Source: Ruminiclostridium sp.
GTDB taxonomy: Bacteria > Bacillota > Clostridia > Oscillospirales > Ruminococcaceae
Direction: 5' to 3'
NCBI GenBank assembly: GCA_024682455.1
Contig: JAIKZF010000079.1
Coordinates: forward strand, 1 to 34,029
Length of the DNA: 34,029 nt
Part shown: positions 1 through 34,029 of the stretch, piece by piece
How the letters are laid out: each line of letters begins with the position of its first letter
How positions within the stretch are numbered: the stretch's first letter is position 1
Program-made: the position numbers and the translations under genes
Notes under the pieces: model-generated
Database searches by the model: none
What the model saw: only the letters and a program-made list of their open reading frames with translations
Told to the model about the DNA's origin: nothing

Positions 1-33
1 CGAATCTCCGTGGTACGGGATTTGTTTTAGGGT

Positions 34-92
34 CCACCCCTTTTTTAAAAGGTGGTCTCCCCGTTAGCGGGGAGGTGTCACCGCAGGTGACA
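34..92. repeat. Cluster of short stem-loops (intergenic repeat)
   Basis: Three consecutive inverted repeats are readable: a 5-bp stem CCACC/GGTGG (34-38 with 51-55), a perfect 7-bp stem CTCCCCG/CGGGGAG (57-63 with 68-74) and a perfect 7-bp stem TGTCACC/GGTGACA (76-82 with 86-92). The layout of a G/C-rich hairpin followed by a TGTCxxC..GxxGACA hairpin resembles dispersed intergenic repeats that I recall from Ruminococcus and Faecalibacterium genomes; that family assignment is from memory. No gene is convincing in 1-324, so this stretch is non-coding DNA downstream of the penicillin-binding protein. Confidence 0.55.
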
Positions 93-152
93 GAGGGGCT
101 GACCGACAGACCTGGCCACCGGAGGCACTCGAGCGTAAGCGGCTTCTTTGAC

Positions 153-202
153 ACTCTCATCTGCTCCTTTGGTATCAAAAGGAGCAGATGAGAGTATTTT
201 TG
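153..202 (+). terminator. Long hairpin with T-tract, + strand oriented
   Basis: An 18-bp inverted repeat (ACTCTCATCTGCTCCTTT, 153-170, with its complement at 178-195) encloses a 7-base loop and is followed by ATTTTTG. As a terminator it would act on transcription entering from the left edge of the window. The penicillin-binding protein is transcribed in the opposite direction, and on that strand no T-run follows the stem, so it is not an obvious terminator for it. It could equally be part of the neighbouring repeat cluster. The sequence ACTCGAGCGTAAGCGG just before it (127-142) recurs in similar form at 8747-8760. Confidence 0.5.
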
Positions 203-324
203 CGGCGAAGCCCGAAGGGTACCGGTGTGTCTCCCCGAACACAGCGGAGGGGCTGAACGGAAAGCCCCCGGGCAAAAGCGCAGAGAAAAACAAAATTATG
301 ATATATGTGACGGAAAGCGACCGA

Positions 325-2748
325 TCACTCATAAAGCGGTATTTCGGTCTCGTCGTGCTCCGACCAGTACAGGCCGTCGTGGCGGGAATCGCAGGGGTCG
401 GGGATATTATCCTTCTTATAATACCCTATCATAGTGCTGGGGCATTTTGAGGTCGCAAGGAGCCCCGTATCGGTGCAGTAGGGGAGCTCCACGGTGCTCG
501 GGTCGGGGGTGAACTTCTGCTCGGTCTCGGTATCTACGAAATTCACCATGACATTGTGCCATACGAGAGCCATAGTGCGCCAGCCGTCGTCGGACTTTAT
601 TTCGTGGTTATCGTCGTAGGCTATTCGGTAGCAGGCGACATACTGCGGAGTGAGACCCGCGAAGAGCAGGTTCGACATATCGTTCGCGGTACCGGTCTTG
701 CCGACAACCTCGACTGCGCCGAGCTTTGCGTTCTTACCGGTGCCGTATTCGTCCTGAACGACCTTAAGCATCATTCTGTTTGTGATCCACGCGGAATCGG
801 AGCCTATGGCGCGCTTTCCGGTGGTATCCTGTTCGAGCACGACGACTCCCTTGCTGTCGTACACGCGGGAGTAATAATAAGGCTTGTAGTACATACCGCC
901 GTTGCCCATTACCTGATAGGCTGCGGTGAGCTCGGTGAGAGTTGCGCCGTTGGTGAGAGCGCCGGTCGCGAGGGGAGCGTAGGCGATATCGTTCACGCTG
1001 TCGAGGTGCTTGAAGCCGAGATTATTCACCAAATGATTGTAGGATTCTACCAGTCCCACCTTCTTCATAACGCGTGCCGCTATGGTGTTCATAGACTTCT
1101 GCACCGCGTACCACGCCGGGTAGTAGTTGCCCGAGCCGAAGCCCAGCTCCTGGTAGTTGTGAGGCCAGCGGTAGGTGTCGGTCGCCTCGTCGTAGCCGCT
1201 GTCGGCGTCGAACTTGCTCGTTCCGGCGTAGGAAGCGCGCATACGTCCGGAGGAGTCCTTTAGCAGCGTCGAGTAGGTTATCAGGTTCTTGTCGATAGCG
1301 AGGGAGTAGTTTCCTATGGGCTTGATCGTCGAGCCTATGGCGCTGACCGCCTGGGAGGCGCGGTTGAAGCAGTTGTCGCCGGGCTTTTCGCCGATGCCGC
1401 CTGCCACCGCAAGCACATTTCCTCGGTAGTCCATGATGACGAACGCGCCCTGGATGAGATTTTTGCTGTCGGCGGGCAGAGTGGCGTTGTAGGATTTCAG
1501 GCAGGTGGAGGGATCCTCGAAGAGCTCGCCGAGCTTCTTCTGCATATCCATATTCACATTCAGATACGCGGTATATCCGCCGCTGCGGAACTCGTCGAAC
1601 GCGTCGCTGTACGAGATGCCGAGCTTTGCCGCGAGGTCGGTCACTATCTGGTCGAGCGCCGCGTCGGTGTACCAGTCCTGCGAAACGGTGTAGGAGCCGT
1701 TCCACTTGTACGCCAGCGAGGAATCCTCGCCGAGCACGTCCTCCCAAGGCACGTTCTTGTAGTAAAGATCGCCCTCGTTCTTGCTGTCCTCGGTGATTAT
1801 GCCGTAGTAGTCGTTATAGCGCATATCGGTGTAGCCGTAATACGTGCCTTTTATCGGTCTGCGGAACTTTATCTTCTCCGCGAGAGCCGCCTCATACTCG
1901 TCGGTGCTGATGTAGCCCTGATCGTACATGCATTGTAGAGCGTATTCCTCACGCACCTTGGAGTTATGCAGGTTCACGTAGGGGTTGTAATTGTGCGGGG
2001 AACGCACGACTCCCGCGAGCATCGCGCTCTCGGCTATCGTGAGCTGATCGACGGTCTTGCCGAAGTAGTAGTAAGCCGCGGTGCCTATGCCGTTGGCAGT
2101 ACCGCCGAAGCCTATGCGGTTCAGGTAGCTTTCGAGTATATCATATTTGGTGTACTTGTTTTCGAGAGACAGGGCGCGGAAGATCTCGCGGAGCTTTCTG
2201 CCCATGGTGACCTCGTCGTCCTGCGTGATATTGCGGACGAGCTGCTGGGTTATCGTGGAGCCGCCCTGCGTGCCGCTGCTGAATATCGCCTTGACGGTAA
2301 CGTTGAGGGTACGCTTCCAGTCGACGCCGTTATGCTCGAAAAAGCGCTGATCCTCTACGGCGGTGAAGGCGTCTATCGTGTGCTGGGGTATCTCCTCGAT
2401 ATCGACCCAGATACGGCTGTCGTCGCCGCTGACCTGTTTCAGGAGCACGTCCTCGCCCTTCGAGTCCTTGGCGTAGACGAAGCTGGAGTATGAGAGCTCG
2501 ACATTCGTGAGGTCGACGTCGAAGCTGCTCTCGGCGAACTGCATTACATAGACCGTCAGAGCCACCGCGACTATGCACAGCGTGATTATCACGATCATAA
2601 TGACGCTCAGCAGTATGGTGCCGAAGAAGCGTATCACGCCGCCTATCTTGTGCCATACCGATGTCCTGTGCAGGTGATAGTAGCTTTCGGCGGACTGCTT
2701 TTCTTCCTTTATTTTTACTTGTTTCAGCTTTCTTGTGTTCTCGTTCAT
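325..2748 (-). CDS. Class A penicillin-binding protein 1 (transglycosylase/transpeptidase)
   Basis: Bifunctional peptidoglycan synthase that polymerises lipid II and cross-links the stem peptides outside the membrane. The 807-residue product has a charged cytoplasmic start, one membrane segment at about 36-70, then a GT51 glycosyltransferase domain with EDQRFFEHNG at 132-140 (catalytic Glu132) and GGSTITQQ. The transpeptidase domain shows SxxK as STIK with nucleophile Ser473, SMN at 552 and KTGT at 684. All signature motifs are present, so it should be active. Length and order are normal for PBP1a/PonA proteins. It is divergent from a D-Ala-D-Ala ligase homologue, and a good sigma-A promoter lies at 2824-2852. 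No convincing terminator follows the gene. Which ponA/mrcA paralogue it is cannot be told from the sequence. Confidence 0.96.
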   Translation of the reverse strand: MNENTRKLKQVKIKEEKQSAESYYHLHRTSVWHKIGGVIRFFGTILLSVIMIVIITLCIVAVALTVYVMQFAESSFDVDLTNVELSYSSFVYAKDSKGEDVLLKQVSGDDSRIWVDIEEIPQHTIDAFTAVEDQRFFEHNGVDWKRTLNVTVKAIFSSGTQGGSTITQQLVRNITQDDEVTMGRKLREIFRALSLENKYTKYDILESYLNRIGFGGTANGIGTAAYYYFGKTVDQLTIAESAMLAGVVRSPHNYNPYVNLHNSKVREEYALQCMYDQGYISTDEYEAALAEKIKFRRPIKGTYYGYTDMRYNDYYGIITEDSKNEGDLYYKNVPWEDVLGEDSSLAYKWNGSYTVSQDWYTDAALDQIVTDLAAKLGISYSDAFDEFRSGGYTAYLNVNMDMQKKLGELFEDPSTCLKSYNATLPADSKNLIQGAFVIMDYRGNVLAVAGGIGEKPGDNCFNRASQAVSAIGSTIKPIGNYSLAIDKNLITYSTLLKDSSGRMRASYAGTSKFDADSGYDEATDTYRWPHNYQELGFGSGNYYPAWYAVQKSMNTIAARVMKKVGLVESYNHLVNNLGFKHLDSVNDIAYAPLATGALTNGATLTELTAAYQVMGNGGMYYKPYYYSRVYDSKGVVVLEQDTTGKRAIGSDSAWITNRMMLKVVQDEYGTGKNAKLGAVEVVGKTGTANDMSNLLFAGLTPQYVACYRIAYDDNHEIKSDDGWRTMALVWHNVMVNFVDTETEQKFTPDPSTVELPYCTDTGLLATSKCPSTMIGYYKKDNIPDPCDSRHDGLYWSEHDETEIPLYE

Positions 2749-2823
2749 TTTTTCACCCTTTTTTATAAGTAAACCGCGTTCCGATCAGACAGCGGTTCTT
2801 TATCGCGTAAGTATACAGAATAC

Positions 2824-2852
2824 ATTATAACACATTTTCGTAGATATGTTAA
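2824..2852 (-). promoter_or_regulatory. Sigma-A-type promoter of the penicillin-binding protein gene
   Basis: Reading the minus strand, TTAACA (2852-2847) is followed after exactly 17 bases by TATAAT (2829-2824). One mismatch in the -35 box and a perfect -10 box make this a strong candidate. It would start transcription roughly 70 bases upstream of the start codon at 2748. Confidence 0.75.
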
Positions 2853-2954
2853 TACCTTTTCGGTATTTTTATGCAATTTGACTATAAACGATTGCACGAA
2901 GAAGCCCGTTTTCGATTTTTGTGACCGTGTGACGGAACAAATTTCAAATTGCTA

Positions 2955-2983
2955 TTGAAATAATGATATTTTTGTGATATAAT
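2955..2983 (+). promoter_or_regulatory. Sigma-A-type promoter of the D-Ala ligase homologue operon
   Basis: TTGAAA (2955-2960), a 17-base spacer and TATAAT (2978-2983) form a near-consensus promoter reading toward the gene that starts at 3065. Together with the promoter on the other strand it explains the 316-base gap at 2749-3064, which has the AT-rich look of a divergent control region and in which I see no gene. Confidence 0.78.
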
Positions 2984-3064
2984 ATCATAGATATAGTATA
3001 TTCAGGTATAAGAGGCACAATACAGCGTGTCTGCTGATAACGATTCTTAAAAAGAGGGTTTGGT

Positions 3065-4120
3065 ATGGCAAAGGTAAGGATAGCGGTGCTGTTCGGAGGC
3101 GCCACAAAGGATCATAAGGTATCGCTGAGGTCGGCTTACTGTCTGCTCGGGGGGCTCTCTCCCGAAAAGTACGACATCACGCCGATAGGCATAACCCGCG
3201 CCGGCCGCTGGCTTTATTTCCCGGGTGATTACGAGGAGATACTGGACGGCACGTGGGAGGAGTCGGGAGACTGCTGCTCGGCGATAATCAGTCCCGACCC
3301 GCTGCACGGGGGCATAATCACAATAATGGCGGACGGTACGACCGCGTTCAAGCGCGTCGATGTCGTGATGTCCGTCCTGCACGGAAAGTACGGCGAGGGC
3401 GGCAGGATACAGGGCCTGCTGAAACTCTCGAAGATACCGTATGTCGAGTGCAACCCCGAGACAGCGTTATACTGCATGGATAAGGCTCTGACTCATCTTA
3501 TACTCTCCACCGTGGGGCTTGAGGTCCCGAAGTACGCGCTGCTTGAGCGCAGCGAGATAGATAAGCTCGACAGGAGCATAGAGGAAATCGAGCGGCAGAT
3601 AAGCTATCCCGTTTATGTGTCCGCGTCGAGCTGCTCGTCGTCTATCGGCGCCAATATCGCCAACAATACCGAGGAGATGAAAAAGGCCGCCAAGATAGCC
3701 TTCTCGCATCACCATACCGTAATAGTCGAGGAGGATCTTGAGGGACGCTCGATAGAGTGCGTGGTTATGGGCAGTATGTACAGCGTCGAGGTGTCTCCCC
3801 TCGGTGAGATAGTGCGCACGCCGTCGGACAATCCCGCCGTCGCCTATACCGCGGAGTTCAGGGTCGACCCCGAGCTCACCTATACGCAGCGCCGCATGAT
3901 CGAGCAGACCGCGAAGCAGGCATTCCTCTGCCTCAACTACAAGGGCTTCGCGAAGATGTCGTTCAGGCTCGCGGACAACCGCGTTATGCTGCGCCGGATA
4001 GCGACTATACCCGGCTACACGCACGAGAGCGTGCTGCCGATACTGATGAAGGAGAGCGGCTGTTCTTATTCCGATACGGTGAATAAGCTTATAAGCCTCG
4101 CGACCGATATAGATGTATGA
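3065..4120 (+). CDS. Catalytically dead D-alanine-D-alanine ligase homologue
   Basis: The 351-residue product has the order and spacing of a D-Ala-D-Ala ligase (ATP-grasp): GGATKDHKVSL (11-21), VLHGKYGEGGRIQG (104-117), PVYVSASSCSSSIG (182-195), VEEDLEGRSIEC (221-232), PLGEI (245-249) and ATIPGYTHESVLP (313-325). Known active enzymes have VKP at the ATP-binding lysine; here it is VSA (Ser186). The magnesium-binding Asp of the RxD motif is Ser299 (KMS), and the NEIN motif reads RRIA (310-313), so the metal-binding Glu and Asn are Arg311 and Ala313. The AKY motif near the substrate is AEF (263-265). The family is certain; loss of ligase activity is inferred. It begins an apparent operon with the YwiB-like gene (8-base overlap) and argS, and is divergent from a penicillin-binding protein. 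It may be a regulatory or binding protein for the cell wall, but nothing shows this directly. Confidence 0.85.
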   Translation: MAKVRIAVLFGGATKDHKVSLRSAYCLLGGLSPEKYDITPIGITRAGRWLYFPGDYEEILDGTWEESGDCCSAIISPDPLHGGIITIMADGTTAFKRVDVVMSVLHGKYGEGGRIQGLLKLSKIPYVECNPETALYCMDKALTHLILSTVGLEVPKYALLERSEIDKLDRSIEEIERQISYPVYVSASSCSSSIGANIANNTEEMKKAAKIAFSHHHTVIVEEDLEGRSIECVVMGSMYSVEVSPLGEIVRTPSDNPAVAYTAEFRVDPELTYTQRRMIEQTAKQAFLCLNYKGFAKMSFRLADNRVMLRRIATIPGYTHESVLPILMKESGCSYSDTVNKLISLATDIDV

Positions 4121-4562
4121 CAAGAAAATAACGGGTGTGCCTGCCGACCTCAGCATCACCAGCGTCACAAGGACGGACGAGGCTGAGGATAAGGTGGAAT
4201 TCTTCACCGTGGGGAGCTTCGGAGCTTCTGAAAAAGGAATGTGCCTCGCCTATGACGAGAACGAGGGCATAGGCTATGAGAACTGCTCCGTGCGGGTGAC
4301 CGCCTCGGACGACAGCGTCATGATAGAACGCACCGGCGACGCGGCTGCGATAATGATGCTGGAGAAGGGCGTCAAGCACCATTGCCTGTACAGCACGCCC
4401 TACGGCGATATGACCATGGGCATAAACACCTTCGAGATACAGAACGGGCTAACCCCCGAGGGCGGTAAGCTGCGCTTCAAATACAGCATAGACATAAACT
4501 CCGATTTCCTTTCGATGAACGAAATGGAGATCACGGTAAAGCTCACGGACAATAAACAGTAA
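4113..4562 (+). CDS. YwiB-like protein (DUF1934, calycin-type beta barrel)
   Basis: A 149-residue soluble protein with alternating beta-strand patterns, ending in a run typical of DUF1934 proteins: GDMTMGINTFEIQ at about 99-111, then GKLRFKYSIDIN. In Bacillus subtilis the homologue ywiB lies directly upstream of argS, and the same order is kept here, with argS starting 25 bases downstream. The start at 4113 overlaps the end of the ligase homologue by 8 bases and has no clear Shine-Dalgarno sequence, so translation is probably coupled. The biochemical function of the family is unknown to me. No signal peptide or membrane segment is visible. Confidence 0.82.
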   Translation: MYDKKITGVPADLSITSVTRTDEAEDKVEFFTVGSFGASEKGMCLAYDENEGIGYENCSVRVTASDDSVMIERTGDAAAIMMLEKGVKHHCLYSTPYGDMTMGINTFEIQNGLTPEGGKLRFKYSIDINSDFLSMNEMEITVKLTDNKQ

Positions 4563-4587
4563 TAAAGGAACAAAGGAAACAGACATT

Positions 4588-6270
4588 ATGAATATGACGG
4601 AAAAAGCAAGGAACGAAGTAAGAGAAACAGTCATGAACGCTCTCGGAAGGCTTACCGCGGAGGGTAAGCTCCCGGCTGAGCCGCTGCCGCCCTTCACGGT
4701 GGAGCAGCCCGCCGACAGCTCCCACGGCGACTTTTCGTGCAACGCCGCGCTGGTGTCCGCGAAGACCTTCCGCAGGAACCCGCGCGAGACAGCCGGACTT
4801 ATCGCGGAAGCCGCCATACTCGACGGCACGCTGTTCGAGCGCGTGGAGGTCGCGGGTCCGGGCTTCATCAACTTCTTCATAAAGCCCCTCTGGTTCGGCG
4901 AGACGGTAGAGACCGTGCTCGCGCAGGGCGACCGCTACGGCAGGACGGAGCTGGGGCAGGGCAAGCGCGTGCTCGTGGAATTCGTGTCCGCGAATCCCAC
5001 CGGTCCCATGCACATAGGCAATGCCCGCGGAGGCGCGATAGGCGACTGCCTCGCTTCGCTGCTTGACTATGCCGGCTATAAGACCGAGCGCGAGTTCTAC
5101 ATCAACGACGCGGGCAATCAGGTCGGCAAGTTCGGGCTCAGCCTCGACATACGCTACAAGCAGCTCTTCGGCAGCACCGAGGAGATGCCCGAGGACAGCT
5201 ACCACGGTCAGGACATCATCGACCACGCAAAGGCTTTTGCCGATATCCACGGCGACAAGTATATGAACGTCTCCGAGGAGGAGCGCAGGAAGGCTCTTGT
5301 CGATTACGCGCTTCCTATAAATATAAAGGCTCTTGAGACCGACCTTCTGAAATACCGCATAAAGTACGACACGTGGTTCCGCGAGAGCAGCCTCCACGAG
5401 AGCGGCAAGGTCGCGGAAGTGATCGAAATGCTGAAAGCGAAGGGCGTGACCTATGAGCAGGACGGAGCGCTGTGGTTCAGAGCGACCGACTTCGGCGACG
5501 ACCAGGACAGGGTGCTCGTCCGCGCAAACGGCGTTCCGACATATTTCGTGCCTGATATCGCATATCATTACAATAAGCTCGTGACCCGCGGCTTCGACAA
5601 GGCGATAGACATTCTCGGAGCCGATCATCACGGCTACATCGCCAGAATGAAGGCTGCCATGACGGCGCTCGGCGTTGACGCCGACAAGCTCGACATCGTG
5701 ATAATGCAGATGGTGCGCCTTGTGCGGGGAGGCGAGACCGTGAAGCTCTCAAAGCGCTCCGGAAAGGCGATAACTCTTTCCACGCTGCTCGACGAGATAC
5801 CCATGGACGCGGCGCGCTTCTTCTTCAACCTGCGCAACCCCGATACGCACTTTGATTTTGACCTTGACCTCGCGATAAAGGAGAGCTCGGAGAATCCCGT
5901 GTTCTATGTCCAGTACGCCCACGCGCGTATATGCCGCCTTATTGAGAAGCTTGCCGGCGAGGGAGTCGTATTGGGCGGGGTAAGTGCCGAAAAGCTCACA
6001 TATACGGACGAGGAGGAGCTTGCCGTGATAAGGCAGCTTGCCGTTCTTCCGGACACGGTAAACGACGCGGCAAAGGCGTACGACCCGTCGAAGATAACGC
6101 GCTACTGTTACGATCTGGCGCAGCTCTTCCACAAGTTCTACGACAACTGCCGCATAATGGGCGAGGAGGAGAGCGTTGTGCTCTCGCGTCTCGCGCTCTG
6201 CACGGCGGTAAAGACCGTCATAAAGAACCTGCTCGACCTGCTTAAGGTCGAGGCTCCCGAAAAAATGTAA
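4588..6270 (+). CDS. argS: Arginine-tRNA ligase
   Basis: Class I aminoacyl-tRNA synthetase that charges tRNA-Arg in the cytosol. The 560-residue product has the N-terminal Add-1 type domain, the HIGH motif as NPTGPMHIGNARGG (about residue 140), the KMSKS-like loop as VKLSKRSGK (about 385) and a C-terminal anticodon-binding DALR domain beginning near the VQYAHARI stretch (about 440). Length is normal. The ATG at 4588 is preceded by AAAGGAAAC at a sensible distance. It is the third gene of the run that starts with the ligase homologue and the YwiB-like protein, and is followed 48 bases later by a MetH-derived protein with its own ribosome binding site. Confidence 0.98.
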   Translation: MNMTEKARNEVRETVMNALGRLTAEGKLPAEPLPPFTVEQPADSSHGDFSCNAALVSAKTFRRNPRETAGLIAEAAILDGTLFERVEVAGPGFINFFIKPLWFGETVETVLAQGDRYGRTELGQGKRVLVEFVSANPTGPMHIGNARGGAIGDCLASLLDYAGYKTEREFYINDAGNQVGKFGLSLDIRYKQLFGSTEEMPEDSYHGQDIIDHAKAFADIHGDKYMNVSEEERRKALVDYALPINIKALETDLLKYRIKYDTWFRESSLHESGKVAEVIEMLKAKGVTYEQDGALWFRATDFGDDQDRVLVRANGVPTYFVPDIAYHYNKLVTRGFDKAIDILGADHHGYIARMKAAMTALGVDADKLDIVIMQMVRLVRGGETVKLSKRSGKAITLSTLLDEIPMDAARFFFNLRNPDTHFDFDLDLAIKESSENPVFYVQYAHARICRLIEKLAGEGVVLGGVSAEKLTYTDEEELAVIRQLAVLPDTVNDAAKAYDPSKITRYCYDLAQLFHKFYDNCRIMGEEESVVLSRLALCTAVKTVIKNLLDLLKVEAPEKM

Positions 6271-6318
6271 CGCGATTTGTGCGGCTTGAAGATCAATTTT
6301 TAACTGAAAGGAAAAGAA

Positions 6319-7245
6319 ATGACAGACGACAATTGGCGACCTGTGGCTGTGAATATGAGTAATTTCGCGTCGGTGACTCCTGTGGGAGAGCTGACGATAC
6401 CCTACGGGGATATGTCCTTCACGGAACTGAAGGCTGCTTACAAGGAGAGGATAAACGAACTGCCCGACGACCGCACGGGTTTTCTGCTCGACGGTATGAC
6501 GCTGATGGCGGATCTGCGGGCGGCGATGCTGGAGTGCAGGAAGCTCGGCAAGCCTGTCTACGCGATGATCGACGTGGACAGCGACCTTAAGACCGAGCAT
6601 GAGCTCCCCGCAGACGCGGCGCTCATCGTTATGCAGAGCCTCGGGGCATTGTGCTTCGGTATCTCCTCCGACGACCCGGACACGCTCGTCGACGGCATAC
6701 AGCGCATAAAACCCTTCGCGCGCATACCGCTGGCTGTGCGTCCCCGCGGAGGCACGCTGAGCGACGGGACTATCCTCGCGCTGCTGAACGCGGGCACGGA
6801 TGTGTTCATAGGGCTGAATGACGACTGTCATACACGTTTTCAGAACATAGTCTCGGCAAAGAAGTATTCTCCCGCCGAGATAGAATACGAGGACTCTCTT
6901 ATGCTGGCGAACGAGCGCTCGGCGTTCTTCCTTGAGCCCGACACCACCGAGATCTCCGCTCCGATAGAGTGCAACGCCGGCATGGGCGAGGATCTCATCG
7001 CGGTCTGCGAGCAGGGCGGCTTCGACGTGCTGAAAATACAGGTCAATTCGCCCGACGACGCCCTCGACTTCGCCGACAACGCTCACATGGCGACCCTGCC
7101 GGTGATGTTCAGCGGCGACGACGAGATAGCCATGAAGCTCGCGGTCATGCTTTATCAGGGACGCGCCCTCATCGACGGCACAAGCCTCATCGACCCCGAC
7201 GAGCTCAAACGCACCGCCGGGAAGTACGGAGCGGTGATATATTAG
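6319..7245 (+). CDS. MetH-derived protein lacking the zinc cysteines (half Hcy domain + half pterin domain)
   Basis: The 308-residue product aligns by eye with the middle of cobalamin-dependent methionine synthase. Residues 16-175 follow the second half of the homocysteine-binding barrel: VTPVGELTIPYG, GFLLDGMTLMADLRAAM, KPVYAMIDV, then GALCFGISSDDP where MetH has ALGINCS, then GTDVFIGLNDD where MetH has GGCCGT. The three zinc-binding cysteines are therefore absent. Residues about 195-308 follow the first half of the pterin-binding barrel (ECNAGMGEDLIAVCEQGGFDVLKIQVN, read here in two parts: up to VCEQGG and then FDVLKIQVN; later YQGRALIDGTSL). The first barrel half, the rest of the pterin barrel and the cobalamin domain are missing. 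The start has GAAAGGAAAAG upstream and no coding trace of the missing parts is seen beside the gene. It cannot be a normal methyltransferase; the present role is unknown. Confidence 0.72.
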   Translation: MTDDNWRPVAVNMSNFASVTPVGELTIPYGDMSFTELKAAYKERINELPDDRTGFLLDGMTLMADLRAAMLECRKLGKPVYAMIDVDSDLKTEHELPADAALIVMQSLGALCFGISSDDPDTLVDGIQRIKPFARIPLAVRPRGGTLSDGTILALLNAGTDVFIGLNDDCHTRFQNIVSAKKYSPAEIEYEDSLMLANERSAFFLEPDTTEISAPIECNAGMGEDLIAVCEQGGFDVLKIQVNSPDDALDFADNAHMATLPVMFSGDDEIAMKLAVMLYQGRALIDGTSLIDPDELKRTAGKYGAVIY

Positions 7246-7327
7246 TGAATGGTGAATGGTGAATAATGAACAGTGAATAGTTTTGGTATCCGCTTCGCGG
7301 ATAGATCTGTAAGGCTTATTTGGGAAA
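7246..7327. repeat. GTGAATG-type tandem heptamers and a small hairpin
   Basis: Just after the preceding stop codon come degenerate copies of GTGAATG/GTGAATA/ATGAACA up to about 7280, a low-complexity pattern often seen between genes. It is followed by a perfect 7-bp stem TATCCGC/GCGGATA (7287-7293 with 7297-7303). No T-run follows, so it is not a convincing terminator. Confidence 0.5.
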
Positions 7328-7756
7328 ATGAAAAATAAATACTTTATCTGGGATATTATCCTGGGTATCGCAGGTATACTTATATTTCTATGGTGTATGA
7401 GCGCTTTGTTCGTTTTCGGTTCACGGGCGGCTTTCGGGTTTTTCACCTCCCTCTATATCGGGAGCGCGGCGGCTGTGCTCATACCCGACCTGATCGTGTG
7501 GATAATAATAAAGAGCCTGAAAAAGCCCGCAAGTCTGATAAAGATACATACAATTATCGGCATTATAATAATTGCGGTAATGTCGGCGGTATGCTGGGCG
7601 GTGATACTGTTTGCCCGCAACTGGGACGTGTTCATAGGGCTGCTTGCTTTTGTGTATGCTGTCCCGTTCGTGCCCCTGACCATGATAGCGGCGTACTTTC
7701 TGCACAGGATAAAAAGCAGAAGAACCGAGTTACAGACAATAAGAAAGGAACAATAA
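7328..7756 (+). CDS. Small integral membrane protein, unknown function
   Basis: I do not recognise this 142-residue protein. It has four hydrophobic stretches, at about 7-27, 37-62, 73-96 and 102-121, and a basic tail (HRIKSRRTELQTIRKE) that should be cytoplasmic by the positive-inside rule. It ends one base before the start of the Nudix gene, so the two are probably translated together; the AAAGGAAC that serves the Nudix gene lies within its last codons. Codon use looks slightly more AT-rich than its neighbours. The ribosome binding site (TTGGGAAA before the ATG) is weak. Confidence 0.75.
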   Translation: MKNKYFIWDIILGIAGILIFLWCMSALFVFGSRAAFGFFTSLYIGSAAAVLIPDLIVWIIIKSLKKPASLIKIHTIIGIIIIAVMSAVCWAVILFARNWDVFIGLLAFVYAVPFVPLTMIAAYFLHRIKSRRTELQTIRKEQ

Positions 7757-7757
7757 G

Positions 7758-8291
7758 ATGCAGCTTACGGAAAAGACTATAAACAGCGAGCTGAAATTTC
7801 AAGGCACGGTGATCGACGTGTACAGCGACACGGCGCTGCTCGAAAACGGAAAAACGGCACGCCGCGACGTGGTGAGGCACTCGGGAGGTGTCTGCGTTGT
7901 GGCGCTGACCGAAAACAATGAAGTTTACATGGTAAAGCAGTTCAGATACCCGCATCAGAAGGTGACCACCGAGATACCCGCGGGCAAGCTCGAATGGGGC
8001 GAGAGCCACCTCGAATGCGGCAAGCGGGAGCTTCACGAGGAGACCGGCAACACCGCCGACGAGTTCATCTATCTCGGCTGTCTGCTGCCGACGCCGGCCT
8101 ATGACAGCGAGGTCATACATATGTATCTCGCCAAGGGTCTGCATGAGGATAAGCAGAAGCTCGACGAGGATGAGTTCCTTGAAGCGTTCACGGTGCCGTT
8201 CGATATAGCCGTTGAAATGGTGATGAGAGGCGAGCTGGAGGACGCCAAGACCCAGCTCGCGATATTAAAGGCTGCCAGGCTGCTGGGCTGA
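7758..8291 (+). CDS. Nudix hydrolase, ADP-ribose pyrophosphatase type
   Basis: The 177-residue cytosolic protein carries a complete Nudix box at 76-98: G76, E82, R90-E91-L92, E94-E95 and G97 are all in place (GKLEWGESHLECGKRELHEE begins it). The flanking sequence VVALTENNEVYMVKQFRYPH and TEIPAGKLE is typical of ADP-ribose pyrophosphatases, which split ADP-ribose into AMP and ribose 5-phosphate; the conserved proline region after the box (CLLPTPAYDSEVIHMYLAKGL) fits this subgroup. Substrate is inferred from family. AAAGGAAC precedes the ATG. The 3' end overlaps the convergent spoVG gene by 27 bases. Confidence 0.9.
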   Translation: MQLTEKTINSELKFQGTVIDVYSDTALLENGKTARRDVVRHSGGVCVVALTENNEVYMVKQFRYPHQKVTTEIPAGKLEWGESHLECGKRELHEETGNTADEFIYLGCLLPTPAYDSEVIHMYLAKGLHEDKQKLDEDEFLEAFTVPFDIAVEMVMRGELEDAKTQLAILKAARLLG

Positions 8292-8543
8292 CAGATAGCG
8301 CTCATAAGCCGAGATCACGGCGGATTCTATCTCGCTGCGGGCTTCGGGGCTTATAGGGTGAATGATATCGCGAAAGACTCCCGACTCGTCGCGGCGGCTG
8401 GGCATTGCGACGAATACTCTCTCGTCGCCCTGCACAATCTTGATGTCGTGTACGGCAACGGCGTTGTCAACGGTCATCGAGACCACGGCTTTAAGTCTGC
8501 CGTCAGGCATTACTTTTCTTATCCGAATATCGCTTATGTTCAT
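8265..8543 (-). CDS. spoVG: SpoVG, RNA-binding regulator
   Basis: The 92-residue protein matches SpoVG along its length: ISDIRIRKVMPDGRLKAVVS at 3-22, then AVHDIKIVQGDERVFVAMPSR and FRDIIHPISPEAR. Bacillus SpoVG is about 97 residues. The family binds nucleic acid and influences sporulation septum formation and virulence or metabolism in different Firmicutes. GGAAGGAAGG lies just upstream of the ATG. Unlike in Bacillus, it is not beside purR/yabJ; here it is tail-to-tail with a Nudix gene and overlaps it by 27 bases. I could not identify a clear sigma-H or sigma-A promoter in 8544-8700. Confidence 0.96.
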   Translation of the reverse strand: MNISDIRIRKVMPDGRLKAVVSMTVDNAVAVHDIKIVQGDERVFVAMPSRRDESGVFRDIIHPISPEARSEIESAVISAYERYLSAQQPGSL

Positions 8544-8709
8544 AATGATACCTTCCTTCCGGTCTTGTCAATCATATTTTATCCGGTATCCGGTAAAATA
8601 TACGGAATAAGAAAAGCTGTTCTGTGAATAATCATTACATAAATAATACAAAAGGAGTAGTTCGTAACGGATCTGCAAGGCGAAGCGGTCAAAGTTTTTT
8701 GAAAGGGGT

Positions 8710-8745
8710 TTGGGGAAAACTTTTTTTCAAAAAAGTTTTCCCCAA
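8710..8745. repeat. Near-perfect 17-bp AT-rich hairpin
   Basis: TTGGGGAAAACTTTTTT (8710-8726) is followed by two bases and its complement (8729-8745). It lies between the divergent spoVG and murC genes, so it does not terminate either gene. It is probably a dispersed repeat or a small palindromic element; related GGAAAACTT sequence occurs in the stem-loops at 19431-19539. Confidence 0.6.
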
Positions 8746-8799
8746 GACTCGAGCGAAGCGACCGCTCAAGCGCAAGCGACATCTCAAGCGAAACGACAG
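8746..8799. repeat. Three imperfect tandem 18-mers before murC
   Basis: GACTCGAGCGAAGCGACC, GCTCAAGCGCAAGCGACA and TCTCAAGCGAAACGACAG follow one another and share the core CTCRAGCGNAARCGAC. The array ends only two bases before the murC start codon. A one-copy relative, ACTCGAGCGTAAGCGG, is at 127-142. Confidence 0.6.
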
Positions 8800-8801
8800 A
8801 A

Positions 8802-10181
8802 ATGGACAATTTTCTCAAAGGCAAGAAACACATTCACTTCATAGGCATAGGCGGCAGTGGAATGTACCCGCTGGCGCAGATACTGCACAAACAGGGCTAC
8901 TACCTGACGGGCTCGGATAACAACGAGACCGAGACCCTGAAAGCCGTCAGGAGCATGAGCATACCCGTATATATGGGACAGCGCGCGGAGAATATCGAGG
9001 GCGCGGATCTCATCGTCCACACCGCCGCTATCATGGCGGATAACCCGGAGCTCATCGCGGCAAAGGCGAGCGGAGTCCCGGTGATCGAGCGCTCGGTGCT
9101 TCTGGGGCTGATAACGAGTATGTATGACAACGCGGTCTGCGTCTGCGGCACTCACGGCAAGACCACCACGACCTCGATGCTGACGCACATCTTCCTCGCC
9201 GACGGCAACGACCTCTCGGCTGTGATAGGCGGAAAGCTCAAAGCGATAGGCGGCAGCGGCCTGTGCGGCACGAGCGATACCATGGTCTGCGAGGCCTGCG
9301 AGTTTGTTGATACCTTCTTAAAGCTCTATCCCGACACGGCTGTGGTGCTGAATATCGACTGCGACCACCTCGACTATTTCAAGACAATGGAGAATATGAA
9401 GCGCTCCTTTACGAAGTTCTGCTCCATGACTACAAATCTGATAGTCTATAACGGCGGCGACGCGAATACCGTCGAGGCCGTGAGCGCGGCGGAGACGAGC
9501 GCGAAGCTCGTGACCTTCGGCTGGGACAGCGGCAACGACTGGTATCCCGCGAATATAGAGAAGTTCGACGACTTTGACACGGAGTTCGACGTTTACCGCG
9601 GCGACGAAAGACTGGGCAGAGTCACGATAAGAGTGCCCGGGCGGCACAATGTGCTGAACGCCGTGGCAGCGATCGCGGCTGCGGTGGAGAACGGCTGCCG
9701 GTTCGATTCGGCAGTGAAGGGGCTCGGTGAGTTCCGGGGAGCCGTGCGGCGCTTCGAGAAGCTTGCCGTGGTGAACGGGATCACGTTCGTCGACGATTAC
9801 GCCCACCACCCGACAGAGGTGAAGTCCCTGCTCGAAACGGCGAAGGGTATGAGCTTCGGGCGAGTGTGGGCTGTGCACCAGCCGTTCACGTACTCGCGCA
9901 CGGCGACCCTGCTGAACGAGTTCGCCGAGGCTCTGAGCATAGCCGACAGGGTAGTGCTGACCGAGATAATGGGCAGCCGCGAAAAGAACACTTATAATAT
10001 ATATTCCAAAGATCTTGCCGCGAAGATAAACGGAGCCGTGTGGTTCCCGACCTTTGAGGAGGTCGCGGACTATGTGGTGAAGAACGCGGAGAGCGGAGAC
10101 CTTGTCATCACTCTCGGCTGCGGAGATGTGTACAAGGTCGGATATCTGATGATAGATAAGCTCGGCGGACAGCGTCTGTGA
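8802..10181 (+). CDS. murC: UDP-N-acetylmuramate-L-alanine ligase
   Basis: Cytosolic Mur ligase that adds L-alanine to UDP-MurNAc, the first stem-peptide step. The 459-residue protein has the N-terminal Rossmann fold with HFIGIGGSGMYPLA (13-26), the ATP-binding GTHGKTTTTSM near 115-125, the central-domain EACEFVDTFL stretch, and the C-terminal VDDYAHHPTEV motif. All expected motifs are intact and length is normal. The start codon at 8802 has no visible Shine-Dalgarno sequence: it sits directly behind a repeat array, while an unused AAAAGGAG lies at 8650-8657. A neighbouring penicillin-binding protein and pseudo-ligase in this window also belong to wall synthesis but are not co-transcribed with it. 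Confidence 0.97.
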   Translation: MDNFLKGKKHIHFIGIGGSGMYPLAQILHKQGYYLTGSDNNETETLKAVRSMSIPVYMGQRAENIEGADLIVHTAAIMADNPELIAAKASGVPVIERSVLLGLITSMYDNAVCVCGTHGKTTTTSMLTHIFLADGNDLSAVIGGKLKAIGGSGLCGTSDTMVCEACEFVDTFLKLYPDTAVVLNIDCDHLDYFKTMENMKRSFTKFCSMTTNLIVYNGGDANTVEAVSAAETSAKLVTFGWDSGNDWYPANIEKFDDFDTEFDVYRGDERLGRVTIRVPGRHNVLNAVAAIAAAVENGCRFDSAVKGLGEFRGAVRRFEKLAVVNGITFVDDYAHHPTEVKSLLETAKGMSFGRVWAVHQPFTYSRTATLLNEFAEALSIADRVVLTEIMGSREKNTYNIYSKDLAAKINGAVWFPTFEEVADYVVKNAESGDLVITLGCGDVYKVGYLMIDKLGGQRL

Positions 10182-10203
10182 CGCCGAAGAAAGGAACGTT
10201 AAA

Positions 10204-10704
10204 ATGGCTGATATAAGAAAGATAACATTCGAGAAGCTCCCGGAAAACTCGGAGGAACTGCGCGGAATGCCGCAGTTCGACCAGCACGACCAGTTCTCTA
10301 TGGCGGCGCTGCTTCCCGCGGTGCTTTGCCGCTATGATGACAGCCCGCAGGACACGATAGATATGCTCAACGTTTTGCGCGGTTCGAGGAATATGTCTCC
10401 CTACGATCTACAGTTCCTTCGTGACAGAATGACGGGCAAGGCATATATCGCGCGCTCGTATTTTGAAGGCGCGGTGCCGGAGAACAATTACAAGCCGTCC
10501 GTTCCGTACACGGTGACGGTCTCGGACAATCTGTACTCATACACGGATTCGCTGGAGGGCTACGTGAAGCTTGACATACGCTCCTCTGGCGCGGACAGCC
10601 CGCGTCAGGTGCAGCTCAGGCAGAAGGGCGGGCTCTGGTTCCTGTGGGAGAACTTCCTCATGGCGGACATAAAGGCACCCGAGGGCACAGGAGAATGGCA
10701 GTAA
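10204..10704 (+). CDS. Conserved hypothetical protein
   Basis: A 166-residue soluble protein without signal peptide or membrane segment. The N-terminal part is helical (MPQFDQHDQFSMAALLPAVL; DTIDMLNVLRGS; SPYDLQFLRDRMTGK), the C-terminal part beta-rich with Tyr and Trp (PYTVTVSDNLYSY; GYVKLDIRSSGADSPRQVQL; GGLWFLWENFLMADI). I recall very similar sequences in many gut clostridia, probably a DUF6935-type family, but I know no function. It follows murC by 22 bases with AAAGGAAC upstream and precedes holA by 4 bases, so it is likely within the same transcript. Confidence 0.78.
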   Translation: MADIRKITFEKLPENSEELRGMPQFDQHDQFSMAALLPAVLCRYDDSPQDTIDMLNVLRGSRNMSPYDLQFLRDRMTGKAYIARSYFEGAVPENNYKPSVPYTVTVSDNLYSYTDSLEGYVKLDIRSSGADSPRQVQLRQKGGLWFLWENFLMADIKAPEGTGEWQ

Positions 10705-10708
10705 GCGA

Positions 10709-11764
10709 ATGAAGATAAAAGAGGACAGGCTCGCCGCCGACATCAAGGCGGGAAAGCTGGCAAATCTGTATTTCATATACGGCAAGGAGCCGATGCTCAT
10801 ATCTATGTACGCCGAGCGTATCGTCGAAAAGTCCGTCGGCGCTGACGCGGACGACTTCAATCTCCAGAGAATGAACGAGGCTCCCGCGCCCGATATCCTC
10901 GCGGATTACGTCGAGGCTCTGCCTGTGTTCGCCGACAGAAAGACGGTGCTCGTAAAGGACTTCGACCCCGAAAAGTCCGACAATGATACCGCTAAGCGGT
11001 ATCTTGAGATAGTGTCCGACGTGCCCGATACAACGATCCTCGTTTTTTACAGTCCCGCTCTCGATATAGAGGAAAAGGGAATGAAGGCGAAGACGAAGAA
11101 GTTCGTCGAGGCTGTGGACGCTCACGGGATACGCTGCGTGATAGAGCAGATGAAGCCTCCGAAGATCGCCGAGCTCTGCGTGAAGAAGGCGGCAAACGAG
11201 GGGATAGTGATATCACCGGACGACGCGCTGTTTCTTGTCGAGCGCACCGGAGGTCAGATGGCACCGGCGAGCGACGAGACCGCGAAGCTGATGAACTACG
11301 TGGGCAAGGGCGGCAGGATCACACGCGCCGAGATAGAGATGCTTGTGCCGAAGCAGCTCACAGCCGGCATATTCGAGCTCGCGGACGCCGTGAACAAGGG
11401 CAGGCGCGCCGAGGCTTTCCGTATAATCGACGAGCTGTTTCTGCAGCAGCTTGAGGCGGTCAGCATTATGGGAGCTCTCGCCTCCGCTTATCTCGATATG
11501 TACTGCGCGCGCCTCGCAAAAGCCGAGGGCGTGAATTCCCAGAGCGCCGCGCAGATGTTCGGGTTCTTCGGCGGCAAGGCGTGGGTATTCTCGAACAAGA
11601 TATATCCCGCGGCTGCGAACCTTGATATCGGCTATCTGCGGAGGTCCGTGGAGATACTCTCCGAGGCGGATATCAGGCTGAAATCCGGCGCTGCGAACGC
11701 TCAGACGGTCATCGAGGAGAGTGTGGTGCGGATATTCGGGTTAAAGGACGGTACCGCGCTGTGA
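10709..11764 (+). CDS. holA: DNA polymerase III subunit delta
   Basis: Clamp-loader subunit that opens the beta clamp at the replication fork. The 351-residue protein begins with the typical LYFIYGKEPMLISMYAERIV stretch (20-39), where HolA has YLFYGEE.., followed by PVFADRKTVLVKDFD and the region around KLMNYVGKGGRITRAEIEMLV (190-210) and FELADAVNKGRRAEAFRIID (219-238). Length matches the family. The stop overlaps the GTG start of the RNase M5 gene by 4 bases (GTGA), indicating translational coupling. Confidence 0.93.
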   Translation: MKIKEDRLAADIKAGKLANLYFIYGKEPMLISMYAERIVEKSVGADADDFNLQRMNEAPAPDILADYVEALPVFADRKTVLVKDFDPEKSDNDTAKRYLEIVSDVPDTTILVFYSPALDIEEKGMKAKTKKFVEAVDAHGIRCVIEQMKPPKIAELCVKKAANEGIVISPDDALFLVERTGGQMAPASDETAKLMNYVGKGGRITRAEIEMLVPKQLTAGIFELADAVNKGRRAEAFRIIDELFLQQLEAVSIMGALASAYLDMYCARLAKAEGVNSQSAAQMFGFFGGKAWVFSNKIYPAAANLDIGYLRRSVEILSEADIRLKSGAANAQTVIEESVVRIFGLKDGTAL

Positions 11765-12375
11765 GCGGTGCGGGTGAGAGGATAAAGCTCGCGATGCCGG
11801 TCATAGTCGAGGGCAAGTATGACAAGATAAAGCTCTCGAACATCATCGACGGGATAATCATAACGACCGGCGGCTTCGCGATATACCGGAACAGGCAGAA
11901 AATGGCGCTTATCCGCAGATACGCGAAAGAGACCGGCGTGATAATCCTGACGGACAGCGACGGCGCGGGCTTTCAGATAAGGAATATGCTTAAAAGCAGG
12001 CTCGGTGAGTCGGCTAAGATCATAAATGTATATATCCCGGACGTGTTCGGCAAGGAGCGCCGCAAGGACAAGCCCTCGAAGGAGGGCAAGCTCGGTGTTG
12101 AGGGCATAGACCGCGAAACGCTTCTGAAAGCGTTCGCCGAAGCGGGCGTGACTCCGGGCGGCGGCTCGCGGGAGCCCTGGGCTGACAAGCAGAGGCTGGT
12201 GAGCGACGGGCTCTCGGGAGGCGAGAATAGCTCGGAGTTCAGACGTGAGTTGTGCGGACTGCTGGGTCTCCCGGAGCGTATCACCGCAAAGGGGCTCCTC
12301 GAAGCGCTGAACACCCTGTACGATGAGGAAGAATACATACAGGCAATCGAACGGATAAGGTGTAAAAATGACTGA
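11761..12375 (+). CDS. rnmV: Ribonuclease M5 (5S rRNA maturation)
   Basis: The 204-residue product has an N-terminal Toprim domain with VIVEGKYDKIKL (13-24, metal-binding Glu) and VIILTDSDGAGFQIR (the DxD pair at about 62-66), then KLGVEGIDRETLLKAF, corresponding to the GIGVEHAS motif of Bacillus RNase M5. The C-terminal part (LVSDGLSGG; ITAKGLLEALNTLYDEEEY) matches the DUF4093 domain of that enzyme. Both domains are present, so it should cut 5S rRNA precursor at both ends. It begins with GTG inside the holA stop and overlaps the next gene by 8 bases. In Bacillus rnmV lies next to ksgA rather than holA. Confidence 0.88.
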   Translation: MSGAGERIKLAMPVIVEGKYDKIKLSNIIDGIIITTGGFAIYRNRQKMALIRRYAKETGVIILTDSDGAGFQIRNMLKSRLGESAKIINVYIPDVFGKERRKDKPSKEGKLGVEGIDRETLLKAFAEAGVTPGGGSREPWADKQRLVSDGLSGGENSSEFRRELCGLLGLPERITAKGLLEALNTLYDEEEYIQAIERIRCKND

Positions 12376-13372
12376 GTCAAAGGAATGGGACTGGGCGGCG
12401 GCCGAGCAGGAAACATGGCTGCGGCCGTCCGAGGACAGCTATTACTACGCCGCGAAATGGCGGGGAGAGGGCAGGAAAAGGCTGCTCGACCTCGGCTGCG
12501 GGCTGGGGAGACATTCTATATTTTTCGACGCCCACGGGTTTAAGGTCACCGCTATCGACCTGTCGGAGTACGGCGTGAAGCACCTGCGCGAGTGGCAGAA
12601 GAAGAACGGCGCCAACTTCCGCGCGGTGGTCGGCGATATGACGTCGCTGCCGTTCGCGGACAACGCATTCGACTGCATATATTCGTATCATGTGCTCTCC
12701 CATACCGACACCGAGGGCATACACAGGGCGATGTCGGAGATACGGCGCGTACTGCGCCCCGGCGGGGAGATATATTTCGACCTCTGCTCAAAGAGCGGCT
12801 GGGTATACACCGAGTCGGATTTCCCGTGGATTGACAAGAACACCCGGCGCTTTGTCGGCGGAGTGGAGGACGGCATACCGCACTTCTTCGCGGACGAGGA
12901 GCTGATAAACGAGCTTATGCGGGGCTTCCGCGTCAACAGGCTCTCGCATATACACACGATGAAGACCGCGCTGTACAACGGGGCGGGAGTGCATTGGTTC
13001 ATCGAGGCTGACGCGGAGAAGGAAGCCGCGGAGCCGGACTTTTCGGGGATAATCGGAAAGACCGTCAGCGGCAGGATAGACCGTCCTCTCGGAAGCACTC
13101 ACCCGCGTGTCCCGGGAATGGTGTACACCGTGAATTACGGCTATGTTGAAGGCGTGTTCGCGGGAGACGGCGCGGAGCAGGATATCTACCTGCTTGGAGC
13201 CGACGAGCCCCGTGAGACCTTCACGGGAAAGGTGATAGCCGTATGGCACAGATATAACGACGTTGAGGATAAATGGATAGTCTCCGCGGACGGCAGGGAC
13301 CATTCAGATGAGGAAATAGCTGAAAAAGTTGAGTTTCAGGAAAAATACTTTGACGGGGAGCTGTTCAGATGA
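12368..13372 (+). CDS. SAM-dependent methyltransferase fused to a pyrophosphatase-like domain
   Basis: The 334-residue protein has two parts. Residues 1 to about 215 form a class I methyltransferase: LLDLGCGLGRH near 39-49 (SAM-binding motif I), TAIDLSEYGVKHL, VVGDMTSLPFADNAFDCIYS and RVLRPGGEIYFDLCS. Residues about 229-334 match a small clostridial family usually annotated as inorganic pyrophosphatase: IGKTVSGRIDRPLGSTHPR, VNYGYVEGVFAGDGAEQD, VIAVWHRYNDVEDKWIV and EKVEFQEKYFDGE. In that domain DGxxxD and DxxDK acidic residues remain, while one position that is acidic in true pyrophosphatases is alanine. The reading frame is continuous with no stop or slippery run between the parts. The methylated substrate is unknown. 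It overlaps the asparaginase gene by ATGA. Confidence 0.85.
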   Translation: MTESKEWDWAAAEQETWLRPSEDSYYYAAKWRGEGRKRLLDLGCGLGRHSIFFDAHGFKVTAIDLSEYGVKHLREWQKKNGANFRAVVGDMTSLPFADNAFDCIYSYHVLSHTDTEGIHRAMSEIRRVLRPGGEIYFDLCSKSGWVYTESDFPWIDKNTRRFVGGVEDGIPHFFADEELINELMRGFRVNRLSHIHTMKTALYNGAGVHWFIEADAEKEAAEPDFSGIIGKTVSGRIDRPLGSTHPRVPGMVYTVNYGYVEGVFAGDGAEQDIYLLGADEPRETFTGKVIAVWHRYNDVEDKWIVSADGRDHSDEEIAEKVEFQEKYFDGELFR

Positions 13373-14217
13373 AAAAGATACTTATGATAACAACGGGCGG
13401 TACGATAGCCGGTATGAACTCGGGCTACGGGCTCGCTCCGGCTCTGCTCGGAGACAGTCTGAAGCCTGATATCGAGGGAATAGATACGACTATCCTCGAT
13501 CTGTATTCCATAGACAGCACAGATGTTATGCCCATTCACTGGCGCAAGCTGTACAATTCTCTGAATGAGAATCTGCCGCTGTATGACGGCATCGTGATAC
13601 TGCACGGCACGGATACTATGGCGTATACGGGAGCGGTGCTGGCATTCACGCTGGAGATTGATAAGCCCGTCATACTGACAGGCTCGATGCTGCCGCCGGA
13701 CGCTCCGGACAGCGACGCTCAGCCGAACATAGAGTTCGCGGTGCGCACAGCCGCTTCCGGCGAGTATACAGGCGTGTATCTCGCGTTTGCCGGACGTATC
13801 ATCGGAGGCGCCGATATCGTCAAGGTCAGCAGTATGGAAAAGGACGCGTTCCGCAGCTACGCGGGCTTCGAGCCAAAAAAGAAGTGCGCCTTCCCGAAGC
13901 GCAACGGGCGTTTTCCCGCTGTGGTGCGCCTCACGCCGTTCACATACGGGCTCGATATCTCCGCGCTTGCGGAGGACAGAGCCGGCATAGTCATAGAGAC
14001 CTACGGAGCCGGCGGCATACCGGACAACGAGATAACGCTCGTAGTCTCCGAGCTCGCGAAAATAATGCCGATAGTGATAACTTCCCCCTGCCTCGGAGGC
14101 ACCGATCTCGGAAAATACGAGGTCGGCAGACGCGCCCTCGACGCCGGAGCCACCGACGGCGATAAGCGTTCCACCGTGTGCGCCGCCGTCGAAATGTGGC
14201 TGAAAATGAACCAGTAA
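13369..14217 (+). CDS. L-asparaginase, type I-like
   Basis: Hydrolyses L-asparagine to aspartate and ammonia. The 282-residue protein starts MKKILMITTGGTIAG with the catalytic threonine of TGGTIAG at 12, and has the second signature ILHGTDTMAYTGAVLAF at about 78-94 with the catalytic Thr-Asp pair. There is no signal peptide, so it is cytosolic. It is shorter than the 320-340 residues usual for the family, mostly by trimming in the C-terminal domain; the end (GTDLGKYEVGRRALDAGATD) still aligns with normal family ends. The ATG overlaps the previous stop. This closes the coupled chain holA-rnmV-methyltransferase-asparaginase. Confidence 0.88.
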   Translation: MKKILMITTGGTIAGMNSGYGLAPALLGDSLKPDIEGIDTTILDLYSIDSTDVMPIHWRKLYNSLNENLPLYDGIVILHGTDTMAYTGAVLAFTLEIDKPVILTGSMLPPDAPDSDAQPNIEFAVRTAASGEYTGVYLAFAGRIIGGADIVKVSSMEKDAFRSYAGFEPKKKCAFPKRNGRFPAVVRLTPFTYGLDISALAEDRAGIVIETYGAGGIPDNEITLVVSELAKIMPIVITSPCLGGTDLGKYEVGRRALDAGATDGDKRSTVCAAVEMWLKMNQ

Positions 14218-14280
14218 CGGCAGAGATCCTTTTTATTAAATAAATAAGACAATAATACAAAAGAAAGAAGAAAGAAGACA

Positions 14281-15675
14281 ATGTCCGACATCAAACTCAG
14301 CAACAAAAGTAACCTGCTTGAACGTGACCCGTATATGTACGAGCTCCAGGACGTCGAAAAGCCCGAGCTTTTCCGCGAGCTGTTCCCGTATACCGAGGTG
14401 CCGAAGATAGCCTATAACTATCGCCGCGTGCCTATGAGTATGCCCGAGAATATCTACATAACGGATACATCGTTCCGCGACGGTCAGCAGTCCAGAGCGC
14501 CGTACAGCACCGAGCAGATGGTGCATATCTACAAGCTGCTCCATAAGCTCGGAGGCCCCAACGGCATAATCAGACAGACGGAATTTTTCGTCTATTCCGA
14601 AAAGGACAGAAAAGCCCTCGAACAGTGCATGGAGCTCGGCTACGATTTCCCCGAGATAACGACATGGATACGCGCCACAAAGTCCGACTTTGCGCTTGTC
14701 CGTGATATCGGGATAAAGGAAACGGGTATACTCGTCAGCTGCTCGGACTATCATATATTCAATAAAATGGGGCTTACCCGCAAGCAGGCTCTCGACAAGT
14801 ACATAGGCATAGTCTCCGACGCTATCGAAGCGGGGCTCAGACCGCGCTGCCACTTCGAGGATATCACAAGAGCCGATTTCTACGGCTTTGTGGTGCCGTT
14901 CGCTGCCGAGCTTATGAAGCTGTCCCATGAGAGCGGGATCCCGATAAAGATAAGAGCCTGCGATACCATGGGCTATGGCGTGCCTTATCCCGGCGTAGCT
15001 CTGCCGAGGAGCGTTTCGGGAATAATCTACGGCTTGCAGCACTACGCCGATGTGCCGTGTGAGATGCTCGAATGGCACGGACACAACGACTTTTACAAGG
15101 GCGTGGTAAACGCCTCGACGGCGTGGCTGTACGGAGCGCAGGCGGTCAACTGCTCGCTGCTGGGCATTGGCGAGCGCACCGGAAATGTGCCGCTTGAAGC
15201 GATGGTATTCGAGTACGCGCAGCTCCGCGGCGACTTCGGAGGCATGGAGCCCCGCGTCATCACCGAGATAGCGGACTATATAGTGAAGGAAACGAACTAC
15301 GATCTCCCGCCGATGACTCCGTTTGTAGGCAGGAGCTTCAACCTTACCCGCGCCGGCATTCACGCCGACGGACTGCTTAAGGATCCCGAGATATACAACA
15401 TATTCGATACCGAAAAGATACTTGACAGACCTCCGCTTGTGGCTGTGAGCAACGTGTCGGGGCTCGCGGGCATAGCGTGCTGGATAAACAACTACTTCCG
15501 TCTGCCTCCCGAAAAGGCGGTCAGCAAGAAGGAGCCCTTCATCGCGAAGATAAAGGAATGGATAGATTCCGAGTACGACGCGGGAAGAATAACCGTCATC
15601 AGCGACGATGAGATGAAGGAGCAGATAAAGCTGAACGGCGGGGATTTCCTGAAAAGCATGGGTATAAATATTTAG
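14281..15675 (+). CDS. Re-citrate synthase-like DRE-TIM metallolyase
   Basis: The 464-residue protein belongs to the isopropylmalate/homocitrate synthase superfamily: YITDTSFRDGQQSRAPYS with the DRE-TIM Arg near 67, the HxH metal site in LEWHGHNDFYKG (His at about 266 and 268) and LLGIGERTGNVPLEAMV. It lacks the LeuA C-terminal regulatory domain. Its N-terminal extension (ELFRELFPYTEVPKIAYNYR) and overall sequence match, as I recall, the group that includes the Re-face citrate synthase of Clostridium kluyveri, which makes citrate from oxaloacetate and acetyl-CoA. A homocitrate or isopropylmalate synthase cannot be excluded by eye. It has a purine-rich ribosome binding region and is 21 bases ahead of an HD-GYP gene. 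A second, unrelated citrate synthase is encoded at 23042-24436. Confidence 0.8.
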   Translation: MSDIKLSNKSNLLERDPYMYELQDVEKPELFRELFPYTEVPKIAYNYRRVPMSMPENIYITDTSFRDGQQSRAPYSTEQMVHIYKLLHKLGGPNGIIRQTEFFVYSEKDRKALEQCMELGYDFPEITTWIRATKSDFALVRDIGIKETGILVSCSDYHIFNKMGLTRKQALDKYIGIVSDAIEAGLRPRCHFEDITRADFYGFVVPFAAELMKLSHESGIPIKIRACDTMGYGVPYPGVALPRSVSGIIYGLQHYADVPCEMLEWHGHNDFYKGVVNASTAWLYGAQAVNCSLLGIGERTGNVPLEAMVFEYAQLRGDFGGMEPRVITEIADYIVKETNYDLPPMTPFVGRSFNLTRAGIHADGLLKDPEIYNIFDTEKILDRPPLVAVSNVSGLAGIACWINNYFRLPPEKAVSKKEPFIAKIKEWIDSEYDAGRITVISDDEMKEQIKLNGGDFLKSMGINI

Positions 15676-15696
15676 GACCGAGGTTGAACAGGTATC

Positions 15697-17895
15697 ATGA
15701 CTAACGAACAATTAAGAGAGTACAAAACACAGCGCAGACGCAACACGCTGATAATGTTCGGACTGATATTTGCGGGTTTTCTGATAAACTACCTGCTCTT
15801 TACGCTTGTAAGCAGCCTCGGACTGCCGCTGTATCTTGACAATGTGGGCTCGGCGCTCGCAGCGGTGCTTGGCGGATATATGCCCGGCATACTTGCGGGC
15901 TTTATGACGAACATCGTCAATTCGCTGACCGAGCCGACGTCCATATACTACGGCATCATCACGGTCCTGATAGCTGCGGTCTCGGCGTTTTTTGAGAGCC
16001 GGGGCTGGCTTTCGTTAAAGAAGCCGCACATGGTGATCTCGTACATACTGATACTTACGCTGCTTGGCGGAGGCCTCGGTACGCTTTTGCCGTGGCTGCT
16101 GGACGGTCTTTCGTTCGAGAGCGAGTCGTTCGGCTCCGCGCTGCGTAACGCGGGTATCCGCAATCAGATGGCATCGCAGCTGTTCGGCAATCTGATAATG
16201 GACTTTCTTGACAAGTCGCTCACTACCGCTCTGGTGCTTATCGTGAAGGCTTTGATACCGAAGAACGTGAAGAAGATCCTCCGGTTCGACGGTATGCTTC
16301 AGGCTCCGCTGGACAAGGAGACCTCCGCTGAGGTAAAGGCTGTACGCTGCCGTGCCCTGTCCGTCCGCACGAAGATAATGACTCTCATCATCACAGCTCT
16401 TGTACTTATCGGTACAGCCGCTACAACGATAAGCTTCATACTGTTCAGCAATGTTACCGTCGAGCAGCAGAAGAAGCTCGTCAACGGAGTTGCCAACGTC
16501 GCCGCGAGCATCGTGGACGGCGACAGGATAGACGAGTTCATATCGCAGGGAAGAGCGGCTCCGGGCTACGCCGAGACGGAAAAACGCCTGTACGACCTGC
16601 GGGGCAGCGATGAAGATATACGCTTCATATTTGTATACAGGATAGAGCCGGACGGCTGCCACGTGGTGTTCGATCTTGATGATCCGCTGATACCAGCCGA
16701 TAAGCCCGGCGACATCGTGAACCTTGACACTTACGCCAAGCCCTATGAATTCGCTCTTATCGGGGGGGAAAAAATAGAGCCTATCGTTTCCGACGAGGAT
16801 AAGTTCGGCTGGCTGCTGACGGTTTATAATCCCATATATGACAGCAGCGGGAAAACCGCCGCATACGCCGTTGCCGAGGTCTCGATGAACGAGATCGGCG
16901 ATCATCAGCGCAACTTCATCACCGGAATGACCGCGCTGTATCTGCTGTTCTTTGTCGTGATATTCGCGATCGTCCTCTGGGTGGTCGAGCACCATATCGT
17001 TACCCCGACGAACTCAATGTCGATGGTCGTCAGCAAGTTCGCCTTCACCAACGACGACGAGCAGCTCAACGAGTGCGTTGATAAGGTAAAGGCTCTCGGC
17101 ATACGCACCGGAGACGAGATTGAGAACCTGTACAACGCCGTAGTCAAAATGGTATCCACCAGCGTCGCGCAGCTTGAGGATATCCGTCACAAGAGCGAGA
17201 CGATCACAAAGATGCAGAACGCGCTGATACTCGTCCTTGCGGACATAGTAGAGAGCCGTGACAAGAATACCGGCGACCATGTCCGCAAGACCGCCGCCTA
17301 CACGCGCATAATAATGAAGAAGATGAAGGAAAAGGGCTTCTACCCCGATCAGCTCACAGACAAGTTTATCGAGAGCGTCGGCAATATAGCTCCTATGCAC
17401 GATATAGGCAAGATAAAGGTGTCCGACATGATACTGAACAAGCCCGGACGACTTACCGACGAAGAGTTTGTGATCATGCAGACCCACACTACCTTCGGAC
17501 GCGATATCATTCAGGAGGTCATACAGCTCGTTCCGGAGTCTGACTATATGAATGAAGCCCTGAATGTTTCATACTACCACCACGAGAAATGGAACGGCAA
17601 GGGCTATCCCGAGGGCATAAAGGGCGAGGATATCCCGCTGTCCGCGCGGATAATGGCAGTCGCGGACGTGTTCGACGCTCTCGTTTCCAAGCGCAGCTAC
17701 AAGGAGCCGTTCTCATTCGAGCAGGCGTGCGATATTATCCGCGAGGGAGCGGGCTCGCACTTCGATCCGCTTGTTGCGGAGGCATTCCTTGACGCCGAGG
17801 ATGAGGCTCGCAAGATCGCCGAGTCCTTCGGTGATCTCACCGTCACCGCGTACGTTGAAGACACCCACGTTGACGACAGCGGCAAGGCACGCTGA
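15697..17895 (+). CDS. Membrane HD-GYP phosphodiesterase with ECF-S-like N-terminus
   Basis: Predicted to degrade cyclic di-GMP in response to an external signal. The 732-residue protein begins with five to six membrane segments (about 18-190) whose LPLYLDNVGSALAAVLGGYM and PGILAGFMTNIVNS stretches look like substrate-binding S components of ECF vitamin transporters. A further segment (about 226-252), an extracellular domain of about 150 residues (Cache-like, tentative) and a last segment (about 408-432) follow, then a linker helix and the HD-GYP domain: HDIGKIKVSDMILNKPGRL near 568 and GKGYPEGIKGEDIP near 635 with HHEKW before it. All HD-GYP metal-binding motifs are present. No HAMP motif is obvious. 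A second HD-GYP protein follows. Confidence 0.87.
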   Translation: MTNEQLREYKTQRRRNTLIMFGLIFAGFLINYLLFTLVSSLGLPLYLDNVGSALAAVLGGYMPGILAGFMTNIVNSLTEPTSIYYGIITVLIAAVSAFFESRGWLSLKKPHMVISYILILTLLGGGLGTLLPWLLDGLSFESESFGSALRNAGIRNQMASQLFGNLIMDFLDKSLTTALVLIVKALIPKNVKKILRFDGMLQAPLDKETSAEVKAVRCRALSVRTKIMTLIITALVLIGTAATTISFILFSNVTVEQQKKLVNGVANVAASIVDGDRIDEFISQGRAAPGYAETEKRLYDLRGSDEDIRFIFVYRIEPDGCHVVFDLDDPLIPADKPGDIVNLDTYAKPYEFALIGGEKIEPIVSDEDKFGWLLTVYNPIYDSSGKTAAYAVAEVSMNEIGDHQRNFITGMTALYLLFFVVIFAIVLWVVEHHIVTPTNSMSMVVSKFAFTNDDEQLNECVDKVKALGIRTGDEIENLYNAVVKMVSTSVAQLEDIRHKSETITKMQNALILVLADIVESRDKNTGDHVRKTAAYTRIIMKKMKEKGFYPDQLTDKFIESVGNIAPMHDIGKIKVSDMILNKPGRLTDEEFVIMQTHTTFGRDIIQEVIQLVPESDYMNEALNVSYYHHEKWNGKGYPEGIKGEDIPLSARIMAVADVFDALVSKRSYKEPFSFEQACDIIREGAGSHFDPLVAEAFLDAEDEARKIAESFGDLTVTAYVEDTHVDDSGKAR

Positions 17896-17954
17896 TAAAA
17901 TACTTTCCCTCGGAAAACGATTAACTATCTGTAATTTAGAAGCTGGTGTATCAG

Positions 17955-19418
17955 ATGAATGATTTAGTGATAAAAAAAGACAGCAGCGCTGTGCGCGCGC
18001 TGTCGTCACAGCTCTCGGAGAATTATATACCCGACGTGGCGCTGTGTCTCGACAAAGAGGCTTTCGGCTATGTCTACCGCTATATAATGAGAAGTGTCAT
18101 ACGCAACCGCCGTTCGATGTCCAAGATCATGCTGAATCTCACGAACGCGGAGGGCGCTGATGAGAGCAGGTGCGCGGAGCTCCGGGACAGCTTCGGCGAG
18201 CATATCGGTTCTTCGCTGAGAAAATCCGATATTTACATGAGAATTGATGAGAACAGCTATTTCATCATTCTTGTCGATATCCGCGAGGAATCGGTGGAAA
18301 AGGTATTGGATCATATCGTAAGAACATGGTACGAAAAAAATCCCAACGATATCATAGTGAACTGTGAGACCGAGTATGTCGGCAGCGGCGGAGAACACTC
18401 TCCCGGCAGCGGCCGCGTTAAGGTCGTGGTCGTTGACGACGATACCACGAACCTCAAAATGGCGGGACATATCCTCAGCAAGGGCGGCTTCTATGTTGCG
18501 GCTCTAAAGTCGGGGCAGGCTCTGCTGACTTATCTTGAGACCAATATTCCCGACCTTATACTGCTCGATATAAATATGCCCGGAATGGACGGCTTCGAGA
18601 CGATGAGGCACCTTAAGAGAATGGAGCGCGAGATCGCCGAGATACCGGTCATATTCCTGACCGGCGATGAGAGCTCAGACGCGGAGAGCACCTGCCTGTC
18701 GCTGGGAGCCATGGACTTCATCAAGAAGCCCTTCGTTCCCGATGTTCTCCTGCTTCGCGTAAGATCCACCATTGAGCTTATAACGCTGCAAAGATCGCTG
18801 AGCCGCGAGGTCGAGAAGAAGACACTGGCGAACCGCGAGCTGTTCCTGCACGTAGTAAAATCCCTCGCCGACGCTATCGACGCGAAGGATACATACACGA
18901 ACGGTCATTCCGGCAGAGTCGCCGAATACTCGCGCGAGATAGCCATGCGCGCGGGCTATACCGAGCAGGCGCAGGACAATATTTACATGATAGGTCTGCT
19001 GCACGACGTAGGCAAGATAGGCGTACCGGACGCTGTCATAAACAAGCCCGCCCGTCTTACAGACGAGGAGTTCGAGCTGATAAAGACCCACCCGGTCAAG
19101 GGAGCGCGCATACTGGAGAACATCAAGGAGATGCCCAAGCTCTCCGTGGGAGCACGCTGGCATCACGAGCGCTACGGCGGCGGAGGCTATCCCGACGGGC
19201 TCTCGGGCGAGGACATACCCGAGGAGGCGCGCATAATCGCCGTTGCGGACGCCTACGACGCTATGACCAGCCGCCGCAGCTACCGTGATGTACTGCCGCA
19301 GGAGAAGGTGCGCGCGGAGATAGAAAAAGGCCGCGGCACTCAGTTCGACCCGCGATTTGCCGATATAATGCTCAATATGATCGACGAGGATGTCGGGTAT
19401 GACATGAAAGAGAAATAA
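17955..19418 (+). CDS. Response regulator with degenerate GGDEF, REC and HD-GYP domains
   Basis: Soluble c-di-GMP phosphodiesterase under phosphorylation control. I chose ATG 17955, which has GGTG six bases upstream, over the in-frame GTG at 17946. Residues about 15-140 resemble a GGDEF domain (SSLRKSDIYMRIDENSYFII) in which the GGDEF signature has become IDENS, so it should not make c-di-GMP. REC spans about 155-280 with acidic pocket VVVDDD, phosphoacceptor Asp205 in LLDINMPGMDG and lysine in IKKPF. HD-GYP follows with NGHSGRVAEYS, HDVGKIGVPDAVINKPARL at 350 and GGGYPDGLSGEDIP at 411. No histidine kinase is encoded nearby; a partner must be elsewhere. It lies 59 bases after the membrane HD-GYP gene. 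Confidence 0.9.
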   Translation: MNDLVIKKDSSAVRALSSQLSENYIPDVALCLDKEAFGYVYRYIMRSVIRNRRSMSKIMLNLTNAEGADESRCAELRDSFGEHIGSSLRKSDIYMRIDENSYFIILVDIREESVEKVLDHIVRTWYEKNPNDIIVNCETEYVGSGGEHSPGSGRVKVVVVDDDTTNLKMAGHILSKGGFYVAALKSGQALLTYLETNIPDLILLDINMPGMDGFETMRHLKRMEREIAEIPVIFLTGDESSDAESTCLSLGAMDFIKKPFVPDVLLLRVRSTIELITLQRSLSREVEKKTLANRELFLHVVKSLADAIDAKDTYTNGHSGRVAEYSREIAMRAGYTEQAQDNIYMIGLLHDVGKIGVPDAVINKPARLTDEEFELIKTHPVKGARILENIKEMPKLSVGARWHHERYGGGGYPDGLSGEDIPEEARIIAVADAYDAMTSRRSYRDVLPQEKVRAEIEKGRGTQFDPRFADIMLNMIDEDVGYDMKEK

Positions 19419-19430
19419 AAGAAACATTTT

Positions 19431-19595
19431 GGAAGTTTTCTTTTGTATGCGCCGCCTCCTTGCGGCGCTTTGGAAAACTTCCTTATGACATTCGTGTCAT
19501 CTGGAAGTTTTTTTGTATGCGCCGCTTCGGAAAACTTCCTTATGACATCCATGTCATTGCGTGCCTTTCTTCGCAGCCGGCGAAGAAAGGCACGC
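19431..19595. repeat. Array of stem-loops, two repeat units plus a 16-bp hairpin
   Basis: Unit 1 (19431-19500) has an outer stem GGAAGTTTTC/GAAAACTTCC, an inner stem GCGCCGC/GCGGCGC and a trailing hairpin ATGACA-TTCG-TGTCAT. Unit 2 (19503-19557) repeats this but lacks the right inner arm; its trailing hairpin is ATGACA-TCCA-TGTCAT. A third, separate hairpin pairs GCGTGCCTTTCTTCGC (19559-19574) with its complement at 19580-19595, a perfect 16-bp stem. The array fills the gap between the response regulator and the MATE gene. No strong T-run follows the last stem, so a simple terminator role is doubtful. Confidence 0.75.
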
Positions 19596-19621
19596 GTCTG
19601 TGGAATATACGGAGATAAGAA

Positions 19622-21022
19622 ATGGAACAAAAGAAAAAAGGATCCCGCCTTTTCGGATCCGGCAGATTTTACGGCAAGGCTCTCGCAATAGCTGTGCCTA
19701 TCATGATACAGCAGCTGTTCGAGAGCCTTGTTTCGCTTATAGACAATTTTATGGTGTCGGGACTCGGAGATGTCTCGATGTCCGGAGTCAATGTCGCCGG
19801 TCAGGTGCTTTTCGTGTTCATGGTCTACATCAACGCGATATGCATGGCGGGCGGGATATTTATGACGCAGTTTTTCGGCGCCAAGGACCCCGACGGCATG
19901 AAGCAGGCGTTCCTGTTCAAGCTGATAATGGGCTTCGCGGCGTTCGTGCCCTTTGTGCTGGTGTGTCTTGTATTCCCGAGAGAAACGCTGTCTGTGATGC
20001 TGATAGGCAATACGGAAGCGGACGTTATACTCGACGAAGCTGTGAAGTACATCAACATCATGTTCTTCATGGGGATACCGATGACAATGTCCATGTGCAT
20101 AGCGAGCTCCCTGCGCGATATGGGCAGGGTCATGACTCCGCTGGTCGTGACCGTGTCGGCGGCGCTGGTCAACACTCTGTTCAACTGGCTGCTGATCTAC
20201 GGGAACCTGGGCTTTCCCGCTCTCGGCGTGCGCGGAGCTGCTCTGGCGACCGTCATCGCGCGTACGCTGGAGTTCATTATTTTCATTGTGATCTATATTG
20301 CAGCGAAGCCGGAATTCGCCGTGGGACTGAAGCAGCTTTTCCGGGTCAACGGCAGACTGTTCGCGCTGATACTGAAAAAGGGCTCGCTGGTGCTGTTCTG
20401 TGAGATGATCTGGATACTGTCCGAGACGGTAACTACCGCGATATACAACGGGCGCGGAGGTGCCGAGGTAGTGTCCGGAATGGCTTCAAGCTTTACGATA
20501 GCGAACCTGTTCTTTGTGGCGTTCGGAGGCATATATTCCGCGACCGGAGTTATACTCGGCAGGACGCTCGGAGAAGGAAAGCTGGAGCAGGCGCGGCGTG
20601 AAAAGACATGGCTCCTGTCGGGCGCGGCGGTGTTCGGAGTGATAATGGCTTTATTCGGCTTCGCGACCACGCTTATAGTCCCGCTCGTATTCGGCAGGCT
20701 CAGCGAGGGAGCTGTCGGGATATGCCGCAATATGGTGATACTGATGTCGTGCTTCATGCCGGTCTGGGTATATCTGAACGCGCAGATCGCGGTCTCCCGC
20801 GCGGGGGGAGACACCAGAATGGGCGCGTACGCGGATTCTGCTATAACTCTTATCATTATGATACCCATGGTATTCATACTTGGATTCTGCACGGACATAG
20901 GACCCGTGGAGATGTATTTTGCCGTGAAGCTGCTGGATCTCGTAAAGATCGTGATATTCCACTTCTGGCTCAAACGTGAGCTGTGGCTGAAAAATCTCAC
21001 GGTCACAACTGAAAACGAATAA
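19622..21022 (+). CDS. MATE family multidrug/Na+ efflux transporter
   Basis: The 466-residue inner-membrane protein has about twelve hydrophobic segments in two similar halves and typical MATE sequences: LAIAVPIMIQQLFESLVSLI (22-41), IDNFMVSGLGDVSMSGVNVA and a long hydrophobic C-terminal half with SGMASSFTIANLFFVAFGGI. MATE proteins export organic cations or drugs in exchange for Na+ or H+; the substrate here is unknown. The ATG directly follows GGAGATAAGA. The gene is followed by a good terminator at 21032-21062 and is convergent with rlmN. Confidence 0.94.
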   Translation: MEQKKKGSRLFGSGRFYGKALAIAVPIMIQQLFESLVSLIDNFMVSGLGDVSMSGVNVAGQVLFVFMVYINAICMAGGIFMTQFFGAKDPDGMKQAFLFKLIMGFAAFVPFVLVCLVFPRETLSVMLIGNTEADVILDEAVKYINIMFFMGIPMTMSMCIASSLRDMGRVMTPLVVTVSAALVNTLFNWLLIYGNLGFPALGVRGAALATVIARTLEFIIFIVIYIAAKPEFAVGLKQLFRVNGRLFALILKKGSLVLFCEMIWILSETVTTAIYNGRGGAEVVSGMASSFTIANLFFVAFGGIYSATGVILGRTLGEGKLEQARREKTWLLSGAAVFGVIMALFGFATTLIVPLVFGRLSEGAVGICRNMVILMSCFMPVWVYLNAQIAVSRAGGDTRMGAYADSAITLIIMIPMVFILGFCTDIGPVEMYFAVKLLDLVKIVIFHFWLKRELWLKNLTVTTENE

Positions 21023-21031
21023 AACAAAAAT

Positions 21032-21062
21032 ACTCCGTCATTTTGTTTGACGGAGTTTTTTT
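21032..21062 (+). terminator. Rho-independent terminator after the MATE gene
   Basis: A perfect 9-bp stem ACTCCGTCA/TGACGGAGT (21032-21040 with 21048-21056) runs straight into seven T residues. On the other strand the stem is followed by TATTTTTGTTTTATT, so it can also end the convergent rlmN transcript. Confidence 0.9.
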
Positions 21063-21079
21063 GATTCGTCAGAGTTATA

Positions 21080-22099
21080 TCAGCCCCCGAGCGAAGCTGC
21101 TCTGAGCTGCCCGCAGGCGGCGTTTACCGAGGCTCCGAGCTCGCGGCGCATTGTGACGCCTATGCCGTGCTTTTTGAGGATATCGTAGAAGCTCATTATT
21201 CGCTCGTGTGGGCTGCACGAAAACGGAGAGCCGTCCGTGGGATTGTATCTGATGATGTTCACGTAGCAGTTCAGACCGGAGATAAGCTCCGCGAGCCTTG
21301 CCGCGCATTCGTCGCTGTCATTCACGCCGTCGAGCATAACATACTCGAAGGTCACGCGGCGGTTGTTCTTTTCGGAATAATACCGCGCAGCCGCTATTAT
21401 ATCGTTCAGCGCGTATTTGTTCGCCGACGGCATTATCGTCCTTCGCAGAGCGTCGTCCGGAGCGTGCAGGCTTACGGCGAGATTTACCGGAGCGGAGCTG
21501 TCCGCGAGCTTGTATATCCCCGGAACAAGTCCGCAGGTGGAGAGAGTGATGTGCTTTATCCCGATATCAAAGCCCTTGGGATACTGAGCTATGTCGATGA
21601 AGTCCAGCACGTTCGCGAGGTTTTCGAGAGGCTCGCCTATGCCCATTACGGAAATGCCGCCGAGCCTTGTGCCGATGTCGCGGCGTATGTGGATGAGCTG
21701 ACCGACCATTTCCGATACAGTCAGGTCGCGTACCTTTTTCAGCCTGCCGCTTGCGCAGAAACGGCAGCCCATATTGCAGCCGACCTGCGTGGATACGCAC
21801 ACATTATATCCGAACTCATGCTTCATCAGCACCGACTCTATCGTATTGCCGTCCGACAGCCTGAACAGGTACTTGTCGGCAGTCTCCGAAACGAGCTTTT
21901 CGATACATTCGGGTCCCCCGAAGGAGAAGTTTTCCGCGAGAGTACAAAGTGTTTCCTGCTTAAGAGGCAGCCCGTCAAAGCTCCTTGCAAGCTCTCCGTA
22001 AACGGCAGGGAAGATGATATCCGCGCGCGAGGGCTTCTCGCCGAGCTCCGTCAGTTTATCTGCAAGCTTTTTCAGCGTGAGACCGTAGATGTCAGTCAT
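21080..22099 (-). CDS. rlmN: Dual-specificity 23S rRNA/tRNA adenine-C2 methyltransferase
   Basis: Radical-SAM enzyme that methylates A2503 of 23S rRNA and A37 of some tRNAs. From ATG 22099 the product has 339 residues, with the iron-sulfur motif CNMGCRFC (Cys108, 112, 115), preceded by VCVSTQVG, and the methyl-accepting C-terminal cysteine in NAACGQLR (Cys329). I chose ATG 22099 because GGTGA sits five bases upstream; a GTG nine bases earlier is the alternative. The start overlaps the last codons of the exonuclease gene, indicating coupling. Third gene of the citrate synthase-exonuclease-rlmN operon. Confidence 0.96.
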   Translation of the reverse strand: MTDIYGLTLKKLADKLTELGEKPSRADIIFPAVYGELARSFDGLPLKQETLCTLAENFSFGGPECIEKLVSETADKYLFRLSDGNTIESVLMKHEFGYNVCVSTQVGCNMGCRFCASGRLKKVRDLTVSEMVGQLIHIRRDIGTRLGGISVMGIGEPLENLANVLDFIDIAQYPKGFDIGIKHITLSTCGLVPGIYKLADSSAPVNLAVSLHAPDDALRRTIMPSANKYALNDIIAAARYYSEKNNRRVTFEYVMLDGVNDSDECAARLAELISGLNCYVNIIRYNPTDGSPFSCSPHERIMSFYDILKKHGIGVTMRRELGASVNAACGQLRAASLGG

Positions 22100-23039
22100 T
22101 GCGTTCACCGGACATTTTCTTGCGGGTCTCGCGTATGCGGGCGTTGCGCGCCTTTATGCGAAGGCGGTTCTTGTATATCTTTTCAAATTCCTCGTTCATC
22201 TCAAAGCACGATACTGACAGGAGACCGCTTTTCAGCTCGTATCTGATGAAAACAGCCTCGTGATCTTCACAGCCCGCAGCCGCTATAAAGGAGCATTTCC
22301 CGTGCCGGACGAGCTCGGCTCCCGAGTAGTCTATGCCGCACGCGGGGCAGCATAAGTGGACTTTTCTGCATACGTCTGCGAGACCTGCCGGCTTGATGTT
22401 CGTTTCCACATTCGCCGTGCAGATCGGAGTATAGTTCTCCCAAGGCTGGACAACGGTCTTTGAGGGCTTGACGACTATGCGCTTTGAATAGTCGGCGATG
22501 CCCTTTTCAAGATCCAGCTTTTCGGCGATCAGGTATGTCATATACGCGTCGTTCAGCGCGTCGTGAGCCTTGATCTCGTCTGTGATGCCGAGGTTCTCCA
22601 GCGCGGTCTTAAGTCCTATCTGCGCCTGCTGCGAGCCCGTCTGAGCCGAGTAGATGCGCTGCAGGTTATAGTGTACGGGAAGAGCGATGCCGTCAATTCC
22701 GTGGAACGCGAGATTGTCGCGCATTATCGGCATATCGTCGTCTCCCCATGTTATAAGCACGGTGTCGGGCGAGAAATACTCCGCCATTATGCCTATCGCC
22801 TCGGCAAAGGTCATGCCCTTGTTGATATCCGACTGCTTTATGCCGGTCAGTGTGCTGACATAGGGGTTCATTCTCTTGTAGCACACGGGACGTATCATAA
22901 GCTCGATCTTGTCCGTTATCCTGTTTTCGTCATCGGTCACGATGAAGCCTATCTGTATGATCTCTCCGTGAGGCAGCAGCTTTGACGCGGGCGAGTTCGT
23001 GGGCTGGTTCCATTCGAGATCGAATATTATCTTCTTCAT
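22092..23039 (-). CDS. DEDDh 3'-5' exonuclease domain protein (KapD-like)
   Basis: The 315-residue protein has an N-terminal RNase T/exonuclease domain: FDLEWNQP (first Asp-x-Glu, residues 6-8), TWGDDDMPIMRDNLAF (second Asp, near 97-112) and AHDALNDAYMTYLIAEKL (His and last Asp, near 158-163), so the DEDDh set appears intact. It resembles the KapD/ERI-1-like group rather than DnaQ of the replisome. The C-terminal third has HLCCPACG and later Cys residues (about 229-256), possibly a zinc knuckle, and a very basic tail (RLRIKARNARIRETRKK). A role in RNA or DNA 3'-end trimming is inferred. Only two bases separate it from the citrate synthase stop, and it overlaps rlmN. Confidence 0.85.
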   Translation of the reverse strand: MKKIIFDLEWNQPTNSPASKLLPHGEIIQIGFIVTDDENRITDKIELMIRPVCYKRMNPYVSTLTGIKQSDINKGMTFAEAIGIMAEYFSPDTVLITWGDDDMPIMRDNLAFHGIDGIALPVHYNLQRIYSAQTGSQQAQIGLKTALENLGITDEIKAHDALNDAYMTYLIAEKLDLEKGIADYSKRIVVKPSKTVVQPWENYTPICTANVETNIKPAGLADVCRKVHLCCPACGIDYSGAELVRHGKCSFIAAAGCEDHEAVFIRYELKSGLLSVSCFEMNEEFEKIYKNRLRIKARNARIRETRKKMSGERND

Positions 23040-23041
23040 TC

Positions 23042-24436
23042 TTACTTTCTTTCTTCAAGCGGTATGTAGTCAAGGTGCTCCGCGACGTACTTGTAGGCGG
23101 GGCGTATTATCTTTCCGTTGTTTATGATCTCCTCAAGACGGTGCGCCGACCAGCCGGCTATTCTCGATATAGCGAATATCGGCGTGAAAAGCTCCTCGGG
23201 TATGCGCAGCATATCGTAAACGAAGCCGCTGTAAAAATCGACGTTCGCGCAGATCGGCTTGAAGAGGTGCCGCTTCTCCGCGATGACTTCCTTGGCAATG
23301 CGCTCGACGCGGTTGTAGAACTTGAATTCGGCGGTCCTGCCCTTTTCCTCGGCGAGCTTCTTCGCGTAGTCCTTAAGTATCAGCTCTCTCGGGTCGGAGC
23401 GCGTATATACGGCGTGTCCTATGCCGTATACAAGGCCGGTCTTGTCGAAGGCCTGCTTGTCCACAATTTTAGAGACATATTCGCGTATGGCGTTCTCGTT
23501 GTTCCAGTCGAGAACGTGCAGCTTGATATCCTCCAGCATATGTTTGGCTTTGAGGTTCGCGCCGCCGTGCCGGAAGCCCTTAAGCGACGCGATCGCAGCC
23601 GCCATTGCCGAGTATGTGTCGGTACCGGAGGAGGTGACGACGTGGGTCGTGAATGTTGAGTTGTTTCCGCCTCCGTGCTCAGCGTGTATGACCAGAGCGA
23701 CATCGAGCACGCTTGCTTCAAGAGGCGTGAACTCGCCGTTTTCGCGCAGCATATAGAGGATATTCTCCGCCGTAGAGTATTCGGGCTTAGGGTTGCGGAT
23801 CATAAGGCTCTCGTGCAGCTTGAAGTGCTTGTATGCGCAGTAGGCGTACACGGATATCAGCGGCATCTTCGCGATTATCTGTATGGACTGGCGCAGCACG
23901 TTGCGCGCGGAGATGTCCTCGGGGTCGTCATCGTAGGAGTACAGCGTGAGGACGCTCTTCTGGAGCGCGTTCATTATGTTGGAGCTCGGAGCCTTCATAA
24001 TAACGTCGCGTGTAAAGTTGTTCGACAGGCTCTGGTATGTGCTGATGAGGCTGTCGAACTGCTCAAGCTGCTCGGCATTCGGGAGCTTGCCGAACAGCAG
24101 CAGGTACGTGGCTTCCTCGAAGCTGTGACGTCTGCCCTCCGCGCCCTTTATGAGGTCGACGATATTGTAGTTGTGATAGAAAAGCTTTCCGTCACAGGGT
24201 ATTTTCTTGCCGTCGACGATATCGTATGACACCACATCGGATATCTCTGTGAGTCCGGCGAGCACGCCCTTGCCGCTGCTGTCGCGGAGTCCGCGCTTTA
24301 CGTCGTATTCCACGTACAGAGACAGATCTATCGTACCCTTGCTGAGATTATTGTCATAAAGCTCCTCAAGTATCTTTTTCTGACTGTCCTTGGGGCTTAC
24401 TATTTCCTTGTCGGTCGATCTTTCAACGATTGTCAT
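23042..24436 (-). CDS. gltA: Citrate synthase (Si-type family)
   Basis: Condenses oxaloacetate with acetyl-CoA. The 464-residue protein shows the citrate synthase core: VALVIHAEHGGGNNSTFTTH, then FRHGGANLKAKHML (catalytic His near 286) and GIGHAVYTRSDPRE (substrate-binding His near 338), then CANVDFYSGFVYDML with the catalytic Asp. An N-terminal extension of about 60 residues carries GLTEISDVVSYDI. A 2-methylcitrate synthase cannot be excluded. AAAGGAGAT lies ahead of the ATG. It heads an operon with the exonuclease and rlmN genes. Its presence alongside a Re-type candidate 7 kb away is unusual. Confidence 0.95.
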   Translation of the reverse strand: MTIVERSTDKEIVSPKDSQKKILEELYDNNLSKGTIDLSLYVEYDVKRGLRDSSGKGVLAGLTEISDVVSYDIVDGKKIPCDGKLFYHNYNIVDLIKGAEGRRHSFEEATYLLLFGKLPNAEQLEQFDSLISTYQSLSNNFTRDVIMKAPSSNIMNALQKSVLTLYSYDDDPEDISARNVLRQSIQIIAKMPLISVYAYCAYKHFKLHESLMIRNPKPEYSTAENILYMLRENGEFTPLEASVLDVALVIHAEHGGGNNSTFTTHVVTSSGTDTYSAMAAAIASLKGFRHGGANLKAKHMLEDIKLHVLDWNNENAIREYVSKIVDKQAFDKTGLVYGIGHAVYTRSDPRELILKDYAKKLAEEKGRTAEFKFYNRVERIAKEVIAEKRHLFKPICANVDFYSGFVYDMLRIPEELFTPIFAISRIAGWSAHRLEEIINNGKIIRPAYKYVAEHLDYIPLEERK

Positions 24437-24472
24437 GAAACGATCTCCTTTCCGTAAACATTATACACAATC

Positions 24473-24501
24473 ATTATAAACCAAATCCGGACAATAATCA
24501 A
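24473..24501 (-). promoter_or_regulatory. Likely sigma-A promoter of the citrate synthase operon
   Basis: On the minus strand TTGATT (24501-24496) is followed after 17 bases by TATAAT (24478-24473). A second TATAAT at 24465-24460 lacks a matching -35 box. Transcription would start close to the ribosome binding site of the gene that begins at 24436. Confidence 0.6.
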
Positions 24502-24590
24502 GACACATATCGGAATGTTGTTGATACTGCCTGTTTCGGGCGTTATATAAGCAGGCGATATAGTCACAATGCACAAGAGAACTGTTCCGC

Positions 24591-24619
24591 TCATATTGCC
24601 GTCTGTGTTCGCATATAAA
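24591..24619 (+). promoter_or_regulatory. Sigma-E-type sporulation promoter of spoIIID
   Basis: TCATATT (24591-24597) fits the sigma-E -35 consensus KMATATT at every position; after 14 bases CATATAAA (24612-24619) matches six of eight positions of the -10 consensus CATACAMT. In Bacillus subtilis spoIIID is transcribed by sigma-E in the mother cell, so position and sequence agree. Confidence 0.7.
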
Positions 24620-24654
24620 TTGGTCAGAACAAAATTTTCGGAGGAGGCGTATCC

Positions 24655-24945
24655 ATGTCACGGACAAAAAACACAGCGGCGTCTGTAAGCGGAACAAAAC
24701 AGGAAAGATGTGTAAGCCTCGCACAATACATAATCGACAACGGTTCGACGGTTAGAAATGCAGGAAAAGCGTTCGGAATAAGCAAAAGCACGGTACATCA
24801 GGATATCACGGCACGGCTCGCGCGGGTCAATCCCGAGCTGCACCGGCAGGTAAGGGAGGTGCTCGACCGCAACAAGGAGGAGCGGCATATCCGCGGAGGT
24901 ATGGCAACAAAGCGCAAATACCGCGAGCTTGCGGAGAAGGTATAA
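24655..24945 (+). CDS. spoIIID: Sporulation transcription factor SpoIIID
   Basis: DNA-binding regulator of mother-cell genes during endospore formation. The 96-residue protein has a helix-turn-helix at about 31-51 (STVRNAGKAFGISKSTVHQD) followed by the SpoIIID-specific ITARLARVNPELHRQVREVL and the basic HIRGGMATKRKYRE segment that binds next to the recognition helix. Bacillus SpoIIID is 93 residues with the same layout. GGAGGAGG lies seven bases before the ATG and a sigma-E-like promoter precedes it. It is a single-gene unit: divergent from citrate synthase and convergent with a NusG domain-II gene, whereas in many clostridia an mreB-like gene follows. Confidence 0.97.
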   Translation: MSRTKNTAASVSGTKQERCVSLAQYIIDNGSTVRNAGKAFGISKSTVHQDITARLARVNPELHRQVREVLDRNKEERHIRGGMATKRKYRELAEKV

Positions 24946-24949
24946 ACAA

Positions 24950-24976
24950 AGCCCCGTTCTCTTTCGGAACGGGGCT
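24950..24976 (-). terminator. Terminator hairpin between spoIIID and the transport operon
   Basis: A perfect 10-bp stem AGCCCCGTTC/GAACGGGGCT (24950-24959 with 24967-24976) has a 7-base loop. On the minus strand it is followed by TTGTTTATACC, so it best fits the end of the minus-strand transport operon; on the plus strand the following sequence is less T-rich but it may also stop spoIIID transcription. Confidence 0.75.
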
Positions 24977-24980
24977 GTAT

Positions 24981-25316
24981 CTATTTCAGCGTTATCTCCA
25001 GCTTGTTCGGCAGGCAGATTATCGGAAGAAGCTCCGACTTCAGCTCGCCGTGATCCACGCATATCTTGTCGGGACAGCTCGCTTCGATGACGCTTATCCC
25101 GCCGTTCAGGACGCGCACGGTATTGCTGCCGTATTCGCTGCTGACCACGAAGGTCTCGTCCTGCGCGTTGTCAAGGTCTATGACGCGTACCAGTCTGCCC
25201 TCCAGCCTTATCTCGGCAGTATGAGCCGCAGAGCTGCCGGAGAAGGCGATGAACGCGTATATCCCGGCCGCGGCGAGAAGTGCTGCTGCCACAGCGGCAA
25301 TGAGCTTTTTTCTCAT
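24981..25316 (-). CDS. Membrane-anchored NusG domain II protein
   Basis: The 111-residue protein has an N-terminal signal anchor (about 5-26) and an extracellular NusG_II-type domain: AEIRLEGRLVRVIDL (34-48), ISVIEASCPDKICVDHG (74-90) and PIICLPNKLEI (98-108). Cys81, Cys86 and Cys101 are the conserved cysteines of the family. Such stand-alone domains are common in clostridia, often beside membrane redox or transporter genes; I know no proven function. It is the last gene of the minus-strand run, 31 bases after the NhaC gene, and ends just before a terminator. Confidence 0.88.
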   Translation of the reverse strand: MRKKLIAAVAAALLAAAGIYAFIAFSGSSAAHTAEIRLEGRLVRVIDLDNAQDETFVVSSEYGSNTVRVLNGGISVIEASCPDKICVDHGELKSELLPIICLPNKLEITLK

Positions 25317-25347
25317 AGCGTGTCACGCGGTGCCGTTCCGGGAGAGG

Positions 25348-26979
25348 TCAGGCTTTCTTCTTTTTCGTGAGCGCCTTGACGGTAAAGAGCACAGCGAGCA
25401 TGAGGGCTGCCGAGATACCGAGCACCACGAATACATTCTGTATGAAACCGGAGATCAGATAGCCCACCGCGCAGACACCCGCGACTGTGAACGCATAGGG
25501 GAGCTGTGTCGAAACATGGTTCACGTGGTCGCACTGTGCGCCCGTGGAGGCCATTATCGTCGTATCCGATATAGGCGAGCAGTGGTCGCCGCATACGGCT
25601 CCCGCGAGGCAAGCGGAGATGCAGATTATTACCATTTCGGGAATTATGCCTGTCTCTGCCGTGCTTGCAAGATCGGCAGAGAATACTCCCGTAACTATCG
25701 GGATAAGGATACCGAAGGTGCCCCATGAGGTGCCGGTCGCGAAGGAAAGACCGATAGCGACGACAAAGAGTATGAGCGGCAGGAGTATCTGAACAGCCTG
25801 AGCGCTCTCCACAAGTCCGGAAACGTACGGCCCCGCCTCAAGCATCGAGGTCATTGTCTTGAGAGTCCACGCGAAGCAGAGTATCAGTATGGCGGGCACC
25901 ATCTGCTTGAAGCCCGCGACTATGGAATCCATGCAGCTTGTGAAGCTGAGCACGCGTCTTGCGATGAAGTAGATTATTACGATTATCAGAGCGCCGAGAG
26001 AGCCGAGCGCCAGACCGTAGGAAGCGTCACATTCGGAGAAAGCAGTTATCAGGTCAGCTCCGCCGAACAGTCCGCCGGTGTATACCATACCGAGTACGCA
26101 CATAAAGATAAGGATAAGAACGGGTAAGATAAGGTCGATTACCTTGCCCTTGGAATGTTCGGGCTTGTCGTCCGGAGGATAGGCGGTATTCTTCGTGGTG
26201 AAGATATCGCCGTTCACGGCGTTTGTCTCGTGCAGCTTCATAGGCCCGAAATCCGTATCGCTCAGCGCTATGAATATTACCATTATGATAGTGAGCAGAG
26301 CGTAGAGATTGTAGGGTATCGTGTCAACGAAGAGCTGTATGCCGTTCACGCCGTCGACAGTTCCCGCTACCGCAGCCGCCCAAGAGGAAATGGGCGCGAT
26401 TATGCAGATAGGCGCGGCTGTCGCGTCGATGAGATAAGCCAGCTTTGCGCGGGAGATCTTATGCTTGTCCGTAATGGGGCGCATTACCGAGCCGACGGTC
26501 AGGCAGTTGAAGTAATCGTCCACGAATATCAGCGCGCCCAGCAGGAAGGTCGCAATGCCTGCACCCTTGCGGGACTTGATATGTTCGGCTGCCCATTCGC
26601 CGTATGCGCGGCTTCCGCCCGCACGGTTCATCATTACGACGATAGTTCCGAGCACCACAAGGAACACGAGTATGCCGACATTGTAGCTGTCCGCTATGTT
26701 TGCGATCATGCCGTCTTTGACGACCGCGTTGAACATTCCCTCAAAGCCTGTGCCGGAGGAAGCGGCGAAAATGATGCCGCCCGTGAGTATTCCGATGAAC
26801 AGGGAGGAGTATACCTCCTTTGTTATCAGAGCCAGTCCGATCGCCACGACAGGAGGAAGCAGCGACCAGAGGGTACCGATCGCATTCGTTATCGGCGCGC
26901 TTATACAGCAGCAGATAATGAACACAACGACGATGAGCGCGAAGATTATCTTACTGAGATACTTTTTCATTGGGATCAT
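25348..26979 (-). CDS. NhaC family Na+/H+ antiporter or amino-acid transporter
   Basis: The 543-residue inner-membrane protein has about 11-12 hydrophobic segments and the family signatures ALIFVDDYFNCLTVGSVMRP and CGDHCSPISDTTIMASTGAQ. NhaC-like proteins exchange Na+ for H+, but some members carry amino acids such as lysine, methionine or tyrosine; the operon here, with an amino-acid ABC importer and an EamA exporter, makes an amino-acid role possible. The ATG at 26979 has AAAGGAG only three bases upstream and overlaps the EamA gene by 29 bases; ATG 26970 is an alternative start. No riboswitch or T-box precedes it, as it is internal to the operon. Confidence 0.9.
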   Translation of the reverse strand: MIPMKKYLSKIIFALIVVVFIICCCISAPITNAIGTLWSLLPPVVAIGLALITKEVYSSLFIGILTGGIIFAASSGTGFEGMFNAVVKDGMIANIADSYNVGILVFLVVLGTIVVMMNRAGGSRAYGEWAAEHIKSRKGAGIATFLLGALIFVDDYFNCLTVGSVMRPITDKHKISRAKLAYLIDATAAPICIIAPISSWAAAVAGTVDGVNGIQLFVDTIPYNLYALLTIIMVIFIALSDTDFGPMKLHETNAVNGDIFTTKNTAYPPDDKPEHSKGKVIDLILPVLILIFMCVLGMVYTGGLFGGADLITAFSECDASYGLALGSLGALIIVIIYFIARRVLSFTSCMDSIVAGFKQMVPAILILCFAWTLKTMTSMLEAGPYVSGLVESAQAVQILLPLILFVVAIGLSFATGTSWGTFGILIPIVTGVFSADLASTAETGIIPEMVIICISACLAGAVCGDHCSPISDTTIMASTGAQCDHVNHVSTQLPYAFTVAGVCAVGYLISGFIQNVFVVLGISAALMLAVLFTVKALTKKKKA

Positions 26980-27892
26980 TCGCTCCTTTGTTTGTTTTTT
27001 TCCGGAAAGTAATATTTATCTGCGCGGCTATTACCGCGATAAATACCAAAACGCACCCCGAGAGCTCCTTCACGCTGAGGTTCTCGTTCAGCAGCAGCCA
27101 GCCGGAGAGCGCCGCGAATACCGATTCAAGGCTCATCAGCAGGGTAGCTGCGGTAGGCTCGGTATAGCGCTGTCCGATTATCTGGAGTGTGTACGCCGCT
27201 CCGCAGGACATAACGCCTCCGTAGAGTATCGGCAGCCATGCCGCGGATATTTCTTTGACTGACGGCTTCTCGAAAACGAACATACATATCAGCATTATCG
27301 TTCCTGCGGTGAAGAACTGTATACAGGACATAAGCGGTCCGTTGACGTTTTTCGCGTTGAAGCGGTCTATCACCATGATGTGCGCCGCGAAGAAGAACGC
27401 GCACGCCAGCACCAGCAGATCTCCGACGGAAACGCTGAAGCCCTCGTTGATACAAAGCAGGTAAAACCCTGCGACCGCGATAAAGCAGCAGACCCACGCT
27501 TTCAGCGAGGTCCTGCGGTACAGTATGAAGCCGTATATCGGCACGATGATGATGTACAGCGCGGTTATAAATCCGGCTTTTCCGGCGGTCGTGTACTTTA
27601 TGCCGTATTGCTGGAGCATCCCAGCGACCGTGAATATAAGACCGCATATAACGCCGCCCGTAACGGTCGTTTTCAGCGGGGCGTTTTCCCGCTTTTCGCC
27701 GGGCTTGTCCGGCAGCAGCCGCAGGAGCGCTATCACCGGTATCAGCACGAAGCCGCCCAACAGCGTCCGGCAGGCGTTATATGTGAACGGTCCCACATAG
27801 TTCATGCCGTCGCTCTGCGCGACGAACGCAAGTCCCCAGATCGCAGCTGTCATCAGCAGCATTATATTGCCGCGGAGCCTGTGCCGCTTCAT
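26951..27892 (-). CDS. EamA/DMT family transporter
   Basis: The 313-residue membrane protein has ten predicted membrane segments in two homologous halves, beginning LLMTAAIWGLAFVAQSDGMN with the conserved WG near the first segment and ending with AALSGWLLLNENLSVKELSG, the usual EamA repeat end. Family members export amino acids and other metabolites. Its start codon overlaps the stop of the upstream ABC ATPase gene (TAATG), so production is tied to that importer. Pairing of an importer with an exporter suggests overflow control of an amino acid, which is inference only. Confidence 0.9.
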   Translation of the reverse strand: MKRHRLRGNIMLLMTAAIWGLAFVAQSDGMNYVGPFTYNACRTLLGGFVLIPVIALLRLLPDKPGEKRENAPLKTTVTGGVICGLIFTVAGMLQQYGIKYTTAGKAGFITALYIIIVPIYGFILYRRTSLKAWVCCFIAVAGFYLLCINEGFSVSVGDLLVLACAFFFAAHIMVIDRFNAKNVNGPLMSCIQFFTAGTIMLICMFVFEKPSVKEISAAWLPILYGGVMSCGAAYTLQIIGQRYTEPTAATLLMSLESVFAALSGWLLLNENLSVKELSGCVLVFIAVIAAQINITFRKKTNKGANDPNEKVSQ

Positions 27893-28617
27893 TACAGCAC
27901 CTTTGACAGGAATTCCCTGAGTCTCGGGCTCTTCGGATTTGCGAAAAACTCCGTCGGATCGTTCTCTTCCATAATGACCCCGTCCTCCATGAACAGGATC
28001 CTTGACGCGACCTCTCTCGCGAAGCCCATTTCATGAGTAACCACGATCATAGTCATTCCTTCGGAGGCGAGCTGCTTCATAAGCTCCAGCACCTCGCCGA
28101 CCATCTCGGGGTCGAGTGCAGAGGTAGGCTCGTCGAAGAGCATCACGTCCGGGTTCATGACGAGAGCCCTTGCTATCGCGATACGCTGCTTCTGGCCGCC
28201 CGAGAGCATATTCGGGTAGCTGTCCGCCTTATCGTAGAGCCCCACCTTGCGCAGGAGCTCCTCCGCTTTGGCGTTCGCCTCGTCCTTGGTCATGACCTTA
28301 AGCTTCACGGGAGCGAGCGTCAGGTTGCCGCGAATGGTCAGATGCGGGAACAGGTGAAAGTGCTGGAATACCATACCCATTTTTTCGCGCACCTTGTGCA
28401 GCTGCTTGTCCGAAGCCGTGGTAAGGTCGGTGCCCTCAAATATTATCGAGCCCGAGGTGGGCTTTTCGAGCCGGTTGAGACAGCGAAGGAATGTGCTCTT
28501 TCCCGAGCCCGAGGGTCCTATCACAACTACCTTTTCGTTTTTTTCTATTCTGGTGTCGATTCCCCTGAGTATCTCAAGGTCACCGAAGCTTTTTTTCAGT
28601 CCCTTAACCTCGATCAC
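27892..28617 (-). CDS. Polar amino-acid ABC transporter ATPase
   Basis: The 241-residue cytosolic subunit powers import with the permease and lipoprotein encoded upstream. Walker A is GPSGSGKST (34-42), the Q-loop is in [12 protein letters not shown], the signature is [15 protein letters not shown], Walker B is [15 protein letters not shown], followed by the switch histidine in VTHEMGFA. This is the GlnQ/HisP-type PAAT group. The gene overlaps the permease gene by 14 bases and the EamA gene by one. Substrate is not readable. Confidence 0.96.
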
Positions 28618-29296
28618 TCTTCTTGAGCCTCCTTTCGAGCTTTCCGACCAGAGCGCTGAGTCCGACGACGATGATAAGGTAGATGAGCGCTACGGCGATA
28701 AGCGGCAGGAACGCCTCATAAGTGACGCTGCGGATAATGTCTCCGCCCTTGGTGAGGTCTTCGAGCGCGATATATCCGGCAACCGAGGTCTCCTTCAGGA
28801 GAACTATGCATTCGTTTGCGAGAGCGGGAAGGATATTCTTGAACGCCTGGGGCAGGATTATGTAGAGCATGGTCTTGGGGTAGTTGAGACCGAGGCTCGC
28901 GCCCGCCTCGAACTGTCCGCCGTCCACCGACATTATGCCCGAACGTACGATCTCCGCTACATAAGCTCCCGAGTTTATGCCGAACGCGAGTATGCCGACA
29001 AGAGTCTTGTCTATCCTTACCGACGCGAAGATGACATAGTAAATAATGAGGAGCTGCACCATTACGGGCGTCCCTCTTATCACAGTCAGATATATTTTGG
29101 ATATGAAGTTTAGAATCCTGAGCTTGCCCGTCTTGTCGTGGGTAGCGCGGACTATCGCTACCAGAAAACCGATAACCATTCCCAGCATGACCGCGAAAAC
29201 AGTTATGATGAGCGTGGTTTTCAGTCCGTTGACGAGGTACATATACCTGTTGTCGTAAATAAAGGTATCGTACAGCTTCTGTACAAATTCGTCCAA
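28604..29296 (-). CDS. Polar amino-acid ABC transporter permease
   Basis: The 230-residue integral membrane subunit has about five membrane segments and the EAA-type loop [20 protein letters not shown] followed by [16 protein letters not shown], the coupling helix for the ATPase. The start is TTG at 29296, preceded by AGGGGGA eight bases away. The gene is separated from the binding-protein gene by 239 bases holding a stem-loop and two direct repeats. Confidence 0.94.
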
Positions 29297-29329
29297 GGGT
29301 ATGTCCCCCTATTTTAAGCAAATAATGAC

Positions 29330-29377
29330 CATTGTCCGCGGCCTGAGCGAATAACGAGGCTTAAGCCGCGGGCAATG
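29330..29377 (-). promoter_or_regulatory. Intercistronic stem-loop between binding protein and permease
   Basis: A 13-bp stem (CATTGTCCGCGGC with GCCGCGGGCAATG, 29330-29342 and 29365-29377, one G-T pair) carries an inner GCCT/AGGC pair. Such stem-loops often stabilise or separate a highly expressed binding-protein message from its permease; that role is inferred. No T-run follows on the minus strand, so full termination is unlikely. Confidence 0.55.
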
Positions 29378-29394
29378 TTTAATTACGTCTGCTG

Positions 29395-29525
29395 CACTAA
29401 AGTCACAGACGGATCGGGAGCGGCAGCCTGACGTAGAATCAGGAGTTATGTGTAAACTCTGAACTGCGTGGCAGATGACCCGAACACTACACTAAAGTAA
29501 CATACGGATTGGGAGCGGCAGCTTG
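29395..29525. repeat. Two 36-base direct repeats, 95-base period
   Basis: CACTAAAGTCACAGACGGAT.. (29395-29430) and CACTAAAGTAACATACGGAT.. (29490-29525) agree at 32 of 36 positions by eye, both continuing GGGAGCGGCAGC. They lie between the stop of the binding-protein gene and its permease. No coding function is visible. Confidence 0.7.
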
Positions 29526-29535
29526 CCGCCTGCCG

Positions 29536-30321
29536 CTACTTGGCTCTTACAACGATAGCCTGCATCGAGGTGGCATAGCCGTCGGTGAAGTTGACGTTTT
29601 TGAGTCTGTCCTCGGTAACGGACATACCCGCTACGCCTACGTCGGCCTTGCCGGAGGTAACGGCTGTGATTATGGAGTCGAATTCCATATTCTCGATAAC
29701 GAGCTCCATGCCGAGCTTGTCGCAGATAGCTTTCATCATATCAACGTCTATGCCGACTATATCGTTGTTCTCCATGCTCTCATAGGGCGGGAACTCGGCG
29801 TTGGTAGCCATAGTGAGCGTGCCTGTTCTTGTTATGGAGCTGTCGGGAACATAGGGTGCGTGATCGGCGTCGTCGCCTATCCAGTGCGAGATTATGCCGG
29901 AGAGAGTGCCGTCCGCCTTGATAGCTGCAAGAGCTTCGTTCAGCTTCTTGCCCAGCTCGTCGTCGCCTATCCTGTATGCTATGGAATATTCCTCGTTGTC
30001 GAAGGGCTCGTCGAGTATCTTAAGGTCGGAGTTCTTGCTCACGAACGCCTTTGCGGTCTCCATATCTATAATGACAGCGTCGTTTTTCGCCTGCTTGAGT
30101 GCTTGAATAGCGTCCGCGCCCTTGTTGTAGCCCTCGACCTTTGCGTCCTCGATATCGCCGGCGAGTATATAGCCGGTCGTACCGAGCTGTGTACCGATGA
30201 CCTTGCCCTTGAGGTCGTCAACGCTGTTTACTGTATTCGCGGGAACGCTGCTTCCTCCGCACGCAGACACGCTTAATACCGCAGCGGCGAGAAGTGCCGC
30301 CAGAAAACCTGTTTTTTTCAT
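29536..30321 (-). CDS. Circularly permuted amino-acid-binding lipoprotein (ABC importer)
   Basis: Extracellular solute receptor for the permease and ATPase downstream. The start is ATG 30321 (MKKTGFLAAL), a lipoprotein signal with lipobox VSAC and Cys21; the longer upstream frame is rejected. In usual family 3 binding proteins lobe 1 comes first. Here the mature chain starts with lobe 2: SVDDLKGKVIGTQLGTTG (33-50), DAVIIDMETAKAFV, YSIAYRIGDDELGKKLNEAL and ISHWIG (144-149). A linker (150-166) leads to lobe 1: GTLTMATNAEFPPYE (167-181), GIDVDMMKAICDKLG and VGVAGMSVTEDRLKNVNFTD (228-247), with the ligand-binding Arg239, ending IVVRAK exactly where lobe 2 would normally begin. Every element is present once, in swapped order. 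The divergent neighbour at 30683 has the normal order. Substrate is probably a polar amino acid. Confidence 0.93.
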   Translation of the reverse strand: MKKTGFLAALLAAAVLSVSACGGSSVPANTVNSVDDLKGKVIGTQLGTTGYILAGDIEDAKVEGYNKGADAIQALKQAKNDAVIIDMETAKAFVSKNSDLKILDEPFDNEEYSIAYRIGDDELGKKLNEALAAIKADGTLSGIISHWIGDDADHAPYVPDSSITRTGTLTMATNAEFPPYESMENNDIVGIDVDMMKAICDKLGMELVIENMEFDSIITAVTSGKADVGVAGMSVTEDRLKNVNFTDGYATSMQAIVVRAK

Positions 30322-30423
30322 GACTTTTGTTCCTTTCTTTTCTCCTTTTTCGGGGTCTTGTTCGCGTGGATATATATGGGCCTCGCCTGATGATCGGACG
30401 AGTCCTGTATCAAATACGAAAAC

Positions 30424-30452
30424 ATTATAACTCAAATCGCGCAAAAATGCAA
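30424..30452 (-). promoter_or_regulatory. Sigma-A promoter of the permuted binding-protein operon
   Basis: On the minus strand TTGCAT (30452-30447), a 17-base spacer and TATAAT (30429-30424) form a good promoter. It gives a leader of roughly 95 bases before ATG 30321, which contains a weak stem (CTCGTCC with GGCGAG) and AAAGGAAC as ribosome binding site. Confidence 0.75.
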
Positions 30453-30613
30453 TAGAATATCCGAAATTCTTATTGTACAATAATAAGATATTTATATCCG
30501 GGTTTTATAGCACATTTACCTATCATCACGGTAAACCGCTATAAAACATCACCAAAATAGGGACATAAACTTCGTATAATTTGTGTCTCCCTCCAAAAAT
30601 CCTTCATACGCTC

Positions 30614-30642
30614 TTTACAAAAAACAAGTTATATGTTATATT
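30614..30642 (+). promoter_or_regulatory. Sigma-A promoter of the second binding-protein gene
   Basis: TTTACA (30614-30619), a 17-base spacer and TATATT (30637-30642) lead to the gene at 30683, with AAAGAAAGGAACC as ribosome binding site. Another TATAAT at about 30575 has no matching -35 box. Confidence 0.7.
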
Positions 30643-30682
30643 ATTATGGCTGAAAAAGTAAAAAGAAAGGAACCGAAAAGTT

Positions 30683-31525
30683 ATGAAAAGATCGATAATA
30701 AGCAGAATAGCAGCCGGTTTAGCGGCGCTTGCGATAATGACTGCGGCGGGCTGCGGGAACGGCGGCGCCCAGACCACGACCGCGGCGAACACCGACGCGG
30801 CGCAGTCTGACACCTCTTTGCAGAAGGTGCTCGACGCAAAGCAGCTCGTACTCGGGCTCGACGCGAGCTTCCCGCCCATGGGCTTCACGAACGAGGCTAA
30901 CGAGATCGTGGGCTTCGATATCGACGTTGCTCAGGCGGTATGCGATAAAATGGGCATCGCCCTTGTAAAGCAGCCTATCGTGTGGGACAACAAGGAGGAG
31001 GACCTCAATGTCGGCAAGATCGACTGCATCTGGAACGGTATGTCCGTCAACGACGCGCGCCGTCAGACGATGAACCTGTCCGATCCGTACATGAACAACG
31101 AGATGATATTCGTGGTTCCGAAGGACAGCGGCATAAAGACTATGGACGACCTTAAGGGCAGGACCGTCGGCGTTCAGTCGGGCTCGTCCGCGGAGGAGAT
31201 ACTTGTGGCTTCCGAGATCTACAAGGACATCAAGGTAACGGCTCTTGAGGATAATGTAACGCTCCTCAGCCAGATGGAGCTCGGCTTCTCCGATTCCGTG
31301 TTCCTCGATTCCATAGTCGCGAACTACTTCATCACCGAGAACAACAAGGATTACGTGATACTTCCCGGCAACCTTGAAGCCGAGGAATACGCGATAGGTT
31401 TCAGAAAGAACGATCAGGCGCTCCGTGACGAGGTCCAGAAGGTGCTCAGCGAGCTTAAGGCAGAGGGCAAGCTTGCGGAGATATCCAAAAAGTGGTTCGG
31501 AAGCGACGTCACTACGGTAAAATAA
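30683..31525 (+). CDS. Amino-acid-binding lipoprotein, conventional order
   Basis: The 280-residue lipoprotein has a signal peptide ending AAGC (lipobox Cys at 24) and a Thr/Ala-rich linker. Lobe 1 comes first: LVLGLDASFPPMGFTNEANE, VGFDIDVAQAVCDKMG and NGMSVNDARRQTMNLSDPY with the ligand-binding Arg. Lobe 2 follows with TMDDLKGRTVGVQSGSSAEE, and the chain ends LSELKAEGKLAEISKKWFGS. This is the usual solute-binding protein family 3 layout for polar amino acids. It is followed by a strong terminator, and the permease and ATPase genes have their own promoter, so the receptor can be made in excess. Confidence 0.95.
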   Translation: MKRSIISRIAAGLAALAIMTAAGCGNGGAQTTTAANTDAAQSDTSLQKVLDAKQLVLGLDASFPPMGFTNEANEIVGFDIDVAQAVCDKMGIALVKQPIVWDNKEEDLNVGKIDCIWNGMSVNDARRQTMNLSDPYMNNEMIFVVPKDSGIKTMDDLKGRTVGVQSGSSAEEILVASEIYKDIKVTALEDNVTLLSQMELGFSDSVFLDSIVANYFITENNKDYVILPGNLEAEEYAIGFRKNDQALRDEVQKVLSELKAEGKLAEISKKWFGSDVTTVK

Positions 31526-31534
31526 GTCGGCACG

Positions 31535-31569
31535 ACAGTCGCGGCAGCAGCCGCGGCTGTTTTTATTTT
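31535..31569 (+). terminator. Terminator after the second binding-protein gene
   Basis: An 11-bp stem with one wobble pair (ACAGTCGCGGC, 31535-31545, with GCCGCGGCTGT, 31550-31560), a 4-base loop and the T-rich tail TTTTTATTTT. A second hairpin (31573-31581 with 31588-31596) follows and may back it up. Confidence 0.85.
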
Positions 31570-31616
31570 GCCGCCTGTCCGGAACTGCGGACGGGCAGAG
31601 AATTTGTTTTTTGCTA

Positions 31617-31645
31617 TTGAATTTGAAGAGCATTTATGGTATAAT
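31617..31645 (+). promoter_or_regulatory. Sigma-A promoter of the permease-ATPase pair
   Basis: TTGAAT (31617-31622), a 17-base spacer and TATAAT (31640-31645) precede the permease gene at 31718. The leader contains an imperfect inverted repeat (CCGCGTTATCG with CGATAGCGG). Confidence 0.72.
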
Positions 31646-31717
31646 AAAAAATATAGTGCGATTTACCGCGTTATCGTGTTTTCGCGATAGCGGGAAGAAC
31701 AAGGAGAGAATAAACGG

Positions 31718-32422
31718 ATGACAGGAGAACAGATGTCGTCGCTGTTCGGGCTGATGCTTGAATATACGATCCCGACGCTCAAAATATTCGCTTTCACGCT
31801 GCTGTACTCCATTCCGCTGGGAATGGTCGTGGCTTTGCTGAAAATGTGCAGATTCAAGCCGATATCGTGGCTCACGAATATCTACATACTGATAATGCGC
31901 GGAACTCCGCTGCTGCTCCAGCTTATCGTGGCGCAGTATTCCGTGCCGTACATCGTGCGCAGCGAGCTGTGTCCCGCCTTTCTGAAGGCTCTTCTTGAAA
32001 ATGTGGACATCAGGAGCGAGGACTACACCTTCAACATGATGCTGTTCGCGTTCGTGCTGAACTACGCGGCGTACTTCGCGGAGATATTCCGCGGAGGCAT
32101 AGAGTCGATACCGAAGGGTCAGTATGAGGCTGCGGGAGCTCTGGGCTTCGGGAAGCTGCAGACATTCTTCCGTATAATACTTCCGCAGGTCATAAAGCGC
32201 GTCGTCCCCGCGAGCTCGAACGAGATAATCACACTGGTCAAGGATACGTCGCTCGCCTCCGCGATACCGTATATGGAGATCATGTACATAGCGAAGAAGC
32301 AGGTGCCGCTGTACGCGTCGCTCATGCCGCTGTTCATGGCGGGAGTGTTCTACTTCGCGTTTGCTACCGTGCTGACGGTGATATTCTCGTATGTCGAGAA
32401 GAAGCTCGATTATTACAGATAA
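31718..32422 (+). CDS. Polar amino-acid ABC transporter permease
   Basis: The 234-residue membrane protein has about five membrane segments and the EAA-type loop GIESIPKGQYEAAGALGFGK followed by IILPQVIKRVVPASSNE. It works with the binding protein encoded upstream and the ATPase downstream. AAGGAGAG precedes the ATG. An inserted stretch near 75-95 (CPAFLKALLENVDIRSEDY) makes it slightly longer than the other permease in this window. Confidence 0.94.
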   Translation: MTGEQMSSLFGLMLEYTIPTLKIFAFTLLYSIPLGMVVALLKMCRFKPISWLTNIYILIMRGTPLLLQLIVAQYSVPYIVRSELCPAFLKALLENVDIRSEDYTFNMMLFAFVLNYAAYFAEIFRGGIESIPKGQYEAAGALGFGKLQTFFRIILPQVIKRVVPASSNEIITLVKDTSLASAIPYMEIMYIAKKQVPLYASLMPLFMAGVFYFAFATVLTVIFSYVEKKLDYYR

Positions 32423-32435
32423 GGAGGAACGCCGC

Positions 32436-33200
32436 TTGGCTATACTTGAGATAAGAAATCTGTCGAAGAGCTTCGGCAGTCTGAACGTGCTGAACGATAT
32501 AAGCTTTGACGTGGAAAAGGGCGAGGCGGTCGCGGTCATAGGACCCTCGGGAAGCGGCAAATCCACGCTCCTGCGCTGCGTGACGCAGCTCGAAAAGGCA
32601 GGCGGAGGTACGATACGCCTCTGTGATACGGATATGTTTGCCCCGGGACCGAACGGGAAGAGCGTCTACGCAGACAAGCAGACCCTGCGCGATATAAGGC
32701 TTAAGACCGGGCTCGTGTTCCAGAACTTCAACCTGTTCCCGCACATGACGGTGCTCAGGAATATCACCGAGGCTCCGGTCTGCGTGCTGAAAAAGAGCAG
32801 GCAGGAGGCGCAGGACACGGCAATGGAGCTCCTGCGGAAAATGGGGCTGGAGTCAAAGGCTAAGTCCTACCCCTGCGAGCTCTCCGGAGGTCAGCAGCAG
32901 CGCGTCTCCATAGCCCGCGCGCTGGCGCTGAACCCCGAGATACTGTTCTTCGACGAGCCGACCTCGGCTCTCGACCCCGAGCTCACGGGCGAGATACTGA
33001 AAGTCATCAAGGAGCTTGCCGCCGACGGAATGACAATGGTCATCGTCACGCACGAAATGGGCTTCGCCCGCGACGTGGCGGATAAGATAATCTTCATGGA
33101 GGGCGGCTACATAGTCGAGCAGGGCGAGCCGGAGCAGCTTTTCGGAGACAACGCTTCCGAGCGCACGAAGCAGTTCCTCAGCAGATACAGCGGAGTATGA
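32436..33200 (+). CDS. Polar amino-acid ABC transporter ATPase
   Basis: The 254-residue ATPase has Walker [10 protein letters not shown] (36-44), Q-loop GLVFQNFNLFPH, signature LSGGQQQRVSIARAL, Walker [16 protein letters not shown] and the switch histidine in VTHEMGFA. I chose the TTG start at 32436 because AAGGAGG lies eight bases upstream, directly after the permease stop; an in-frame ATG at 32391 would add 15 residues from inside the permease gene that do not belong to the family. A 13-residue insert (DTDMFAPGPNGKS) after the first strands is common in this group. Confidence 0.95.
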   Translation: MAILEIRNLSKSFGSLNVLNDISFDVEKGEAVAVIGPSGSGKSTLLRCVTQLEKAGGGTIRLCDTDMFAPGPNGKSVYADKQTLRDIRLKTGLVFQNFNLFPHMTVLRNITEAPVCVLKKSRQEAQDTAMELLRKMGLESKAKSYPCELSGGQQQRVSIARALALNPEILFFDEPTSALDPELTGEILKVIKELAADGMTMVIVTHEMGFARDVADKIIFMEGGYIVEQGEPEQLFGDNASERTKQFLSRYSGV

Positions 33201-33243
33201 GCATGACCGTAAATATACATTTTGCCGAAAGGAAACGCCGGAT

Positions 33244-34029
33244 ATGAATAATGATATCAGAATAGAAGCGCGCGTCACGAATACCTTCAATTTTGCGATG
33301 CAGCAGAACTACATACCCCTTATCCGCAGTATAACGCTTATAAACAGCGGCCCGGCACCTGTTGAGAACATAACGGTAAGGGCGGACTTCGAGCCCGGCT
33401 TCGCAAAGCCGTACACATACGAGCTCGGTACAGCCGATGCGGGCAGGAGCACCGAGATATCCCCGGTAAGGCTCACGCTGTCCACGGAGCTGCTGTTCTC
33501 GCTGACGGAAAAGACCGCCGGCAATATCCATATCTCGGCTTTCTCCGGAGATGAGCAGCTCGCGGAGACAGATATACCGGTGGATATCCTCGCCTATGAC
33601 GAGTGGAGCGGAGCCCTCATAATGCCGGAGCTGATCGCGTCTTTCACTTCGCCCAATCACCCGCGCGTGAGCGAGGTGGTTTCACGCGCGTCGGTCTATT
33701 TACAGAAATGGACGGGCTCCCCGTCCTTTACCGGCTATCAGTCCGAGGATCCCAACGTGGCGAAGCAGCAGGCGGCCGCTATATACGCGGCGCTGCAGGA
33801 GGAGAACATAGCCTATACAGTCCCTCCCGCGAGCTTCGAGCAGTCGGGACAGCGCGTCCGGCTGCCGTACACCGTGCTGTCTGAGAAGCGCGGCACGTGC
33901 CTCGACCTCACTCTGCTGTTCGCGTCCTGTCTTGAACAGGTCGGGCTCAATCCGCTGGTGATACTTGTCAGAGGGCATTGCTTCGCGGGCTTCTGGCTGG
34001 AGGACGAGACCTTCTCCGACTGCGCCGAG
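33244..34029 (+). CDS. N-terminal part of a large DUF4011-type helicase protein (cut by window end)
   Basis: The 262 residues visible start with a beta-rich domain (YIPLIRSITLINSGPAPVEN; SPVRLTLSTELLFSLTEKTA; LAYDEWSGALIMPELIASF) and SFTGYQSEDPNVAKQQAAAI, followed by a transglutaminase-like core with Cys219 in KRGTCLDLTLLFASCL and His245 in RGHCFAGFWLED. I recall this as the front of very large DUF4011 proteins (often over 1,500 residues) that continue with superfamily 1 helicase domains and a DUF3320 or nuclease end; some relatives are reported as anti-phage helicases. The helicase part lies outside the window, so that is inference. GAAAGGAAA precedes the ATG. Confidence 0.75.
   Translation, partial: MNNDIRIEARVTNTFNFAMQQNYIPLIRSITLINSGPAPVENITVRADFEPGFAKPYTYELGTADAGRSTEISPVRLTLSTELLFSLTEKTAGNIHISAFSGDEQLAETDIPVDILAYDEWSGALIMPELIASFTSPNHPRVSEVVSRASVYLQKWTGSPSFTGYQSEDPNVAKQQAAAIYAALQEENIAYTVPPASFEQSGQRVRLPYTVLSEKRGTCLDLTLLFASCLEQVGLNPLVILVRGHCFAGFWLEDETFSDCAE

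Follow-up and report, generated by a model that had tools for sequence, protein, structure and literature searches.

The lipoprotein encoded at 29536–30321 on the minus strand of the stretch of DNA analysed here (34,029 nucleotides; hereafter, the window) is a natural circular permutant of the SBP_bac_3 family, in which the three segments of the standard chain, N-2-C, follow one another in the order 2-C-N. The observation that led to this analysis, a natural circular permutation of an ABC amino-acid-binding protein, is confirmed by the order of the segments, the recurrence of the same order in many genome records and the operon context, and its open reading frame, coordinates and strand were found to be correct when frame and translation were checked. 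The permuted chain very probably operates as a lipid-anchored amino-acid substrate-binding protein (SBP) that feeds the permease and the ATPase encoded downstream, and is one of at least three types of cut in this subfamily of Clostridia, most likely generated by repeated duplication and trimming. The features of the gene and its neighbourhood, with the basis for each, are as follows.

27892–28617, minus strand: ABC ATPase (GlnQ-like), after the permease (open reading frame, Pfam/NCBIfam)
28604–29296, minus strand: amino-acid ABC permease (GlnP-like), after the SBP gene (open reading frame, Pfam/NCBIfam)
29536–30321, minus strand: circularly permuted SBP_bac_3 lipoprotein gene of cut type A, 261 amino acids, coordinates including the stop codon
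29539–29562, minus strand: start of lobe 2, QAIVVRAK, residues 254–261, the new C-terminus (GlnH mapping; presumed strand)
29563–29577, minus strand: hinge 1, residues 249–253 (GlnBP 85–89), uncut (GlnH mapping and the available text of PMC7400645)
29578–29829, minus strand: lobe 1, former N-terminal part, residues 165–248, with R239 (GlnBP R75) (GlnH mapping)
29830–29868, minus strand: new linker from the old C-terminus to the old N-terminus, residues 152–164 (GlnH mapping)
29869–29985, minus strand: lobe 1, former C-terminal part, residues 113–151 (GlnH mapping)
29986–30000, minus strand: hinge 2, residues 108–112 (GlnBP 181–185), uncut (GlnH mapping and the available text of PMC7400645)
30001–30234, minus strand: body of lobe 2, residues 30–107, now the start of the chain (GlnH mapping and hinge limits in the available text of PMC7400645)
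30259–30321, minus strand: signal peptide (residues 1–20) and lipobox cysteine (residue 21), read from the sequence
30683–31525, plus strand: divergent standard-order SBP, a distant paralogue (open reading frame, sequence comparison, segment order)

The Pfam model SBP_bac_3 (PF00497) matches the window protein with 117 bits against a cut-off of 26.4, in two stretches, the better of which places profile positions 1–92 on residues 169–260, and the six best of the 13 matching NCBIfam models also do so in two stretches. Profile annotation shows only two partial matches and gives little warning of the rearrangement. These Pfam and NCBIfam matches are to amino-acid-binding and related families, with no sugar-binding model among them. 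A sequence search of the PDB matched 94 chains, and among the 60 listed the 18 best do so in two stretches; three of the alignments place the N-terminal part of the PDB chain on query residues 163–259 and its later part on residues 30–150. Judged by their best stretches, no single permuted domain occurs among the best 60 of the 94 matching chains; the one collinear match among them is 6h30, which we take to be a tandem of two standard-order domains. Moreover, the native chain gives two separate local alignments with GlnH of Escherichia coli K-12 (E 3e-19 and 3e-13), and rotation of the chain before alignment, as had been proposed, joins them into a single one with 32% identity over 218 residues (E 2.6e-36). 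Segment profiles defined by window residues 165–261 (N), 30–98 (2) and 99–151 (C) read 2-C-N in the window protein and N-2-C in GlnH; the complete set was absent from 200 shuffles, two of which had a stray match to segment 2 (E 0.0003 and 0.004). Since the order is 2-C-N and not N-2-C, the protein is a permuted homologue of SBP_bac_3 and not a standard member.

In GlnBP, the large domain comprises residues 5–84 and 186–224, the small domain residues 90–180, and the hinge residues 85–89 and 181–185 (PMC7400645, available text). Mapped through GlnH, both ends of the window chain fall inside lobe 2, and its start lies before SVDDLKGK. Thus, the cut does not lie at the inter-lobe hinge, where the original prediction had placed it, but eight residues beyond hinge 1, so that both crossover strands are whole and covalent. 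The corrected lobes are approximately residues 30–107 with 254–261 (lobe 2) and 113–248 (lobe 1); the earlier division into 33–149 and 167–261 misassigned residues 113–149, which belong to lobe 1, and 254–261, which belong to lobe 2, and holds for the remainder. The joining linker proposed then does exist, with a length of 13 residues (152–164) by the present boundaries compared with the 17 (150–166) first given. The names of strands and helices used here rest on the GlnH alignment. In the same alignment, GlnBP R75 and D157, which we take to be residues with a role in ligand binding, correspond to R239 and D86, and both columns are invariant across the 19 permuted rows of the alignment used as a profile for genome scans (A1), whose rows were trimmed to begin at the lipobox cysteine and which is, therefore, no test of that cysteine. 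GlnBP K115, H156 and D10 align with Q45, I85 and N174, respectively.

On this anatomy, the chain starts in lobe 2 and crosses hinge 2 to complete what was the C-terminal portion of lobe 1; the new linker then leads to the original N-terminal portion of that lobe, from which the chain passes through hinge 1 and would add the first strand to lobe 2. With both hinge strands uncut, a normal Venus-flytrap monomer could form and work as usual, and the main physical change would be that the lipid anchor sits on lobe 2, near the hinge, instead of on lobe 1. The ligand would probably be a polar or basic amino acid, passed to the permease and ATPase encoded downstream.

Both of these genes follow the SBP gene in the same direction, in agreement with the operon described in the original prediction, which had also credited the operon with a promoter of its own; that element finds no support, since no sigma70-like site was detected on the minus strand in 30322–30682, upstream of the permuted SBP gene. 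The permease matches TIGR01726 (HEQRo-type) with 75.2 bits (cut-off 42.2), and its best NCBIfam match is the GlnP model, below the equivalog cut-off, as is that of the ATPase to the GlnQ model (316.5 bits, cut-off 379). The divergent homologue 361 bases away has the standard order, as had been noted; with identities of just 30% and 36% to the two portions of the window protein, it is not the close ancestor of the permuted SBP. The intergenic DNA flanking the permuted gene contains no leftover piece of a lobe. Between the SBP stop codon and the permease lies a 42-bp direct repeat (29392–29433 and 29487–29528, 86% identical), and a pattern derived from it, with up to three mismatches allowed, occurs in the window's genome only at those two sites. 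Elsewhere in the window, self-comparison revealed inverted repeats of 36–43 bases with 88–94% matching at 153–195, 8710–8745 and 19559–19595, possibly terminator hairpins. Two adjacent genes (15697–17895 and 17946–19418) encode products that, read by eye, resemble HD-GYP-type signalling proteins, the former with membrane and sensor parts and the latter with a response-regulator part.

The permuted order is not confined to the window. A contig scan of other genome records confirmed 19 loci, 17 of which (L004–L020) are permuted and 54–92% identical to the window protein, and two (L021 and L022) have the standard order with 56–58% identity per segment. The search of clostridial genomes that had been suggested thus bore out the surmise of a widespread family, and gut Firmicutes proteins with the same start and end presumably occur in databases with the annotation of an ordinary substrate-binding protein. 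With the A1 profile, matches were obtained in 76 of the 394 genomes sampled from the order (E ≤ 1e-40), in 34 of the 391 from the class (1e-45) and in 4 of the 398 from the phylum (1e-45). A permuted SBP, either single or fused to a permease, occurs in at least 42, 32 and 4 of these genomes, respectively, counts that include the window's genome in each of these overlapping samples and exclude tandem arrays and unclassified rows; one of those in the phylum sample, L108, comes from outside the class. The standard order is commoner than the permuted one in the order, as a scan with a standard-order profile (A5) indicates: among 197 genomes from the order, 137 gave a match at 1e-40, partial matches to permuted proteins included, and a match spanning from A5 position 20 or earlier to position 250 or later was found in roughly 100 or more of the 197, counted by hand among the matches listed.

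Among 148 loci plus the window, open reading frames with at least two segments read 2CN in 87 cases, N2C in 41, CN2 in 19 and 2N in two, and tandem orders were (2CN)2 in five cases, (N2C)2 in two, and (N2C)3, (2CN)3 and (2CN)4 in one each; the loci were found with A-type queries and, therefore, these counts are not frequencies. After seven duplicate or own-genome loci were dropped, eight 2CN loci were reassigned to type C from their chain ends and L147 and L148, without a significant C segment, were left out of type A, the final set consisted of 72 A, 19 B, 8 C and 36 standard proteins and 10 tandem SBP–permease fusions; the C segment is weak in L127 (2e-3) and L121 (1e-5). Type A has the cut of the window protein. 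Type B (CN2, e.g., L100) begins right before LKILD, the final stretch of lobe 2, and its chain ends with AKAYVEANN, which lies just ahead of that stretch, and type C (L119–L125 and L069) is cut one presumed helix after A, so that this helix stays C-terminal. All three cuts are in lobe 2, and the hinge stretches are whole in every type. The two further cut sites and the tandem fusions had not been noted in the original prediction. A loose lipobox motif precedes the first segment in 69/72 A, 19/19 B, 7/8 C and 36/36 standard proteins, and the gap between the C and N profiles measures 14–25 residues across A, B and C, which fits closure within one chain. Types A and B also coexist in G271, a one-contig genome listed as 100% complete, which carries the B-type L110, with a permease four bases further on, and a divergent A-type protein, L126, without a permease in the 1 kb scanned.

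The tandem fusions occur in both registers, (2CN)n-permease and (N2C)n-permease. Seven of them (L018:4185-6410, L033, L034, L036, L038, L040 and L048) carry two to four permuted units ahead of a GlnP-like permease in a single chain, and L075, L080 and L081 carry two or three standard-order units ahead of a permease. An interpretation of the full-coverage matches of about 1000 residues as sensor proteins was rejected for those inspected, as all ten tandem frames match a permease. The two permuted units of L018 group as sisters in the careful tree described below, and the sequence where they join resembles the hinge region of a standard protein, so this array holds permuted and standard units simultaneously.

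A permease on the same strand, fused to the SBP domain or within 1.5 kb of it, accompanies 65/72 A, 18/19 B, 8/8 C and 29/36 standard proteins, with distances taken from alignment ends so that overlapping frames are included. Three A-type loci with about 5 kb of sequence downstream (L014, L015 and L019; 54–63% identical to the window protein) lack any matching permease over the first 1.5 kb and any such ATPase over the first 2.5 kb, and possibly encode orphan binding proteins. No permease was found in the 1–1.5 kb available downstream of four other A-type loci (L043, L126, L127 and L128). A separate operon lineage, with types B and C as near relatives, is made up of L114–L117, L119–L125, L037 and L049, the 13 permeases of which form a well-supported clade of their own in a quick tree of 88 permeases.

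Three distinct cut sites imply at least three events. Chain order, not the tree, was used to set the groups whose history was followed. The order label changes 16 times in a quick tree of 159 rows and 12 times in a careful tree of 107 rows (the 159 after removal of 26 rows that were long, tandem or distant, and subsequent thinning within labels at 88% identity), whose bootstrap had not settled; the well-supported branches of the latter alone force at least three for A, four for B, two for C and five for the standard order. Constraining each group to one clade was rejected for B (p-AU 1.3e-5) and C (p-AU 0.0039), and, in a 45-row tree that includes the mosaic L059, for A (p-AU 0.0035) and the standard order (4.9e-5). 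When the segments of 38 rows were analysed apart, one clade was rejected for B by N (0.012) and by 2+C (0.0013), and for C by 2+C (0.0002), whereas the N segment alone did not reject it (0.07); the 45- and 38-row sets were picked after the larger tree had been viewed. These comparisons suggest that B arose more than once, and C probably did so too. L059:1501-2349 was discarded as a clean standard/permuted sister pair that would prove a switch of order, since it is a mosaic, with an N segment 84% identical to that of the standard L021 and a segment 2 up to 83% identical to A-type sequences; its permease groups with those of the standard L021 and L130 in the quick tree of 88 permeases. The pattern suggests recombination between SBP genes, and such exchange between paralogues blurs the counts made on trees. 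For each segment of the window protein, the six best matches are all A-type, with L004, L005, L006, L007 and L013 always included.

The permuted orders most likely arose repeatedly, through in-frame duplication of the gene in tandem or recombination with a second SBP gene, after which both ends were trimmed. The tandem arrays are plausible intermediates: the interior of an array reads equally well as standard or as permuted units, so that trimming could release any register, and loss of one end or the other would yield either. However, the intergenic DNA flanking the gene in the window bears no trace of such a process. A tentative extension, which we consider possible, is that the register is fluid, with the standard, A, B and C forms interconverting through permease-fused arrays, where lobes of neighbouring units may pair across their boundaries. 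Recombination of neighbouring or paralogous SBP genes, rather than duplication, as the maker of the order would turn some of the origins drawn from trees into mosaics; L059, with its standard-like N segment and A-like segment 2, and the failure of the N segment alone to reject a single C clade fit this alternative, but the rejection of a single B clade by each part separately and the recurrence of five loci among the A-type best matches of all three window segments make it rather unlikely.

The permuted relatives named in the confirming scan all come from metagenome-assembled or uncultured sources and the window's genome is in 109 contigs, but the same order is found in many separate assemblies, with both A and B types in the one-contig G271, and thus an assembly error is rejected; open frames and the conservation of the lipobox and of the ligand-residue equivalents argue against decay, so that an artefact of either kind is practically out of the question. 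As for the state of the protein, an open chain with exchange of lobes between two molecules could be favoured by a short or strained linker, and 6svf, a close PDB match to the window SBP, is presumably the Thermotoga arginine-binding protein, which swaps its C-terminal helix. Nevertheless, a domain-swapped dimer of this kind is improbable, since the 14–25-residue gap in A, B and C and the continuity of both hinge strands do not force exchange, and the permuted Tp0684 is reported to be monomeric (PMC4990184, available text). Finally, the protein, or part of the family, might act as a sensor, scavenger or decoy instead of as the binding subunit of the neighbouring transporter. Short flanks fail to explain the solitary L014, L015 and L019, which gives this reading more weight, but it is very improbable given that a permease and an ATPase follow the window gene in the same direction, as in most relatives, and that some relatives are fused to a permease.

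The window protein shares with GlnH, ArtJ, TmArgBP and the ancestral AncQR every segment, both hinges, the equivalents of the ligand residues and the operon partners, and differs in that those proteins are N-2-C, whereas it is 2-C-N and its relatives C-N-2 or cut later. GlnPQ-type fusions (6h30) similarly join two SBP domains to a permease in one chain; their units are in the standard order, whereas the arrays of Clostridia contain two to three standard units or two to four in the permuted register. Natural permutation of binding proteins is already established for Tp0684 and for OpuAC/ProX, and the entries 2B4L and 1R9L are, going by reference titles, presumably OpuAC and ProX. According to the available text of PMC2395249, the CPSARST method groups glycine-betaine-binding and molybdate-binding proteins and CysB into a permutation family, a case of natural circular permutation within type II-like binding folds as well, although among distant proteins with less than 24% identity related by structure; here, permuted and standard proteins are 56–58% identical per segment, and several cuts occur within one subfamily. 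Tp0684 (MglB-2), for which the class 'Type Ic / Cluster Bc' of sugar-binding lipoproteins was proposed, is likewise an ABC binding protein that carries both a lipid anchor and a natural permutation, and its relatives occur in treponemes and Gram-positive bacteria, but it has a Type I fold, glucose as its ligand and a permutation that adds a fourth hinge crossover (PMC4990184, available text); the window SBP, in contrast, matches no type I sugar-binding family in Pfam or NCBIfam. No report of permutation within SBP_bac_3 was found in the accessible portions of the open-access literature, including PMC4990184, PMC7400645, PMC13229503, PMC2912341, PMC2395249, PMC2861598, PMC9022810 and PMC12667903, and the case described here is, within that literature, apparently new.

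In the literature accessible, earlier natural permutations of binding proteins concern distant proteins or a single type of cut. The 56–58% identity per segment, the same kind of operon, the three cuts and the tandem arrays make both the origin and the cost of permutation directly testable in this family. Moreover, binding proteins are common scaffolds for biosensors (PMC11213343, available text), and nature here supplies such scaffolds with new termini. In related bacteria, the same protein is opened at three points, and the family appears to have undergone several rounds of circular joining and renewed cutting in the course of its evolution.
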